DNA of 64,000 nucleotides from Pseudofrankia sp. DC12 (GTDB lineage Bacteria; Actinomycetota; Actinomycetes; Frankiales; Frankiaceae). Positions within the stretch are counted from its first letter, which is position 1. The number at the start of each line of letters is the position of its first letter. Made by a program: the position numbers and the translations under genes. Shown here piece by piece: positions 1 through 64,000 of this stretch. The stretch is from the NCBI RefSeq assembly GCF_000966285.1, contig NZ_KQ031391.1, forward strand, positions 1,033,238 to 1,097,237. The letters are read 5' to 3'. The notes under the pieces were generated by a model, which made no database searches, was not told where the DNA came from, and saw only the letters and a program-made list of their open reading frames with translations.

Positions 1-1123
1 TGCCGTTGACCAGGAAACCGGCCTCGCGGGCCGCGGTCTCGAAGGCGGCCGCGGTCGGGGTCGAGAGCTCGATCGCCCGCCACAGGCCGACGCCGCGGAC
101 GCCTGCGATGCCGGGTACGCCGGCGCCGGCCGCGGCCCGGACGCCGGCGGCGAGCCGCTCGCCGACGGCGGTCGCGTGGGCGAGCAGCCCTTCGGACTCG
201 ATGGTGTCGAGGACCGCGAGCGCGGCGGCGCAGACGACCGGCCCGCCGCCGAAGGTGCTGCCGTGCTCGCCCGGCCCGAGCAGCCGCCCGGCCGTGCCGA
301 TGCCGATACAGGCGCCGATCGGCAGGCCGCCGCCGAGGCCCTTGGCCAGGGTCAGCACGTCGGGCAGCACCCCTTCGTGCTGGTGGGCGAACCAGGCGCC
401 GGTCCGCCCGACGCCGCTCTGCACCTCGTCGAGGACGAGGAGCGCGCCGGTCCGGTCGCACAGCGCCCGCGCGGCGGCCAGGTAGCCGGCGGGGGGCGCG
501 ATGACGCCGGCCTCGCCGAGGGTCGGCTCCAGGAAGACGGCGGCGGTGCGCTCGCTGACCGCGGCCTCGAGCGCGGCGGCGTCGCCGTAGGGCACGAACG
601 TCACGCCAGGAAGCAGCGGCTCGAAGGGAGCCCTCTTGCCGGGCTGGCCGGTGATCGACAGGGCACCCAGGGTCCGGCCGTGGAAGGAGTGCTCCGCGGC
701 GATGATCTCGGTGCGGCCGGTCCTGCGGGAGATCTTGATGGCGCACTCGTTGGCCTCGGCGCCCGAGTTCGCGAAGAACACCCGGGCGTCGGCGCCGAGC
801 AGGTGCACCAGCCGCTCCCCGAGCAGGACCTGCGGCTCGTTGACGTACAGGTTGGAGGTGTGGCCGAGCTGGCCGAGCTGCGCGGCGACGGCGGCCCGCA
901 CGGCCGGGTGGGCGTGGCCCAGCGCGCTGACCGCGATCCCGGCGAGCAGGTCGACGTACTCGTTGCCGTCGACGTCCCAGACCCGGGTGCCCTCGCCGCG
1001 GGCGAGCGCGACGGCCGGGCGGCCGTAGGTGCCCATGATGACCTTGTCCCGCCGGTCGAACAGGTCCTCGGCGCCGGCCGGTCCCGCGGTGGGGAGCGTC
1101 GCGGCGGCGGTGCTGGGGGTCAC
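1..1123 (-). CDS. argD: N-acetylornithine aminotransferase ArgD (partial, C-terminus beyond window)
   Basis: PLP enzyme that converts N-acetylglutamate semialdehyde to N-acetylornithine in cytoplasmic arginine synthesis. About 374 codons are present, and class-III aminotransferases of this type run to about 400, so only the last few dozen residues are missing. Visible motifs are the N-terminal [18 protein letters not shown] stretch, the cofactor-binding [14 protein letters not shown] and the Schiff-base lysine in [15 protein letters not shown] (near base 345). The GTG start at 1123 shares GTGA with the argB stop, and a strong GGAGGAA ribosome site sits 4-5 bases upstream. It is the fourth gene of argC-J-B-D. 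The family also contains ornithine aminotransferases, but the operon makes ArgD by far the likeliest. Confidence 0.96.
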
Positions 1124-2109
1124 GGGGTTCCTCCGGGGCTCGGGGGCGCGGCGGGCAGGCCGGCGCCGTCCTTGACGGTGGGGGTGATCAGGGTGCCGAT
1201 GCCGTCGTCCGTGAAGATCTCCAGCAGGACCGCGTGCGGCACCCGGCCGTCGAGGACGTGCGCCTGGGGCACGCCGCCGTCGACGGCCCGCAGGCAGGCC
1301 TCCATCTTCGGGATCATCCCGGCGGACAGGGTCGGGAGCATGTCCTGCAGCTGGTCGGCGGCCAGCTCGCTGACCACCTCGTCCGAGTTCGGCCAGTCCG
1401 CGTACAGGCCCTCGACGTTGGTCAGCACGACCAGCTTGAGGGCGCCGAGCGCGACGGCGAGCGCGGCGGCGGCGGTGTCGGCGTTGAGGTTGTAGACGTT
1501 GCCGTCCTCGCCGCGGGCGACCGTCGCGACGACCGGGACCCGGCCGGCGTCCAGCAAAGCGTTGATCGTCTCCGGGGCCACCTCGACGACGTCGCCGACG
1601 AGGCCGATGTCGACCTCCTCGCCGTCGACGATCGCCGGGCGCCGCTGGGCGGTGAACATGTTCGCGTCCTCGCCGGACAGGCCGACGGCGAACGCGCCGT
1701 GGTTGTTGATCAGGCCGACAACGTCGCGGTTCACCTGGCCGACCAGCACCATCCGGACGATCTCCATCGTCTCCGGGGTGGTGACCCGCAGGCCGCCGAC
1801 GAAGCTCGACTGGACCCCGAGCCGGTTGAGGTGCGCGGTGATCTGCGGGCCGCCGCCGTGCACGACGACGACCCGGATCCCGGCCAGCCGCAGGAAGACG
1901 ACGTCCTCCGCGAAGGCCTCGCGGAGCTCTGGGCTCTCCATCGCGTTGCCGCCGTACTTGATGACGACAGTGGCGCCGTGAAACCGGGCCAGCCACGGCA
2001 GCGCCTCGACAAGCACCTGGGTCTTCGGCAACGCCGCGTGCCCCCGCGCGGTCGCCGCCGGCCCCCGCGGCTGCACGGCCGCAGCCTCAGCGCCGTTCAA
2101 CACGCTCAT
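1120..2109 (-). CDS. argB: Acetylglutamate kinase ArgB
   Basis: Phosphorylates N-acetylglutamate with ATP, the second step of arginine synthesis and normally the arginine-inhibited one. 329 residues of the amino-acid-kinase fold. The phosphate-binding IKYGGNAM is at about 50-57, the substrate loop [10 protein letters not shown] at 81-90 and [12 protein letters not shown] near 200. The first 28 residues are an Ala-rich extension before the conserved fold. Arginine-sensitive ArgB enzymes carry an N-terminal helix of this kind, so feedback inhibition is plausible but not proven. The ATG at 2109 overlaps the argJ stop as ATGA; the 3' end overlaps argD as GTGA, implying coupled translation. Confidence 0.97.
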
Positions 2110-3353
2110 GTGGAGTAGGCCGAGTTCTCGTAGACGTAGCCGTCGGTGAGGTCGTTGGTCCAGATGGTGGCCTCCGCGTCGCCCGCGTGCAGGTCGGCGA
2201 CGATGGCGATCTCGCGGCCGGACAGGTCCACCAGGTCGCGGGAGTCGCCTGGGGCGCCGGCCTTGCAGACCCAGACGCCGTTCATCGCGACGTCGAGCTC
2301 GTCGGGCTCGAAGGCGGCCTTCGTGGTGCCGATCGCGGCGAGCACCCGGCCCCAGTTGGGGTCCTTGCCGTAGAGCGCGCACTTCAGCAGGTTGTTGCGG
2401 GCGACGGCCCGGCCGACCTCCAGCGCGTCGTCCTCGCTGGCCGCACCTTTGATCGTGATGGCGATGTCCTTGGTCGCGCCCTCGGCGTCGCCGATCATCT
2501 GCTTGCCGAGGTCCATGCAGACGTCGGTGACGAGCTGGGTCAGCTCCGCCTCGGCGAGCGTCACGCCGGAGGCCCCGGAGGCGAGCAGCAGCACGGTGTC
2601 GTTGGTCGACAGGCAGCCGTCGGAGTCGATCCGCTGGAACGTCAGCCGGGTCGCCTCGCTGACCACCCGGTGCAGCGTCGCCGCGTCGGCGACCGCGTCG
2701 GTGGTCACCACGACGAGCATGGTCGCCAGCGACGGCGCGAGCATCGCCGCGCCCTTGCCCATGCCGCCGACGGTGACCGTCCCGTCGGAGGAGGAGCGGA
2801 CCGCCTGCTTGCTGACGGTGTCGGTGGTCCGGATCGCCTCGGCGGCGGCCGGGCCGCCGTCGGTGGAGAGCTGGGCGACGGTCCGGGTGACGCCGTTGAG
2901 CAGCAGGTCCATCGGCAGCCGGACGCCGATCAGGCCGGTCGAGCAGATCCCGACGTCGCCGGCGCCCAGGTCGAGCGCCTTCGCGACGTGTTCGGCGGTG
3001 AAGTGCGTGTCCGCGAAGCCGTCCGGGCCGGTGCAGGCGTTGGCCCCACCCGAGTTGAGCACGACCGCGCGCAGCCGGCCGTCGGCCAGCGCCTGGCGGG
3101 TCCACTGGACCGGCGCGGCCTGCACCCGGTTGGTGGTGAACACGGCGGCCGCGGCATCCGACGGCCCGTCGTTGACGACGAGCGCGACGTCCGGCCGTCC
3201 GGACGGCTTCAGCCCGGCCGCGACTCCGGCGGCCCGGAACCCCTTCGGGGCGGTGACGCCCTGTACCCCAAGTTCACTCCGAAGCCGCACTCGCTCCGCG
3301 GCCGGCCTCGCTTCGCTCGGCCGGCCACTCCGCTCGCTTGCTTCTGCGCTCAC
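2106..3353 (-). CDS. argJ: Bifunctional ornithine acetyltransferase / N-acetylglutamate synthase ArgJ
   Basis: Recycles the acetyl group from N-acetylornithine to glutamate; bifunctional forms also use acetyl-CoA. 415 residues. The self-cleavage site is visible as [20 protein letters not shown], with cleavage expected between Ala210 and Thr211, whose Thr is the nucleophile of the beta chain. The family core starts at [17 protein letters not shown] (about residue 33). The preceding 32 residues are an unusual charged extension encoded by palindromic DNA. An AGGA ribosome site 8-9 bases before the GTG at 3353, and no start codon nearer the core, support including it. It lies 36 bases after argC and overlaps argB by ATGA. 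Confidence 0.95.
3300..3326. repeat. Perfect 8-bp inverted repeat inside the argJ 5' end
   Basis: GGCCGGCC arms at 3300-3307 and 3319-3326 flank an 11-base TCGCTTCGCTC loop. The surrounding 3285-3345 is also rich in CGCTTCGCTC/GAGCGAAGCG words. The element is translated as part of the ArgJ N-terminal extension and could form a hairpin early in the mRNA. It resembles a small interspersed palindrome rather than ordinary coding sequence. Confidence 0.6.
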
Positions 3354-3389
3354 GTCGCGGTCCTCGATTCTTCGGCGGGTTTCGCGTTG

Positions 3390-4472
3390 TCAGGGGGCGA
3401 GGCCGGTCAGCGGGAGGCCCATGGTCTCCGGCAGGCCGAGCATCAGGTTGGCGCACTGGATCGCCTGGCCGGCGGCGCCCTTGGTCAGGTTGTCGAGCGC
3501 CGAGACGACGACGACCCGGTCGGCGTCCTCGTCGTAGGTCGCCTGCAGGTGCACGGCGTTGCTGCCGAGCGTGGCCGAGGTGCGCGGCCAGCGGCCGGCA
3601 GGCAGGACCGTCACGAACGGCTCGTCGGCGTAGTGGGCGCGCAGGATGCCGGTGACCAGGCCCGCGCCGAAGCCGAGCCCCACCCCGAGGTCGTCGGTGG
3701 ACGCCCTGGCCGCCGGCCGGGCGGTGCAGGTCGCGAGGATGCCGCGCGGCATCGGGGCGAGAGTGGCGGTGAACGACAGCTTGACCGTCGCCGCCGGCCC
3801 CGGCACGCCGTCGGCGGCGACCTTGGCCAGGTTCTGGACGATCTCCGGGCGGTGCTGGTGGCGGCCGACCTTGTAGGCCGTGACGTCGCCCATCACTTCG
3901 GAGCCGAGCAGGCTGGCGTTGGCGGCGCGGCCGGCGCCGGAGGTACCGCTGGCGGCGACCGTGACCAGGTCCGACGGGTCGACGACGCCGGCGGCGACGA
4001 GCGGGGCGTAAGCGAGCGTCACCGCGGTCGGGTAGCAGCCGGGGGCGGCGACCCGCTCCGCCGCGGCGATCGCGGCGCGGGCGCCGGGCAGCTCCGGCAG
4101 GCCGTAGGCCCAGGTGCCAGCGTGCGCGCCGCCGTAGGCCTTCGCCCAGGCGTCGGCGCTCGCGAGCCGGAAGTCGGCACCCAGGTCGACGACCTTGGTG
4201 CCCGTCGGGATGGTCGCCGCGACCTCGGCGGAGCGGCCGTGCGGGAGTGCCAGGAAGATCAGGTCGGCGCCGGCGGCGGCCGCGGCGGCCGTGTCCACGA
4301 ACGTCCGCCCAGACAGCGCGGGCAGGTGCGGGTGGAGGTCGGCGATCTCCTCGCCGATGTTGGTGTGCGCGGCCACGGCACCGATCTCGATCTCCGGATG
4401 CGCGAGCAGCAGGCGCAGGAGCTCGCCGCCGCTGTAGCCGCTGCCGCCGATGACCGCCGCTGTCATGCCCAT
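3390..4472 (-). CDS. argC: N-acetyl-gamma-glutamyl-phosphate reductase ArgC
   Basis: NADPH-dependent reduction of N-acetylglutamyl phosphate to the semialdehyde, third step of arginine synthesis. 360 residues from the chosen ATG. The Rossmann start VIGGSGYSGGELLRLL is at 7-22 and the catalytic cysteine lies in VAAPGCYPTA (Cys146). The reading frame also has an upstream GTG (4490) and a further ATG (4466). The ATG at 4472 was preferred because a TAGAAT -10 box ends seven bases upstream, which puts the transcript start at or next to it (leaderless). First gene of the arg operon. Confidence 0.94.
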   Translation of the reverse strand: MGMTAAVIGGSGYSGGELLRLLLAHPEIEIGAVAAHTNIGEEIADLHPHLPALSGRTFVDTAAAAAAGADLIFLALPHGRSAEVAATIPTGTKVVDLGADFRLASADAWAKAYGGAHAGTWAYGLPELPGARAAIAAAERVAAPGCYPTAVTLAYAPLVAAGVVDPSDLVTVAASGTSGAGRAANASLLGSEVMGDVTAYKVGRHQHRPEIVQNLAKVAADGVPGPAATVKLSFTATLAPMPRGILATCTARPAARASTDDLGVGLGFGAGLVTGILRAHYADEPFVTVLPAGRWPRTSATLGSNAVHLQATYDEDADRVVVVSALDNLTKGAAGQAIQCANLMLGLPETMGLPLTGLAP

Positions 4473-4509
4473 GGCCGCAATTCTATGCACGAAGACGCAT
4501 GATCATCCA
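4472..4509 (-). promoter_or_regulatory. arg operon promoter with ARG-box-like operator
   Basis: On the minus strand TGGATG (4509-4504) and TAGAAT (4485-4480) are 18 bases apart, a fair sigma-70-like promoter. The spacer holds the imperfect inverted repeat ATGC (4500-4497) / GCAT (4488-4485), similar to AT-rich ARG boxes bound by ArgR before argC in other actinomycetes. Binding there would block polymerase. Transcription would start about at the argC ATG. Confidence 0.45.
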
Positions 4510-4627
4510 GTCTTTTCCGGTGCCGCTCCGAGCGCTCCGCTGTGCTCGACCTCGACGCCGACCACCCGGTCACGCGGGCCGAGGCGTTGTCCCTGATGGG
4601 AGCCCTGGTACCTGCCACGATCGGTGG

Positions 4628-4850
4628 ATGACCACGGTGGCCGGCTTCGGGGCCGGGTGACGGCCCGAGCTGCCGCCGTGCTCGCCGACCGGGCCGATCT
4701 CGGGTTCGTCGAGGTGATCGCGGAGAACGTCACCCTCGGCTCGGTGGCGCGGGCCGCACCGACGGACCTGGGTGTGCCGGTGGTGACGCATGGCATCGGG
4801 CTGTCGACGCTGAGCGGCTCGTCTGGCCCGCGAATGCCTGCCCCGCGCCA
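4628..4850 (+). pseudogene. Remnant of a DUF692 (MNIO-family) protein gene, frameshifted and truncated
   Basis: An ATG at 4628 opens MTTVAGFGAG and then hits TGA. Reading on in another frame gives LADRADLGFVEVIAEN (to 4728) and PVVTHGIGLS (about 4776-4805). These match, in order, the N-terminal GxGxR, FVEVxAEN and PVVxHGxxLSLG blocks of DUF692. That family contains multinuclear non-haem iron oxidases such as MbnB and TglH, which modify peptides. Only the first quarter or so survives; the rest is missing before the pheT end at 4853. A short upstream frame ending in TGA at 4629-4631 overlaps the ATG as ATGA and may be the tail of its former partner. Family assignment rests on motif memory. Confidence 0.6.
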
Positions 4851-4852
4851 GG

Positions 4853-7372
4853 TCAGGCTCGCAGGGCGGCGCCCGTACGCCGGGCAGCCTCGGCGACGGC
4901 GGCATCGCGGACGCCGTTCGCCTCGCCGGCCGTCAGGGTGCGGTCGGTCGCCCGCAGCCGCAGGCCGAAGGCCAGCGAGCGGCGCCCGGCGCCGACCTGC
5001 GCGCCCTCGAACACGTCGAACAGGGTCAGCGACTCCAGCAGGTCGCCGGCGCCGTCGCGCAGCGCCGTCGACACCTCGGCGACCGGGGTCGCGGCGTCGA
5101 CCACCAGCGCGACGTCCCGGTCCGCCGGCGGGTACGAGGAGACGACCGGCGCGGGCGCCGCGCCGTGCCGCAGCGCGGCCGCGATCAGGACGTCCGGGGA
5201 CAGCTCGAAGGCGACCGCCCGCACGGGCAGGCCGAGGTTCGCGATCACCCGCGGGTGCAGCTCACCCGCGTGCCCGGCCAGCTCGCCGTCGACGTGCAGC
5301 GCGGCGCACCGGCCCGGGTGCCAGGGCGCGTGCTCGTCGGCGGTGACGGTCAGCTCGACGCCGACGGCGCGGGCGGCCGCGTGCGCCGCCGCGACGGCGT
5401 CGGCCCAGTCCGCCGGCCGGCCCGGCGTGAGCGCACCGCCGGCGACCCCGGCCGGCTCGCGCTGGCCGGCGAGCACCCCGGCGACCCGGCGGGGCTGCTC
5501 GGGCAGCGCCGCGTCCAGCGCGGCGATCTGGTCGTCGGTCGGCCGGTCAAAGACCGATGGCGTCGGCACCGGTTCGACCGGCGCCGGGAGCTCCCGGAAC
5601 ACCTGGCCGATCTCGAACAGGGCCAGATCCGCCTGGCCGCGGCCGAGGTTGCGGACCGCCGCGTCGAACAGCCCGGGAAGCAGGCTGGTCCGCAGGTAGG
5701 CCGCGTCCTCGGCGATCGGGTTCGCGATCCGCACCGCCGCCCGGCGCCGGTCGTCCGCCGGCAGGTCGAGCGCGTCAGCCACGCCGGCGCCGACGAACGG
5801 CAGCGTCATCACCTCGGTGAGGCCCTCGTACGCGAGTGACCGGGCGATCGCGCGGGTCAGCCGCTGCGACTCGGTCAGCCCACGCCCGGCCGGCAGCCGC
5901 GGCAGCGTGACCGGGATGGTGTCGAAGCCCTCCAGCCGCATGACCTCCTCGACGAGGTCCGCCGGCCTGGTCAGGTCCGCCCGCCAGGACGGGGGCGTGA
6001 CGACCACGATGTCCTCGTCGGCCGGCTCGCCACCGGCCGGCTCGACCGCGCAGCCGACGTCGGCGAGGCGGGTCCGCACGACCTCGTCCGGGTAGAGCCG
6101 GCCGCCCAGCCGGGTCACCTCGGACAGCGGGAACCGGATCGTCGTCGGCGCGGGCCGGTTGTCGACGTCGGTGACCCCGGGCGCGGGCCGCCCGCCGGCC
6201 AGCTCGCCGAACAGCCGGATCGCCTCGTGCGCCGCGGCGGGCGCGAGCGCCGGGTCGACGCCGCGCTCGAAACGCCGCGACGCCTCGGAGAACAGCCGGT
6301 GGCGCCGGGCGGTGCGGGCGACCGCGAGCGGGGCGAAGTGCGCCGCCTCCAGCACGATCTCGGTGGTTGCCGCGGAGATCTCGGTGCTCGCCCCGCCCAT
6401 GACGCCGGCCAGCGCGATCGGGCCGGAGTCGTCGGCGATGACCAGGTCCTCGGGGTGGAGCGCCCGGTCGACCCCGTCCAGGGTCAGCAGCCGCTCCCCC
6501 GCCCGCGCCCGGCGGACGACGATCGGGCCGGTGAGCCTGGCCTTGTCGAAGGCGTGCAACGGCTGCCCGAGGCCGAGCATGACGGCGTTCGTGATGTCGA
6601 CGGCCGCGGAGATCGGCCGCATGCCGGCCAACGTGAGCCGCCGGGCCCAGCGCAGCGGGGTGGCCGCCGCCGGGTCGACGCCGGTGATCACACGGGCGAC
6701 GTACCGGTCGCAGGCGGCGGTGTCCTCGACGGTGACCGGGTAGCCGTCACCCGCGGTCGCGGCGGGCGGCGGCGGAGCGCCCGGGTCGACGAAGGGCAGG
6801 CCGAAGGCCGTGGCGGCCTCGCGGGCGATGCCGCGGACCGACAGGCCGTACCCGCGGTCGGGGGTGACGGAGATGTCGAGCACGTCGTCGGCCAGGTCCA
6901 GCAGCTCGGCGACGTGCGCTCCCAGCGGGGTGTCCGGCCCGAGGACCAGGATCCCCTCGTGGGCGTCGCTGATCCCCAGCTCGCGCTCCGAGCAGATCAT
7001 CCCGTCAGAGACGTGCCCGTAGGTCTTGCGGGCAGTGATCTCGAAGCCGCCCGGCAGCATCGCGCCGGGCAGCGCGACGGCGACCCGGTCGCCGACCTCG
7101 AAGTTGGACGCGCCGCAGATGATCCCGCGCACGCCGGACCCCGGGTCCGCCGAGACGGCCTCGGTGACCCGGACCTGGCACCAGCGGACGCTCTTCTTCT
7201 TGGCGGCGACCTCCTCGATCGCCAGCACCTCGCCGACGACGACGCCGCCGAGGCCGCCGACCGGCTCCAGGCCCTCGACCTCGAAGCCGGCGCGGATCAG
7301 CGCGTCGGCGACCACCTCTGCCGGCGGCAGGCCCGGGACCTGCTCCCGCAGCCAGGACATCAGGACAAGCAT
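4853..7372 (-). CDS. pheT: Phenylalanyl-tRNA synthetase beta subunit PheT
   Basis: Large subunit of the heterotetrameric enzyme that charges tRNA-Phe. 839 residues, normal for long bacterial PheT. From the N-terminus: the helical SWLREQVPGLP start; an EMAP/OB tRNA-binding domain (about 40-150); the B3/B4 editing region; the B5 domain with the VTRLGGRLYPDEVV segment; the inactive synthetase-like core; and a C-terminal FDX-ACB domain containing SSYPPADRDVALVVD. The ATG at 7372 lies four bases after the pheS stop with GAGGG about ten bases upstream. The ATG at 7360 is an alternative without a ribosome site. Co-transcribed with pheS. Confidence 0.97.
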   Translation of the reverse strand: MLVLMSWLREQVPGLPPAEVVADALIRAGFEVEGLEPVGGLGGVVVGEVLAIEEVAAKKKSVRWCQVRVTEAVSADPGSGVRGIICGASNFEVGDRVAVALPGAMLPGGFEITARKTYGHVSDGMICSERELGISDAHEGILVLGPDTPLGAHVAELLDLADDVLDISVTPDRGYGLSVRGIAREAATAFGLPFVDPGAPPPPAATAGDGYPVTVEDTAACDRYVARVITGVDPAAATPLRWARRLTLAGMRPISAAVDITNAVMLGLGQPLHAFDKARLTGPIVVRRARAGERLLTLDGVDRALHPEDLVIADDSGPIALAGVMGGASTEISAATTEIVLEAAHFAPLAVARTARRHRLFSEASRRFERGVDPALAPAAAHEAIRLFGELAGGRPAPGVTDVDNRPAPTTIRFPLSEVTRLGGRLYPDEVVRTRLADVGCAVEPAGGEPADEDIVVVTPPSWRADLTRPADLVEEVMRLEGFDTIPVTLPRLPAGRGLTESQRLTRAIARSLAYEGLTEVMTLPFVGAGVADALDLPADDRRRAAVRIANPIAEDAAYLRTSLLPGLFDAAVRNLGRGQADLALFEIGQVFRELPAPVEPVPTPSVFDRPTDDQIAALDAALPEQPRRVAGVLAGQREPAGVAGGALTPGRPADWADAVAAAHAAARAVGVELTVTADEHAPWHPGRCAALHVDGELAGHAGELHPRVIANLGLPVRAVAFELSPDVLIAAALRHGAAPAPVVSSYPPADRDVALVVDAATPVAEVSTALRDGAGDLLESLTLFDVFEGAQVGAGRRSLAFGLRLRATDRTLTAGEANGVRDAAVAEAARRTGAALRA

Positions 7373-7376
7373 CGCG

Positions 7377-8498
<1,122 letters not shown>

Positions 8499-8616
8499 TC
8501 AGCCTCTTGATCGGGGGTGGCCCGGCCCTTCGGCACGCGGATCATCCACGTCGGGGGTCGGACCAGGGTTCCGGTTCGTCCAGCGCAGCCCGCCGGGCCT
8601 TTCGCGGTTCGTCGGC

Positions 8617-9840
8617 TCAGCCGAAGACCGGGGCACCGGCGGGCAGGGAAAATCGGAACTCCGCGCCACCGCCGGGCGCCCGTCCGACCACGATCGTGCC
8701 GCCGTGCGCCTCGATCAGCGCCTTCGCGATGTAGAGCCCGAGCCCGGTGCCGTTGCCCCGGCTGGCCCCGCGCCAGAACTTGGTGAAGACCCGGCCCGCG
8801 TTGGCCTCCGGCACACCGTCACCCTCGTCGGCCACGCTCACCTCGGCTCCCGTCTCCGTGCCGCGCAGTTCGACAGTCACGGTACCCGCTCCATGGCGCA
8901 GGGCATTGTCGACGAGGTTGTGCAGCACCTGCTCGATCTTGTCCGGGTCGATCCACATCTCCGGCAGCTCGTCATCGATGTGGACGACGAACCGGTCCGA
9001 GCCGGCGGCACCGGCGGCCACCTTGCCCTGGAGCACCCGGGTGAGGATCACCTTGGGGTCGGCGATCTGCTTGCGCAGCTGGATCCGGCCGGCGTCGATC
9101 CGGGAGACGTCGAGCAGCTCGGTCAGCAGCCGGGTGACCCGGTCGGCATCCGTGTTGACCGTGTTGAGCATGAGCTTCTTCTGCTCGTCGGTGAAGCGCT
9201 CCCATTTGGCCAGCAGCGTCGCGGTGAAGCCCTTGACGCTGGTCAGGGGGGACCGCAGCTCGTGCGCGACCGTGGCGACGAGATCGGAGCGGTTGCGCTC
9301 GATGCGCTCCCGGCTGGCCGTGTCGCGCAGGCACAGCGCGACCTGGAGGAGCCGGCCGGCGTGCCGGGTGTAGCGCACCGTCACGTTGAAGTCGTGGTCG
9401 CGCGTCGGGCCTGCGTACGTCAGGCGCCGCTCCGGCTGGCCGGTGACCCGGGGCAGCCGCCGGCCCGCGGTCGACGCCTCCCACCAGTCGTTGCCGCGTT
9501 CGTCGACGAGCGGTAGCACCTCGGTGACATGCCGACCGCCGACCGCCTGGGCGTCGAGGCTGGTGAGGGCCGCCGCGGCGGCGTTGAAGACGAGCACGAC
9601 GCCGTCCGCGTCGGTCAGCACGACCGCGTCCGGGAGCCCGTCGAACGCCGTGGCCGACGCGGCAGTCACCGACCCGGCCGGGGCACCGGACGAGTCGGTG
9701 GCCGCCGCGGCGTCGGGCGTTCCAGCCGTCGTGAGGCCGGCGTCCGCGCCGCCGGGCTCGGCTGCCTGGCCCGCGGCGTCATCCGGGCCGGCGGTCTGCC
9801 CACCGACGCGGGTGGGTGCTGAGGTGACCGTATGCGTCAC
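8617..9840 (-). CDS. PAS-domain sensor histidine kinase (soluble, orphan)
   Basis: 407 residues. A Ser/Ala-rich start (1-65) leads to a PAS domain (about 66-175), then HisKA with the phospho-acceptor His193 in VAHELRSPLTSVKGF. The HATPase_c domain has the N-box HNLVDNALRHG, the G1 box DEGDGVP and the G2 box GTGLGLYIAKALIEAHGG. No membrane segment is visible, so it should sense a cytoplasmic signal. No response regulator is adjacent. It starts with GTG overlapping the trmH stop as GTGA. A kinase occupies the same place between the rRNA methyltransferase and pheS in Streptomyces, so the position is conserved although its partner and signal are unknown. Confidence 0.9.
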   Translation of the reverse strand: MTHTVTSAPTRVGGQTAGPDDAAGQAAEPGGADAGLTTAGTPDAAAATDSSGAPAGSVTAASATAFDGLPDAVVLTDADGVVLVFNAAAAALTSLDAQAVGGRHVTEVLPLVDERGNDWWEASTAGRRLPRVTGQPERRLTYAGPTRDHDFNVTVRYTRHAGRLLQVALCLRDTASRERIERNRSDLVATVAHELRSPLTSVKGFTATLLAKWERFTDEQKKLMLNTVNTDADRVTRLLTELLDVSRIDAGRIQLRKQIADPKVILTRVLQGKVAAGAAGSDRFVVHIDDELPEMWIDPDKIEQVLHNLVDNALRHGAGTVTVELRGTETGAEVSVADEGDGVPEANAGRVFTKFWRGASRGNGTGLGLYIAKALIEAHGGTIVVGRAPGGGAEFRFSLPAGAPVFG

Positions 9841-10775
9841 CGTCGTTCACCTCCCCCGGTGCCGTGCGTACCGGATCTGGCCATTCTCCGCGCCCGGGCG
9901 GACGCGTAAAGACAGAGAGCCGTCGCGACCGCAAGATTCAACGACTCGGCCTGACCGTACACCGGCACCCGAAGCACCGCGTCCGCGGCGGCCAGAGCAT
10001 CCGGGGACAGACCGTGTGCCTCGTTGCCGAACAGCCACCCGGTCGGGCCATCGAGGTCGCCCGCGTCGGCGGCGTCGTAGAGGTCACGGGTGCCATAGCC
10101 CGAGGTGGCGACCACCCGGCAGCCGGCGGCGCGCAGCCAGTCGACGGCCACGCCGAGGTCCGGCTCGGTGATGACGGGCAGGTGAAAGAGGCTGCCGGCG
10201 CTGGCGCGGACGCACTTACCACCGAAGGGATCGACCCCGTCGCCCGCGAAGATGACGGCGTCCGCCCCGGCCGCGTCCGCGGTCCGGATGACGGTGCCCG
10301 CATTGCCCGGGTCGTTCGCTGCGACACAGACCGCGACCAGGGCCGGGCCGACCATGCCAGCCTGTCCCGGTTGTCCTGTCCCGACCGCCGGGCGGCCCCG
10401 GCCGGGGGTACCGGGCCGGCCAGGCAGGCTGGTGAGATCGGCGAGCCTGGTGGCGCGAAGCGTGGCGACGCCGACCAGGCCCTGCGGCGTGACCGTCTCG
10501 GACAGCGCCGCGGCCGCGGCGGCCGTCACGGGACGGACCGGCACACCGGCGGCGGCGGCCTTCGCCACGAGCCCACCATGACGCGCGGCGGCCGAATCGC
10601 CGACGAACAGGTCGGTGAGCCGGCCGGCCGCGAGCGCCGCCTCGACGGCCTGGAAGCCCTCGGCGAGAAAGCGCCCCTCGGCCCGGCGGGCCGAGGGGCG
10701 ACGCAGCCGCCGGGCCGCCACGACACCGGCTGCTCGGGGACCCAGTGGCTGGGCCCCCCTAAACGACACTGTCAC
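9837..10775 (-). CDS. SpoU/TrmH-family RNA 2'-O-methyltransferase
   Basis: Uses SAM to methylate a ribose in rRNA or tRNA. About 312 residues with an Arg-rich N-terminal substrate-binding part (the AEGFQAVEAAL region) and a SPOUT knotted catalytic domain. Motif 1 is NDPGNAGTVIRTADAAGA, motif 2 is LFGNEAHGLS and motif 3 is VPVYGQAESLNLAVATAL. The nearest starts after the rplT stop are GTG codons at 10775 and 10769; neither has a clear ribosome site, so the start is approximate. It follows rplT, the ribosomal context typical of such enzymes. The target nucleotide cannot be read from sequence. Confidence 0.9.
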   Translation of the reverse strand: MTVSFRGAQPLGPRAAGVVAARRLRRPSARRAEGRFLAEGFQAVEAALAAGRLTDLFVGDSAAARHGGLVAKAAAAGVPVRPVTAAAAAALSETVTPQGLVGVATLRATRLADLTSLPGRPGTPGRGRPAVGTGQPGQAGMVGPALVAVCVAANDPGNAGTVIRTADAAGADAVIFAGDGVDPFGGKCVRASAGSLFHLPVITEPDLGVAVDWLRAAGCRVVATSGYGTRDLYDAADAGDLDGPTGWLFGNEAHGLSPDALAAADAVLRVPVYGQAESLNLAVATALCLYASARARRMARSGTHGTGGGERR

Positions 10776-10789
10776 CGCCGACGCGGTGG

Positions 10790-11173
10790 TCAGGCCGCCG
10801 ACGACTCCGAGGCCACCGGAGGCACGGCGGCGCGGGCGACCTCGACGAGCGCGGTGAACGCGGCCGGGTCGTTGACGGCGAGGTCGGCGAGGATCTTCCG
10901 GTCGACCTCGACGCCGGCGACCTTCAGACCCTGGATGAAGCGGTTGTAGGTCATGCCGTTGGCGCGCGCGGCCGCGTTGATGCGGGTGATCCACAGCTGC
11001 CGGAAGTCACCCTTGCGGGCGCGACGGTCCCGGTAGGCGTAGTTCATCGAGTGGAGCATCTGCTCCTTGGCCTTGCGGTACAGCCGGGACCGCTGGCCGC
11101 GGTAGCCGCTCGCCTGGTCAAGGGTGGTGCGGCGCTTCTTCTGGGCGTTGACTGCCCGCTTCACGCGTGCCAT
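10790..11173 (-). CDS. rplT: 50S ribosomal protein L20
   Basis: 127 residues, normal length plus a short acidic/Ser tail. It starts [15 protein letters not shown] and contains the family-typical [24 protein letters not shown] and [11 protein letters not shown] blocks. L20 binds 23S rRNA early in 50S assembly, and in several bacteria it represses its own infC-rpmI-rplT operon. AGGAGA precedes the ATG at some 11 bases. It is separated from rpmI by 237 bases in which no gene was seen, an unusually long gap for this operon. Confidence 0.98.
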
Positions 11174-11410
11174 GAGGGCACTGTCTCCTAACGTTCTTCG
11201 TGGCCGGCAGCCGGGCCTCCCACGGGAGCACCCGGAACAGCCAACCGGTCACCTAGCGGTCGCGCTCGCCCCGCGGCCGGACCGGCCGATGGCTCGGTCC
11301 GAGCGGATGACAAGCGGATCAGCCCAACGCGCTCAACCCGCCCAGCTGGGCCGGATCACCGCGACGAGCAGTGGGCCCCGAGCCTCGAGACCAGGGTTCG
11401 CCCGTCCCGC

Positions 11411-11605
11411 CTAGCGGGCCAGCATGCGCGAGATGCGACGGTTGTCCGCGGGGGCGAGCACGACCTCGTCGTTGAGCCGACGGGTGCGACGACTCGTCTT
11501 GTGCTCGAGAAGGTGTGCGCGGTTGGCCCGGCGCCGCATGATCTTGCCGGAGCCGGTGACGCGGAACCGCTTGGAGGCGCCGCTGTGCGGCTTCATCTTG
11601 GGCAT
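11411..11605 (-). CDS. rpmI: 50S ribosomal protein L35
   Basis: 64 residues, the usual size. It begins [20 protein letters not shown] and is strongly basic ([16 protein letters not shown]), as expected for this small 23S rRNA-binding protein. The conserved MPKMK start fixes the ATG at 11605. It sits 56 bases after infC and ahead of rplT in the standard translation operon. The ribosome site is weak, so coupling to infC translation is possible. Confidence 0.98.
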
Positions 11606-11661
11606 GTCGTGTCTCGTGTCCTGAGGTAGGGGGACCTGATGGGGGTTGGGTCCGAGCCGCC

Positions 11662-12210
11662 CTAGCGGACCGGCTCGGGCTCGGGCCGCCGCTGGCTCGC
11701 GCCCTTGTGGGGGGCCATGACCATCGTCATGTTCCGGCCGTCCTGCTTGGGCTGGGCCTCGACGTACCCGAGCTCGGCGACGTCGGTCGAGAGCCGCTGC
11801 AGCAGACGGATACCGAGCTCCGGCCGCGACTGCTCCCGGCCACGGAACATGATGGTGATCTTGACCTTGTCGCCGGCCTTGAGGAAGCGCACGACGTGAC
11901 CCTTCTTGGTCTCGTAGTCGTGCGGGTCGATCTTCGGTCGGAGCTTCATCTCCTTGATGACCGTCTGGACCTGGTTCTTCCGAGCCTCGCGCCGCTTCTG
12001 GTCGGACTCGTACTTGAACTTCCCATAGTCCATGAGCTTGCAGACGGGCGGCCGGGCGGTCGGCGCGACCTCGACGAGGTCGAGATCTGCCTCCTGCGCC
12101 AGCCGCATGGCCTCCTGGATCGAGACGATGCCGATCTGCTCGCCCTCCGCGCCGACGAGGCGAACCTCGGGCACGCGGATGCGGTCGTTGATGCGTGACT
12201 CTGTGCTGAT
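11662..12210 (-). CDS. infC: Translation initiation factor IF-3, probable ATC start
   Basis: Keeps 30S subunits free and checks the start codon. 182 residues if begun at ATC 12210. The N-terminal domain ([20 protein letters not shown]) and C-terminal domain ([18 protein letters not shown]... [10 protein letters not shown]) are complete. No ATG/GTG/TTG lies near the conserved start, but a perfect GGAGG (12222-12218) is followed seven bases later by ATC-AGC-ACA. Rare AUU/AUC-type starts are known for infC and let IF-3 control its own synthesis by rejecting non-standard initiation. The further-upstream ATG at 12333 would add about 41 non-conserved residues. Confidence 0.93.
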
Positions 12211-12809
12211 CTGGTTTCCTCCATGGCTCGACGCGCGGGGGTCCGGGGGCCACCCCCGGGCATACATAGCGGGCATCCAGCGAAGCTGGCCAACGGCCAG
12301 CGAGCTGGCACGCCCGACTCGGCATGACCTCACCGCAGCGGAGCACCAAGCCCGAAATCCGGGCTTCCGGCCGACAGCCGCCCCCCAAAGGGAACAGCTC
12401 GACCGACCGGCGACCCGGTCACCTACAGGGGCTGATCGACGATTCGATCAGCCGGACCCGGCACCTGAATGCCGAGCGGTGACTCGGGTGGAGGGCGAAC
12501 CCCCGCTTGGTCCTGCCGACCGCCGGGGGCAACCCGTGCGGGCTGTCCCTGGCGCCGCCCCGGTGAGGGCGCTGGCGCGACATGTGCAGGTCGCTCACCT
12601 GAGACGCTCAGGTGGCTGGTGCGCTGGCGACGGCTGCTCAGCCTCATCAGCTGAGCGACCGTGCCTGACGTCACCAGGCCTCGAACACCCGGAAGCGGAA
12701 CCCTATGCCGACCGTCGGCAGGCGGTCTGAGCCAGCGTAGCAAACCGGCTGCCCGAGGTTGAGGCTGACGGCGGCCTGGCCGTTCGGTCAGGACGAACGC
12801 CCTGCCCGC
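12211..12809 (-). promoter_or_regulatory. Long structured 5' leader of infC-rpmI-rplT
   Basis: 599 bases without a credible gene. It holds perfect stems at 12430-12453 (GGCTGATCG arms, 6-base loop) and 12596-12614 (CACCTGAG arms, 3-base loop). A longer-range pair, GGTCGCTCA (12589-12597) with TGAGCGACC (12652-12660), shares bases with the second stem, so both cannot form together. This is the arrangement expected of an attenuator or L20/IF-3 autoregulatory leader. No T-run terminator was seen. Function is inferred from position and pairing only. Confidence 0.45.
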
Positions 12810-13697
12810 TCAGCCCGGAGCGTCCCGGCGGCGCCAGCGGCGCGCCGCGAGGCCGCGACCGAGGCTCCCACGCAGCGCGGCGGCCTGCGTCGCGTCGACG
12901 AACACGACCGGCGGCGCCGGCCCCGGGTCCACGACGACGGCCGCCCGCAGCCGGCGGGCGATCTCGTCGAACCGAGCATCATCGCCTGGCCCGGCCGCCG
13001 GGACCGCGACGGCGACGGCCGGGCCGGCCGCCGCCGAATCCGGGCCGGTCACCAGGTCGACCTGCCAGAGCCGGGCGCCGCGGGCGAGCCCGTCAGCGGC
13101 CAACGCGTCCAGCTCGGCGGCGACCCGCGACCTGACGCCCGCGTCCCACGGCCGGGCCGGCGGGCGCAGCCCGGTGGACGGGCTCCCCACCTGCGCCCGC
13201 ACCCGCACGTCAGGCGGGCCGGCGAGGGCGCTGACGTCCAGGGTGGCCGTCACCGGGCCGGCCACGTCGACGACCACGGTGAGATGGCCCAGGCGGGCCG
13301 CCTCGGCGCACGCGTCCGCGGCGGCGACCGGGACCGGCCTGGCCGCCGAACGCCACGCCGAGAGCGCTGCCGCACTGCTGAACACCGGCAAAGCCGTCGC
13401 CCCGGACGGCAGCCGCAGGGTGGCGAGCACCATCTCCGACTGTTTCTCGCCGCGAAGTCCAGGTCTGGGCGAGTGCCGGTGCCCGCCGGCCGCCGCAGGC
13501 CCCCGATCCGGGCCGGGCTCGGGGTCGGCCGGGTCGGCGAGCGCGATCAGCCGGGACTCGATGCCCACGAAGACCCGGGCACCGGCGAGCGCACCGGCGA
13601 CGGCGGCCTCGTCACCCGCCTCCAGGGCGGCGCGCAGCCGCGGGTCCGCCTCGCCGGCGTCGCCCTGCCCCGGCGGGGTCATCAGATCGACTGCCAC
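12810..13697 (-). CDS. SseB N-terminal-domain protein
   Basis: 295 residues with two halves of similar plan. Residues about 15-135 (RLRAALEAGDEAAVAGALAG, then LPVFSSAAALSAW) match the SseB/enhanced-serine-sensitivity N-terminal domain of actinobacteria. The C-terminal half (RVRAQVGSP onward) is less conserved and ends in an Arg-rich tail. No signal peptide or membrane segment. An SseB-like gene in this position upstream of infC is conserved in Streptomyces. The biochemical role of the family is not established; type III secretion is not implied here. It runs in the same direction as infC, some 600 bases ahead. Confidence 0.7.
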   Translation of the reverse strand: MAVDLMTPPGQGDAGEADPRLRAALEAGDEAAVAGALAGARVFVGIESRLIALADPADPEPGPDRGPAAAGGHRHSPRPGLRGEKQSEMVLATLRLPSGATALPVFSSAAALSAWRSAARPVPVAAADACAEAARLGHLTVVVDVAGPVTATLDVSALAGPPDVRVRAQVGSPSTGLRPPARPWDAGVRSRVAAELDALAADGLARGARLWQVDLVTGPDSAAAGPAVAVAVPAAGPGDDARFDEIARRLRAAVVVDPGPAPPVVFVDATQAAALRGSLGRGLAARRWRRRDAPG

Positions 13698-13742
13698 CGG
13701 CCAACCCTACGGTCCGCGCGCCGACCACCTGGCGCCGTGACC

Positions 13743-16220
13743 TCAGTCGGAGCGGGGACTGGGCACGGTAGGCGTGTCCGGCGGGTCGATCCGGGCCCGG
13801 GACCGCGCCGGCGGGCCGGGGATGGCCGGAGCGTGGGCCTGGGCCGGGTCCACGGGGCCGAGCGGGGCCTCGTCGACCATCTCGGCGAGCAGCGTGAACG
13901 CCTCCCGGGTCCGTGGGCGCAGCTTCTCCCAGACCAGCGGAGCGCCGCCAGCGAGCGCCGGGTCGTACGGGATCGTCACCGTCGCGTAGACGGCTTCGAC
14001 CAGCGTCGGCCGGTCCGCCGCCCCGCCCCGCGACCGGGCACGGGCCGCGTGCCGGGCCGACGCCGGTCCGGCGGACCCCGGCGTCGTCTCGACGTGGACG
14101 ACGACGGCGCCACCCGGCAGGTCGGCCCGCGCGGAGGCCAGCGCGGTCAGCGCGTCCTGGACGCAGCCGGCCTCGGTGAACCGCGTCGGCTCGGGGCCAG
14201 CCGGCCGGGCCAGGGCGCGCCGGCTGCGCGTGGCCGGCTCGGCGCGGGCGGTGAGCACGACGGTGTCCGCCCGGGCCAGCAGCACCGCCGGCACGGGCTG
14301 GGTCCAGCCGGGCGGCCCGTCGATGACCAGGGTGGGGAAGAGCCGTTCGAGCAGGTCGACCACCCAGGCCGTCTCGGCGGCGGTGAGCCCCGGGCCGGTG
14401 AGGTCACGCAGTCCGGGCAGCACCTCCAGACCGGAGTCGCCGGCCGTGGCGAGGAACCGTCGGGCCTCCGTGACCGATCCGACCGACGGGGTGGCGGCGA
14501 GCTCACGCAGCCCGACGCCACGGCCGGGCACGCCGGCCCGGTCCGCGAGCGGGCCGCCCTGGTCGGGGCAGGCGTCGACGGCGACCACCCGGCCGCCCCG
14601 CAGCGCGGCCAGCGCCATCCCGAGCCCGACCGCGACGGTGGTCCGCCCGCTGCCGCCGCCGAACCCACCGACGAGCACCCGTCGGCCGTCCACCCGGGTG
14701 GCCGGGACCGGGGCGAGCACCCCCAGCCCGGCGAGCTCCATCCCACGCAGCCAGGCGGCCGCGAACGCCTCCGTCGGCCCCGCGGCACCCGGCGACGCCG
14801 GCCGAGGCCAGGCGGGCGCGGGCCCACCTGGAGCAGGCCAGGCAGGCACCAGCGGCGCGGGCCAGGCGGACACGGGCACAGCTCCGGGCGACCCGGGTGC
14901 GGGCCAGGCGGGTGCGGGCGCCGCGACGGCCGCGGGTGGGTAGACGACCGGGCCCGGCCGGTCCGGCTCAGACACGGGCGCGGGCGGCCCGCCCCGCCCG
15001 TCGGGCGCCTCCCCCGGCGGCGGAAACGACGGGCGGGGCGGGCCGTAGCCGAACCAGACCCGCGGCGGGTCCTCGGGGCCCGCCGTGCCCGGCGTGACCG
15101 CACCGGCCTGGGGCCGCTGGTCTGAGGCCGGCCGGTCCGGGGCCGGCTGGCCGACCCATGGTGCTCCGGGCTCGCTGGGCCGTGCCCAGGCGTTCGCCGC
15201 GGGCAGCTCGCGGTCCCCTGGCTCAAGCCAGGCGGCGTAGCCGCTCTGGTCCAGGTTGTCGCGCCACCCGTCCGGGCCGGCCGGCCCGGCGGGTTCCCGT
15301 CGCGGCGCGGCACTCGCCGGCGACTCGGCACCTGGCAACGCAGGATCGGGCGACGACGCGAGATCGGGCGAACCGGCCCGGCCAGGCTCGACGACGGCGT
15401 CCGGGGCCGCCGCGCCGCCCAGGGCGGCGTGGCCGGGCGGTGGCAACGGATCAGACAACGGATCAGGCGACGGGGCCGGCTCGTCCGAGCAGGCGGCCGG
15501 CGCGGCGGCGGCATCGGCGCCGCCGGGCCGCGCCGGGCCGGGCGGGCCCCACCAGGAACCGCGCGGCGGGGCCACCGGAGCCGCGACGAGCCCGACATCG
15601 GGAACCCATCCGCCGACGACCAGGGGCGCGGGCGGCTCGTCCACCCAGGCGGACGGCTCCGCGCTCGCGGGGGCTTCGTCCGGGGCCGGGCTCGCGACAG
15701 CCGGGACCGCTGGCGCCGCCGCGGCCGGCGGCGGCAACGCCGCCCGCGCTGGCGAGACAGACCGAGCCGGCGCGGCGACCCCAGGGCGGGCCGGCCTCGC
15801 CGGCGTCGAGCCCGGCGACGTGTGGGACGCGGTCGGCGACGTGTGGGACGCGGTCGGCGCCCGGCGGGGCGCGGTCGGCGCCGGACGGGGCGCGGTGGAC
15901 GACGGGTCGCGGTCGGGGGGCACGGCCGCGAGGCGCCGGTCCCCGGGCCGGGGGTTCGAGGCGGTGGCACGGGCCCGCGCCGACGGCCGGCGGACCATCG
16001 CGCGCTCGCCACTCGCCTCCTGCAGACGCATGCCCAGCAAGGAGACCGGGCGAGCGTCACCGCCCCCGCCCGGAGCGGGCACCGTCACGGTCGACGCGTC
16101 GGCGGCGTCACCCGCCTCACCCGCGGGCTCGGCGGACCCGTACTCGCCTGGTCTGACCTGGCCGGACGTGGTTGAGGCCGGCTCGCCCTCGCCGTCGCCC
16201 GTCACCGGCGCCACGCGCAC
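13743..16220 (-). CDS. MinD/ParA-like ATPase with long disordered N-terminus
   Basis: 825 residues. About 1-500 are Pro/Ala/Ser-rich and without predicted fold, including a 21-bp tandem repeat. From about 510 there is a MinD-like domain: the deviant P-loop GGFGGGSGRTTVAVGLGMAL (about 513-531), with Arg where the signature Lys is usual; VVAVDACPDQGG as Walker A' region; and LVIDGPPG as Walker B. The build recalls the EspI-type ATPases of type VII secretion loci, but no secretion genes are near. Starts GTG at 16220, with a second in-frame GTG at 16214. ATP hydrolysis is uncertain because of the Lys to Arg change. Confidence 0.65.
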   Translation of the reverse strand: MRVAPVTGDGEGEPASTTSGQVRPGEYGSAEPAGEAGDAADASTVTVPAPGGGGDARPVSLLGMRLQEASGERAMVRRPSARARATASNPRPGDRRLAAVPPDRDPSSTAPRPAPTAPRRAPTASHTSPTASHTSPGSTPARPARPGVAAPARSVSPARAALPPPAAAAPAVPAVASPAPDEAPASAEPSAWVDEPPAPLVVGGWVPDVGLVAAPVAPPRGSWWGPPGPARPGGADAAAAPAACSDEPAPSPDPLSDPLPPPGHAALGGAAAPDAVVEPGRAGSPDLASSPDPALPGAESPASAAPRREPAGPAGPDGWRDNLDQSGYAAWLEPGDRELPAANAWARPSEPGAPWVGQPAPDRPASDQRPQAGAVTPGTAGPEDPPRVWFGYGPPRPSFPPPGEAPDGRGGPPAPVSEPDRPGPVVYPPAAVAAPAPAWPAPGSPGAVPVSAWPAPLVPAWPAPGGPAPAWPRPASPGAAGPTEAFAAAWLRGMELAGLGVLAPVPATRVDGRRVLVGGFGGGSGRTTVAVGLGMALAALRGGRVVAVDACPDQGGPLADRAGVPGRGVGLRELAATPSVGSVTEARRFLATAGDSGLEVLPGLRDLTGPGLTAAETAWVVDLLERLFPTLVIDGPPGWTQPVPAVLLARADTVVLTARAEPATRSRRALARPAGPEPTRFTEAGCVQDALTALASARADLPGGAVVVHVETTPGSAGPASARHAARARSRGGAADRPTLVEAVYATVTIPYDPALAGGAPLVWEKLRPRTREAFTLLAEMVDEAPLGPVDPAQAHAPAIPGPPARSRARIDPPDTPTVPSPRSD
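15817..15900. repeat. Four 21-bp tandem units in the ATPase N-terminal coding region
   Basis: Units of GACGTGTGGGACGCGGTCGGC at 15817-15837 and 15838-15858 are followed by two diverged copies to 15900. The 21-base length keeps the frame and codes for repeated Ser/Thr/Pro/His-rich heptads in the disordered part of the protein. Confidence 0.8.
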
Positions 16221-16451
16221 GCCACGTCACCCCGCTCCCCAGCCGATACCGCCCCCAGCGCAACCACGGGGTCAACTATCTCCGCTGACCCACGTTCAGT
16301 GCCGCAACACAAGGAGACCGATACACCGAGACAACACGGTCTCTCGTCACACCTCGTCAGACAAGTCCGACGGCGTCCGCGTTGTCCCGGTCACGGCGTC
16401 CAGCGGCGAAAGGTGTACCGAAAGCGTGGCGAAGGAGGCAGGGAGGCGGCC
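16221..16451. other. Intergenic region after ribH with a possible hairpin
   Basis: 231 bases between ribH and the MinD-like gene, less GC-rich than its neighbours. GGAGACCG (16313-16320) can pair with CGGTCTCT (16337-16344), one pair being G-U. It could be a weak terminator for the rib operon, but no T-run follows on the minus strand. No gene is seen. Confidence 0.3.
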
Positions 16452-18465
<2,014 letters not shown>

Positions 18466-18469
<4 letters not shown>

Positions 18470-19239
18470 CGGCCGGCTCCCTTCGCGCTGGCGGCCGTCT
18501 GCCGGGCGGCCGTGGGCGCGCTCGCCCGCGGTGGGCCGACGGGTGGTGCGGGCAACGGCGGGGCCGGGTCGAGGCGCCCCACCGTGGTCGACAGCTGGCC
18601 GAGGACGGGAGCGGCGAGCTTCTCCACGTACTTGGCCACGACGTCGACCTCAAGGTTCACCGGGGCCCCGACATTCCGGGTGCCGAGCGTCGTGTCGGCG
18701 AGCGTCGTCGGGATCAGGCTGACGGTGAACGACGCGGGAGCCTCGGGGGTGGCGGGCGTGACGTCGACGACGGTCAGGCTCACGCCGTCGACGGTGATGG
18801 AGCCCTTCTCGACGAGGTAGCGGTCGAGCCCCTCGGGCAGCGCGATCCGCACGACCTCCCAGTGCTCGTCCGGCGCCCGGTCGACGACCGTGCCGACGCC
18901 GTCGACGTGCCCCTGGACGAGGTGGCCGCCGAGCCGGTCGGCGAGGCGCACCGGCCGTTCCAGGTTGACCCGGTCGCCGGCCGTCAGCGCGCCGAGCGCC
19001 GAGCGCCGCAGCGTCTCCAGCATCACATCGGCGGTGAACACGCGGGTGCCGGTGCGCGGGTCGACCTCACCCGGCGGGGTGAAGGAGGTGACAGTGAGAC
19101 AGACGCCGTTGACGGCGATCGACGCGCCGCGGCGCACGTCTTCCAGTACGGCCGTGGAGCCGATGGTCAGCTCGGCCGCGGCCGCGTGCTCGGTGACCGC
19201 GGCGACAGTGCCGAGTTCCTCGACGATGCCGGTGAACAT
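18466..19239 (-). CDS. ribE: Riboflavin synthase alpha chain RibE
   Basis: Dismutates two lumazine molecules to riboflavin. 257 residues: two lumazine-binding barrels, the first opening [12 protein letters not shown] and the second marked by [16 protein letters not shown], then a Pro/Ala-rich tail of about 50 residues beyond the normal 200-210. The conserved MFTGIVEE fixes the ATG at 19239; an in-frame extension upstream has no homology. The FMN riboswitch lies 158 bases upstream. First gene of the rib operon. Confidence 0.96.
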
Positions 19240-19396
19240 CCGACCTGCGTCCTTCCCGTCCGGCGCCCGAGCCGGGGGGAAGCGAGGAAGGTCGTCACGC
19301 AGGGTCCACGGGCGGCGCCGGGTCATCCGGCGCAACGCCGGACGCCGACGCCGCGACGCACGCCGGCCGGAACGGGTCCGCCCGGGCGCCACGGGC

Positions 19397-19532
19397 CCCG
19401 CGCGCTGCCTCCCATCCGGACTTTCACCGTCGGTCCTGGAATTTCACCAGGTCCACCGCCCACCAACAGGTGGGACGGGTCGCGGACTGTAACCGCCGGC
19501 TCGGAATTTCACCGACCCCGGAGCGCGCGTGC
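19397..19532 (-). promoter_or_regulatory. FMN riboswitch (RFN element)
   Basis: Read on the minus strand, 19532 to 19397 carries the hallmark blocks in order: GGTCGGTGAAATTCCGAG, GGCGGTTACAGTCCGCGACC, a variable stem, GGACCTGGTGAAATTCCAGG, CCGACGGTGAAAGTCCGGAT and GGGAGGCAGCGCGC. The ends (GCGCGCTCCG with GCAGCGCGC) close the P1 helix. It precedes ribE-ribBA-ribH and should switch them off when FMN is plentiful. The following 158 bases show no clear T-run terminator, so control of translation is possible. Confidence 0.95.
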
Positions 19533-19738
19533 TGCTGTGGTCTCCCCGCCGACGGTACGGTTCTGGCCGCGGCTGGGAGTTGTTGGAAGTTGCCTGGCGG
19601 TAAGTCTAGGCACACAAGCCGGGCCAACGCGGCAGCTCGCCGGCCAGATATGCCGTAGTAGACACGTTTGCGAGGTTCCAGGTCGACGGCCGGGTGACCA
19701 ATCTCACTCGGGGCCATGCGGGCGGGTCGCCGCCGCCG
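19533..19738 (-). promoter_or_regulatory. Probable rib operon promoter region
   Basis: Non-coding. A TAGACT box on the minus strand (19608-19603) lies about 70 bases before the riboswitch and could be its -10 element; no good -35 was found. No gene is seen between the riboswitch and the deaminase stop at 19739. Confidence 0.3.
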
Positions 19739-20209
19739 TCAGTCGGCGAGCAGGTGGGCGTTGGCCGCGCGTACCCCTGCCGCGAGGTCCGGCCGCTCGA
19801 CGACCGTGACACCCGCGGCGGCGAGCAGCTCGGCGCCCTGGCAGTCGACGAACAGCGCCGGCTCGCGCCAGGCGAACACGACCCGGCCGATGCCGGCCGC
19901 CAGCGTGAGCTCGGTGCAGGTCCGCGGCCGGGAGGCGCGGGCGCTGCAGGGCTCCAACGAGCTGTAGAGGGTGGCACCGGCCAGCCGCGGGTCGCCGGCG
20001 GCGAAGCCGCGCAGGGCGGCCTCCTCCGCGTGGTCGCGCGGGTCGCCCGCCCGGGACCAGCCCTCGGCCAGCACCGTCTCCCCGTCCGGGCCGACGATCA
20101 CAGCGCCGACCGAGAAGGCCGTCTGGGCCGGCGGGCACCGCTTCGCGAGCTCCACGGCGTACCCCAGCCAGCGCCCGTCGACGTCGGCTGCGCCCGCCTC
20201 CGCCGCCAT
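19739..20209 (-). CDS. Stand-alone RibD-type pyrimidine deaminase
   Basis: 156 residues, only the zinc deaminase domain. HAEEAALRGF supplies the zinc His and proton-shuttling Glu, and SLEPCSARASRPRTC the two zinc cysteines. The reductase half of bifunctional RibD is absent from the gene and from the window. It probably deaminates diaminohydroxyphosphoribosylaminopyrimidine for riboflavin synthesis, given its rib/rpe neighbours, but dCMP or other deaminase activity cannot be excluded. The ATG at 20209 lies 14 bases after the rpe stop, within a local duplication of ATGGCGGTCTGAG/ATGGCGG. Confidence 0.75.
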   Translation of the reverse strand: MAAEAGAADVDGRWLGYAVELAKRCPPAQTAFSVGAVIVGPDGETVLAEGWSRAGDPRDHAEEAALRGFAAGDPRLAGATLYSSLEPCSARASRPRTCTELTLAAGIGRVVFAWREPALFVDCQGAELLAAAGVTVVERPDLAAGVRAANAHLLAD

Positions 20210-20223
20210 CTCAGACCGCCATC

Positions 20224-20925
20224 TCAGACCGTCGCCTCGCGGCCGGGCGGCGAGAGCCGCGGCGCCGCGCGCAGCGCCTGCGCCCGCAGCGCCTCGATGG
20301 CCGCGCCCGGGTCGGCGGCCCCGTAGACGGCGGTGCCGGCGACGAAAACGTCCACCCCGGCGGCGGCGGCCCGCTCGACCGTCTCCGCGTTGACCCCGCC
20401 GTCGATCTGCAGCCACAGGTCCAGGCCGCGCTGGTCGAGCAGCCGCCTGGCCGCCTCGATCTTCGGCAGCACGCTGTCCATGAAGGTCTGGCCGCCGAAG
20501 CCCGGCTCGATCGTCATCAGCAGCAGCAGGTCGAAGCGGTGCAGGTCGTCGGCGTAGCCGTCGACCGGTGTGGCCGGCTTGACGGCGAGCCCGGTGCGGG
20601 CGCCGGCGGCGCGGATCGCCTCGGTGGTGCGCGGCAGGTTCTCGACCGCCTCGGCGTGGATGGTCACGTTCGCCGCGCCGCGCTCCGCGAAGCCCGGAGC
20701 CCAGCGGTCCGGGTCGGAGATCATCAGATGGCAGTCCAGCGGCGTCTCGGTCACGGCCCGCAGCGCGGTCACCGTGTCGCCGGAGAAGGCCAGGTTGGGG
20801 ACGAAATGGTAGTCCATGACGTCAACGTGCAGCCAGTCCGCATGGCCCTCGACCGCCCGGGCCGCGTCCGCGATCCGGCCGAAGTCCGCGGCGAGCAGGC
20901 TGGGATAGATCTGCGCGGTAGCCAC
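20224..20925 (-). CDS. rpe: Ribulose-phosphate 3-epimerase
   Basis: Interconverts ribulose 5-phosphate and xylulose 5-phosphate; ribulose 5-phosphate also feeds riboflavin synthesis. 233 residues of a TIM barrel. Metal and phosphate sites are visible in [47 protein letters not shown] and [14 protein letters not shown] start at 20925. A CATACC box about ten bases before it suggests a very short or no leader. Followed closely by the deaminase gene. Confidence 0.96.
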
Positions 20926-21001
20926 CCAGCGAGGGTATGAGACGAAACCAGTGCCCCGTCGCGGGCACGGTTCTCACCCCTGCCCGGGCGGGCGCGCGCC
21001 G

Positions 21002-21030
21002 TAGCATGGATCCATCCGCTCGCTGAAGGA
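21002..21030 (+). promoter_or_regulatory. def promoter -10 box and ribosome-binding site
   Basis: TAGCAT at 21002-21007 is a plausible -10, and GAAGGAG at 21024-21030 sits eight bases before the TTG at 21039, which decides that start codon. The -35 region is not recognisable. Confidence 0.45.
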
Positions 21031-21038
21031 GTTCCGTC

Positions 21039-21590
21039 TTGGCCGTCCGTGACATTCGACTGTTCGGGGATCCGGTCTTGCGGACGAAGGCCGAGCAGGT
21101 GACGACCTTCGACAAGGAGCTGCGCAAGCTCGTCAACGACCTCGGCGAGACGATGTGGGAGGCCAGTGGCGCCGGCCTGGCCGCGCCCCAGCTCGGTGTC
21201 TCGCTGCGGGTTTTCACCTTCCTCGACGACGACGACGAGATCGACCACCTGATCAACCCGGTGCTCGGCCCGTTCTCCGAGGAGCTCCAGGACGGCGAGG
21301 AGGGCTGCCTGTCGCTGCCTGGCCTGGCCTTCGAACTGAGGCGGCCCGAGCGGGTGCTCGCCATCGGCCAGAACATGTACGGCGACCCGGTCCAGGTCGA
21401 GGGCTCCGGCATGGTCTCCCGCTGCCTGCAGCATGAGACCGACCACCTCGACGGCATCCTGTTCATCGACAAGCTGGACCGCGAGACCAAGAAGGCCGCG
21501 ATGAAGGCCATCCGCGAGGCCGAGTGGGCGAACCAGCCCGCCCCCGTCGTCAAGGCCTCCCCCCACCCCCTGTTCGGCCGCGCCGTCTAG
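21039..21590 (+). CDS. def: Peptide deformylase
   Basis: Removes the formyl group from nascent proteins; Fe/Zn metalloenzyme. 183 residues, normal. All three family motifs are present: GAGLAAPQLGV (I), EGCLSLPG (II, metal Cys) and QHETDHLDG (III, two metal His and catalytic Glu). The start is TTG, chosen because it follows an AAGGAG site and gives the conserved AVRDIRLFGDPVLR beginning. It stands alone on the plus strand next to vapBC, with fmt, which performs the opposite reaction, about 1.1 kb downstream. Confidence 0.97.
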   Translation: MAVRDIRLFGDPVLRTKAEQVTTFDKELRKLVNDLGETMWEASGAGLAAPQLGVSLRVFTFLDDDDEIDHLINPVLGPFSEELQDGEEGCLSLPGLAFELRRPERVLAIGQNMYGDPVQVEGSGMVSRCLQHETDHLDGILFIDKLDRETKKAAMKAIREAEWANQPAPVVKASPHPLFGRAV

Positions 21591-21620
21591 GCCCGCCGCC
21601 ACAAGCCACCGGGCGGCGGG

Positions 21621-22037
21621 TCAGCTCTCCCCCGCCACAACGGGGAGATCCGCCGCGGCGACGTCCGTGTGCGGGAAGTCGTCTCCCTTGAACAGGAGCG
21701 GCTCCCGGCGGACCGACGCCAGCGCGTAGGCGAAACAGTCGCCGAAGTTCAGCCGCGCGGGACTGCCACTGCCCCGACCGAAGTCCTGGTAGGCCCGCCT
21801 CGCCAGCATCGCCTGCTCGACGGTCACCGGGACGACCTCGATGTCGGCGGCCCTGATCAGCTCGTCAAACCGACGACTGGCGACCGGATCGCGGGCGGCG
21901 TCAATCACCACCGCCGCCTCCACGTAGTTCACCGCGGACATGGCGGGTGTGCGCGCCGCCGCCAGCGCGGCGGCGAACCGGCCCGCGTCCGGTTCGGCCC
22001 GTGCGATGGCGACGAGCGCCGACGAGTCGACGATCAT
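21621..22037 (-). CDS. vapC: VapC-type PIN-domain ribonuclease toxin
   Basis: 138 residues. The four acidic PIN positions are visible: Asp4 in MIVDSSAL, Glu40 in [11 protein letters not shown], Asp100 in [12 protein letters not shown] and Asp119/120 in KGDDF. These toxins cleave tRNA or rRNA when freed from the antitoxin. It starts at 22037, overlapping the vapB stop (22034-22036), the usual antitoxin-first order. The target RNA cannot be predicted. All catalytic residues are present, so it looks functional. Confidence 0.93.
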
Positions 22038-22285
22038 GCGGGCAGGCCTCGGTCGTCGTAGAGGTCCTCGACGGTCAGGTCGTGGGATCGCAGCGCCACG
22101 GCGATCTGGCGGCCGAGGCCGACGATCCGGTCTGCCCGCCGCTGCGGCGGCTCACTGCCGGCACGCACGCGCTCCAGCCGTTCGCGCAACGCGACGATCA
22201 CGGCGGTGGTGATGCTCTCGCCGGTGAGCTCGGCGAGCTCGCGACCGAGACGTTGCGCTTCGTCGTTCTTGATGTTCAGAGCCAT
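22034..22285 (-). CDS. vapB: VapB-type antitoxin
   Basis: 83 residues. [25 protein letters not shown] is a ribbon-helix-helix-like DNA-binding start of the actinobacterial Rv0623/PSK type, and [12 protein letters not shown] is the toxin-binding tail typical of VapB. The ATG at 22285 was chosen for the conserved MALNIKN start; an in-frame upstream start adds 22 non-conserved residues. It should neutralise VapC and repress its own promoter, which lies in the less GC-rich 22290-22430 stretch. Confidence 0.88.
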
Positions 22286-22655
22286 GACACCTGACCCCCG
22301 GGCCAGTGCTCCACGGTGTCGTTCCACCCTGGTAGCTAGACTTTCCACCATGGTACCTCAAGTCGGGGCGCAGGCTCTGATGGGTCAGACACTGATGAAT
22401 CAAACAGTAGCAAATGCGACGGACCGGCCGACGGCCCAGGCGCGAGCCGGTCCGCCGGCTCCGGATGCCGCTCCAGGCCGCGGCCCCGCTGGGGACCTGG
22501 CGCCGGGACGCTCAGGTCGAGCATGTCCGAGGAGCATCGGGATGGGCCGGCGCCGCTAGGTTAGGTTTCGTCTTTCACCACGATCGACGTCCATGAACCC
22601 TGAACGGGCCGAGCAGCGGCGTGACCCCGCGCGCCCGGCGGATCGGTGCTGCTCC
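22286..22655. promoter_or_regulatory. Divergent vapBC / fmt promoter region
   Basis: 370 bases without a gene. Around 22370-22420 the base composition falls well below the local average (ACTGATGAATCAAACAG and similar), suggesting a piece acquired with vapBC. The palindrome ACCATGGT near 22350, with flanking GGTA/TACC, is a candidate VapB operator. TAGGTT at 22557-22562 is a possible fmt -10 box. No terminator was seen. Confidence 0.35.
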
Positions 22656-23594
22656 ATGCGTCTCGTCTTCGCCGGCACGCCGGCGGTGGCCCTCCCCAGC
22701 CTGCGCCGGCTGCTTGACAGCCCGCGCCACGAGGTGGCCGCCGTCGTGACGAGGCCGGACCGGCCCGCCGGCCGGGGCCGTCACCTCGCCCGGTCCCCGG
22801 TCGCCGAGCTGGCGGACGAGGCCGGTGTCGAGGTGCTCGCGCCCGACCGGCCGCGCGACCCGGAGTTCCTGGCCCGGCTCGCCGCGATCGCCCCGGACTG
22901 CGCGCCGGTCGTCGCCTACGGCGCGCTGCTGCCCAAGGCCGCGCTGGACATCCCTCGGCACGGCTGGGTCAACCTGCACTTCTCGCTTCTGCCCGCCTAC
23001 CGTGGCGCGGCGCCCGTCCAGCGGGCCGTGCTCGCCGGTGAGGACGTGACGGGCGCGAGCGTCTTCCAGATCGAGGAGGGCCTCGACTCCGGCCCGGTCT
23101 TCGGCACCCTGACCGAGCGGGTCCGCGCCCGCGACACCTCCGGCGACCTGCTCGAGCGGCTCGCCCTCGCCGGCTCCGAGCTGCTGGTGGCGGCCATGGA
23201 CGGGATCGAGGACGGCGCCCTGGAACCGCGGCCGCAGCCGGCCGACGGCGTCACGCTCGCGCCCAAGCTCACGGTCGAGGACGTCCGGGTCGACTGGACG
23301 CTGCCCGACTTCGCGGTCGACCGGCTCGTCCGGGCCGCCACCCCGGCGCCCGGCGCCTGGACGACCTTCCGCGGCGCCCGGGTCAAGCTGGCCCCGGTCC
23401 GCCCGGCCGCCGGCGCCGTCCAGACCCCGCTGCCCCCAGGGCAGCTCGCCATCGCCGGGAAGGACACCGTCGCCGTCGGCACCGGGACGACCGCGGTGCT
23501 GCTCGGCGAGGTCCGCCCGGAGGGCAAGGCACCGATGCCGGCCGCGGCCTGGGCCCGCGGCGTCCGCCCCGCCGACGGCGAGGCCTTCGCGTGA
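22656..23594 (+). CDS. fmt: Methionyl-tRNA formyltransferase
   Basis: Formylates initiator Met-tRNA using 10-formyl-THF. 312 residues. The catalytic residues are Asn106 and His108 in [16 protein letters not shown] and Asp144 in EEGLDSGPV; the C-terminal OB-like tRNA-binding domain begins about 210. The ATG at 22656 gives the conserved MRLVFAGTP start. An ATG at 22593 would add 21 residues and cannot be excluded, since neither has a strong ribosome site. It overlaps rsmB by GTGA. Confidence 0.96.
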
Positions 23595-25051
23595 CCAGCC
23601 CCACCGGCCGGCCACGTCCCGGCGCCGGGGGCGGCCCACCCGCGGCCCGCGTCGACGAGGCGCGGATGCTCGCCTGGGAGGTGCTGCGGGCCGTCGACGA
23701 ACGCGGCGCGTACGCGAACCTGCTGCTGCCGAGCCTGCTCACCCAGCGCCGCCTCAGCGGCCGGGACCGCGGCTTCGCCACCGAGCTCACCTACGGCGCG
23801 CTGCGCGCCCAGGGCCTGCTCGACGGCCTGCTCGACACGGTCACCAGCCGCCCGGTCGCGACCGTCGACCCGGGCCTGCGGGACGCGCTGCGCCTGGGCA
23901 CCTACCAGCTGCTGCGCACCCGGGTGCCGGCCCGGGCCGCCGTCGGCACGACCGTCGACCTGGTCCGGGCGACCGCCGGCGAGCGCCCGGTCCGGTTCGC
24001 GAACGCGGTGCTGCGCCGGGTCGCCGACCGCGTCGCCGAGACCGGCGGCGACATCGCCACGATGCTGTCCGCGCCGGCGTTCGAGCGTGACCCGTTCGGC
24101 CACCTCGCCGTGGTGACCGCCCATCCGCGCTGGATCGTCGAGGTCTTCGCTGACGCCCTCGACGGTGACCTCGACGAGGCCCGCGTGGCGCTGGAAGCCG
24201 ACGACCTGCGCCCGTCCGTCCACCTCGTCGCCCCGCCGGACCAGCTGAGCCGGGACGAGCTGATCACCGAGGCGCACGAGGCCGGCCTGGCCGCCGAGCC
24301 GGGCCGGTACTCGCCGTTCGCCGTCATCCTCGCCGGTGGCGATCCCGGTTCCCTGCCCGCGGTGGCCGCCCGGCGGGCCGCCGTGCAGGACGAGGGCAGC
24401 CAGCTGGTGGCGCTGGCGCTGGCCCGCACCCCGACGGCCGGCCAGGACAGCGGCGTCACCGTCGACCTGTGTGCCGGTCCCGGTGGCAAGGCCGCGCTGC
24501 TCGCCGCGCTGCTCACATCGGGCCAGGCCGGCGAGACCCTCGGGCTGCCGGAGCCGGCGCTGCTGGCCTTCGAGCCGCGGGCACCGCGGGCGGGCCTGGT
24601 CGCCGCCGCGCTGGCCGGGCGGCCGGGGGCGTTCGCCGTGCGGGCCGACGGCCGCTATCCGCCACTGCCGCCGGGGCGGGTCGACCGGGTGCTGGTCGAC
24701 GCGCCGTGCACCGGCCTGGGGGCGCTACGCCGCCGGCCGGAGGCCCGGTGGCGCAAGCTGGCCGGCGACGCGGCCACGCTCGCCGGGCTGCAGCGCCAGC
24801 TGCTGGTCAGCGCGCTCGACCTGGCCCGGCCGGGCGGCGTCGTCGCCTACGTGACGTGCTCGCCGCATCCCGCCGAGACCGTCGAGGTGGTCGCCTCCGT
24901 CGTCGAGCAGGGTGACGCCGTCATCCTGCTCGACGCCCGTCAGTCCCTGCCCGGCGTGCCAGCACTGGGCGACGGCCCGTTCGTCCAGCTGTGGCCGCAC
25001 CGCCACGGCACCGACGCCATGTTCCTGGCCCTGCTGCGCAAGGACGGCTGA
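23591..25051 (+). CDS. rsmB: 16S rRNA m5C methyltransferase RsmB (Sun/Fmu)
   Basis: SAM-dependent methylation of a cytosine in 16S rRNA (C967 in E. coli). 486 residues: a short disordered start, a NusB-like RNA-binding domain (about 25-160, including [16 protein letters not shown]), and the Rossmann methyltransferase domain with SAM loop [17 protein letters not shown]. Motif IV is [18 protein letters not shown] and motif [17 protein letters not shown], carrying the two cysteines of this family. GTG start overlapping fmt; together they form a translation-quality operon common in bacteria. Confidence 0.95.
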
Positions 25052-25098
25052 AAGGCCGGGCGGCGTACCGCGGTGGCCGGCTGGGTGACCCGCGCGGC

Positions 25099-27339
25099 CT
25101 AGCCGACGGTGGCCGGGTCCAGCTGGACGCGCAGGCCGGCCGCGGCGCGCCGGGCATCCAGGACGCCGCGTGCCGCGCGCAGGGCGCCGGCCAGCTCGCC
25201 GCCCTGCTTGCGGGGCACCCGCAGCAGCAGGCGCTCGCGGGCACCGCCCGCGTCATCCGCCGGCTCGGCCGGCTGGCGCCTGGCCGCGGCCGGCAGCGGG
25301 ACGGGGCCCAGGACCTCGGCCGCGGCCGGCAGCCGTGCGGCTTCGAGGAAGGCGCTCAGCACCTCGGCCGAGCCGTCCACCACGGCCAGCCGGGTGGCCG
25401 GCGGGAAGCCGAGCGCGGCCCGGTCGTCGGACTCGCGGGCGACGAACCAGGCCGGGTCCCACCGGACCAGCGCCTGCACCGGGGCGAGGCCCTCGTCGGC
25501 GACGACCACGACCCGCCCACCGGCCGGCCCCGGGGTCGCCAGCGCGGCGGCGTTCGCCCAGCGGCGCAGCGCCTCCTCGCCGGCGCGCAGATCGGGCCGG
25601 CCGAGCAGCGCCCAGCCGTCGAGCAGCAGCACGGCGCCGTAGCCGCCCACGGCGACCGGCTCAGCCCCCGGGGTGGCGACCACGAGGGCCGGGGCCGCGG
25701 GCACCGTGGCGAGCACCTCGTCGCGCCCGGAGGTGCGCAGCGGCACGCCGGGGAACGCCCGGCCGAGCTCCTCGGCGGTCCGCCGGTCGCCGGTGACCGA
25801 CGCGCGCAGCCGGCCGTCCCCGCAGGTACCACAGGCCCAGGCGGCCGCTGGACGGGCGCACCACCCGCAGGACGGCGTCCGCTCCCGGCCGGGCCGGCCC
25901 AGTGGGCCATGGCAGTGCGCGCACCGGGCCGGCCGCCGGCACCCGGCACAGGCCAGCGACGGCTGATAGCCCCGCCGAGGCACCTGCACCAGGACGGGCC
26001 ACCCGGCGGCGAGCGCGTCCCGGGCCGCGCGGGCCGCGAGTGAGGGAACCCGGGCGGAGCGGGCCGCCTCGTCCCGGGCCGTCTCCCAGTCCGACCCGGT
26101 CGGCCGGACCAGTGGGGCGAGCGCCCTGGCCTCGTCCTTGGGCAGCACCAGCGGGCGCGCCCAGCCGGTCCTCGTCAGCGCCTCGGCGTCCGTCGACGGG
26201 ACGTGGCCGCCGATCAGCAGCGCCGCGTCCTCCAGGTGGCAGCGCAGCGCGGCGACGTCGCGGGTGTGCGGGTAGGGCGCGAGTGGCTCGGCGTGCAGGT
26301 CGTCGCCGTCGTCCCAGACAACCACGACGCCGAGGTTCGCCACGGGGGCGAACACGGCGGCCCGGGTGCCGACGACCACTCGGGCCTGGCCCCGCAGCGC
26401 CGCGAGGAAGCGCCGGTAGCGTTCGGCCGGCCCCAGGTCGGCCCGCAGCGCGGTGACCAGCCCGGCGTCGGACCCGGCATCGGCGAGCTCGGCGGTCACC
26501 GCGTCGGCGACCCGGTCGACGTCGCGATGGTCGGGGACGACCACCAGCGCCCCCCGGCCGCCCGCCAGCGCCGCCCGGGCGACCGTGGCGATCATGGCGG
26601 GCCAGGCCGGGCCGGGCGGCGCCCACCACACGGCGTGCGGCGCCTTGCCGGCGCTCAGCGCCATCAGCAATGTCGCCCCGGCCGGATAGCGCCGCCACTC
26701 CCCCGGTTCGCCCAGCTTGATCGTGGGCGCGGCCTGGCCGGGCCGCGCCGTGGCCTCGGCCGGGACCGCCATTTCGGCCGCCGCCGCGGACTCGGGCGGT
26801 ACTGCGGACTCGGCCGGTACTGCGGACTCGGCCGGCGCCGCGGACTCGGCCGGCGCCGCCGGTGGGGCGGCGCGCTCGGCCGCGGCGTGCCGGGGCGGGA
26901 TCGCGAGCCGCAGGACGTCGGCGAGGGTGCCCGCGTACCGGTCCGCGACGGCCCGGGCGAGCCGGGCCACCGGCGCGGTCAGCACCGGCTCCGGGGAGGT
27001 CACCCTGGCCAGCGGGGCGAGCTTGCCCGCATGCTCGGAGCGCTCCAGCCGCTCCAGCACGAACCCGTCGACGAGGCGCCCGGCGAACCGGACCCGGACC
27101 CGCGCGCCGGGCACCGCCGCGGCGGCCATCGAGGCGGGCACCAGGTAGTCGAACGGGCGGTCCAGATGCGCGAACCCGACCATGGCCGCGACCCGCGCGA
27201 CGGGCAGCTCGGTAGCGATCTCCGCGTCCCGGCTGGCCGGACCGGGCTTGGCCGGGCGCGGCCGGCTGTCCCGCTTCGCCCCGCGGCTCGGGCGGACGTC
27301 CTCGACGTCGATCCCGGGCAGCAGGTCCATGCCGGCCAT
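25099..27339 (-). CDS. priA: PriA-like primosome protein without a functional helicase P-loop
   Basis: 746 residues. The N-terminal 3'-DNA-binding domain (about 45-140, with FDYLVPASMAAAAVPGARVRVRFAGR) and the zinc-binding domain (about 455-505, with paired CxxC motifs in CAGCRRPARCAHC and CGWCARP...CGTCG) are clear. In the helicase region GxGKT is replaced by APPGPAWPAM and the DEAH box by DDGDDLH, as reported for actinobacterial PriA proteins. Replication restart is thus probably by DNA binding and protein loading rather than unwinding. An Ala/Glu/Ser repeat (about residues 160-195) is inserted before the core. Convergent with rsmB. Confidence 0.88.
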   Translation of the reverse strand: MAGMDLLPGIDVEDVRPSRGAKRDSRPRPAKPGPASRDAEIATELPVARVAAMVGFAHLDRPFDYLVPASMAAAAVPGARVRVRFAGRLVDGFVLERLERSEHAGKLAPLARVTSPEPVLTAPVARLARAVADRYAGTLADVLRLAIPPRHAAAERAAPPAAPAESAAPAESAVPAESAVPPESAAAAEMAVPAEATARPGQAAPTIKLGEPGEWRRYPAGATLLMALSAGKAPHAVWWAPPGPAWPAMIATVARAALAGGRGALVVVPDHRDVDRVADAVTAELADAGSDAGLVTALRADLGPAERYRRFLAALRGQARVVVGTRAAVFAPVANLGVVVVWDDGDDLHAEPLAPYPHTRDVAALRCHLEDAALLIGGHVPSTDAEALTRTGWARPLVLPKDEARALAPLVRPTGSDWETARDEAARSARVPSLAARAARDALAAGWPVLVQVPRRGYQPSLACAGCRRPARCAHCHGPLGRPGRERTPSCGWCARPAAAWACGTCGDGRLRASVTGDRRTAEELGRAFPGVPLRTSGRDEVLATVPAAPALVVATPGAEPVAVGGYGAVLLLDGWALLGRPDLRAGEEALRRWANAAALATPGPAGGRVVVVADEGLAPVQALVRWDPAWFVARESDDRAALGFPPATRLAVVDGSAEVLSAFLEAARLPAAAEVLGPVPLPAAARRQPAEPADDAGGARERLLLRVPRKQGGELAGALRAARGVLDARRAAAGLRVQLDPATVG
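26786..26857. repeat. Four 18-bp tandem units within priA
   Basis: GCGGACTCGGCCGGTACT-like units occur at 26786, 26804, 26822 and 26840. They keep the frame and encode repeated (A)PAESAV hexamers on the minus strand. Further diverged copies continue on both sides. Copy number is likely to vary between strains. Confidence 0.85.
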
Positions 27340-27491
27340 CGTGCCAGCCCCGTGCGACAGGCCGGCCGGCCCCTTACGCAGGCCGGCCCGGCCCCTGCGA
27401 GCAGGGACCGGGGCCGGGCACCGGGCTCGCGGCGCGCTGACGCGCTCCGATCAGCCCTCGGCGGCGTCATGCGCGCCGCCGACGGGCCTGG

Positions 27492-28688
27492 TCAGCCCTT
27501 GACGATCTTGGCGAGGGCCTCGGCGCGACCGGTGGACTCCCAGGTGAAGTCCAGCTCGGGGCGGCCGAAGTGGCCGTACGCCGCCGTCGGGGCGTAGATC
27601 GGGCGGAGCAGGTCGAGGTCGCGGATGATCGCGGCCGGACGCAGGTCGAAGACCGTGGTGATCGCGTCCGAGATCTGCTCGTCCGGGACGACGCCGGTGC
27701 CGAAGGTCTCGACGAACAGGCCGACCGGGTGCGCCTTGCCGATCGCGTAGGCGACCTGGACCTCGCACTTGGTGGCCAGGCCCGCGGCGACGACGTTCTT
27801 GGCGACCCAGCGCATCGCGTAGGCTGCGGACCGGTCGACCTTGGACGGGTCCTTGCCGGAGAACGCGCCGCCGCCGTGACGGGCGTAGCCGCCGTAGGTG
27901 TCAACGATGATCTTGCGGCCGGTCAGGCCGGCGTCACCCATCGGGCCGCCGATCTCGAAGCGGCCGGTCGGGTTGACCAGCAGCCGGACACCCTCGGTCG
28001 AGATGCCGAGCGTCGCCAGCTCGGGGTCGACGACGTACTCCTTGACGTCGGGCGCCAGCAGCGTGTCGAGGTCGATGTCGGCCGCGTGCTGGCTGGAGAC
28101 GACGACCGTGTCGAGGCGGACCGGCTTGCCGTCGACGTACTCGATGGTGACCTGGGTCTTGCCGTCCGGGCGCAGGTAGCCGACCTGGCCGTCCTTGCGG
28201 ACCGCGGAGAGGCGACGGGCGAGCCGGTGCGCGAGCGCGATCGGCAGCGGCATCAGCTCGGGGGTCTCGTCGCAGGCGAAGCCGAACATGAGGCCCTGGT
28301 CGCCGGCGCCCTGCTTGTCCAGCTCGTCCTCGATCGAGCCCTCGACCCGGCTCTCGTGCGCCGTGTCGACGCCCTGGGCGATGTCGGGCGACTGCGAGCC
28401 GATGGACACGCTGACGCCGCAGGAGGCGCCGTCGAAGCCCTTCTTGGACGAGTCGTACCCGATCTCCAGGACCTTCTCGCGGACGACCGAGGCGATGTCG
28501 ACGTAGGTCTTGGTCGTGACCTCGCCCGCGACGTGCACCTGACCGGTGGTGATCAGCGTCTCGACGGCGACCCGGCTCTTCGGGTCGTCCTTGAGCATCG
28601 CGTCGAGGATGGAGTCGCTGATCTGGTCAGCGATCTTGTCCGGGTGTCCCTCGGTGACGGACTCGGACGTGAACAGGCGCGTCGCCAC
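27492..28688 (-). CDS. metK: S-adenosylmethionine synthase MetK
   Basis: Makes SAM from methionine and ATP. 398 residues, normal. Motifs are [12 protein letters not shown] at the ATP site, the [16 protein letters not shown] hexapeptide region and the P-loop-like [19 protein letters not shown]. The GTG at 28688 gives the standard (M)[17 protein letters not shown] start and has GGGAG about 9-10 bases upstream. The longer frame to 28787 is not conserved. A TAAACT box at 28732-28727 is a candidate -10. No SAM riboswitch was recognised. Follows coaBC after about 150 bases. Confidence 0.98.
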
Positions 28689-28841
28689 TTGGTGGTCTCC
28701 CTGAAAGATCCGACAGATTCCGACGAAGTTTACCGATGGCGGCCACGTGGTACCGAGAGCACCCGGCGGAGGTGGCCAGGCTTTCACTCCCGTGCCCAGC
28801 GCCGCTCACAATCGTGAAATATCTCCGCCCGGCTCAGCCGC

Positions 28842-30089
28842 TCAGCCGCTCAGCCGCGCGGCCACGAGGTCGAGGACGCGGTGGGCGAGCAGGTCCTTGC
28901 TGGTGCGCTCGATCGGGGTCGCCGAGCCGTCGGGCGCCAGCACGACGGCGGCGTTGTGGTCCACCTCGAACCCGAGGCCACCGCCGACCTCGTTGACGAC
29001 CAGCAGGTCGGCGGGCTTGCGGGCGAGCTTCGCGCGGCCCAGGGCGAGCACGTCGCCATCCGGGCCGCCGGTCTCCGCGGCGAAGCCGACGAGCAGCTGG
29101 CCGGGCCGGCGGGTGGCGCGGGTGGCGACCAGCTCGGCGAGCACGTCCGGGTTCGCCTCCAGCTCCACCGGAGCCGGCACGCCGGCCTCTTTCTTGATCT
29201 TGTGGTCGACCCGCTTGGCCGGCCGGAAGTCGGCGACCGCGGCCGTCATGATGATCACATCGGCGTCGGCCGCGGCGGCGTGCACGGCGTCGCGCAGGTC
29301 GAGCGCCGAGACGACCCGCACGACACTGGCGCCGGCCGGGCCGGGCAGCGCCACGTTCGCCGCGACGAGGGTCACCGTGGCGCCGCGGGCGACGGCGGCG
29401 CGGGCCAGCGCGTAGCCCTGCCGGCCGCTGGAGGAGTTCCCGAGGAAGCGGACCGGGTCGAGATGCTCCCGGGTGCCACCGGCGCTCACGACGACGTGCC
29501 GGCCCGCCAGGTCGGGGCTCGCGGCCCGCGGGCCGAGGGCGAGCACGGCGCGGGCGACGGCGGCGATCTCGGCGGGCTCGGGCAGCCGGCCGGCGCCCGA
29601 GTCGGGCCCGGTGAGCCGCCCGACGGCGGGGTCGATGACGACCGCGCCGTGCTCCCGCAGCGTGGCGACGTTGGCCCTGGTCGCCGGGTGCTCCCACATC
29701 TCGGTGTGCATCGCGGGGGCGTAGACAACCGGGCAGCGGGCGGTCAGCAGCGTCCCGGTCAGCAGGTCGTCGGCGCGGCCGGCCGCGGCCCGGGCCATCA
29801 GGTCGGCCGTCGCCGGCACGATCAGCACCAGGTCGGCCTCGCGGCCGATCCGCACGTGCGCGACCTCGTCCGCGTCGGCCCACACGTCGGTGTGCACCGG
29901 GTGGCCGGACAGCGCCGCGAAGGTCGTCTCGCCGACGAACCGCAACGCGGCCGGCGTCGGGACGACCCGGACGTCATGCCCGGTCTCGGTGAGCCGGCGC
30001 AGCACCTCCAGGGCCTTGTAGGCGGCGATGCCACCGGCCACCCCGAGGACGACGCGCGGGCGACCGCCGACCGGCGCTGCGCCGGACAC
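28842..30089 (-). CDS. coaBC: Bifunctional phosphopantothenoylcysteine decarboxylase / phosphopantothenate-cysteine ligase CoaBC
   Basis: Two consecutive steps of coenzyme A synthesis. 415 residues. The N-terminal flavin decarboxylase (CoaC, about 10-190) has LGVAGGIAAYKALE, the FMN loop PATADLMARAA and the substrate clamp APAMHTEMWEHPAT, with His for the usual Asn as in other actinomycetes. The C-terminal CTP-dependent ligase (CoaB) has SAGGTREHLDPVRFLGNSSSGRQG and VNEVGGGLGFEVDHN. It lies two bases after the rpoZ stop, in the conserved gmk-rpoZ-coaBC-metK order. Confidence 0.96.
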   Translation of the reverse strand: MSGAAPVGGRPRVVLGVAGGIAAYKALEVLRRLTETGHDVRVVPTPAALRFVGETTFAALSGHPVHTDVWADADEVAHVRIGREADLVLIVPATADLMARAAAGRADDLLTGTLLTARCPVVYAPAMHTEMWEHPATRANVATLREHGAVVIDPAVGRLTGPDSGAGRLPEPAEIAAVARAVLALGPRAASPDLAGRHVVVSAGGTREHLDPVRFLGNSSSGRQGYALARAAVARGATVTLVAANVALPGPAGASVVRVVSALDLRDAVHAAAADADVIIMTAAVADFRPAKRVDHKIKKEAGVPAPVELEANPDVLAELVATRATRRPGQLLVGFAAETGGPDGDVLALGRAKLARKPADLLVVNEVGGGLGFEVDHNAAVVLAPDGSATPIERTSKDLLAHRVLDLVAARLSG

Positions 30090-30091
30090 CG

Positions 30092-30376
30092 TCAGGAGAC
30101 GGGCGGGAGCGGCTCGGGGGCCGCCTCGTGCGTGAGCAGCCCGGCGTTGATCTCGCGCAGCGCGATCGACAGCGGCTTCTCCTGAGCGCTGGTGGGCTCC
30201 ACCAGCGGGCCGACGTACTCCAGCAGGCCCTCGCCGAGCTGGGAGTAGTAGGCGTTGATCTGGCGGGCCCGCTTGGCCGCGTAGATCACGAGGCTGTACT
30301 TCGAGTCGGTGGCCTCGAGCAGCTCGTCGATCGGCGGGTTGGTGATGCCCTCTGGCTGGGCCGGCGTACCGGACAA
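30092..30376 (-). CDS. rpoZ: RNA polymerase omega subunit
   Basis: 94 residues. The omega signature is clear: [34 protein letters not shown], then the acidic PLVE and the PLSIALREI helix. It chaperones the beta-prime subunit during RNA polymerase assembly; in proteobacteria omega also contributes to the ppGpp site, but actinobacterial relevance is uncertain. AAGG precedes the ATG at 30376. The gene is between gmk and coaBC, its usual actinobacterial place. Confidence 0.97.
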
Positions 30377-30544
30377 GGTTTTCCTTCCGGTGGACGAGCT
30401 GATCGGCTTCCGATCGGCCCGATCACGAATGTGGGGCGGGCGACACCGAATGGTGTTCCGGAGGCGCGGGAACCCGGTGTTGTCCGGTAGTGCGGTGTTC
30501 TGGGACTCCGGAGGTCGCCCCCCGCGGGCGGCAGCGAATGCCAG

Positions 30545-31090
30545 TCATGAGTCAGTCATCAAGGATACCAACCGCGCGGCGGCGGCCTCGACGTCGTCGT
30601 TCACGACGACCGCGTCGAACTCCTTCTCGGCGGCCAGCTCGACGCGGGCTCGGTCCAGCCGGCGCTCGATCACCTCGGGCGCCTCGGTGCCCCGGCCGGT
30701 CAGCCGGCGGACGAGCTCCTCCCAGCTGGGCGGGGTGAGGAAGACGAACCGGGCCGACGGCATCGACGCGCGGACCTGGCGGGCGCCCTGCAGCTCGATC
30801 TCCAGCAGCGCGGGCCACCCGGCGCGCAGCCGCTGGTCCAGGGGCGCCCGGGGCGTGCCGTACCAGTTGCCGGCGAACTCGGCGTGCTCGACCAGCTCGC
30901 CGTCCTTGGCCATCCGCAGAAAATGGTCCCGGTCCACGAAGTGGTACTCGACGCCCTCGGTCTCGCCCGGCCGGGGCGCCCTGGTCGTGGCGCTCACCGA
31001 TACCCAGACATCGGGGAACAGGCGGCGCACCGCGGCGACGACGGTTCCCTTGCCCACCCCGGACGGCCCGGACAAGACGGTGAGTCCCAT
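30545..31090 (-). CDS. gmk: Guanylate kinase
   Basis: Phosphorylates GMP to GDP. 181 residues, slightly short but complete. P-loop GPSGVGKGT at 8-16; GMP-binding [23 protein letters not shown] and [10 protein letters not shown]; lid region near [24 protein letters not shown] (31102-31097) ends six bases before the ATG. It could be a -10 box giving a leaderless message, or its AAGG could act as a ribosome site. Next downstream is rpoZ after 168 non-coding bases. Confidence 0.96.
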
Positions 31091-31559
31091 CGGCCAACCT
31101 TAGGGGGTGAATCCACCAGCCGGGGCCGCCAGCTGGCCCGGGCGGCGCCCGGGCGGCCACTCACCCACGCCGAGGCGAGCGGGCGCGAGGCCGCACTGCC
31201 AGCCCGGGCCGCCGCCGGCGGCCCGGGCCCGCCGGTGACTGCGTCACGGCGCGAAGCAGATCCCCCGCCCGGCACCGCGCCGGTCCCGGGCGGCGCCGAG
31301 GGCGCCGCACGGGGGACGCGGCCCGGGAGGGGCCACTCGGCCTGAGCCCGGGAGCCTCCCGATCACGCTGGGACGCTCCCGCGTGCTCCGGCCTGGTGCG
31401 GGTGTCAGGGCCTGGCCGGGCGACGCGAGCCTTCTTTCTCGCCGAGCCAGCACCCCACCAGGGCTCCCCGCCCGTGTTCCTGGCCGGGCGCCCCGTTCCC
31501 GCCACCACCGCCGGCGTCCCGCCCGCTGTGACACGGGAACGGGCCGCCGGCGCCGATGG
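31091..31559. other. Intergenic region between mihF and gmk, no gene seen
   Basis: 469 bases. Open frames in it lack any recognisable protein and show no ribosome sites. Apart from the gmk start signals at its left end nothing is recognisable. It is Pro/Arg-codon-like GC-rich DNA on both strands, possibly a decayed gene. Confidence 0.4.
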
Positions 31560-31880
31560 TCAGGACGCCGCGCCGAACTCCTCCAGGAGCGCGGCACGCT
31601 GCTTGGCACCGAGGCCACGCAGCCGGCGGGTGGGGCTGATGCCGAGCCGCTCCCGGATGCGCTGGGCCCGCACGCGGCCCACACCCGGCAGCGCCTCAAG
31701 CACCGCCGAAACCTTCATCTTGCCGACGACCTCGTCCTCTTCGGCCTGGGTCAGGACCGCGGCCAGGGTCGTCTCCGCCTTCTTGAGTCGCTCCTTGAGA
31801 TCCGCGCGCTGCTTACGAGCAAGCGCGGCCTTCTCGAGAGCGGCTGCCCGCTGCTCGGGCGTCAGGGGCGGCAGGGGCAC
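31560..31880 (-). CDS. mihF: Actinobacterial integration host factor MihF
   Basis: 106 residues, the usual size. PLPPLTPEQRAAALEKAALARK leads into basic helices; LPGVGRVRAQRIRERLGI is the helix-turn-helix/H2TH DNA-binding element and ISPTRRLRGLGAKQRAALL the minor-groove contact region. It is a nucleoid protein needed for phage L5 integration in mycobacteria and for sporulation and secondary metabolism in streptomycetes. GTG start at 31880 with GGAGG seven bases upstream. TAGACC and TAGGTT (31921-31916), 17 bases apart, form a candidate promoter. Sits between gmk and the pyr operon. Confidence 0.95.
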   Translation of the reverse strand: MPLPPLTPEQRAAALEKAALARKQRADLKERLKKAETTLAAVLTQAEEDEVVGKMKVSAVLEALPGVGRVRAQRIRERLGISPTRRLRGLGAKQRAALLEEFGAAS

Positions 31881-32125
31881 GGTACGCCTCCTCAAATGGG
31901 GTGATCGCGACGCGCAACCTAGCGAGGACTGTCGCGCTGGTCTAGCCGGGGTCGCCTCACCCGGAAGCACGTTTACCGTCCCGAAACGCGTACCGGAGCC
32001 CCGGACCGGCCCGGTTGCGACTGACCGGGCCGGTTCGGTAGCGCGCCGCCACGCCGTGACGGCACCGCGTGGCGACCACAACCGTGCCTGCCGGGATGGC
32101 TGGCATGTCTGTGCAGGTCAGAGGC

Positions 32126-32911
32126 CTAGCGCGGGCGGCCGAGGGCCGCCGCGAGGCTGGCGGCGACCGCTCCAGGATCGGCCGCGCCCGTGATCGGACG
32201 CCCCATCACGACCAGGTCAGCTCCGGCGGCGAGGGCCTCCTCCGGAGTTGCGACACGCGCCTGGTCGGCCCGTTCACCACCCGCCGGACGAACCCCCGGA
32301 GTGATGAGAGTCACATTGGTTCCGACCTCTTCGCGAAGCTTTGCGGCCTCCCAGGGGCTTGCCACCAGGGCGGTGGCACCGGCCTCGACCGCCAGCCGGG
32401 CGAGCCTGCGGGCGGCGTCGAGAGCCGGCCCCGCGAGGCCCACGGTGGTGAGGTCCGCCTCACTCAGAGAGGTCAGCACCGTCACCCCGGCGACGGCGAG
32501 GGGCGCGGTCCCGGTCTCGGCGGCCACCTCGTCGGCGGCCTGGACGGCCGCGCGCAGCATCGCGGGCCCGCCCGCGGCGTGCACGGTGACGAACCGGGGC
32601 CGCAGCCGGGCCACCGACCGTATGGCCCCGGCGACCGTCACCGGGATGTCGTGCAGCTTCAGGTCGAGGAAGAGCCCGGGCGCGTCAGGCGGACCCGGTG
32701 CGCTGGGGTCGGCGAGCAGGCCCTCGGCGCGCAGCGCGTCGACGACCGCGGGGCCCTCCCGGTAGAACAGCTCCATCCCGACCTTGAGAACAGCCACGTG
32801 CGGTGCCACCGCCCGGGCCCACCGCAGCGCCGTCGCCACGTCCGGCGTGTCCAGGGGGACCGCCACAGGGGCCCGCCCGGTCCGCACGTCCCCATCCACC
32901 CCGACACCCAT
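32126..32911 (-). CDS. pyrF: Orotidine 5'-phosphate decarboxylase
   Basis: Final UMP step. 261 residues of a TIM barrel: VAVPLDTPD, VLKVGMELFYREG, the catalytic DLKLHDIPVTVAGA (type 1 pattern DxKxxD), and the phosphate-binding LITPGVRPAGG plus GRPITGA. ATG at 32911 with GGGAG six bases upstream; the first dozen residues are non-conserved. Last gene of the pyr cluster, 101 bases after carB. Confidence 0.96.
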   Translation of the reverse strand: MGVGVDGDVRTGRAPVAVPLDTPDVATALRWARAVAPHVAVLKVGMELFYREGPAVVDALRAEGLLADPSAPGPPDAPGLFLDLKLHDIPVTVAGAIRSVARLRPRFVTVHAAGGPAMLRAAVQAADEVAAETGTAPLAVAGVTVLTSLSEADLTTVGLAGPALDAARRLARLAVEAGATALVASPWEAAKLREEVGTNVTLITPGVRPAGGERADQARVATPEEALAAGADLVVMGRPITGAADPGAVAASLAAALGRPR

Positions 32912-33012
32912 CTGCGCTCCCTGTCCTTTCCTACGCCCGACTACAGGTCAGGTGTCCATGTCGGGGGCCGGCCGTGGGCCTGGCGTCCCTCAGGGCCGAA
33001 TCCGGGCCGGCA

Positions 33013-36335
<3,323 letters not shown>

Positions 36336-36336
<1 letters not shown>

Positions 36337-37514
36337 CAGGCACCACCCTTCCCGGCCGAGGCCATGAGCTCACAGAACCGGTCGAACAGGCTGTTCGCGT
36401 CGTGCGGCCCCGCAGCCGCCTCGGGGTGGTACTGGACGCTGAACGCCGGGACATCGAGGCAGGCGACGCCCTCGACAACGTCGTCGTTGAGCGCGAGGTG
36501 GCTGACGGCCACCCGGCCGAACGGGGTGTCGACGGGCGGCCCGTCCCTGGGCGCGTCGACCGCGAAGCCGTGGTTGTGGCTGGTCACGGCGATCTGGCCG
36601 GTCGCGAGGTCCTTGACCGGCTGGTTGATGCCGCGGTGGCCGTAGGCCAGCTTGTAGGTGCCGAAGCCGAGCGCGCGGCCGAGCACCTGGTTGCCGAAGC
36701 AGATCCCGAACAGCGGCACCCCGGCCCGCAGCACCCCGGCCGCGGCGGCCACGGCGTAGTCGGCGGCCGCCGGGTCGCCGGGGCCGTTGGAGAAGAACAC
36801 GCCGTCCGGCTCGACCGCCAGCAGCTCGTCGGCGGTCGCCGTCGCCGGCAGGACGTGCACCTCGCAGCCGCGGGCCGCCATCGACAGCGGCGTGTTGCGC
36901 TTGATCCCCAGATCGAGGGCCGCCACGCGGAAGCGGCGTTCGCCGTCACGCGGAGCGACGACGTATGGGTCCCGGGTGCTCACCGCCGGCGCGAGGTCCG
37001 CGCCGAGCATCTCCGGGCCCGCCAGCACCTTCTCCAGCAGCGCCGCGGCGCTCACGTCGAGGCTGGAGATCCCGCAGCGCATCGCGCCGCGCTCCCGCAG
37101 GTGGCGGGTCAGCGCACGGGTGTCGACGCCGCTGATCCCGACGACGCCCGCGTCCGCCAGCTCGCTGCCGAGATCGCGCTGCGAGCGCCAGTTCGACGTG
37201 ATACGGCTCGGTTCGCGCACCACGTACCCGGCGACCTGAATCCGCTCGGACTCGTAGTCGCGGTCGTTGACCCCGGTGTTGCCGATGTGCGGCGCGGTCA
37301 TCACCACGACCTGCCTGTGGTAGGACGGGTCCGTCAGTGTCTCCTGGTACCCGGTCATCCCGGTCGAGAACACCGCCTCACCGAACGTCTCCCCGACGGC
37401 GCCGAACGCCTCACCGGCGAAGGCCCGGCCGTCCTCCAGGACCAGCACGGCCGGCTGCCCCGGCCTGGCCCGTTCTCCTGCTCCCACCTGTGCCCTCGTT
37501 CCCCGCTCCGTCAC
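36336..37514 (-). CDS. carA: Carbamoyl-phosphate synthase small (glutaminase) subunit
   Basis: Hydrolyses glutamine and channels ammonia to CarB. 392 residues. The N-terminal swivelling domain includes [17 protein letters not shown] and [14 protein letters not shown]; the class I amidotransferase domain has the nucleophile in [16 protein letters not shown] and the His/Glu pair in [13 protein letters not shown]. Typical [13 protein letters not shown] lies between. It starts 60 bases after the PH-domain gene and is translationally joined to carB. Confidence 0.97.
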
Positions 37515-37574
37515 CGCAAGCTCTGTCGTCGAAACCGGGTCCTCGCCACGTCTCTCGCGGTCGCCGTCACCCGG

Positions 37575-39170
37575 TCACTCTTCGGGACGCGGGCGCCGCC
37601 GCCCAGCGTCGTACTGCCCGTAGGGGTCCGCGTAAGGCTCGGCCTGCGGCGCGCCGCCCGGTCCGGCCGCCGCGTACGGGTCGGCGTACGGGTCCCGCTG
37701 CGAGTACGCCTCCGGCTCCCACGGGTGCTGGCCACCCGGGGCCGGCGGGTACCGGTCCTGCGCCGGGGCCGAGGCACCCGGCCTCGCCGCGTATGGATCA
37801 CGCCAGCCGGCTGGCGGGTACTGGCCGCCCGCGTACGGGTCCTGCGGGCGGTCCGCCGCCGGCCCCGGTTGCCCGGCGGCCGGGTACTGGCCCGCGCCGG
37901 GATACCCGGGGGCCGGCTGTCGCTCGGTGTACTGGCCGCTCGGGTAGCCGCCGCCGGGCTCACCCGTGCCGTAGGCGCTCGGCGGCGCGGGGGGTGCCAC
38001 CGGCGCGGGGTAGGCCCGCGGCGACGTCGGCTGCGCGGCCGGGAACTGGTCCGCCGGGTACTGGCCGCCCCCGCGCGGCCCGGGCGCCGGGTAGCCGCCG
38101 GTAGGTGCCGCGCCGCCGCGCGGGCCGGTGGCCGGCGGGTACTGGGCGGCGCGCGGATGCTGCCCGGTCACCGGCGCCCGGCCGGGGGCCGACGGCGGCC
38201 CCGCGACGCGGGGACGACCGGACGGCGGCTGGCCCGCCGGCGCGGCGGGCGGCGGGCTGACCGGGCCCGGCCGCCCGATGCCGGTGCCGAACGGCACGTT
38301 GCGCGGGTTCGTCACGTAGGGGTCCACGCCGGGCCGGGCCGGCGTGCGCGGACCGGTGCCGTACGGGTCGTCGCCCCGCCGGTCGGCGATCTCCTGGTCC
38401 AGGGACCGCGGCCGTTCCCGCCGGCGCGGCCGGATGCTGCGGCCGGCATGGGCCAGGTGCCCGCCCCGGCCACGGCTGACCGGCGCCGCCCCCGCGCCAT
38501 CCGCTCCGGGGCCCGCGGCGGGCCCGACGCCCGCGCCGGCCGGATGATGGCGGCGCGGACGCAGCTGGCGCAGCGAGCGCACCGCCGGGCGCGGCGAGGT
38601 GATCTCGCCGTCCGACGGCGCCGACGGCGGGCCGATCAGGTCGTGCACCGAGCGCATCACCTTCGGCTGGCGGACCCGGTCCTCGCCGCGGAAGCCGGTC
38701 TCCAGCTCCCGGCCCTCCAGCGACCAGGCGATCACGAGCAGCCGGCCGGGCGCGGCCACCTTGCCCACATGGGCTCGCTCGAACCGGGCGCCGCGCACCG
38801 CGTCCCGTGGAATCCAGAACGACCGGCCGGCTCGGTCGACCCGCACCCCTGACTCGTACACGCTGATGTAGCTGCCCTCTTTGCCGCCGAGGCCGCTGGC
38901 CGAGAACCACTCCAGCCAGTGGCCCGCGTCGGCGGTCCCCAGGTACGCGCCGCGCAGCGGGGCGGCGAGCACGGTTCCCGGGTCCTCGGGCGGCGCGAGC
39001 AGCTCGGGCAGGTCCTCCTCGTCCCGGGTCGCCCGCCGCCGCCACGCCTGCCGCAGGAAGCCGATCACCGCGACGATCAGCAGCAGCACGCCGAAGAACA
39101 GCAGCAGCCGCACCCCGAGAAGGCCCGAGCCCCCGCCCATGGCGAGGACGTGACCGGCGGACAGATTCAT
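37575..39170 (-). CDS. Membrane protein with PH-like domain and long Pro/Tyr/Gly-rich tail
   Basis: 531 residues. One membrane helix (about 15-39, LLGVRLLLFFGVLLLIVAVIGF) is followed by a basic patch, then a folded region (about 60-190) resembling the PH-like protein found between pyrC and carA in mycobacteria (Rv1382) and streptomycetes. Residues from about 200 are disordered, dominated by PxxGQYPAAG/YPAPG/DPYA repeats. The positive-inside rule puts the domain and tail in the cytoplasm. No pyrimidine enzyme motif. Its position inside the pyr operon is conserved but unexplained. ATGA overlap with pyrC. Confidence 0.72.
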   Translation of the reverse strand: MNLSAGHVLAMGGGSGLLGVRLLLFFGVLLLIVAVIGFLRQAWRRRATRDEEDLPELLAPPEDPGTVLAAPLRGAYLGTADAGHWLEWFSASGLGGKEGSYISVYESGVRVDRAGRSFWIPRDAVRGARFERAHVGKVAAPGRLLVIAWSLEGRELETGFRGEDRVRQPKVMRSVHDLIGPPSAPSDGEITSPRPAVRSLRQLRPRRHHPAGAGVGPAAGPGADGAGAAPVSRGRGGHLAHAGRSIRPRRRERPRSLDQEIADRRGDDPYGTGPRTPARPGVDPYVTNPRNVPFGTGIGRPGPVSPPPAAPAGQPPSGRPRVAGPPSAPGRAPVTGQHPRAAQYPPATGPRGGAAPTGGYPAPGPRGGGQYPADQFPAAQPTSPRAYPAPVAPPAPPSAYGTGEPGGGYPSGQYTERQPAPGYPGAGQYPAAGQPGPAADRPQDPYAGGQYPPAGWRDPYAARPGASAPAQDRYPPAPGGQHPWEPEAYSQRDPYADPYAAAGPGGAPQAEPYADPYGQYDAGRRRPRPEE

Positions 39171-40507
39171 ACGACCTTCCCGTCGAGCACCGTGGGCCGC
39201 CCGGCGCGGAAGGTGGCATAGACCTGTCCTGGCAACGTCATCCCCCGGTAGGGCGAGTTCCGGCTGCGGCTGGCGAACCCGGCGGGGTCGACAACCCAGC
39301 GCGTCGCCGGGTCGACGAGGGTCAGCGTCGCGGCGGCGCCGACGTCCATCGAACTGGACGCGTCAACCGGCACGTCGGGCAGCCCACCGATCCGGGCCGG
39401 CGCGAGCGCCATCCGGCCTGCGACCCCGGCCCAGTCGAGCAGCCCGGTGTCGACCATCGTGTGGATCACGATGGACAGCGCGGTCTGCAGGCCGAGCATG
39501 CCGGGGCGCGCGGCGGACCACTCGGTGTCCTTGTCCTGGGGCGCGTGCGGGGCGTGGTCGGTCGCGACGGCGTCGATGGTGCCGTCGGCGAGCCCGGCCC
39601 GCAGCGCGGCGACGTCCTCGGCGGTGCGCAGCGGCGGGTTCACCTTGTAGACCGGGTCGTAGGACGCGGCCAGTTCGTCGGTGAGCAGCAGGTGGTGCGG
39701 GGTGACCTCGGCGCTGACCCGCCAGCCCTTGGACTTCGCCCACCGGATGATCTCGACCGAGCCGGCCGTCGACACGTGGCAGACGTGCAGCCGGGAGCCG
39801 ACATGGCCGGCCAGCAGCACGTCGCGGGCGATGACCGCCTCCTCGGCCACGGCGGGCCAGCCGATCATCCCCAGCCGGGCCGAGCAGGCGCCCTCGTTCA
39901 TCTGGGCGCCCTCGGTGAGCCGCGGCTCCTCGGCGTGCTGCGCGATCACGCCGTCGAACGCCTTCACGTACTCCAGCGCGCGGCGCATCAGCAGCGGGTC
40001 GGCGACGCAGTGGCCGTCGTCGGAGAACACCCGGACGGCCGCGGCCGACGTGGCCATCGCGCCGAGCTCGGCCAGCCGCCTGCCGGCGAGCCCCTCGGTG
40101 ACGGCGCCGACCGGGCGCACCTCGCAGTGGCCGGCGTCCCGGCCGAGCCGCCAGACCTGCTCGACGACGCCGGCGGTGTCGGCCACCGGGTCGGTGTTCG
40201 CCATGGCGAAGACGGTGGTGTACCCGCCGAGCGCGGCGGCGCGGGTGCCGGACTCGACGGTCTCGGCGTCCTCCCGGCCCGGCTCGCGCAGGTGGGTGTG
40301 CAGGTCGACGAAGCCGGGCAGGGCGTACAGCTCGCCGGCGTCGACCACCTCGGCGCCGGTGGCGTCGAGGGTGCCGGACGCGCCGCGGCCGGCGATCCGG
40401 CCGCCGGCCAGCAGCAGGTCGACGGGGCCGGCGCCCAGTGGCCGGACGCCGCGCAGCAGCCAGGCCCGCTGGCCCACGGGGCCGGTCGCCGCAGGTGTCG
40501 CCGTCAT
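39167..40507 (-). CDS. pyrC: Dihydroorotase
   Basis: Zinc amidohydrolase cyclising carbamoyl aspartate. 446 residues, class I size. Metal ligands: His70 and His72 in [15 protein letters not shown], further His in [10 protein letters not shown] and the catalytic Asp in [13 protein letters not shown]. FxxMxNTxP-like [11 protein letters not shown] is also present. The ATG at 40507 overlaps the pyrB stop. Acts with PyrB, to which class I enzymes often bind. Confidence 0.97.
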
Positions 40508-41493
40508 CGAGAATCCTCCCGCTGCTCCTGTGGGCGCTGGTCACGTGGGTGCTGGTCGCCGGGCCGCGGCTCGCCGGGCTCGTCGGCGCCGCCCAGCAGC
40601 AGGTAGAGGCAGGCCATCCGCACGCTGACGCCGTTCGCCACCTGCTCGACGACGGTCGAGCGCGCCGAGTCGGCCACCTCGGAGGCGATCTCCATGCCGC
40701 GCACCATCGGCCCCGGGTGCATGACGAGCGCGTGGTCGGGCAGCTTCGCGGCCCGGTCGGCGTCCAGTCCGTAGCGGCGGCTGTACTCCCGCTCGGTCGG
40801 GAAGAACGCGTCGGACATCCGCTCTCGCTGGACCCGCAGCATCATCACGACGTCCGACGCCGGCAGCACCGCGTCCAGGTCGTAGGACACCTCTACCGGC
40901 CAGCTCGCCACCCCGTGCGGGACCAGCGTCGGCGGGGCGACCAGCGTCACCTTGGCGCCGAGCGTGCACAGCAGCCAGACATTCGACCGGGCGACCCGCG
41001 AGTGCAGGACGTCGCCGACGATCGTCACCGCGAGCCCGTCGACCCGCCCGAGGCGCCGGCGCATCGTGAACGCGTCCAGCAGCGCCTGGGTCGGGTGCTC
41101 GTGGGTGCCGTCACCGGCGTTGAGAACGGTGCCGCGGACCCAGCCGGCCAGCCGGTGCGGCGCGCCGGAGGCCGGGTGGCGGATGACGACCGCGTCGGCG
41201 CCCATCGCCTCCAGGGTCTGGGCGGTGTCCTTGAGGCTCTCGCCCTTGGAGACGCTGGAGCCCTTGGCGGAGAAGTTGATGACGTCCGCGGACAGGCGTT
41301 TGGCCGCGAGCTCGAAGGATGTGCGGGTACGGGTCGAGTCCTCGAAGAACAGGTTGACGACGGTCCGCCCGCGCAGGGTCGGCAGCTTCTTCACCGACCG
41401 GTCGGCGAGACGCGCCATCTGCTCGGCCGTGTCCAGGATCAGCAGCGCCTCGTCGCGGCTGAGCTGGGCGGTGCTCAGCAGGTGGCGGTTCAT
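40504..41493 (-). CDS. pyrB: Aspartate carbamoyltransferase catalytic chain
   Basis: Joins carbamoyl phosphate and aspartate, first committed pyrimidine step. 329 residues. The carbamoyl-phosphate loop [17 protein letters not shown] and the [12 protein letters not shown] motif identify it; the aspartate-binding 240s region is MRVQRERM. No regulatory chain (pyrI) is present, as is usual in actinobacteria. ATG at 41493, 67 bases after pyrR, with a GGGGGATAGGG purine-rich ribosome site. Confidence 0.97.
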
Positions 41494-41560
41494 GGTGCCC
41501 TATCCCCCTCGCGCGCGAAAGGGAGCCGCGAGCCCTGCCCCGGCCGCCGGGAGAACGCGC

Positions 41561-42268
41561 TCACGGCTTCGCTCCCAGGATCAGCACCGCGTCGGCGCCG
41601 TCGATCTCGGCGAGCCGGACGGCGACCGTCTCCCGCCGGGACGTCGGCATGTTCTTGCCGACGTAGTCGGCGCGGATCGGCAGCTCCCGGTGGCCGCGGT
41701 CGACCAGGACCGCGAGCTGTACCGCGTGCGGGCGGCCGTATTCGGCGAGCGCGTCGAGCGCGGCCCGCACGGTGCGGCCGGAGTACAGGACGTCGTCGAC
41801 GAGAATGACGACGCAGCCGTCGATGCCGCCATCCGGGATGTCGGTGACCCGCAGCGGGCGAACGGCCTTCAGCCGCAGGTCGTCGCGGTACATCGTCGGG
41901 TCCAGCGAACCGGTGGGAACGGTGACGCCTTCGACGTCGCGGATTCTGCCGGCCAGGCGCTGGGCGAGCGGCACCCCGCGGGTCTGGATGCCGAGCAGCA
42001 CGACCTCGGCGCCGCCGGAGGTCTTCTCGAGAATCTGGTGCGCCATCCGGCTGACGATCCTGGCGATGTCGGCCTGGGCGAGCACCGTCCGACTCGTCGC
42101 GTCGGCGCCGGGCTCAGACTGGCCGGGGGCCGAGGGGCCGTCGGCGCCGGGCAGCCGCGTGCCGGCATCCCCGGGGACCCGGGCGTGCGGGTCGGTCGGG
42201 GCGCTGTCTGGCGGGCCAGCTTCTGGGTCTTCCGGGGAGCCGTAGTTACGGCGAGCAGCGTTAGCCAC
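41561..42268 (-). CDS. pyrR: PyrR: pyr mRNA-binding regulator / uracil phosphoribosyltransferase
   Basis: 235 residues. The first 60 are a disordered Pro/Ser/Ala extension not found in Bacillus PyrR; the fold begins [19 protein letters not shown]. The PRPP loop is [19 protein letters not shown] and the family-specific [15 protein letters not shown] is present. UMP-bound PyrR binds pyr mRNA; a matching target hairpin lies directly upstream. GTG start at 42268 with AAGGAGG about six bases before it. First gene of pyrR-B-C-PH-carA-carB-pyrF. Confidence 0.96.
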
Positions 42269-42274
42269 CTGTCC

Positions 42275-42310
42275 CTCCTTCCCCGCCTCACGGGACGGTC
42301 CTTAAAGGAG
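42275..42310 (-). promoter_or_regulatory. PyrR-binding hairpin overlapping the pyrR ribosome site
   Basis: Minus strand 42296-42285 reads GTCCCGTGAGGC, a full match to the core of the PyrR binding-loop consensus RUCCNGNGAGGY, closed by CCG/CGG pairs. Outside it CTCCTT (42310-42305) can pair with AAGGAG (42280-42275), which is the pyrR ribosome-binding site. PyrR-UMP binding would stabilise the hairpin and block translation, the mechanism described for mycobacterial PyrR. Confidence 0.85.
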
Positions 42311-42779
42311 CGGTCCGCAAGACGGTACCAGCAGGCCCGGCCGCTACCCGCCGTCGCGACCGGGGCCACCGGGCGCACGCGAGATGTCACACGGTCCTGT
42401 GCCGCAGCGTGCACGCGCGGGCGCGGCGGCGGTACGCTCACGCGCCGCGGTCCGCACTCTCGATGACGAGCCAAGTGCTTCTGGTCACCTGACACATCCG
42501 GATGACGATGGGGTGTGAGGACGCGACAAGCCCTGGTTCAACCCGCATCACATGGCGTTACCGTTGCAGGACGGCGGGCCAGGGCGGGCCGATAGCCGGA
42601 AGTCCCCACAGGAGTAGCGCCGGGAGCGACGACGGGGCTACAGAAAGTGGTACAAAGAAAGAGGCGACACGACCCCCTCATGTCAGGTCGCAACCGCCTG
42701 GGCACTACTATCGGTAACCGCCGTCGGCAAGAGCCCTCGGCTCCATCTGACTCAGACCACGACAGGAGTGGGCACTCCG
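42311..42779. promoter_or_regulatory. Divergent pyrR / bldD promoter region
   Basis: 469 bases with no gene. It includes a purine-rich, lower-GC patch (about 42640-42665). TACTAT (42706-42711) is a possible bldD -10 box, and AGGAG at 42764-42768 is the bldD ribosome site. BldD is known to repress its own promoter in Streptomyces, but no convincing BldD box could be assigned by eye. Confidence 0.35.
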
Positions 42780-43277
42780 ATGTCCGACTATGCGAAGGCG
42801 CTCGGTGCTCGGCTGCGGGCAATACGCACCCAGCAGGGGCTCTCGCTGCATGGCGTGGAGGAGAAGTCGCACGGTCGGTGGAAGGCCGTCGTCGTGGGCT
42901 CCTACGAACGTGGGGACCGCGCCGTCACCGTTCAGCGCCTGTCCGAGCTCGCCGAGTTCTACGGCGTGCCGGTAGGGGAGCTTCTTCCCGAGGGTTCGAC
43001 CGTCGCTCCGCTGGAGCAGTCTCCCCGCATCGTCCTTGACCTCGAGCGGCTCTCGCAGGTCCCCAAGGAGCAGGGCGGCCCGCTCGCCCGGTACGCGGCC
43101 ACCATCCAGAGCCAGCGCGGCGACTACAACGGCCGTGTCCTGTCGATTCGCTACGAGGACCTGCGGTCGCTCGCGGTGATCTACGACACCTCGCCGAGCA
43201 AGCTGACCGAGCAGCTCGTCTCCTGGGGCGTGCTGTCCCCGGAGGCCGGCCAGGAGGCCACCCCGTCCGACGTCTGA
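42780..43277 (+). CDS. bldD: BldD developmental regulator
   Basis: c-di-GMP-responsive master repressor of development. 165 residues. N-terminal XRE helix-turn-helix (about 5-70: ALGARLRAIRTQQGLSLHGVEEKS ... GSYERGDRAVTVQRLSELA). The C-terminal domain carries the exact c-di-GMP signature RGD-X8-RYED at 113-127. The ATG at 42780 gives the conserved SDYAKALGARLR start; an in-frame GTG at 42768 overlaps the ribosome site and is unlikely. Divergent from the pyr operon and convergent with nusB. The intact motif implies c-di-GMP control in this organism. Confidence 0.96.
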   Translation: MSDYAKALGARLRAIRTQQGLSLHGVEEKSHGRWKAVVVGSYERGDRAVTVQRLSELAEFYGVPVGELLPEGSTVAPLEQSPRIVLDLERLSQVPKEQGGPLARYAATIQSQRGDYNGRVLSIRYEDLRSLAVIYDTSPSKLTEQLVSWGVLSPEAGQEATPSDV

Positions 43278-43294
43278 GGCGATCGGGCGGAACC

Positions 43295-43309
43295 GGGCGC
43301 GGAGCGCCC
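43295..43309. terminator. Hairpin 1 after bldD
   Basis: GGGCGC-GGA-GCGCCC, a 6-bp perfect GC stem 18 bases after the bldD stop, followed by TT only. Lies between convergent bldD and nusB, so it may stop transcripts from both sides. Confidence 0.5.
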
Positions 43310-43330
43310 TTCGCCCGCTCCGCCTGGTTC

Positions 43331-43345
43331 GGGCGCTGAGCGCCC
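43331..43345. terminator. Hairpin 2 between bldD and nusB
   Basis: GGGCGC-TGA-GCGCCC, the same arms as hairpin 1 with a changed loop, 21 bases further on. The pair may be a duplicated bidirectional terminator. Confidence 0.45.
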
Positions 43346-43410
43346 TCCCTAGCGTGAATCGGGGCCGGGGAGAAGTGCGCGGGTGGGCGCCTGTCCAGGG
43401 TCGGGCCGCG

Positions 43411-43450
43411 GGTTGCGTTTCGCCGCCGTGGGTTGCGTTTCGCCGCCGCA
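43411..43450. repeat. Two 20-bp tandem units
   Basis: GGTTGCGTTTCGCCGCCGTG at 43411-43430 is repeated at 43431-43450 with two changes at the end. Non-coding, between bldD and nusB. Confidence 0.85.
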
Positions 43451-43538
43451 CGGCAGCACCAGAGCAGGGCAAGGCTTCAAGCCGGGGGCACCCGGTGCGC
43501 CGCGTCGGGCGGCGTACCGGGGAAAACCGCGGGCTCGG

Positions 43539-43946
43539 CTAGTCGGCGGCCGGCTTGACGTGCAGCAGGCTGGCCAGCAGGCCGTTGACGAAGGCCGGCG
43601 AGCGGTCGGTGGAGACCGTCTTGGCCAGCTCGACCGCCTCGTCGATCGCCACCCGGTCGGGGACGTCGTCCCGCCACATCATCTCCAGCACCGCGATCCG
43701 CAGGATGTTGCGGTCCACCGCGGGCATCCGCTCCAGCGTCCAGCCCTCGGCGTGGTCGCCGATGAAGCCGTCGATCCGGTCCAGGTGCTCGGTCACGTCA
43801 CGGACCAGGCCACTGGTGTACTCGTTGACCGGCGGATCGTTCTGCACCGACCGCGCGGCCAGGATCTCCAGCGGGGACGCCGACCTGAGGTCGGCCTCGT
43901 AGAGGATGTCCAGCGCGCGCTTGCGGGACTTGGACCTGGCGCTCAG
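43539..43946 (-). CDS. nusB: Transcription antitermination factor NusB, probable CTG start
   Basis: Binds boxA RNA with S10 to allow rRNA antitermination. 135 residues, normal: [20 protein letters not shown] start, [17 protein letters not shown] and [31 protein letters not shown] are textbook NusB. In frame there is no ATG, GTG or TTG near the start. A CTG at 43946 sits exactly where Met is expected and overlaps the efp stop as CTGA, mirroring ATGA couplings elsewhere. A sequencing error is the alternative. Last gene of the aro-efp-nusB cluster. Confidence 0.9.
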
Positions 43947-44506
43947 CTCGTCACCCGGCCGAGGTAACGCCCGTCGCGGGTGTCGACCTTCACCTTTTCG
44001 CCGGTGGTGACGAACAGCGGGACCTGGATCGTCGCGCCGGTCTCCAGCTCCGCCGGCTTGGTGCCACCGGTCGACCGGTCGCCCTGCAGGCCCGGGTCGG
44101 TGTGCGAGATCGTCAGCTCGACGCTGGCCGGCAGCTCGACGTACAGCGCCGAGCCGTCGTGCAGCGCGACCGTCGCGACCGTGTTCTCCAGCATGTAGTC
44201 GGCCACCGTGCCGACGACCTCCGGCCCGACCGGGATCTGGTCGTAGGACTCGCTGTCCATGAAGACGAAGTCGGTGCCGTCGCGGTAGAGGTAGGTCATC
44301 TCCCGCTTGTCGACGGTCGCGAACTCCACCTTGACGCCGGCGTTGAAGGTCCGGTCGACCACCTTGCCGGTCAGGACGTTCTTCAGGGTGGTGCGGACGA
44401 ACGCCCCGCCCTTGCCCGGCTTGACGTGCTGGAAGGCGACGACGTTCCACAGGACGCCGTCGATGTCGAGCGTCAGGCCGTTCTTCAGGTCGTTCGTGGT
44501 AGCCAC
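43943..44506 (-). CDS. efp: Elongation factor P
   Basis: Relieves ribosome stalling at polyproline, likely important here because the encoded proteins are Pro-rich. 187 residues: KOW-like domain I with the tip loop [18 protein letters not shown] (Lys32, sequence type without the Arg of the rhamnosylated class), then two OB domains, ending GYL-like [11 protein letters not shown] start at 44506 gives [13 protein letters not shown] is about ten bases upstream. Coupled to nusB by a four-base overlap. Confidence 0.97.
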
Positions 44507-44530
44507 TGGTGGGTGTCTCCTGTGTAGATC

Positions 44531-44608
44531 TGGGCCAGGTTCGGGCCTGTACAGACTGAGGCCAGGTGCAGGCCTGAACTGGTGGAGGCCGGGTGCGGGC
44601 CCGTGCGA
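44531..44608. repeat. Three 26-bp imperfect tandem units upstream of efp
   Basis: Units starting TGGGCCAGGTTCGGGCCTG, TGAGGCCAGGTGCAGGCCTG and TGGAGGCCGGGTGCGGGCCC at 44531, 44557 and 44583. Non-coding, in the 133-base gap between aroQ and efp, so within the efp leader or promoter. Confidence 0.75.
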
Positions 44609-44639
44609 GCCGCTTCGTCGAGGTCGCGGACGAGTGTAC

Positions 44640-45101
44640 TTACTGGATCGTGCTCGCCGGGATCGCCTCCGAGCCGCGCGCCGCGAGGGCGCGCACCGCC
44701 AGGAGGTAGCCGTCGACGCCGAGCCCGGTGATCGTGCCGGTGGCGACCGGGCCGATGACGCTGACGTGCCGGAACGGCTCCCGGGCCGCGACCTGGGAGA
44801 GGTGCACCTCGACCAGTGGCCCGGTGAGCGCGGCGGCCGCGTCCCGCAGCGCGTAGGAGTAGTGCGTCCACGCACCCGGGTTGAGGACGACGGCCGCGCC
44901 GGTGTCGGCGGCCTCGTGCAGCCAGCCGATCATCATGGCCTCGTCGTCGGTCTGCCGGCAGTCGACCGCGACGCCGAGCTGCGCGGCGGTCTTCTCGACT
45001 TCGGCGACCAGCTCGGGGTAGGTCGTCCGGCCGTAGACCGCCGGCTCACGCTTGCCGAGCCGGCCCAGGTTGACACCGGACAGCACCAGAATCGCGGTCA
45101 C
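44640..45101 (-). CDS. aroQ: Type II 3-dehydroquinate dehydratase
   Basis: Third shikimate step. 153 residues, dodecameric type II family. Catalytic Tyr23 in [14 protein letters not shown] after a [10 protein letters not shown] loop, [16 protein letters not shown], and the His of [15 protein letters not shown]. The strand VVLNPGA binds substrate. ATG at 45101 overlaps the aroB stop. The shikimate genes run aroC-aroK-aroB-aroQ. Confidence 0.97.
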
Positions 45102-46216
45102 GTCACCCCGCCGCCAGCCGTCGGGGCCTCGGTCGCGACGGCGTCGAACGCGGCGCGGACGATGGCCGGGTCCGGGTCGACGAGCAGCCGCGGCGCGGCC
45201 AGCGCGTCCAGGACGACGAAGCGCAGCATCCGGCCGCGGGACTTCTTGTCGACCCGCATCGCGGCGAGCAGCTCGGGCCAGGCCCGCTCCGGGTACCCGA
45301 CCGGCAGGCCGACCCGGACGAGCAGCTCCCGGTGGCGGGCGGCGACGCCCTCGTCCAGGCCGGCGGCGAGCCGGGACAGCTCGGCGGCGTAGACCATGCC
45401 GACGGAGATCGCCGCGCCGTGCCGCCAGCGGTAGTGCTCGGCCTTCTCGATCGCGTGCCCCAGGGTGTGGCCGTAGTTGAGGATCTCGCGGCGGCCGGCC
45501 TCGCGCGGGTCGCCGGAGACGACCTCGGCCTTGACCCGGATGGCCCGCTCGATCAGCTCGGGCAGGTCGGTGGCGCCGGTCGGGTCCGCGTCCAGCAGGT
45601 CCAGGATCACCGGGTCGGCGATGAAGCCGGCCTTGACGACCTCGGCCAGCCCGGCCGCCACCTCGACGGGCGGCAGCGTGGCGAGCAGCGCCGTGTCACA
45701 CAGCACGGCCAGCGGCTGGTGGAACGCGCCGACCAGGTTCTTGCCGGCGGCAGTGTCGATCCCGGTCTTGCCGCCGACGGCCGCGTCGACCATCGCGAGC
45801 ACGGTCGTCGGCACCTGGACGACGTCGACTCCGCGCAGCCAGCAGGCCCCGACGAAGCCGGCCAGGTCGGTCGTCGTGCCACCGCCGAAGCCGATCACCA
45901 CGTCGTCACGGGTGAGCCCGCGGCGGCCCAGTTCGTCCCAGCAGCGCCCGGCGACGGCCAGCTCCTTGGCGGCCTCGCCGTCGGGCACCTCGATCGGGTG
46001 CGTCTCGACGCCCGCGGCACGCAGGTCGGCGACCACCCCCGCGGCGGCCGTGGCGAGGGCCACCGGGTGGATCACGGCCGCCCTGGTCCGCCCGGCCACG
46101 ATGCCGGCGAGCTGCCCGAGCAGGCCGTCGCCGACCAGTACGTCGTACGGCCGGTCCCCCGCGGGCGCCACCGGCACCCGCACCAGCTCCCCCGGAATGC
46201 CCGGCGTCCCGGTCAT
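45098..46216 (-). CDS. aroB: 3-dehydroquinate synthase
   Basis: Converts DAHP to 3-dehydroquinate using NAD and a divalent metal. 372 residues. NAD/phosphate motifs [21 protein letters not shown] and [11 protein letters not shown]; metal ligands in KAGFIADP and [16 protein letters not shown]. Normal length. The ATG at 46216 overlaps the aroK stop (ATGA). The alternative family member, 2-deoxy-scyllo-inosose synthase, is ruled out by the aro context. Confidence 0.97.
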
Positions 46217-46785
46217 TCGGCACCCCCCGTCGCCGCGGCCGGTCCCGGCGCCGCGGCGGCGGCCAGCCTGGCCGCGACCTCGTCGGCGATCTCGGCTGGG
46301 GTCCGGCCGGCCGTCTCGACCACGATCGTCGCGACCTGCTGGTAGAGCGGCTTGCGCTCGCGCAGCAGGGCGGCCAGCCGGGTGCGCGGAGCCTCCACGA
46401 GCAGCGGTCGGTCCCGGGCCAGGCCGACCCGCTTGGCCGCGTCGGCGAGGTCGACGTCCAGGTAGACGACGGTGTGCCCGGCGAGCGCCGCCCGGGCCCG
46501 CTCGGCGAGCACCGCGCCGCCGCCCAGCGCTAGCACCCCCGGATGCTCGGCGAGCGCCGCGTCGACGGCGTCGCGTTCCGCCGCGCGGAAGGCGTCCTCG
46601 CCCTTCTCGATGAAGATGTCCGAGACGCTCATCCCGAGCGCGGCCTCGACGTCGGCATCGGTGTCACGCAGCGTGACACCAAGCCGGCGGGCCAGCAGCT
46701 CGCCGACTGTGGTCTTCCCCGCCCCCGGCGACCCGACCAGGACCGCCACCGGCCGGACCGGCCCGGCGGGCACGGCCGGCGTCAT
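46213..46785 (-). CDS. aroK: Shikimate kinase
   Basis: 190 residues. P-loop [20 protein letters not shown], shikimate-binding [34 protein letters not shown] and LALGGGAVL, lid [21 protein letters not shown]. The Ala/Pro-rich C-terminus is longer than in E. coli. ATG at 46785 overlaps the aroC stop. Phosphorylates shikimate for AroA, which is not in the window. Confidence 0.96.
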
Positions 46786-47981
46786 GAGAGCACCGTCAGT
46801 GACTTCAGGTAGGCCTCGTAGTTGCGGCGGGTCTCCTCGACCGAGTCGCCGCCGAACTTCTCCAACGCCGCGTCGGCCAGCACCAGCGCGACCATCGCCT
46901 CGGCGACGACGGCCGCGGCCGGCACCGCGCAGACGTCCGAGCGCTGCGCGATCGCGACCGCGGTCTCCCCCGTGGCCACGTCCACGGTCGACAGCGGCCG
47001 GGACAGCGTCGAGATCGGCTTCATCGCGGCCCGCACGCGCAGCACCTCGCCGTTCGTCATGCCGCCCTCGACCCCGCCGGCCCGGTCGGTCGCCCGCCGG
47101 ACCCGCTGCACGCCGCCCTCGGGCGTGAGCACCTCGATCTCGTCGTGTGCCGCCGAGCCGCGCCGGCGGGCCGTCTCGAACCCGTCGCCGAACTCGACGC
47201 CCTTGACCGCCTGGATGCCCATCAGCTCGCCGGCGAGGCGCGCGTCGAGCCGCCGGTCGCCGGTGACGTAGCTGCCGAGACCCGGCGGCAGGCCGTAGAC
47301 CAGCACCTCGACGACGCCGCCGAGCGTGTCCGCGTCCTTCTGGGCGGCGTCGATCTCGGCGACCATCCGGGCGGACGTCGCCGCGTCGGCGCAGCGGCAC
47401 GGGTCGGCGTCGATCGCCGCGAGCGTGCCGGCCGCCGGCAGCGGCGCCTCCGCCGGGACGGCGACCGCTCCGATCGACAGCACGTGCGACAGGATCTCGA
47501 CGCCGTAGGCCTGCTGGAGGAACGCCCGCGCCACCCGGCCGAGTGCCACCCGCGCCGCGGTCTCCCGGGCGCTCGCCCGCTCCAGTACCGGCCGGGCGTC
47601 GTCGAACCCGTACTTCTGCATCCCGGCCAGGTCCGCGTGGCCGGGCCGCGGGCGGGTCAGCGGCGCGTTACGGCCGAGCCCCTCCAGCTCCGCGGGGTCG
47701 ACCGGGTCCGGCGACATGACCTTCTGCCACTTGGGCCACTCCGTGTTGCGCACGACGATGCTGACCGGCCCGCCGAGGCTCACCCCGTGGCGCAGCCCGC
47801 CGAGCAGCTCCACCTCGTCGCGCTCGAACCTCATCCGGGCACCCCGGCCATAGCCGAGCCGGCGGCGCGCCAGGTCGTCCCCGATGTCCGAGCTGGTCAC
47901 CCGGATCCCCGCCGGCAGGCCCTCCACGGTCGCCACCAGCGCCGGCCCGTGCGACTCCCCCGCCGTCAACCACCTCACCAT
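46782..47981 (-). CDS. aroC: Chorismate synthase
   Basis: Last common aromatic step, FMN-dependent. 399 residues. [51 protein letters not shown] and [15 protein letters not shown] are diagnostic, and [24 protein letters not shown] closes the fold. It has the usual ATG start at 47981, about 80 bases after the prepilin peptidase gene, and is the first of four overlapping aro genes. Confidence 0.97.
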
Positions 47982-48062
47982 GGCTCCCAGTCTTTCACGC
48001 GCCGCGCCTCTCCCGGCCTGGGGACGGCGATCATGAACGCGGACCCGCCGGCAGGCCGGGCG

Positions 48063-48845
48063 TCAGCTCCCGACGGCACCGGCGAGCAGAGCGAGGAGCG
48101 CGCCCAGGAGAAGGTGCGGACCGTACGGGATCGCGTCCGTCCTACGGGCCCGACGGGTGGCGAGCAGGAAGAGTGCCCACAGACCGGCGGAGAAGATCCC
48201 GAGGATGACGGCGAGCAGGACGCGGGAGAAGTCGTCGGTCCAGCCGAGGGCCACGCCGAGCAGGCCGGCGAGCTTGACGTCGCCGAGGCCGAGGCCACTG
48301 CGCGGGACCAGGTGCAGCAGCCCGAAGAAGAGCAGCGAGATGGCCGCTCCGACGGCGGCACCCGCCAGCTGGGCGCCGATGGTCCAGTCGCCGTTGCCCC
48401 AGAACCCCCAGGCGGCCCTGTCGACCACATCGCCGAGAACGAGCAGGGCGGCGAAGACCGGGTAGGACGGCAGGACGATCGCGTCCGGGAGCCGGTGGAC
48501 CCGTGCGTCGATGAAGGCCAGCACGACGCCGGCATCGGTCAGGTACAGGAAGGCGGGCAGCGCCGGGAGGTCCGAGCAGCGCAGCGCCTGGCTGACCACG
48601 ACAACCGCGACCGTCGTCACGACCGCGATCGTCAGCCGGGCCGGGACCCGCCTGCGCACGGTCTCACCGTCGTACGGCTCGAACGCCCCGATCAGCGCGG
48701 GCCCGAACCCAACCGCGGCCACGACCGCGGCCATCGCGAGAACCGCCGCGATGGCCAGGCCCCACCAGCTGCCGTAGAGGACGCTGGACAGCCAGCCGTC
48801 GTCCGCGGCGACGCCCGCCGCCGGGCCGGGGCCGAGGTAGTCCAT
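48063..48845 (-). CDS. Type IV prepilin peptidase-like (A24) membrane protease
   Basis: 260 residues, about seven hydrophobic segments. The two catalytic aspartates are visible: Asp113 in FIDARVHRLPD and Asp189 in GLGLGDVKLAG, the GxGD signature. The cytoplasmic methylase domain and CxxC pairs of PilD are missing, as in TadV/short types. It should cleave pseudopilin leader peptides, yet no pilin or tad genes are in the window. A homologous gene stands beside aroC in mycobacteria (Rv2551c), so the location is ancestral. Confidence 0.88.
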   Translation of the reverse strand: MDYLGPGPAAGVAADDGWLSSVLYGSWWGLAIAAVLAMAAVVAAVGFGPALIGAFEPYDGETVRRRVPARLTIAVVTTVAVVVVSQALRCSDLPALPAFLYLTDAGVVLAFIDARVHRLPDAIVLPSYPVFAALLVLGDVVDRAAWGFWGNGDWTIGAQLAGAAVGAAISLLFFGLLHLVPRSGLGLGDVKLAGLLGVALGWTDDFSRVLLAVILGIFSAGLWALFLLATRRARRTDAIPYGPHLLLGALLALLAGAVGS

Positions 48846-48936
48846 GCGCGCCGTCCCCCGGTCGCCGTTGCGCGAGCACGGCAGTCAGGCACGCCGACGC
48901 GCCTGTTGCCACGGATTGTCCGGGTACCGTACCGGC

Positions 48937-50100
48937 TCAGCCGCCCGCGGTCCCGCCGGCCTCGTGGTACTCGGCGAGCAGCTGCTCGAACTCCTGCTTG
49001 GTGGTCGCGAACTTCGTCTGGCCGTTCCGCATCGAGACGAAGTAGTTCCACGACCCCGGGCTCGGGTTCAGCGCCGAGGTCAGGGCCAGCTCGCCGGGGT
49101 TCGAGATCGGCCCTGGTGGGAGGCCCTGGATCTCGCGCGTGTTGTACGGGTTGTTCGACGCGAGCTGGCTCTGGGTGAGCGGGCCCTCGTAGTTGTTCTC
49201 GGCGTACCGCGTGGTCGAGTCCATCCCGAGGGTCGGGAAGTGCTTCGGGTCGGCCAGCCGGTTGTAGATGACCCTGGCCGCCATCGGGTACTCGGGCGGG
49301 TTCTTGACTTCCTTCTCCAGGATCGACGCGACGATGACGACCTGGGCCGGGCTGAGGCCGAGCCGGGCCGCCCCGCTCTCCAGGCCGAGGCTGGCCGCCT
49401 TGTCCGAGAACTCGCCGACGAACATCTGCAGGGTCTCCGCCGGGGACGCCTGCGGGTCGAGCTGGTAGGTGTCCGGGAACAGGTAGCCCTCGACCAGGCC
49501 GTTCGCGTAGCTCGGCAGGTCGAGCTTCCCGGCCGGGCTACGCACGATGGCCTCGTAGGCCGCGACCGGCACCCCCAGCCGGCTGGAGAGCTCCCTGAGC
49601 ACCTGCTGGACGGTCTCGCCCTCGGTGATCGTCAACCGCAGGTAGTTGTTGGCCGGGTCGAGCAGCGCGAGGAACGCCTCGTGTGCGCTCATCCGCCTGG
49701 ACAGGTGGTACGAACCCGGCTGGATCCGCTGCGACCGCGGGTCGCTGCGGGCGATGGACAGGAAGGCGCCCGTACTGGCGATCACCCCGGCCTTGTGCAG
49801 CGAGGCCGCGATATCGCTGGAGCTGTCACCGAAGGCCACCTTGACGTTGACCGAGCCCGTGCCGGGGCCGGGATAGTCCTCGGCGGCCTGACCGCCGATC
49901 CGGGGAAGCAGCGTGCCGACGGCGTAGATGCCGCCGCCGAGCAGGGCCGCGACGACGACGAGCAGGACCAGCAGCCTCGTCAGCGCGCCGCGCCGGCGCG
50001 GCCGGCCGTAGTAGTCCGGCTCACCGTCATCCAGATCGTCGTACGAGTTCACCGGCGCTCTTCTGTGGTGAGGGGACCTTGTCGGGAGATGCCCTTCCAT
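48937..50100 (-). CDS. mltG: Endolytic murein transglycosylase MltG (short paralogue)
   Basis: 387 residues. A short cytoplasmic Tyr/Asp/Arg segment, one membrane helix (about 42-62, LLVLLVVVAALLGGGIYA), a LysM-like part with FGDSSSDIAASLHKAGVI, then the YceG catalytic domain. ASILEKEVKNPPEYPMAARVIYNRL holds the EKE motif, whose second Glu I take to be the catalytic one. GLPPGPISNPGELALTSAL and YFVSMRNGQTKFA are family-typical. Thought to end glycan strands during synthesis. ATG at 50100 has GAGG five bases before; a GTG at 50052 is an alternative. Confidence 0.93.
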   Translation of the reverse strand: MEGHLPTRSPHHRRAPVNSYDDLDDGEPDYYGRPRRRGALTRLLVLLVVVAALLGGGIYAVGTLLPRIGGQAAEDYPGPGTGSVNVKVAFGDSSSDIAASLHKAGVIASTGAFLSIARSDPRSQRIQPGSYHLSRRMSAHEAFLALLDPANNYLRLTITEGETVQQVLRELSSRLGVPVAAYEAIVRSPAGKLDLPSYANGLVEGYLFPDTYQLDPQASPAETLQMFVGEFSDKAASLGLESGAARLGLSPAQVVIVASILEKEVKNPPEYPMAARVIYNRLADPKHFPTLGMDSTTRYAENNYEGPLTQSQLASNNPYNTREIQGLPPGPISNPGELALTSALNPSPGSWNYFVSMRNGQTKFATTKQEFEQLLAEYHEAGGTAGG

Positions 50101-50166
50101 GGTCGCCTCGAACCGGGTCCAGGGTCTCCGAAGAGAGGGGAAAAACTCAGGCGGACGGGCCGGAGA

Positions 50167-51108
50167 TCAGCTCTTCGCCGGGGAGAGCGCGTCGAGCGCC
50201 GCGCGACGGGTGAGCGCCCGGGTCCCGGCGGCCAGCAGGACGTCGACCCGCACCGGCCGGCCGGTGAACAGAGCGACCTGCTCGGCGGCCTGGGCCGCGA
50301 GCACGACCATCCCGCCACCGACGCGGGCGCCCGCGCGGTAGGCGGTGACCGCGAGCGCCGTCGGCCAGGGGTGGTAGAGCAGCTCGACGAGCGGGCAGCC
50401 GGCGGGCCAGGCCCATTCGGCGAGCTGGTCGGTCACCCCTGCCGGCGTGGTGGCCACGACGAGGTCCACCCCGCGCGGCAGGCCGCCGGCGACGGTCTCC
50501 CAGGGCAGCGCGACGGCCTCGATCCCGAGCCGCGCACCGATCGCCGTCAGCGGGACGACCGCGGCGGCGCGACGCGCGACCACCCCGACCCGGCGCACCC
50601 CGACGGCGGCCAGCGCCGCGACCGCGGCCCGCGCCGTCCCGCCCGCGCCGAGCAGCAGCGGACGTACCGGCGGCACCGCGGCCACCCCGAGCACCTGGCG
50701 GACGGCGTACCGGATCCCGGCGATGTCGGTGTTGCAGCCGGTGAGCGAGGCGCCCGGCTCGACGACGATCGTGTTCAGTGCGCCGACCGCCTCGACACTC
50801 GCGTCGAGCCGGTCTACCAGCGGCACCGCGGCGGTCTTGAGCGGCATCGTCAGGGACAGGCCGGCCCAGCCCGGCTGTGACCGGACCCGGGCCAGCAGGC
50901 CCGGCAGCCCCGCCTCGTCCGTCTCGATCGCCGTGTAGGACCAGTCGTCCAGCCCGAGCGCCTGGTAGGCGGCCCGGTGCAGCACCGGGGACAGCGAATG
51001 CCCGATCGGCGATCCGAGCACCGCCGCCTGTCGTCCCGGCTGGGCCTTGCCCGGGTCGGACTGTCGCGACCCGGCCCCCGGCGGCCCTGCCGGGACGGGA
51101 TCAGCCAA
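50167..51108 (-). CDS. aroE: Shikimate dehydrogenase
   Basis: NADPH-dependent reduction of 3-dehydroshikimate. 313 residues. Substrate site AVLGSPIGHSLSPVLHRAAYQ, catalytic Lys in LTMPLKTAAVPLVD, NADP loop LLGAGGTARAAVAALAAVG. The TTG at 51108 is supported by GAGGG five bases upstream and is eight bases inside the 3' end of the long mltG gene. It lies between the two mltG paralogues rather than next to aroC. Confidence 0.95.
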   Translation of the reverse strand: MADPVPAGPPGAGSRQSDPGKAQPGRQAAVLGSPIGHSLSPVLHRAAYQALGLDDWSYTAIETDEAGLPGLLARVRSQPGWAGLSLTMPLKTAAVPLVDRLDASVEAVGALNTIVVEPGASLTGCNTDIAGIRYAVRQVLGVAAVPPVRPLLLGAGGTARAAVAALAAVGVRRVGVVARRAAAVVPLTAIGARLGIEAVALPWETVAGGLPRGVDLVVATTPAGVTDQLAEWAWPAGCPLVELLYHPWPTALAVTAYRAGARVGGGMVVLAAQAAEQVALFTGRPVRVDVLLAAGTRALTRRAALDALSPAKS

Positions 51109-53983
51109 CGCCGCCCTCGGCGACGAAGCGGGCGTGCGCCGCCGGCCATTCCGACTCGCTGGCGTAGATCGTGACGTTGGACTTCGGCAGCGCGACGAAG
51201 TAGTACCACGGCTGCCCGTCGCTCCCCTGCGGCCCGGTGTACGGGTGCAGGGCCGAGGTCAGCGCCCAGAGGGCGGGGCTCGCGATGGCGCCCGGCGGCA
51301 GGCCGGTGTGCAGTCGGGTGTTGAACGGGCTGGGATTGTTCAGGTCGCTCTGGGTGAGCGCCCCGGTGGGCTTCTGCACGGCGTACCGGGTCGTCGAGTC
51401 CATGTCGAGCTTCTGGTACTTGCCCGTCTTGTCGTTGAGCCGGTTGTAGATCACCCGGGCGACCTTCTGCCCGTCGTCGATCCGCGGCACCTCCATCTGG
51501 ATGATGGACGCGACGGTGACGATCTGGTCCGGCGTCATCCCGTCCTGCTGCGCGACCGCCTCAAGGTTGATCTTCGCGGCCTGCGCCTTGAACGCGTCGA
51601 TGAACAGGTTCAGCGTCTGCGCGGGGGTCGCCGTCGGGTCGAGGTCGTAGGTGGACGGGAGCAGATAGCCCTCGACGCGCCCGTGCGCGTAGGTCGGCAG
51701 GTCGAGCTTGCCGTCCGGATGGTCGAGGAGGTCCTGGTAGGTCTGCTTCGGCACACCGAGCCGCTGAGAGAGCTCGGTGATCAGGAAGTCGGCCGTCTTG
51801 CCCGGCGCCAGGATGAACCGGTAGATCGAGTTGCCTGAGTCCAGCAGCGCGGCGAGCGCCCCCACCGCGGTCATCTGCTTCTTCAGCCGGTAGGTGCCCG
51901 GCTGGATCTTCCTCGAGTTCGGGTCGTTGGCCGCCGCCGTGATGAACGACTGCCTGCTCTTCACGACGTCGGCCGCGAACAGCGCCCCGGCGATGTCCGT
52001 CGCGGTCGCACCTTGGGCGACCTTCACGTCGGCGCTGCCGGAGCCCGGGCCCGGGTAGTCCGGAATCGCCTTGGAGCCGGTCATCCGGCCGAGCATCTTG
52101 CCGCCGGCGTAGATGCCCCCGCCGAGCAGCACGGCGAGCACCAGCAGCATCGCGACCAGCTTCGGCGCCGCGCGGCGGCGGCGCTGGACGCGCTCGCTGT
52201 GCTCGTCGCGCCGCGGCCGGTCGAACCGGGGGCCGGCGCCCTTCGGCGGGTCCTGCGCACCGTCGTCGAGGTCGTCCAGACCGCTGTCGAGGTGGTCCTG
52301 CTCGCCGGCGAACCTGCCGTTCTGGCTGCGCGCGCCGGCCCTGCTCCGGCGCTGGCCAGCCGCGGGGGCCTGCTCGAACCGGCCACGCGGCTCGTCGGCG
52401 TAGTCCTCGTCGGCCGGCCCGTACAGGTCCTCGGGCGGGTCGATCCGGAAGTTCAGCGCCTCGGTGCGCCGGTCGGTGGGACGACGCCCGCGGCGCGCCG
52501 GACGGGGCGTGCCCTCGCTCGGCGGTGCCGCCGGCGGCGAGACCGCGGCCGGGCCCGGGGGGTCGGCCTGACGACGGGGCCCGGTGCCAGCCGGCCTGAG
52601 CCCGTCGCTGTAGCGCGCCGTCGCGGCCTGGTAGCCGCCGGAGCCCTGCGGGTAGTCCGCGGCCGGGTAGGCCTCGACTCCGGTGGCACTGCCGGCCGTT
52701 CCGAACGCGGCGGCCGTTCCGAACGCGCCGGCCTGGCCACTCGCGTCGTAACCGGCCGGGTCCACCGCGGCCGGGTAGCTCGCTTCGGGGTAGCCGGCCG
52801 GGACGGCGGCCGCGTAGCTGGGGTCCTGCCCGGGCGCCGTCGGCTGCGCCGGAAGCGCGGGCCGGGCGAGGCCGCCGGTCCGCGGGTACGGGTCGGCGAG
52901 GTACTGCTCGGTGGCGTAGCCACCCATTACGGCGTGACCGCCAGTCACGGCCGGCGCCCCGGACGAGTAGCCGGCCTGGTAACCGGCCTGCTGGTCGAGC
53001 GCAGCGGCCTGCCCGTAGCCGCCGGTCTGCTCGATGGCCGGCACCACCTGCTGGTAGCCACTCTGCTCGACCGCCGGCTGGTACCCGCTCTGTTCGACGG
53101 CGGGAACCGCCTGCTGGTAGCCGCCGGTCGAGAACGTGCCGGTCGACGGGTTGACCCCGGTCTGCGGACGACCGGTCTGATAGTCGTAGGCGCCGGCCTG
53201 CGTCTGCTGCCCGAAGGCCTCCGGGTAGCCGACGCCCTGCTGGTAGCCGGTCTGCTGGGCCGCGTCCTGATAGCCGGTGGGGTGCACGGCCTCCTGATAC
53301 CCCGTCTGGGGCACCGGCTCCAGGTAACCGGTCTGGCCGACCGGCTCCAGGTAACCGGTCTGGACCGGCTCCAGGTAACCCGTCGGGTAGCCGGCCTGCT
53401 GGTAGCCAGCCTGGGACGCGCCGTAGCCGGGCGCCGCCGGTCCCGGGCCGCCGTCGGTGTAGCCGAGCGCGGCGTGGTGCCCGGTGGAGGTCTCCGTGTA
53501 GGCGACGGCGCTGCCGTCGGCGCCGCTGGCCGCGGCGTCACCGAGGTAGGGGCCGCCGACATAGGGTGCCCCGACCGCCGGACCGGGGATGTCATACCCG
53601 CTGGGTGCCTCGGGCGCCTGGTCGCTGGGCCAGGCCCCGGTTCCCGCGCCGAAGAAGGCAGCCGTGGTGTCACGGTAGCCCGGCCCCGAGCCGGCCGTGG
53701 GCGACGCGGCCGGGGGGTAGCCGCTGGCGGCATAGCTCTGGTCACCGACGGTGAACGCGTCGGCGCCGTACCCGCCGCCGGCCGCCGGGTAGGCGCCAGT
53801 CGGGCCACCGGGGGATCCGCCCGGAACCGGGCCACCGCCGACGGAGATGTCGGCCCCGTCGTCAGGCGAACCGACCGCGAACGGGTCTACCGGGCGTGCG
53901 CCCGTGCGGTGCGCGGCCCACGGGTCGTTCCCGTATCCGGCCGTGCCCCCGACACCGTTGTCGAGGTCCCAGTGCTCGCTCAC
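51101..53983 (-). CDS. MltG-family murein transglycosylase with ~600-residue Tyr/Gln-rich cytoplasmic tail
   Basis: 960 residues, more than twice the family norm. Residues 1-400 or so are low-complexity and rich in Tyr, Gln, Gly and Pro, with QTGYLEPV, EQSGYQ and similar repeats; 400-600 are Pro/Arg/Asp-rich; a membrane helix lies near 605-627 (LVAMLLVLAVLLGGGIYAGG). The YceG domain follows (about 650-955), with KVAQGATATDIAGALFAADVV and VASIIQMEVPRIDDGQKVARVIYNRL. Here the EKE motif reads QME: the second Glu remains. The N-out tail is on the cytoplasmic side. Second MltG of the window; upstream of aroE and overlapping ruvX. Confidence 0.88.
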   Translation of the reverse strand: MSEHWDLDNGVGGTAGYGNDPWAAHRTGARPVDPFAVGSPDDGADISVGGGPVPGGSPGGPTGAYPAAGGGYGADAFTVGDQSYAASGYPPAASPTAGSGPGYRDTTAAFFGAGTGAWPSDQAPEAPSGYDIPGPAVGAPYVGGPYLGDAAASGADGSAVAYTETSTGHHAALGYTDGGPGPAAPGYGASQAGYQQAGYPTGYLEPVQTGYLEPVGQTGYLEPVPQTGYQEAVHPTGYQDAAQQTGYQQGVGYPEAFGQQTQAGAYDYQTGRPQTGVNPSTGTFSTGGYQQAVPAVEQSGYQPAVEQSGYQQVVPAIEQTGGYGQAAALDQQAGYQAGYSSGAPAVTGGHAVMGGYATEQYLADPYPRTGGLARPALPAQPTAPGQDPSYAAAVPAGYPEASYPAAVDPAGYDASGQAGAFGTAAAFGTAGSATGVEAYPAADYPQGSGGYQAATARYSDGLRPAGTGPRRQADPPGPAAVSPPAAPPSEGTPRPARRGRRPTDRRTEALNFRIDPPEDLYGPADEDYADEPRGRFEQAPAAGQRRSRAGARSQNGRFAGEQDHLDSGLDDLDDGAQDPPKGAGPRFDRPRRDEHSERVQRRRRAAPKLVAMLLVLAVLLGGGIYAGGKMLGRMTGSKAIPDYPGPGSGSADVKVAQGATATDIAGALFAADVVKSRQSFITAAANDPNSRKIQPGTYRLKKQMTAVGALAALLDSGNSIYRFILAPGKTADFLITELSQRLGVPKQTYQDLLDHPDGKLDLPTYAHGRVEGYLLPSTYDLDPTATPAQTLNLFIDAFKAQAAKINLEAVAQQDGMTPDQIVTVASIIQMEVPRIDDGQKVARVIYNRLNDKTGKYQKLDMDSTTRYAVQKPTGALTQSDLNNPSPFNTRLHTGLPPGAIASPALWALTSALHPYTGPQGSDGQPWYYFVALPKSNVTIYASESEWPAAHARFVAEGGVG
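53313..53387. repeat. Three 24-bp direct repeats in the long mltG gene
   Basis: ACCGGCTCCAGGTAACCGGT-type units at 53313, 53340 and 53364, the first two separated by three bases. They encode QTGYLEPV copies on the minus strand. Diverged copies extend over 53040-53420. Confidence 0.85.
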
Positions 53984-54573
53984 CGATCTTCCGTCGAGCC
54001 GCCGGCGGCGGGCGCGCCCGGCGCGGCGCGCCGCACGTCCAGCGCGTGTTGCAGGATCTGCACGGCTGCCTCCTGGTCGACGAGACCGCGGCGGGCTCGT
54101 GAGCTCAGCCCTCGCTCGGCCATTCTGCGATGCGCGGCCGCCGTCGTCAGCCGCTCGTCGATGAGACGGACCGGAACCGGGGCGACGCGGGCGGACAGCA
54201 ACTGTGCGTATTGGCGGATCCGCTGGGCCGCCGGGCCTTCCTCACCGGAGAGGGTCATGGGCAGACCGACCACCACCGCTACCGCCCGCCGTTCGTGTAC
54301 GAGCTCGGCCAGCTGCGCGAGATCGCCGCTGTCTGACACGTCGCGACGAAGCGTACCTATCGGTAGCGCGAGAACCCCATCCGGGTCACTCACCGACACC
54401 CCGACCCGGACCGTGCCGACGTCGACCCCGAGCCACACGCCCGCCGGCAGCGGCCGCCGGGCGGCCCGGTGGCGCGGCTTGCGCCGCCGGGCCGCCGCGG
54501 GCCCGGACACACCGCCCGGGCCCGGTTCCGACGGTTCGCCGGACTCGTCTGCCGCCACGTCTCGCCCCGGCAC
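53980..54573 (-). CDS. ruvX: RuvX/YqgF-family RNase H-like Holliday junction resolvase
   Basis: 197 residues with a basic, disordered first 45. The RNase H-like fold has acidic sites in LGVDVGTVRVGVSVSD, LIDERLTT and VDQEAAVQIL; VVGLPMTLSGEEGPAA is the family signature. In E. coli the protein acts on 16S rRNA 5' maturation, and in mycobacteria resolves junctions. It follows alaS by two bases and overlaps the long mltG by ATGA, the standard actinobacterial order. Confidence 0.94.
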   Translation of the reverse strand: MPGRDVAADESGEPSEPGPGGVSGPAAARRRKPRHRAARRPLPAGVWLGVDVGTVRVGVSVSDPDGVLALPIGTLRRDVSDSGDLAQLAELVHERRAVAVVVGLPMTLSGEEGPAAQRIRQYAQLLSARVAPVPVRLIDERLTTAAAHRRMAERGLSSRARRGLVDQEAAVQILQHALDVRRAAPGAPAAGGSTEDR

Positions 54574-54575
54574 TG

Positions 54576-57227
54576 CTAGGAGCCGGTCGACGCGGCGACC
54601 AGCTCGCGGACCTTGGCCAGCGCCCGGCCGACGCCGGCGATCTCGCCGCCACCGCCCTGCGCGACGTCCGGCTTGCCCCCACCGCGGCCGCCGAGCTCAG
54701 CGGTCGCGACCTTCACCAGGTCGCCGGCCTTCAGGCCACGCGCGCGCGCACCCTCCGTGGTGACCACGACGAGGAAGGCCCGATCGCCATCCGCACTGGC
54801 GGCGGCGACGACCGCCGGGCGGTCGGTGAGCCGGCCGCGGACGTCGAGCGCGAGCTTGCGCAGGTCGTCGGCGGACGTGCCGTTCGGCGCCTCCGCGGCC
54901 ACCAGCGCGACACCGCCCACGTCGACGGCGCTGCTCGCCAGGCCAGCGGCGCCGGCGAGGACCGCCTCGGCCCGCAGCCGCTCCAGCTCCCGCTCGGCGT
55001 CGCGCAGCCGGGTGACGACGTCGGAGACCCGGTCGGGCAGCTCGTCGGCGCGGACCTTGAGCAGCCCGGACAGCTGCGAGACCAGCAGGTGCTCACGAGC
55101 CAGGTAGCGGAACGCGTCCAGCCCGACGAGGCCCTCGACGCGCCGGGTGCCGGCCGAGATCGACGACTCCGAGAGCAGCTTGACGGCGCCGAGCTGCGCC
55201 GAGCGGGCGACGTGCGTGCCGCCGCACAGCTCACGCGAGTAGTCGCCGACGTCGACGACGCGGACCCGCTCGCCGTACTTCTCGCCGAACAGCGCCATCG
55301 CGCCGATCCGACGGGCCTCGTCCTGCGTGGTCACGAAGGCGGTGACGTCGAGGTCCCGCAGGGCGACCTCGTTGACCTCGTCCTCGACGTCGGCGAGCAC
55401 CGCCGCCGGGATCGCGCCGAGCGCGTGGAAGTCGAAGCGCAGCCGGCCCGGCGAGTTCAGCGAGCCGGCCTGGGTGGCGGACTCGCCGAGCGCCCGGCGG
55501 AACGCCGAGTGGACCAGGTGGGTCGCGGTGTGCGAGCGGGAGACCGCGCGCCGGCGGTCCGCGTCGACGGTGACCTCGACCTCGGCGCCGAGCCGGATCT
55601 CGCCGCGCACCACCTTGCCGCGGTGCAGCACCAGGTCCGGGATCGGCTTCTGCACGTCGATGATCTCGACCTCGCCGCCGTCGAAGACGATCCGGCCCAG
55701 GTCGGCCTCCTGGCCGCCGGACTCGGCGTAGAACGGCGTGGTGTCGATGACGACGCCGACGTCCTCGCCCTGCCCGGCCGCCGGCACGCCCAGCCCCGTG
55801 ACGGCCGAGACCAGCCCGACGACGGTCGCGGTGCGGGTCAGCTCGGTGTAGCCGGTGAAGCTGGTCGGGCCGGAGCGGGCCAGGATCGGGCGGAACACCG
55901 ACAGGTCGACGTTGCCGATCCGGCGCGCGGCGCGGTCGGCCTTGGCCAGCTCACGCTGGCGGTCCATCAGCCGGCGGAAGCCCGCCTCGTCGACGGTCAG
56001 GCCCTGCTCGGCCGCCATCTCCAGGGTCAGGTCGATCGGGAAGCCGTAGGTGTCGTGCAGCTGGAAGGCCTCCTCGCCGGCCAGCTGGGCCGCGCCGGCG
56101 GACTTCGCCTTACCGACCGCGACATCGAAGATCGTGGTGCCGGTGCGCAGCGTCTCCAGGAACGCCAGCTCCTCGCCGACCGCGACGGACGTGATCGCAG
56201 CCGCCCGGTCGACGAGCTCGGGGTAGATCGGGCCCATCGCCGACTGGACGACCCCGAACAGGTTCTCCATCACCGGCTCGCGGCCGCCGAGCAGCCGGAC
56301 GTTGCGGACCGCGCGGCGCAGCATCCGGCGCAGCACGTAGCCGCGGCCCTCGTTCGAGGGCACGACGCCGTCGGCGATGAGCATCGCGGCGGTGCGGGTG
56401 TGGTCGGCGATCACGCGCAGCCGGACGTCGTCACCGTGCTGGGCGCCGTAGCTCTTGCCGGTCAGCTCGCCGGCGCGGTCGAGCACCGGGCGGGAGATGT
56501 CGATCTCGTAGAGGTTCTCGACGCCCTGCAGCAGAGTCGCCATCCGCTCCAGGCCCATGCCGGTGTCGATGCTCTTCGCGGGCAGGTCGCCGAGGATCGG
56601 GAACTCGTAGCCCGCGCCCTCGCCCCGCTCGAACTGCATGAAGACGAGGTTCCAGACCTCGAGGTAACGATTCTCGTCCGCCTCGGGCCCGCCGTCGCGG
56701 CCGTACGCCGGGCCGCGGTCGAAGTAGATCTCCGAGCAGGGCCCGCACGGGCCGGGCACGCCCATCGACCAGTAGTTGTCCTCCTTGCCGCGGCGCTGGA
56801 TGCGCTCCGCGGGCAGCAGGCCCTTCCAGATCTCCTCGGCCTCGTCGTCGTCGAGGTAGACCGTCGCCCACAGGTCGTCGGGCTTGAAGCCGTAGCCCTC
56901 GGTCAGCAGCTCGAAGGCCCAGGGGATGACCTCGGCCTTGAAGTAGTCACCGAAGGAGAAGTTGCCGCACATCTGGAAGAACGACGCGTGCCGGGCGGTC
57001 TGGCCGACGTTGTCGATGTCGACGGTCCGGACGCACTTCTGCACGCTGGTCGCCCGTGGCGCGGGCGGAGTCAGGTCACCGAGGAAGTAGGGCTTGAAGG
57101 GCACCATGCCCGCGTTGACCAGCAGCAGCGTCGGATCCTCAGCGATCAACGACGCGCTCGGGACAACAAGGTGGCCGCGCTGCTCGAAATGGTTCAGAAA
57201 GCGCCGGCGGATCTCAGCCGTTTCCAT
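54576..57227 (-). CDS. alaS: Alanyl-tRNA synthetase
   Basis: 883 residues, full length. [19 protein letters not shown] start, class II core with [14 protein letters not shown], tRNA-recognition helices, editing domain with zinc ligands [10 protein letters not shown] (HxxxH) and CGGTHVARS, then the C-terminal Gly-rich C-Ala domain ([15 protein letters not shown]). The ATG at 57227 gives the conserved start; the longer frame runs through the tandem repeat and is rejected. GAGAAACC precedes it. Downstream are ruvX and mltG. Confidence 0.97.
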
Positions 57228-57253
57228 CGGTTTCTCACGTCGTCCAGAGTCGA

Positions 57254-57348
57254 GGTTGCAGCGGGCAGGCAGGGTTGCGGCGGGGCAGCCAGGTTGCGGT
57301 GGGGCAGCCAGGTTGCGGTGGGGCAGCCAGGTTGCGGCGGGCAATGCC
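57254..57348. repeat. Five 19-bp tandem units in the alaS leader
   Basis: Units of GGTTGCGGTGGGGCAGCCA at 57292 and 57311 are identical, with near copies at 57254, 57273 and 57330. They begin 26 bases upstream of the alaS ATG, so the array is probably transcribed. Unit length is not a multiple of three, consistent with being non-coding. Confidence 0.9.
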
Positions 57349-57482
57349 GGCGACCGACCGGACAGGCGGGGCCGGCGGGGTGACGCCGTCCAACCTAGTA
57401 CGTGAGGTTCCGCGCGCAGCGCGCCCGGCCGGCCACCGCAACCGTACCGCCGCGGACCGCGGCGGCTCCAAGGAGTTTCGGG

Positions 57483-57770
57483 CTAGCGCTGGCGCAGCCG
57501 CTCCAGGCGGACCGTGTCCTCCGGGTCGGCAGCGGGAAGCCCTGGCGTCGCCGGGTCCTCGTCGGCCTCGTACAGGCCGAGCGCCTCGCGGATCTCGTCC
57601 TCCCGCTCGGCCATGAACTCGCGGACGTCGGCCACGAACTCCTGGACCGACGCGGCCAGCGAGCCGACGACGCTGCCCGGCGCGAGCGCCGACACCGCCT
57701 TGGCCGCCTGGCGGACGGCCAGGACCCCGGCGACCGCGCCGAAGGTGACGTAGAACAGCCGGCGCGGCAT
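57483..57770 (-). CDS. Small membrane-anchored protein (DUF6167-like)
   Basis: 95 residues. A short hydrophobic N-terminus (RRLFYVTFGAVAGVLAV) precedes an amphipathic acidic part (SLAASVQEFVADVREFMAEREDEIREAL), probably a coiled coil, and an acidic tail. Its ATG at 57770 immediately follows the TAG of the next gene upstream. Small proteins of this kind sit between alaS and rarA in many actinobacteria. Function unknown; the family name is given from recollection of that context. Confidence 0.7.
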   Translation of the reverse strand: MPRRLFYVTFGAVAGVLAVRQAAKAVSALAPGSVVGSLAASVQEFVADVREFMAEREDEIREALGLYEADEDPATPGLPAADPEDTVRLERLRQR

Positions 57771-58277
57771 CTAGCGGCCCCGGACCGGCTCGTCGACGTC
57801 GGTGCCGGTCGGCTGCGCCGGCGCCGTCGCGCGCCGGGCCCGCCTGGCCGACGTCTTCTCCGCCTTCATCTCGGCCTCCACCCGGGAGCTGACCTCGGCG
57901 CGGGCCCGCTTCGAGGCCGCCTGGCGGACGCCATAGGAGAAGGCCGCGACCCGCACGATCGGCCCGCCGATGGTCGCCGCGAACAGCGACGACATCGACG
58001 ACACGTTGGTGGTGATCGTCTGGACGTTCTCCGTGATCGCGTCGATCCGGTCCAGCTCCTTGTTCACGTGCGCGAGCGCGACGTTGACCTCGTCGACGGT
58101 CGCGCCGGCCTGGCGGACCCGCGCGGTGCCCTCGTCGATGGCGATGCCGGTCTGGCGGACCCGGGCGGCGGTCTCGTCGAAGATCTTGCCCAGCTTGTAG
58201 AGGGCGTAGCAGCCGAAGAGGACGAGCACCGCGAAGGCACCCGACGCGATCAGGCCGGCCATCGCGCCAGCGGACAT
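57771..58277 (-). CDS. DUF948-family membrane protein
   Basis: 168 residues. One N-terminal membrane helix (GLIASGAFAVLVLFGCYALYKL, about 8-29), a long helical region with heptad-like spacing (about 30-110), a second weakly hydrophobic patch, and a basic Lys/Arg tail. Resembles DUF948 proteins of the alaS region. ATG at 58277 with GGAGG nine bases upstream; a GTG six bases earlier is too close to that site. Paired with the following small protein; function unknown. Confidence 0.78.
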   Translation of the reverse strand: MSAGAMAGLIASGAFAVLVLFGCYALYKLGKIFDETAARVRQTGIAIDEGTARVRQAGATVDEVNVALAHVNKELDRIDAITENVQTITTNVSSMSSLFAATIGGPIVRVAAFSYGVRQAASKRARAEVSSRVEAEMKAEKTSARRARRATAPAQPTGTDVDEPVRGR

Positions 58278-58315
58278 CGTCACGCGCCTCCAATGCGGGG
58301 TCGGCCGGTACCTGG

Positions 58316-58386
58316 CCGGCCAGTGCCTTACCGGCCAGTGCTGTGCCGGCCAGTGCTGTGCCGGCCAGTGCTGTGCCGGCCGGTGG
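58316..58386. repeat. Four and a half 15-bp tandem units upstream of the DUF948 gene
   Basis: CCGGCCAGTGCTGTG at 58331, 58346 and 58361, a variant at 58316 and a partial copy at 58376. Lies between rarA and the DUF948 gene, about 40 bases before its start. Confidence 0.9.
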
Positions 58387-58484
58387 TCACCGCCGGGGTC
58401 GGCCCGGACCGCGAACACCGGTCGTGAGAGGACCTTACCGACCGGACGGGCCTCAGCACGGCATGGCCCGCAGACCAGGTCGTG

Positions 58485-60107
58485 TCAGGACCCGTCCGCG
58501 CGAGCCCCGTCAAGGGGCCCACCCGGGGCGTCAGCGGGCGTCGGGGCCCGCAGCACCGCGCGCAGCTCGGCCGCCCGGGCGGCGGCCCGGCGCTCGAAGC
58601 CGAGGTCGCCCGGACGGTAGTAGTCGACGCCGACCAGCTCGTCCGGCGGGTACTGCTGGCGGGCCACGCCCTCGGGATAGTCGTGTGGGTAGCAGTAGCC
58701 GTCGCCGTGGCCGAGCCTGCGGGCGCCCTGGTAGTGCGCGTCGCGCAGGTGCCCCGGCACCGGCCCGGCCTTCCCGGCGCGCACGTCCGCGGCGGCGGCG
58801 TCCATCGCCCGGATCACCGCGTTGGACTTCGGTGCCAGCGCGAGGTGAATCACAGCCTGGGCGAGGGCAAGCCTCGCCTCAGGCAGGCCGACCAGCTCCA
58901 GCGCCTGCGCGGCGGAGACGGCGACCCCGAGGGCGCCCGGGTCGGCCATGCCGATGTCCTCGCTGGCCAGGATGATCATGCGGCGGGCGATGAAGCGCGG
59001 GTCCTCCCCCGCCTCGATCATCCGGGCCAGGTAGTGCAGCGCGGCGTCGGCATCGCCGCCGCGCATCGACTTGATGAAGGCGCTGACGACGTCGTAGTGC
59101 TGGTCGCCGTCCCGGTCGTAGCGGACGGCGGCGCGGTTGACCGACTGTTCCAGCAGCGCGAGGTCCACCGCCGCCGGTTGTGCGTCCCGCGCCGCGCCTT
59201 CCACCGCCACATCCCCGGCCGCCAGGCCGGCCGTGGTGGGACCTGGCTGCGCGAAGTCGCTCGCCGCCGGCTCGGCCGCCGGTGGGGTGGGCTTCGCCGC
59301 GGTCGGCGCCACGGCGAGCGCCGCCTCGGCGCTCGCCTCCAGCGCCGTGAGCGCCCGGCGGGCGTCGCCACCGGCGAGACGGACCAGGTGCTCCAGGGCG
59401 TCGTCCGCGATCCGCACCCGGCCCCCGTACCCACGCGGGTCGGCCAGGGCCCGGCGGACCAGGGCGCGGATGTCGCCGTCGGTCAGCGGCGTGAGCGTGA
59501 ACAGCAGCGAGCGCGACAGCAGCGGGGCCACGACCGAGAACGACGGGTTCTCCGTCGTCGCGGCGACCAGCGTGATCCAGCCCCGCTCGACCGCCGGCAG
59601 CAACGCGTCCTGCTGGGTCCGGGTGAACCGGTGCACCTCGTCGATGAACAGGACGGTCCGCAGGTCGGCGGGAGCCTCCCCATCGGCTGGCTGGGCCGCC
59701 TCCCCGAACAGGCCGGGATCGCGGACGGCCCGGCGCGACTGGTTCGGCCGGCTGCTCGACAGTGCCTCGCGCGCCTCGTCGATCACCGCCCGGACGTCCT
59801 TCACGCCGGCCGTGACCGCCGAGAGCTCACGGAACCGCCGCCCGGTCGCCTGCGACACGATGTGCGCGAGCGTGGTCTTCCCGGTGCCCGGCGGTCCCCA
59901 CAGCACGACGGAGGTGGTCCCGCCGCCCTCGACGAGGCGGCGCAGCGGGCTGCCCTGGCCGAGCAGGTGGCGCTGGCCGACGAGCTCGTCGAGGCCCCGC
60001 GGCCGCAGCCGGTCGGCGAGCGGGCCTGTCGGCGCGAGCGGCCCGGCCGGCTCAGCAGGGGGCGGCGAGGCGTCGGGGCCGGGAGCAACCGTGTCGAACA
60101 GGCTCAC
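58485..60107 (-). CDS. rarA: Replication-associated recombination protein RarA (MgsA, AAA ATPase)
   Basis: 540 residues versus about 450 in E. coli. Walker [10 protein letters not shown] at 71-79, Walker [11 protein letters not shown], sensor 1 in [11 protein letters not shown], then lid and the C-terminal tetramerisation domain ([29 protein letters not shown]). Two low-complexity insertions explain the extra length: one between Walker A and B ([20 protein letters not shown]) and one of about 55 Ala/Pro-rich residues after the lid. Acts at stalled forks. GTG start at 60107. Confidence 0.93.
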
Positions 60108-60164
60108 CCGCCAACCGTACGGCGACGGTCACCGGACGGTGGTGGCAGCCGCCGGCCCGCTCGC

Positions 60165-61202
60165 CTAGCGCCGGTTGGCCGTGCCGCTGGCGGGGCCCTC
60201 GGAACGCTGGTAGCCGACCAGAGCGGCCAGCTCGGGCGATGACTCGCCGACGACGGCACGAAACCGCCCGGCCGCGAGCGGGCCGAGGGCGTCGTAGGTC
60301 TCGGCGAACAGGTCACGTGCGGCGCGGCGCGGCCAGCGCTCGGGCAGCAGGTCGAGCGGGAGGTCCGGGTCGAGGCTGGGGAACCGCCACCAGGCGTTGA
60401 GCAGCGCGGTCCTGGCGACGAGCGCCTGCGCGCCGGTGACCCCGCAGCCCCGCAGCTGCTCCCGCAGCGGCGTGGTGGCCGCGACGAACTCCTCGTACTG
60501 GCCGCGCAGCTCGGTGAGGTCCCAGGCGGCCATCGGCGGGTGCGGGTCGCTGCGGCGGGCGTCGACGGTCGTGGTCAGCACCGTGGACGCCAGCACTCCC
60601 AGCTCGGCGAACACCCGGCGGGCGGGCTCCGCGACCGGTCGGGGGCTGACCCACATGCCGTCGTAGAGGGGGGCGAACCCGAGCCAGCGCAGCCGGCTGC
60701 GCACGGTGTGCCGGACGTCGCGCAGGTCCTCGGGCAGCGAGAACGCCGCGACGGTCCACCGGCCGTCCCAGGGCTCGTGCCGCTCGCCGAAGGACCGCAG
60801 CCGGTGGACGTTCTCCAGGACGACCCCGGACGCGGCGGCGGTCAGGCCGTAGTAGGTGTGGCGGCCGACCTTGGAGGACTCGAGGACGCCGCGCCGGGCC
60901 AGCCTGGACAGCGCGGCGCGGCCGCCGACCGTGGTCACGCCGAAGTCGCCGAGCAGCGCGACGAGTGCGCCGGACGGCAGATGCTCGCGCCGGCCGTGCC
61001 AGTAGTCGCCGAGCAGCGTGGTCAGCAGCCGCTGCGGCTGCGGGCCTTCCTGCGTGCGCGGCAGGTCGACCTCGGGGTGCGTCGGGAGCGCGCGCAGTGC
61101 CGGCCGCTGGGGCGGTACCAGCGGATGCGCCGGATGGTGGTCCGGCCCATGGTGGTCCGGCCCATGGTGGTCCGGCCCGATTGTCCGGCGCGGCGAGGTC
61201 AC
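60165..61202 (-). CDS. PaaX-family transcriptional regulator
   Basis: 345 residues. After about 45 Pro/His-rich residues with repeated GPDHH, a winged helix (QRLLTTLLGDYWHGR ... GGRAALSRLARRGVLESSKVGRHTYYGLT) and the PaaX central and C-terminal domains (WDGRWTVAAFSLPEDLRDVRHTVRSRLRWLGFAPLYDGMWVSP) follow. PaaX represses phenylacetate catabolism in E. coli, but no paa genes are here. The GTG at 61202 lies eight bases after a TAAACT -10 box, so the message is probably leaderless. The frame continues upstream without homology. Confidence 0.82.
   Translation of the reverse strand: MTSPRRTIGPDHHGPDHHGPDHHPAHPLVPPQRPALRALPTHPEVDLPRTQEGPQPQRLLTTLLGDYWHGRREHLPSGALVALLGDFGVTTVGGRAALSRLARRGVLESSKVGRHTYYGLTAAASGVVLENVHRLRSFGERHEPWDGRWTVAAFSLPEDLRDVRHTVRSRLRWLGFAPLYDGMWVSPRPVAEPARRVFAELGVLASTVLTTTVDARRSDPHPPMAAWDLTELRGQYEEFVAATTPLREQLRGCGVTGAQALVARTALLNAWWRFPSLDPDLPLDLLPERWPRRAARDLFAETYDALGPLAAGRFRAVVGESSPELAALVGYQRSEGPASGTANRR
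61136..61180. repeat. Three 15-bp tandem units at the start of the PaaX gene
   Basis: GGTGGTCCGGCCCAT at 61136 and 61151, and a copy ending GA at 61166. On the minus strand they encode Gly-Pro-Asp-His-His repeats. Confidence 0.9.
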
Positions 61203-61598
61203 AAAGGGGCAGTTTACGAGGGTCCCCGGCAGAGCTGGACCGATCGGTCGGATACGGACGCCCACGCGCCCGCGACCGGCCAGAAGGGAGCACCGACGAG
61301 CCTCCAAAAGTGCTGTGCGGCAGCGAGAGCCCCGGTCGGCCGCGACGTCGGCGGCTCGCCTCCCCGCCCGGCCGCACAGACGGACGCGGCCGGCGCCGCG
61401 CGGGCCGCCGACGTCGTGGCGACGCGTACTAACATCGACACGGGTCCACGGTGGCCAGGACTGATCCGCCGAACCCCACCCATCCGAACGTTCAGCGCCG
61501 ACGCGGGCCGGTAGGCCGCTCGACGGGAACCCGGCGGGTTCGGACGAGAGCGATCCCGAACGCGCCCGGACGACAACCGGCCCTTGGAAGGACCCGTC
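61203..61598. promoter_or_regulatory. Divergent PaaX-gene / gltX promoter and gltX leader
   Basis: 396 bases, no gene. Minus strand TAAACT (61216-61211) serves the PaaX gene. TAACAT (61430-61435) is a likely gltX -10, giving a leader of about 155 bases. In it GAACCC (61527-61532) pairs with GGGTTC (61536-61541), while GTTCGG (61538-61543) can instead pair with CCGAAC (61556-61561): two exclusive stems. GGAAGGA (61586-61592) is the gltX ribosome site. Confidence 0.4.
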
Positions 61599-63278
61599 AT
61601 GCTTGAGCGGGACGAGATCGACGCCCTGTTTCCCAGGGTCCCCGCCGGACCGGCCTCGGCCGATCAGACGGACGGCGATCTGCCCGGCCCGGAGCACTGG
61701 GAGCTGCGCTACCCGCCCAGGGACCTGCCTGCCGGCGCGATGGTCACCCGGTTCTCGCCGAGCCCGACCGGCGCCGCCCACCTCGGCGGCGTCTACGTGG
61801 CGATGCTCGACAAGGACCTGGCCCGGAACTCGGGCGGCGTCTACTTCATCCGGGTCGAGGACACCGACCAGGCCAGGACCGTCGAGGGCGCGCTCCTCCA
61901 GTTCGACGCGGCCTTCACCTACTTCGGGGTGCATGCCGACGAGACACCCGACAACGGTGCCTACGGCCCTTACACCCAGTCGGAGCGGGCCGAGATCTAC
62001 CTCTCGTACGCCCGCGAGCTGCTGCGTGCCGGCCGGGCCTACCTGTGCTTCGCGACCAAGGACGAGCTGGCGGCGTCCGCCGAGCAGCAGCGCGCCGCGA
62101 AGGTGCCGACCGGCTACTACGGCCGGTGGGCGCTGTGGCGGGAGGCGCCCGACGAGCAGGTCCGCGAGGCACTCGCGGCGGGCCGGCCCTACGTCGTCCG
62201 GTTCCGCTCCCCCGGCGGCTTCGACCGGGTCACGTACACCGACCTGATCCGCGGCGAGATCACCGCGGACGCGAACCGCAACGACGTCGTCCTGCTGAAG
62301 GCCTCGGACAGCCCGCTGCGGCTGCCGACCTACCACTTCGCGCACGCCGTCGACGACCACCTGATGCGGGTCACCCACGTCGTCCGCGGCGACGAGTGGC
62401 TGTCGTCGGTGCCCCTGCACCTGCAGCTGTTCGACGCGTGCGGCTTCGAGCGGATCCCGTACGCGCATATCGCGCCGCTGCTGAAGCAGGACGGCTCAGG
62501 CAAGCGGAAGCTCTCCAAGCGCAAGGACCCGGAGGCCTCCGTCGAGTACTACATCGCCGCAGGCTACCCGGCGGACGCCGTCCTCTACTACCTGCGCGGG
62601 CTGATCAACGGCCGGCTGGCCGACCTGCCGATGGACCAGGCGCTCGCCGAGCCGCTGCGCCTGTCGGAGGCCGGGGTCTCGGGCGCACTGGTCGACCTGG
62701 TCAAGCTGGAGGACATCGCGGCCGACCACATCGCGGCCCTCGCCGGCCAGACGATCGTGGACGACGTGCTCGCCTGGGCCGACGTCCACGACACGGAGCT
62801 CGCGGCCGCGGTCCGCGCCGAGCCGCTGGTCGCGCTGCGTGCGCTGGACATCGAGCGGACCGGGGTGGCGAACCCGCGCAAGGACCTGCGCAAGTGGTCG
62901 GACTTCCGTTCCGTCTATGGCTACTTCTTCGCGGCGCTGTTCGAGCCGGTCACCGACCCGGCCGACCCACGGCTCGGCGGCCTGCCGGCGGACGTGGTCC
63001 GCGCGCTGTGCGAGCACTTCCTGCGCGACTACCAGCCCGTCGACGACGGCGACGCCTGGTTCGACCAGATCCGCGCGGCCGCCGTGGCGAACCGGTTCGC
63101 CGCGAGCCCCAAGGAGTACAAGGCCGACAAGGACGCCTTCGTCGGCTCGACGAAGGAGGCCGCGCAGGTCTTCCGCGTCCTGCTGACCGGCTCGAACCGC
63201 AGCCCCGCGTTCCACCTCGTCACCCAGGCCCTCGGCGAGGCCGAGACCCGCCGCCGCATCGGCGCGGTCCTGGTCTGA
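61599..63278 (+). CDS. Glutamyl-tRNA synthetase-type class I synthetase (atypical GltX)
   Basis: 559 residues, longer than the usual 470-500. An acidic 45-residue leader precedes the HIGH-equivalent AHLGG (60-64) within MVTRFSPSPTGAAHLGG. The second signature is KLSKRKDPEASVEYYIAAGYP, the KRKDPEA form known from a divergent, Clostridium-like GltX group rather than the common actinobacterial enzyme. The tRNA-binding C-terminus is helical. ATG at 61599 has GGAAGGA six bases upstream; a TTG at 61584 is in frame. Probably a second GltX-type gene, so its tRNA (Glu or Gln) is uncertain. Confidence 0.85.
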   Translation: MLERDEIDALFPRVPAGPASADQTDGDLPGPEHWELRYPPRDLPAGAMVTRFSPSPTGAAHLGGVYVAMLDKDLARNSGGVYFIRVEDTDQARTVEGALLQFDAAFTYFGVHADETPDNGAYGPYTQSERAEIYLSYARELLRAGRAYLCFATKDELAASAEQQRAAKVPTGYYGRWALWREAPDEQVREALAAGRPYVVRFRSPGGFDRVTYTDLIRGEITADANRNDVVLLKASDSPLRLPTYHFAHAVDDHLMRVTHVVRGDEWLSSVPLHLQLFDACGFERIPYAHIAPLLKQDGSGKRKLSKRKDPEASVEYYIAAGYPADAVLYYLRGLINGRLADLPMDQALAEPLRLSEAGVSGALVDLVKLEDIAADHIAALAGQTIVDDVLAWADVHDTELAAAVRAEPLVALRALDIERTGVANPRKDLRKWSDFRSVYGYFFAALFEPVTDPADPRLGGLPADVVRALCEHFLRDYQPVDDGDAWFDQIRAAAVANRFAASPKEYKADKDAFVGSTKEAAQVFRVLLTGSNRSPAFHLVTQALGEAETRRRIGAVLV

Positions 63279-63311
63279 GGTGAGGGCCTCGGCGGGACCG
63301 GCCGACGTGGC

Positions 63312-63596
63312 CTACCCCCCGGCGATGGACGGGATCACTTGGATCTCCACGCCGGCGTGCAGCGGGGTGTCGGCGCCGGCGAGGCGGCGGCACTCCTCAC
63401 CGTCGACGAAGAGGTTGACGTAGCGGCGCAACGCGCCCCGCTCGTCGCGTAGCCGCCGTTCGAGCGCGGGGTGCCGCTCGGTCAGCAGGTCGAGTGCCAT
63501 CCCGAGCGTCGCGCCCGGCCTCAGCTCCAGGTCCAGGCGGCCGACGCCACCGGCGTGCGTGCGCAGCGCGCCCGGCAGGACCAACGTGACCCACAT
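63312..63596 (-). CDS. MoaD/ThiS-family ubiquitin-like protein
   Basis: 94 residues. The beta-grasp pattern (WVTLVLPGALRTHAGG ... DLELRPGATLGMALDLLTERHPAL ... YVNLFVDGEECR) ends in IPSIAGG, with the terminal Gly-Gly needed for adenylation or thiocarboxylation. No moaA, moaE, thiG or activating enzyme is nearby. It follows the BNR-repeat gene by 15 bases and is probably cotranscribed with it. Could be a sulfur carrier for a dedicated pathway or a protein modifier. Confidence 0.85.
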   Translation of the reverse strand: MWVTLVLPGALRTHAGGVGRLDLELRPGATLGMALDLLTERHPALERRLRDERGALRRYVNLFVDGEECRRLAGADTPLHAGVEIQVIPSIAGG

Positions 63597-63611
63597 CCGT
63601 CGCCCCGCTCT

Positions 63612-64000
63612 CTAGAGGACGGCGACGCGGAGGCAGGTGACGTCGGGCAGGTGGGCGGCGACGCGGCTCCAGCTGTCGCCCTCATCCCGGCTGGCGTACA
63701 CCTCGCCGGTGCGGGACCCGAAGTACACGCCGGTCCGGTCGGCGTCGTCGACGCACATCGCGTCGCGTAGCACGGCGGTCCAGAAGCCGTCGTCGGGCAG
63801 GCCTTCGGTGCAGGCCTCCCAACGGGCGCCCGCGTCCGTGGCGCGGTATACCGCGCAGCGCCCGGCCGGAGGAAACCGCTCCGCGTCCGCCTGCAGCGGG
63901 AAGTTGTACAGCACACCCTCGCGGCGCGGATGCGCGACCATCGCGAACCCGAAGTCGCTCGGCAGGCCGGCCGCGATCGAGACCCAGGTGTCGGCGCCGT
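63612..64000 (-). CDS. BNR/sialidase-like beta-propeller repeat protein (partial, N-terminus beyond window)
   Basis: The last 130 or so codons only. Asp-box-like motifs recur: ATDAGARWEACTEGL, SRDEGDSWSRVAAHLP and a preceding DTWVSIAAGLPSDFGF, each the turn of a propeller blade. VYFGSRTGEVYASRD lies between. Such proteins include sialidases and YCF48/WD40-like repeat proteins; this one ends TCLRVAVL with no enzymatic residues visible. Linked to the MoaD-like gene downstream, a pairing I recall from other actinobacteria. Confidence 0.75.
   Translation of the reverse strand, partial: GADTWVSIAAGLPSDFGFAMVAHPRREGVLYNFPLQADAERFPPAGRCAVYRATDAGARWEACTEGLPDDGFWTAVLRDAMCVDDADRTGVYFGSRTGEVYASRDEGDSWSRVAAHLPDVTCLRVAVL

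Follow-up and report, generated by a model that had tools for sequence, protein, structure and literature searches.

The window, a stretch of 64,000 nucleotides of Pseudofrankia sp. DC12, contains two genes for the transglycosylase MltG, one on either side of aroE, and one of them (mltG_L) encodes an exceptionally long N-terminal tail. MltG itself, its fold, its neighbours and the presence of two copies are ordinary; a Tyr-rich tail of this length that bears conserved motifs and is kept across the genus is unusual. Our preferred reading, to which we give an even chance, is that mltG_L encodes an active MltG whose cytoplasmic part is a disordered tether with conserved motifs, which would place the enzyme at growth sites, and that the second gene (mltG_S) would supply an untethered copy. 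It builds on the gene arrangement, orthology, the catalytic Glu, purifying selection, predicted disorder and conserved islands presented here.

Two MltG paralogues around aroE

The genes of the locus lie on the minus strand in the order alaS-ruvX-mltG_L-aroE-mltG_S-pilD-aroC, followed by aroK and aroB, with pilD standing for a prepilin-peptidase-like gene. A profile scan identified aroE, ruvX and the peptidase gene; alaS and the other aro genes are our own assignments from the sequence. The genes and domains that concern us are the following:

51101-53983, minus strand: mltG_L, a 960-residue MltG with a giant N-terminal tail (open reading frame, PF02618, orthologues)
50167-51108, minus strand: aroE, shikimate dehydrogenase (profile scan)
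48937-50100, minus strand: mltG_S, the short MltG paralogue (387 residues as listed)
52094-52168, minus strand: transmembrane helix of mltG_L, residues 606-630, preceded by RRRR (hydropathy and AlphaFold helix)
51161-52027, minus strand: YceG domain of mltG_L (PF02618; model pLDDT mostly >90; nearest solved structure 8yoa)
48979-49845, minus strand: YceG domain of mltG_S, with ILEKEV (putative catalytic Glu264, counted from the ATG at 50100)

The GTG start of mltG_L overlaps the stop of ruvX by 4 bases and has a GGAAG just upstream, as read by eye. With a start at the TTG at 51108, aroE would share 8 bases with the end of mltG_L. Translation of mltG_S from the ATG at 50100 gives 387 residues, and from the GTG at 50052 it gives 371. 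The GTG is probably the true start, since it coincides with the first in-frame start of the two sister species (G001 and G002); the short copies of these species begin with VNSYDDLDD, which mltG_S of the window also has at GTG 50052. A scan for promoters and terminators found none. Elsewhere in the window, a 19-bp repeat array of 4.8 copies (57253-57343), possibly an intergenic element, lies at the listed 5' end of the alaS ORF. Close to the beginning of a small minus-strand ORF (57771-58418), a 15-bp repeat of 4.7 copies (58315-58385) translates into repeated WPAQH.

Both proteins score well above the cut-off of 32.4 for YceG (PF02618), with 198 bits for mltG_L and 238 bits for mltG_S, as well as above that of 103.4 for TIGR00247 (109.5 and 139.9, respectively), and they are the only YceG matches in the 6.88-Mb genome. 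In the structure search, the model of mltG_L matched 8yoa with E 2.1e-20 and TMt 0.71, which is the MltG fold, and mltG_S matched it with E 4.6e-22; 8yoa is the best solved match for both. The pair of MltG paralogues around aroE that the original prediction had described is thus borne out by the YceG ORFs at these coordinates. Its doubt as to whether mltG_S might be an assembly artefact can be set aside, because G001 and G002 have copies with 86-88% identity at the same position.

In mltG_L, ~608 residues precede the only predicted membrane helix (606-630), which is followed by the YceG domain, and a positive cluster lies on the N side of the helix. MltG has an N-in topology. Given this topology and the Arg cluster before the helix, the tail would face the cytoplasm and the enzyme would lie outside.

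The long tail is independent of the duplication

A YceG match is present in 33 of the 35 genomes of the family, and two matches occur only in G000, G001 and G002, all of this genus; the short copy is thus found in three of the eight Pseudofrankia genomes. In the other five (G003-G007), the pilD-like gene comes after aroE without an intervening second mltG, and the single mltG lies between ruvX and aroE wherever ruvX is visible. The four congeners with one intact mltG (G003-G006) have tails of 576-698 residues, and in G007 the tail is cut by the contig end. Judged by gene order, mltG_L occupies the usual ruvX-mltG-aroE place of the family, the additional gene being the short copy. Because the long form sits in the usual place and is present in congeners with a single mltG, the long tail is independent of the duplication. 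The original claim that the long form was a product of the duplication thus finds no support in these congeners; the accompanying claim, that the paralogues arose by duplication in this lineage, agrees with the trees and with the N-terminal half of the domain.

A phylogeny of both YceG domains had been suggested as a check. In the YceG tree, the three short copies form a clade beside the eight long copies; the group of 11 has support of 97/94, and in a second tree it has 96/93 and the long clade 99/99. With the N-terminal half of the domain, the 11 Pseudofrankia copies group at 100/98, and the C-terminal half hardly resolves the paralogues and has signs of recombination. A duplication confined to the ancestor of G000-G002 is disfavoured (p-AU 0.008 for the whole domain, weaker on the halves with 0.069 and 0.047). 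A single clade of the short copies and the other Frankiaceae, as transfer would give, is not significantly disfavoured on the whole domain (p-AU 0.09). On these trees, the simplest history would be a duplication at the base of Pseudofrankia that left out the distal tail, after which the other branch lost its short copy.

From the stems of the tree and the lower Pfam scores, it had seemed possible that the long YceG domain evolves faster where both copies are kept; this idea was rejected, as 20 relative-rate comparisons gave no significant result (smallest p 0.076). It was also observed that mltG_L of G005 (L037) is a mosaic gene relative to those of L035, L036 and L038: its residues 861-910 are nearer to G004 (44/50) than to G003 (31/50), and its residues 911-960 are nearer to G003 (43/50) than to G004 (33/50), which points to recombination within the genus inside the YceG domain.

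Composition and conservation of the tail

The ORF, the repeats and the Tyr/Gln content all agree with the earlier description of a 960-residue protein with repeat-rich first ~600 residues. Of the 608 tail residues, 42 are Tyr (6.9%) and 7.2% are Gln, compared with 2.1% Tyr and 2.6% Gln in seven other proteins of the window; Gly makes up 16.9% and Lys 0.3%. The tail has 26 Gly-Tyr and includes an Arg-rich stretch ahead of the membrane helix. Tandem repeats with a 27-bp period are located at 53260-53384 and 53043-53098, and the sequence of the Tyr/Gln repeats is poorly conserved between deep lineages. AlphaFold gives a pLDDT of <50 across nearly all of residues 1-604 and mostly >90 for the enzyme. 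The tail is thus probably disordered, which is a prediction, since the AlphaFold alignment took in just six tails, all of Pseudofrankia. The features of the tail are the following:

53043-53384, minus strand: Tyr/Gln repeats, partly with a ~9-residue (27-bp) period (QTGYLEPV, EQSGYQ; tandem-repeat scan)
53834-53983, minus strand: N-terminal island, residues 1-50 (WDLDNGVGG ... DPW ... RPVDPFAV; 26/50 identical in 7/7 intact Pseudofrankia MltG_L)
52874-52894, minus strand: island DPYPRTG, residues 364-370 (7/7 residues identical in 7 proteins)
52421-52474, minus strand: island DRRTEALNFRIDPPEDLY (RRTEAL segment), residues 504-521 (11/18 identical in 7 proteins)

Across the seven intact long forms, 90 of the 608 positions of the tail are invariant. 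When the conservation flags were shuffled 20000 times, a count of 26 within the first 50 positions was never reached, in a comparison among seven proteins that are not independent. The repeat region 201-340 has 0-3 conserved positions per 20 across deep lineages. All seven intact Pseudofrankia tails contain 32-46 Tyr, of which only five are at positions identical in all of them (72, 199, 238, 366 and 521). What is conserved in these alignments is therefore not the Tyr repeats but the three islands and the overall Tyr content. When a profile of residues 1-50 was run on the 35 family genomes, with at most 150 candidates scored per genome, only the seven MltG_L proteins had E<0.001; the next match was at 0.0075, and the many weak ones are presumably due to chance. 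The search for a relative of the tail elsewhere in the genome returned only mltG_L itself at E<=0.001.

The dN/dS values were calculated by NG86 for six pairs overall, with G000 versus G001 as the main pair. In the main pair, mltG_L has values of ~0.33 for the first 60 residues, 0.35 for the mid-tail, 0.49 for the 100 residues before the helix and ~0.21 for the helix plus YceG, and the short copy has 0.36. The six pairs range from 0.24 to 0.63 for the mid-tail and from 0.21 to 0.62 for the helix plus YceG, where the 0.62 comes from G004 versus G005, the pair with the mosaic gene; the most distant pair, G000 versus G003, has a high dS and a mid-tail identity of 43%. All parts of both genes are under purifying selection, which is mostly weaker on the tail.

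MltG tails and copy number in other actinobacteria

Two YceG genes were counted by hand in 37 of the 295 genomes of the class: 3/29 in this family, 9/30 in f17 and 25/30 in f18, where by tree f17 includes Streptosporangiaceae and f18 Streptomycetaceae (one genome each). Tails were measured from the first in-frame ATG or GTG unless a conserved start was used, and some of the following lengths are therefore too long: 576-698 for the long forms of Pseudofrankia (n=7), 40-299 with a median Tyr content of 5.9% for the other Frankiaceae (n=23; G010 and G013 are excluded, their frames running on upstream), 187-343 with a median of 8.05% Tyr for Streptomyces (n=14, including G051), and 20-178 with a median length of 45 and a median of 0% Tyr for the Streptosporangiales (n=15). 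Some members of f17 have Arg/Glu-rich tails of several hundred residues. In G035 and G101, open frames of great length were rejected as tails; by eye, they look like overlap with upstream genes. Since tails are Tyr-rich in Frankiaceae and Streptomyces and Tyr-poor in Streptosporangiales, a Tyr-rich tail is not the rule for hyphal actinobacteria, and a long tail is dispensable for hyphal growth because other hyphal actinobacteria manage with short ones.

A [D/E/N]LD motif near the N-terminus is present in 36 of 99 actinobacterial MltGs, compared with 1.8 expected from shuffled tails, a count that omits proteins with open 5' ends, includes related ones and uses a pattern chosen post hoc. It occurs in tails of 40 and 600 residues alike, and the 63 proteins without it include all those of Streptomyces, where a different cap is present. 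Because the pattern is post hoc, the proteins are related and Streptomyces does not have it, we regard this statistic as a lead. The Streptomyces cap, MTEYGRGxGSEPWHPEDPLYGD or near variants, was found in 13/13 named loci (L058, L075-L077, L079-L081, L083, L085, L086, L088, L089 and L091), and these proteins have Tyr/Gln-rich stretches before the helix, some with TGEY or PYAQD repeats. The probable streptomycete G051 has a second YceG protein of ~297 residues (L050:4870-5760) away from the ruvX-aroE locus, whose match begins at profile position 68. In filamentous actinobacteria, MltG might repeatedly have become tethered through a docking motif on a Tyr-rich tail that is selected for the number of stickers over their sequence, a generalization that we consider doubtful.

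Possible roles of the tail

Under the reading that we prefer, mltG_L would be the vertically inherited MltG of the lineage, an endolytic transglycosylase anchored in the membrane that would cut nascent glycan strands with the YceG domain on the outer side. Its cytoplasmic part of ~608 residues would be a disordered tether that has three conserved motifs, the N-terminal one for docking, as well as numerous Tyr contacts, and that would recruit the enzyme to, or hold it at, sites of wall synthesis (the hyphal tip or the septum) via cytoplasmic partners. The added copy of the Pseudofrankia lineage, mltG_S, would comprise the enzyme and the helix, preceded by a short juxtamembrane segment, and would supply the same activity in an untethered form. 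The activity, topology, docking and localisation of MltG_L are thus what we infer. This proposal has to be weighed against the short tails with which other hyphal actinobacteria manage (median 45 in Streptosporangiales) and against the fast evolution of the mid-tail, which filler might also have. In the open-licence PMC literature, we found no partner, localisation or activity of a Frankiaceae MltG, and its titles and abstract openings contained nothing on the MltG tail of Frankia or Streptomyces.

It is also conceivable, but unlikely in our view, that the tail serves as a phospho-switch, by which a Ser/Thr kinase of the PknB/PASTA type would alter the activity or placement of MltG. According to PMC12369325, the PASTA kinase IreK phosphorylates E. 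faecalis MltG in a cytoplasmic segment that is predicted to be disordered, and this phosphorylation, which needs T20, has a phenotype in that it affects cephalosporin resistance; in general terms, this makes a kinase target plausible. In the Pseudofrankia tail, Thr369 and Thr507 each fall within a different one of the three conserved islands, and Thr467 is conserved as well, but Ser and Thr (5.3% and 6.1%) are hardly enriched over the proteins of the window (4.6% and 5.0%), and the word MltG is absent from the main texts of two papers on Streptomyces kinases and phosphoproteomes.

The middle of the tail could instead be low-complexity filler that arose by slippage of the 27-bp repeats and is tolerated, with the ends alone being important. 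This would fit the presence of the tandem repeats, the very few positions that deep lineages keep in block 201-340, and mid-tail dN/dS values that reach ~0.6 in more distant pairs. We think it improbable, as the mid-tail dN/dS is ~0.24-0.38 in four of the six pairs, a conserved island lies inside the mid-tail, and the length (576-698) and the Tyr number are similar across seven species.

Another alternative is that the tail is a multivalent region with Tyr stickers, similar to that of FUS, which would gather the enzyme into membrane-associated condensates at growth zones. The abundance of Tyr and Gly-Tyr together with the Arg-rich stretch ahead of the membrane would suit such a region, as would a Tyr number that stays within 32-46 over seven species while just five positions are invariant, and the Tyr-rich tails of Streptomyces and other Frankiaceae. 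However, composition by itself is no proof of phase separation, and the Streptosporangiales tails do without Tyr; we hold this alternative to be decidedly unlikely.

Catalytic residues

51491-51493, minus strand: codon of the putative catalytic Glu831 of mltG_L, the third residue of QME (maps to M. abscessus Glu307)

As described in PMC11533991, the predicted catalytic residue of M. abscessus MltG is Glu307, with Phe332, Tyr392, Phe393, Val394 and Phe404 nearby. A single offset of 84 places all six residues correctly on chain 8yoa (hand count), where Glu307 is the last letter of QRE, so that a first-position Gln exists in a solved MltG. The E218Q variant of E. coli MltG is inactive (PMC8135044), and E218 would match the same catalytic position if chain 2r1f ends at residue 340. 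In 140 aligned YceG domains, from Actinomycetota and others and with related ones included, the second Glu of EKE is invariant; at the first position, 80 have E, 56 have Q, two have A, one has N and one has D. Of the 33 positions that are at least 90% conserved, mltG_L departs at two (Tyr to Phe and Phe to Tyr) and mltG_S at none. The catalytic Glu, Tyr-Phe-Val and an aromatic residue at 404 are present in both paralogues, and Phe332 is replaced by Met in both, as in other Frankiaceae.

The original prediction had pointed out that the long form has Gln where EKE has its first Glu. The substitution is there (Gln829, compared with Glu262 in mltG_S), but a functional meaning for it finds no support, given how common Gln is among these domains and that the solved M. 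abscessus enzyme has it. Within the genus, Gln829 is confined to the long forms of G000-G002, and G003-G007 have E. These comparisons indicate that the catalytic residue is the second Glu of EKE and that a Gln at the first position entails no loss of catalysis. That mltG_L is a pseudoenzyme through this Gln is so improbable that we dismiss it: the restriction of Gln829 to G000-G002, whose long forms have the lowest YceG scores of the family (202-211 bits), would be in its favour, but Glu831 is kept, only the neighbouring variable position is Gln, and the long domain has no significant excess of change (relative-rate p 0.08-1.0, 12 comparisons). By their residues, both paralogues look like working enzymes.

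Comparison with known systems

The tail bears on how polar-growing bacteria place the cutting of glycan strands. If the enzyme encoded by mltG_L is tethered as proposed, the docking motif and the tail would link this cutting to a cytoplasmic scaffold of the growth zone, and Pseudofrankia would be an extreme case in which nature allows strand cutting with and without a tether to be compared side by side, with a tailed and an untailed enzyme within one cell. The Pseudofrankia tail, with its Streptomyces analogues, is a defined protein piece that can be deleted, swapped or used as bait.

The helix, the YceG domain, the catalytic Glu and the fold of MltG/YceG proteins such as those of E. coli (2r1f), M. 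abscessus (8yoa) and L. monocytogenes (Lmo1499, 4iiw) are common to both paralogues. Compared with these, mltG_L adds the 608-residue Tyr/Gln/Gly-rich N-terminal tail, and there are two genes around aroE here. The MltG of S. pneumoniae is reportedly bound by EloR. Control of MltG from the cytoplasm, by morphogenesis proteins (EloR in S. pneumoniae and DivIVA in S. suis) or by phosphorylation of the disordered segment in E. faecalis, is a precedent for the proposed tether: in PMC10269899, DivIVA of S. suis binds MltG and alters its localisation, and the discussion of that paper states that EloR can interact with MltG. E. faecalis MltG is similar to mltG_L in having an extended, predicted disordered cytoplasmic N-terminus; its reported phosphorylation sites (PMC12369325) are within T20-T77, whereas the tail of mltG_L is far longer and Tyr-rich.

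The Streptosporangiaceae (L048, L053, L055, L057 and L062) have a neighbouring mltG pair, as is the case here, and the pair of L048 also adjoins ruvX and aroE. The two copies of the Streptosporangiaceae pairs form congruent clades. Unlike the pair described here, theirs come from a separate duplication and have short tails with little or no Tyr, and in L048 both copies are located between ruvX and aroE. The MltG of Streptomyces has the same layout as mltG_L, with a conserved N-terminal cap, a Tyr-rich low-complexity stretch, the helix and YceG. However, its tail has only 187-343 residues and its cap is different, and we treat the two tails as analogues.
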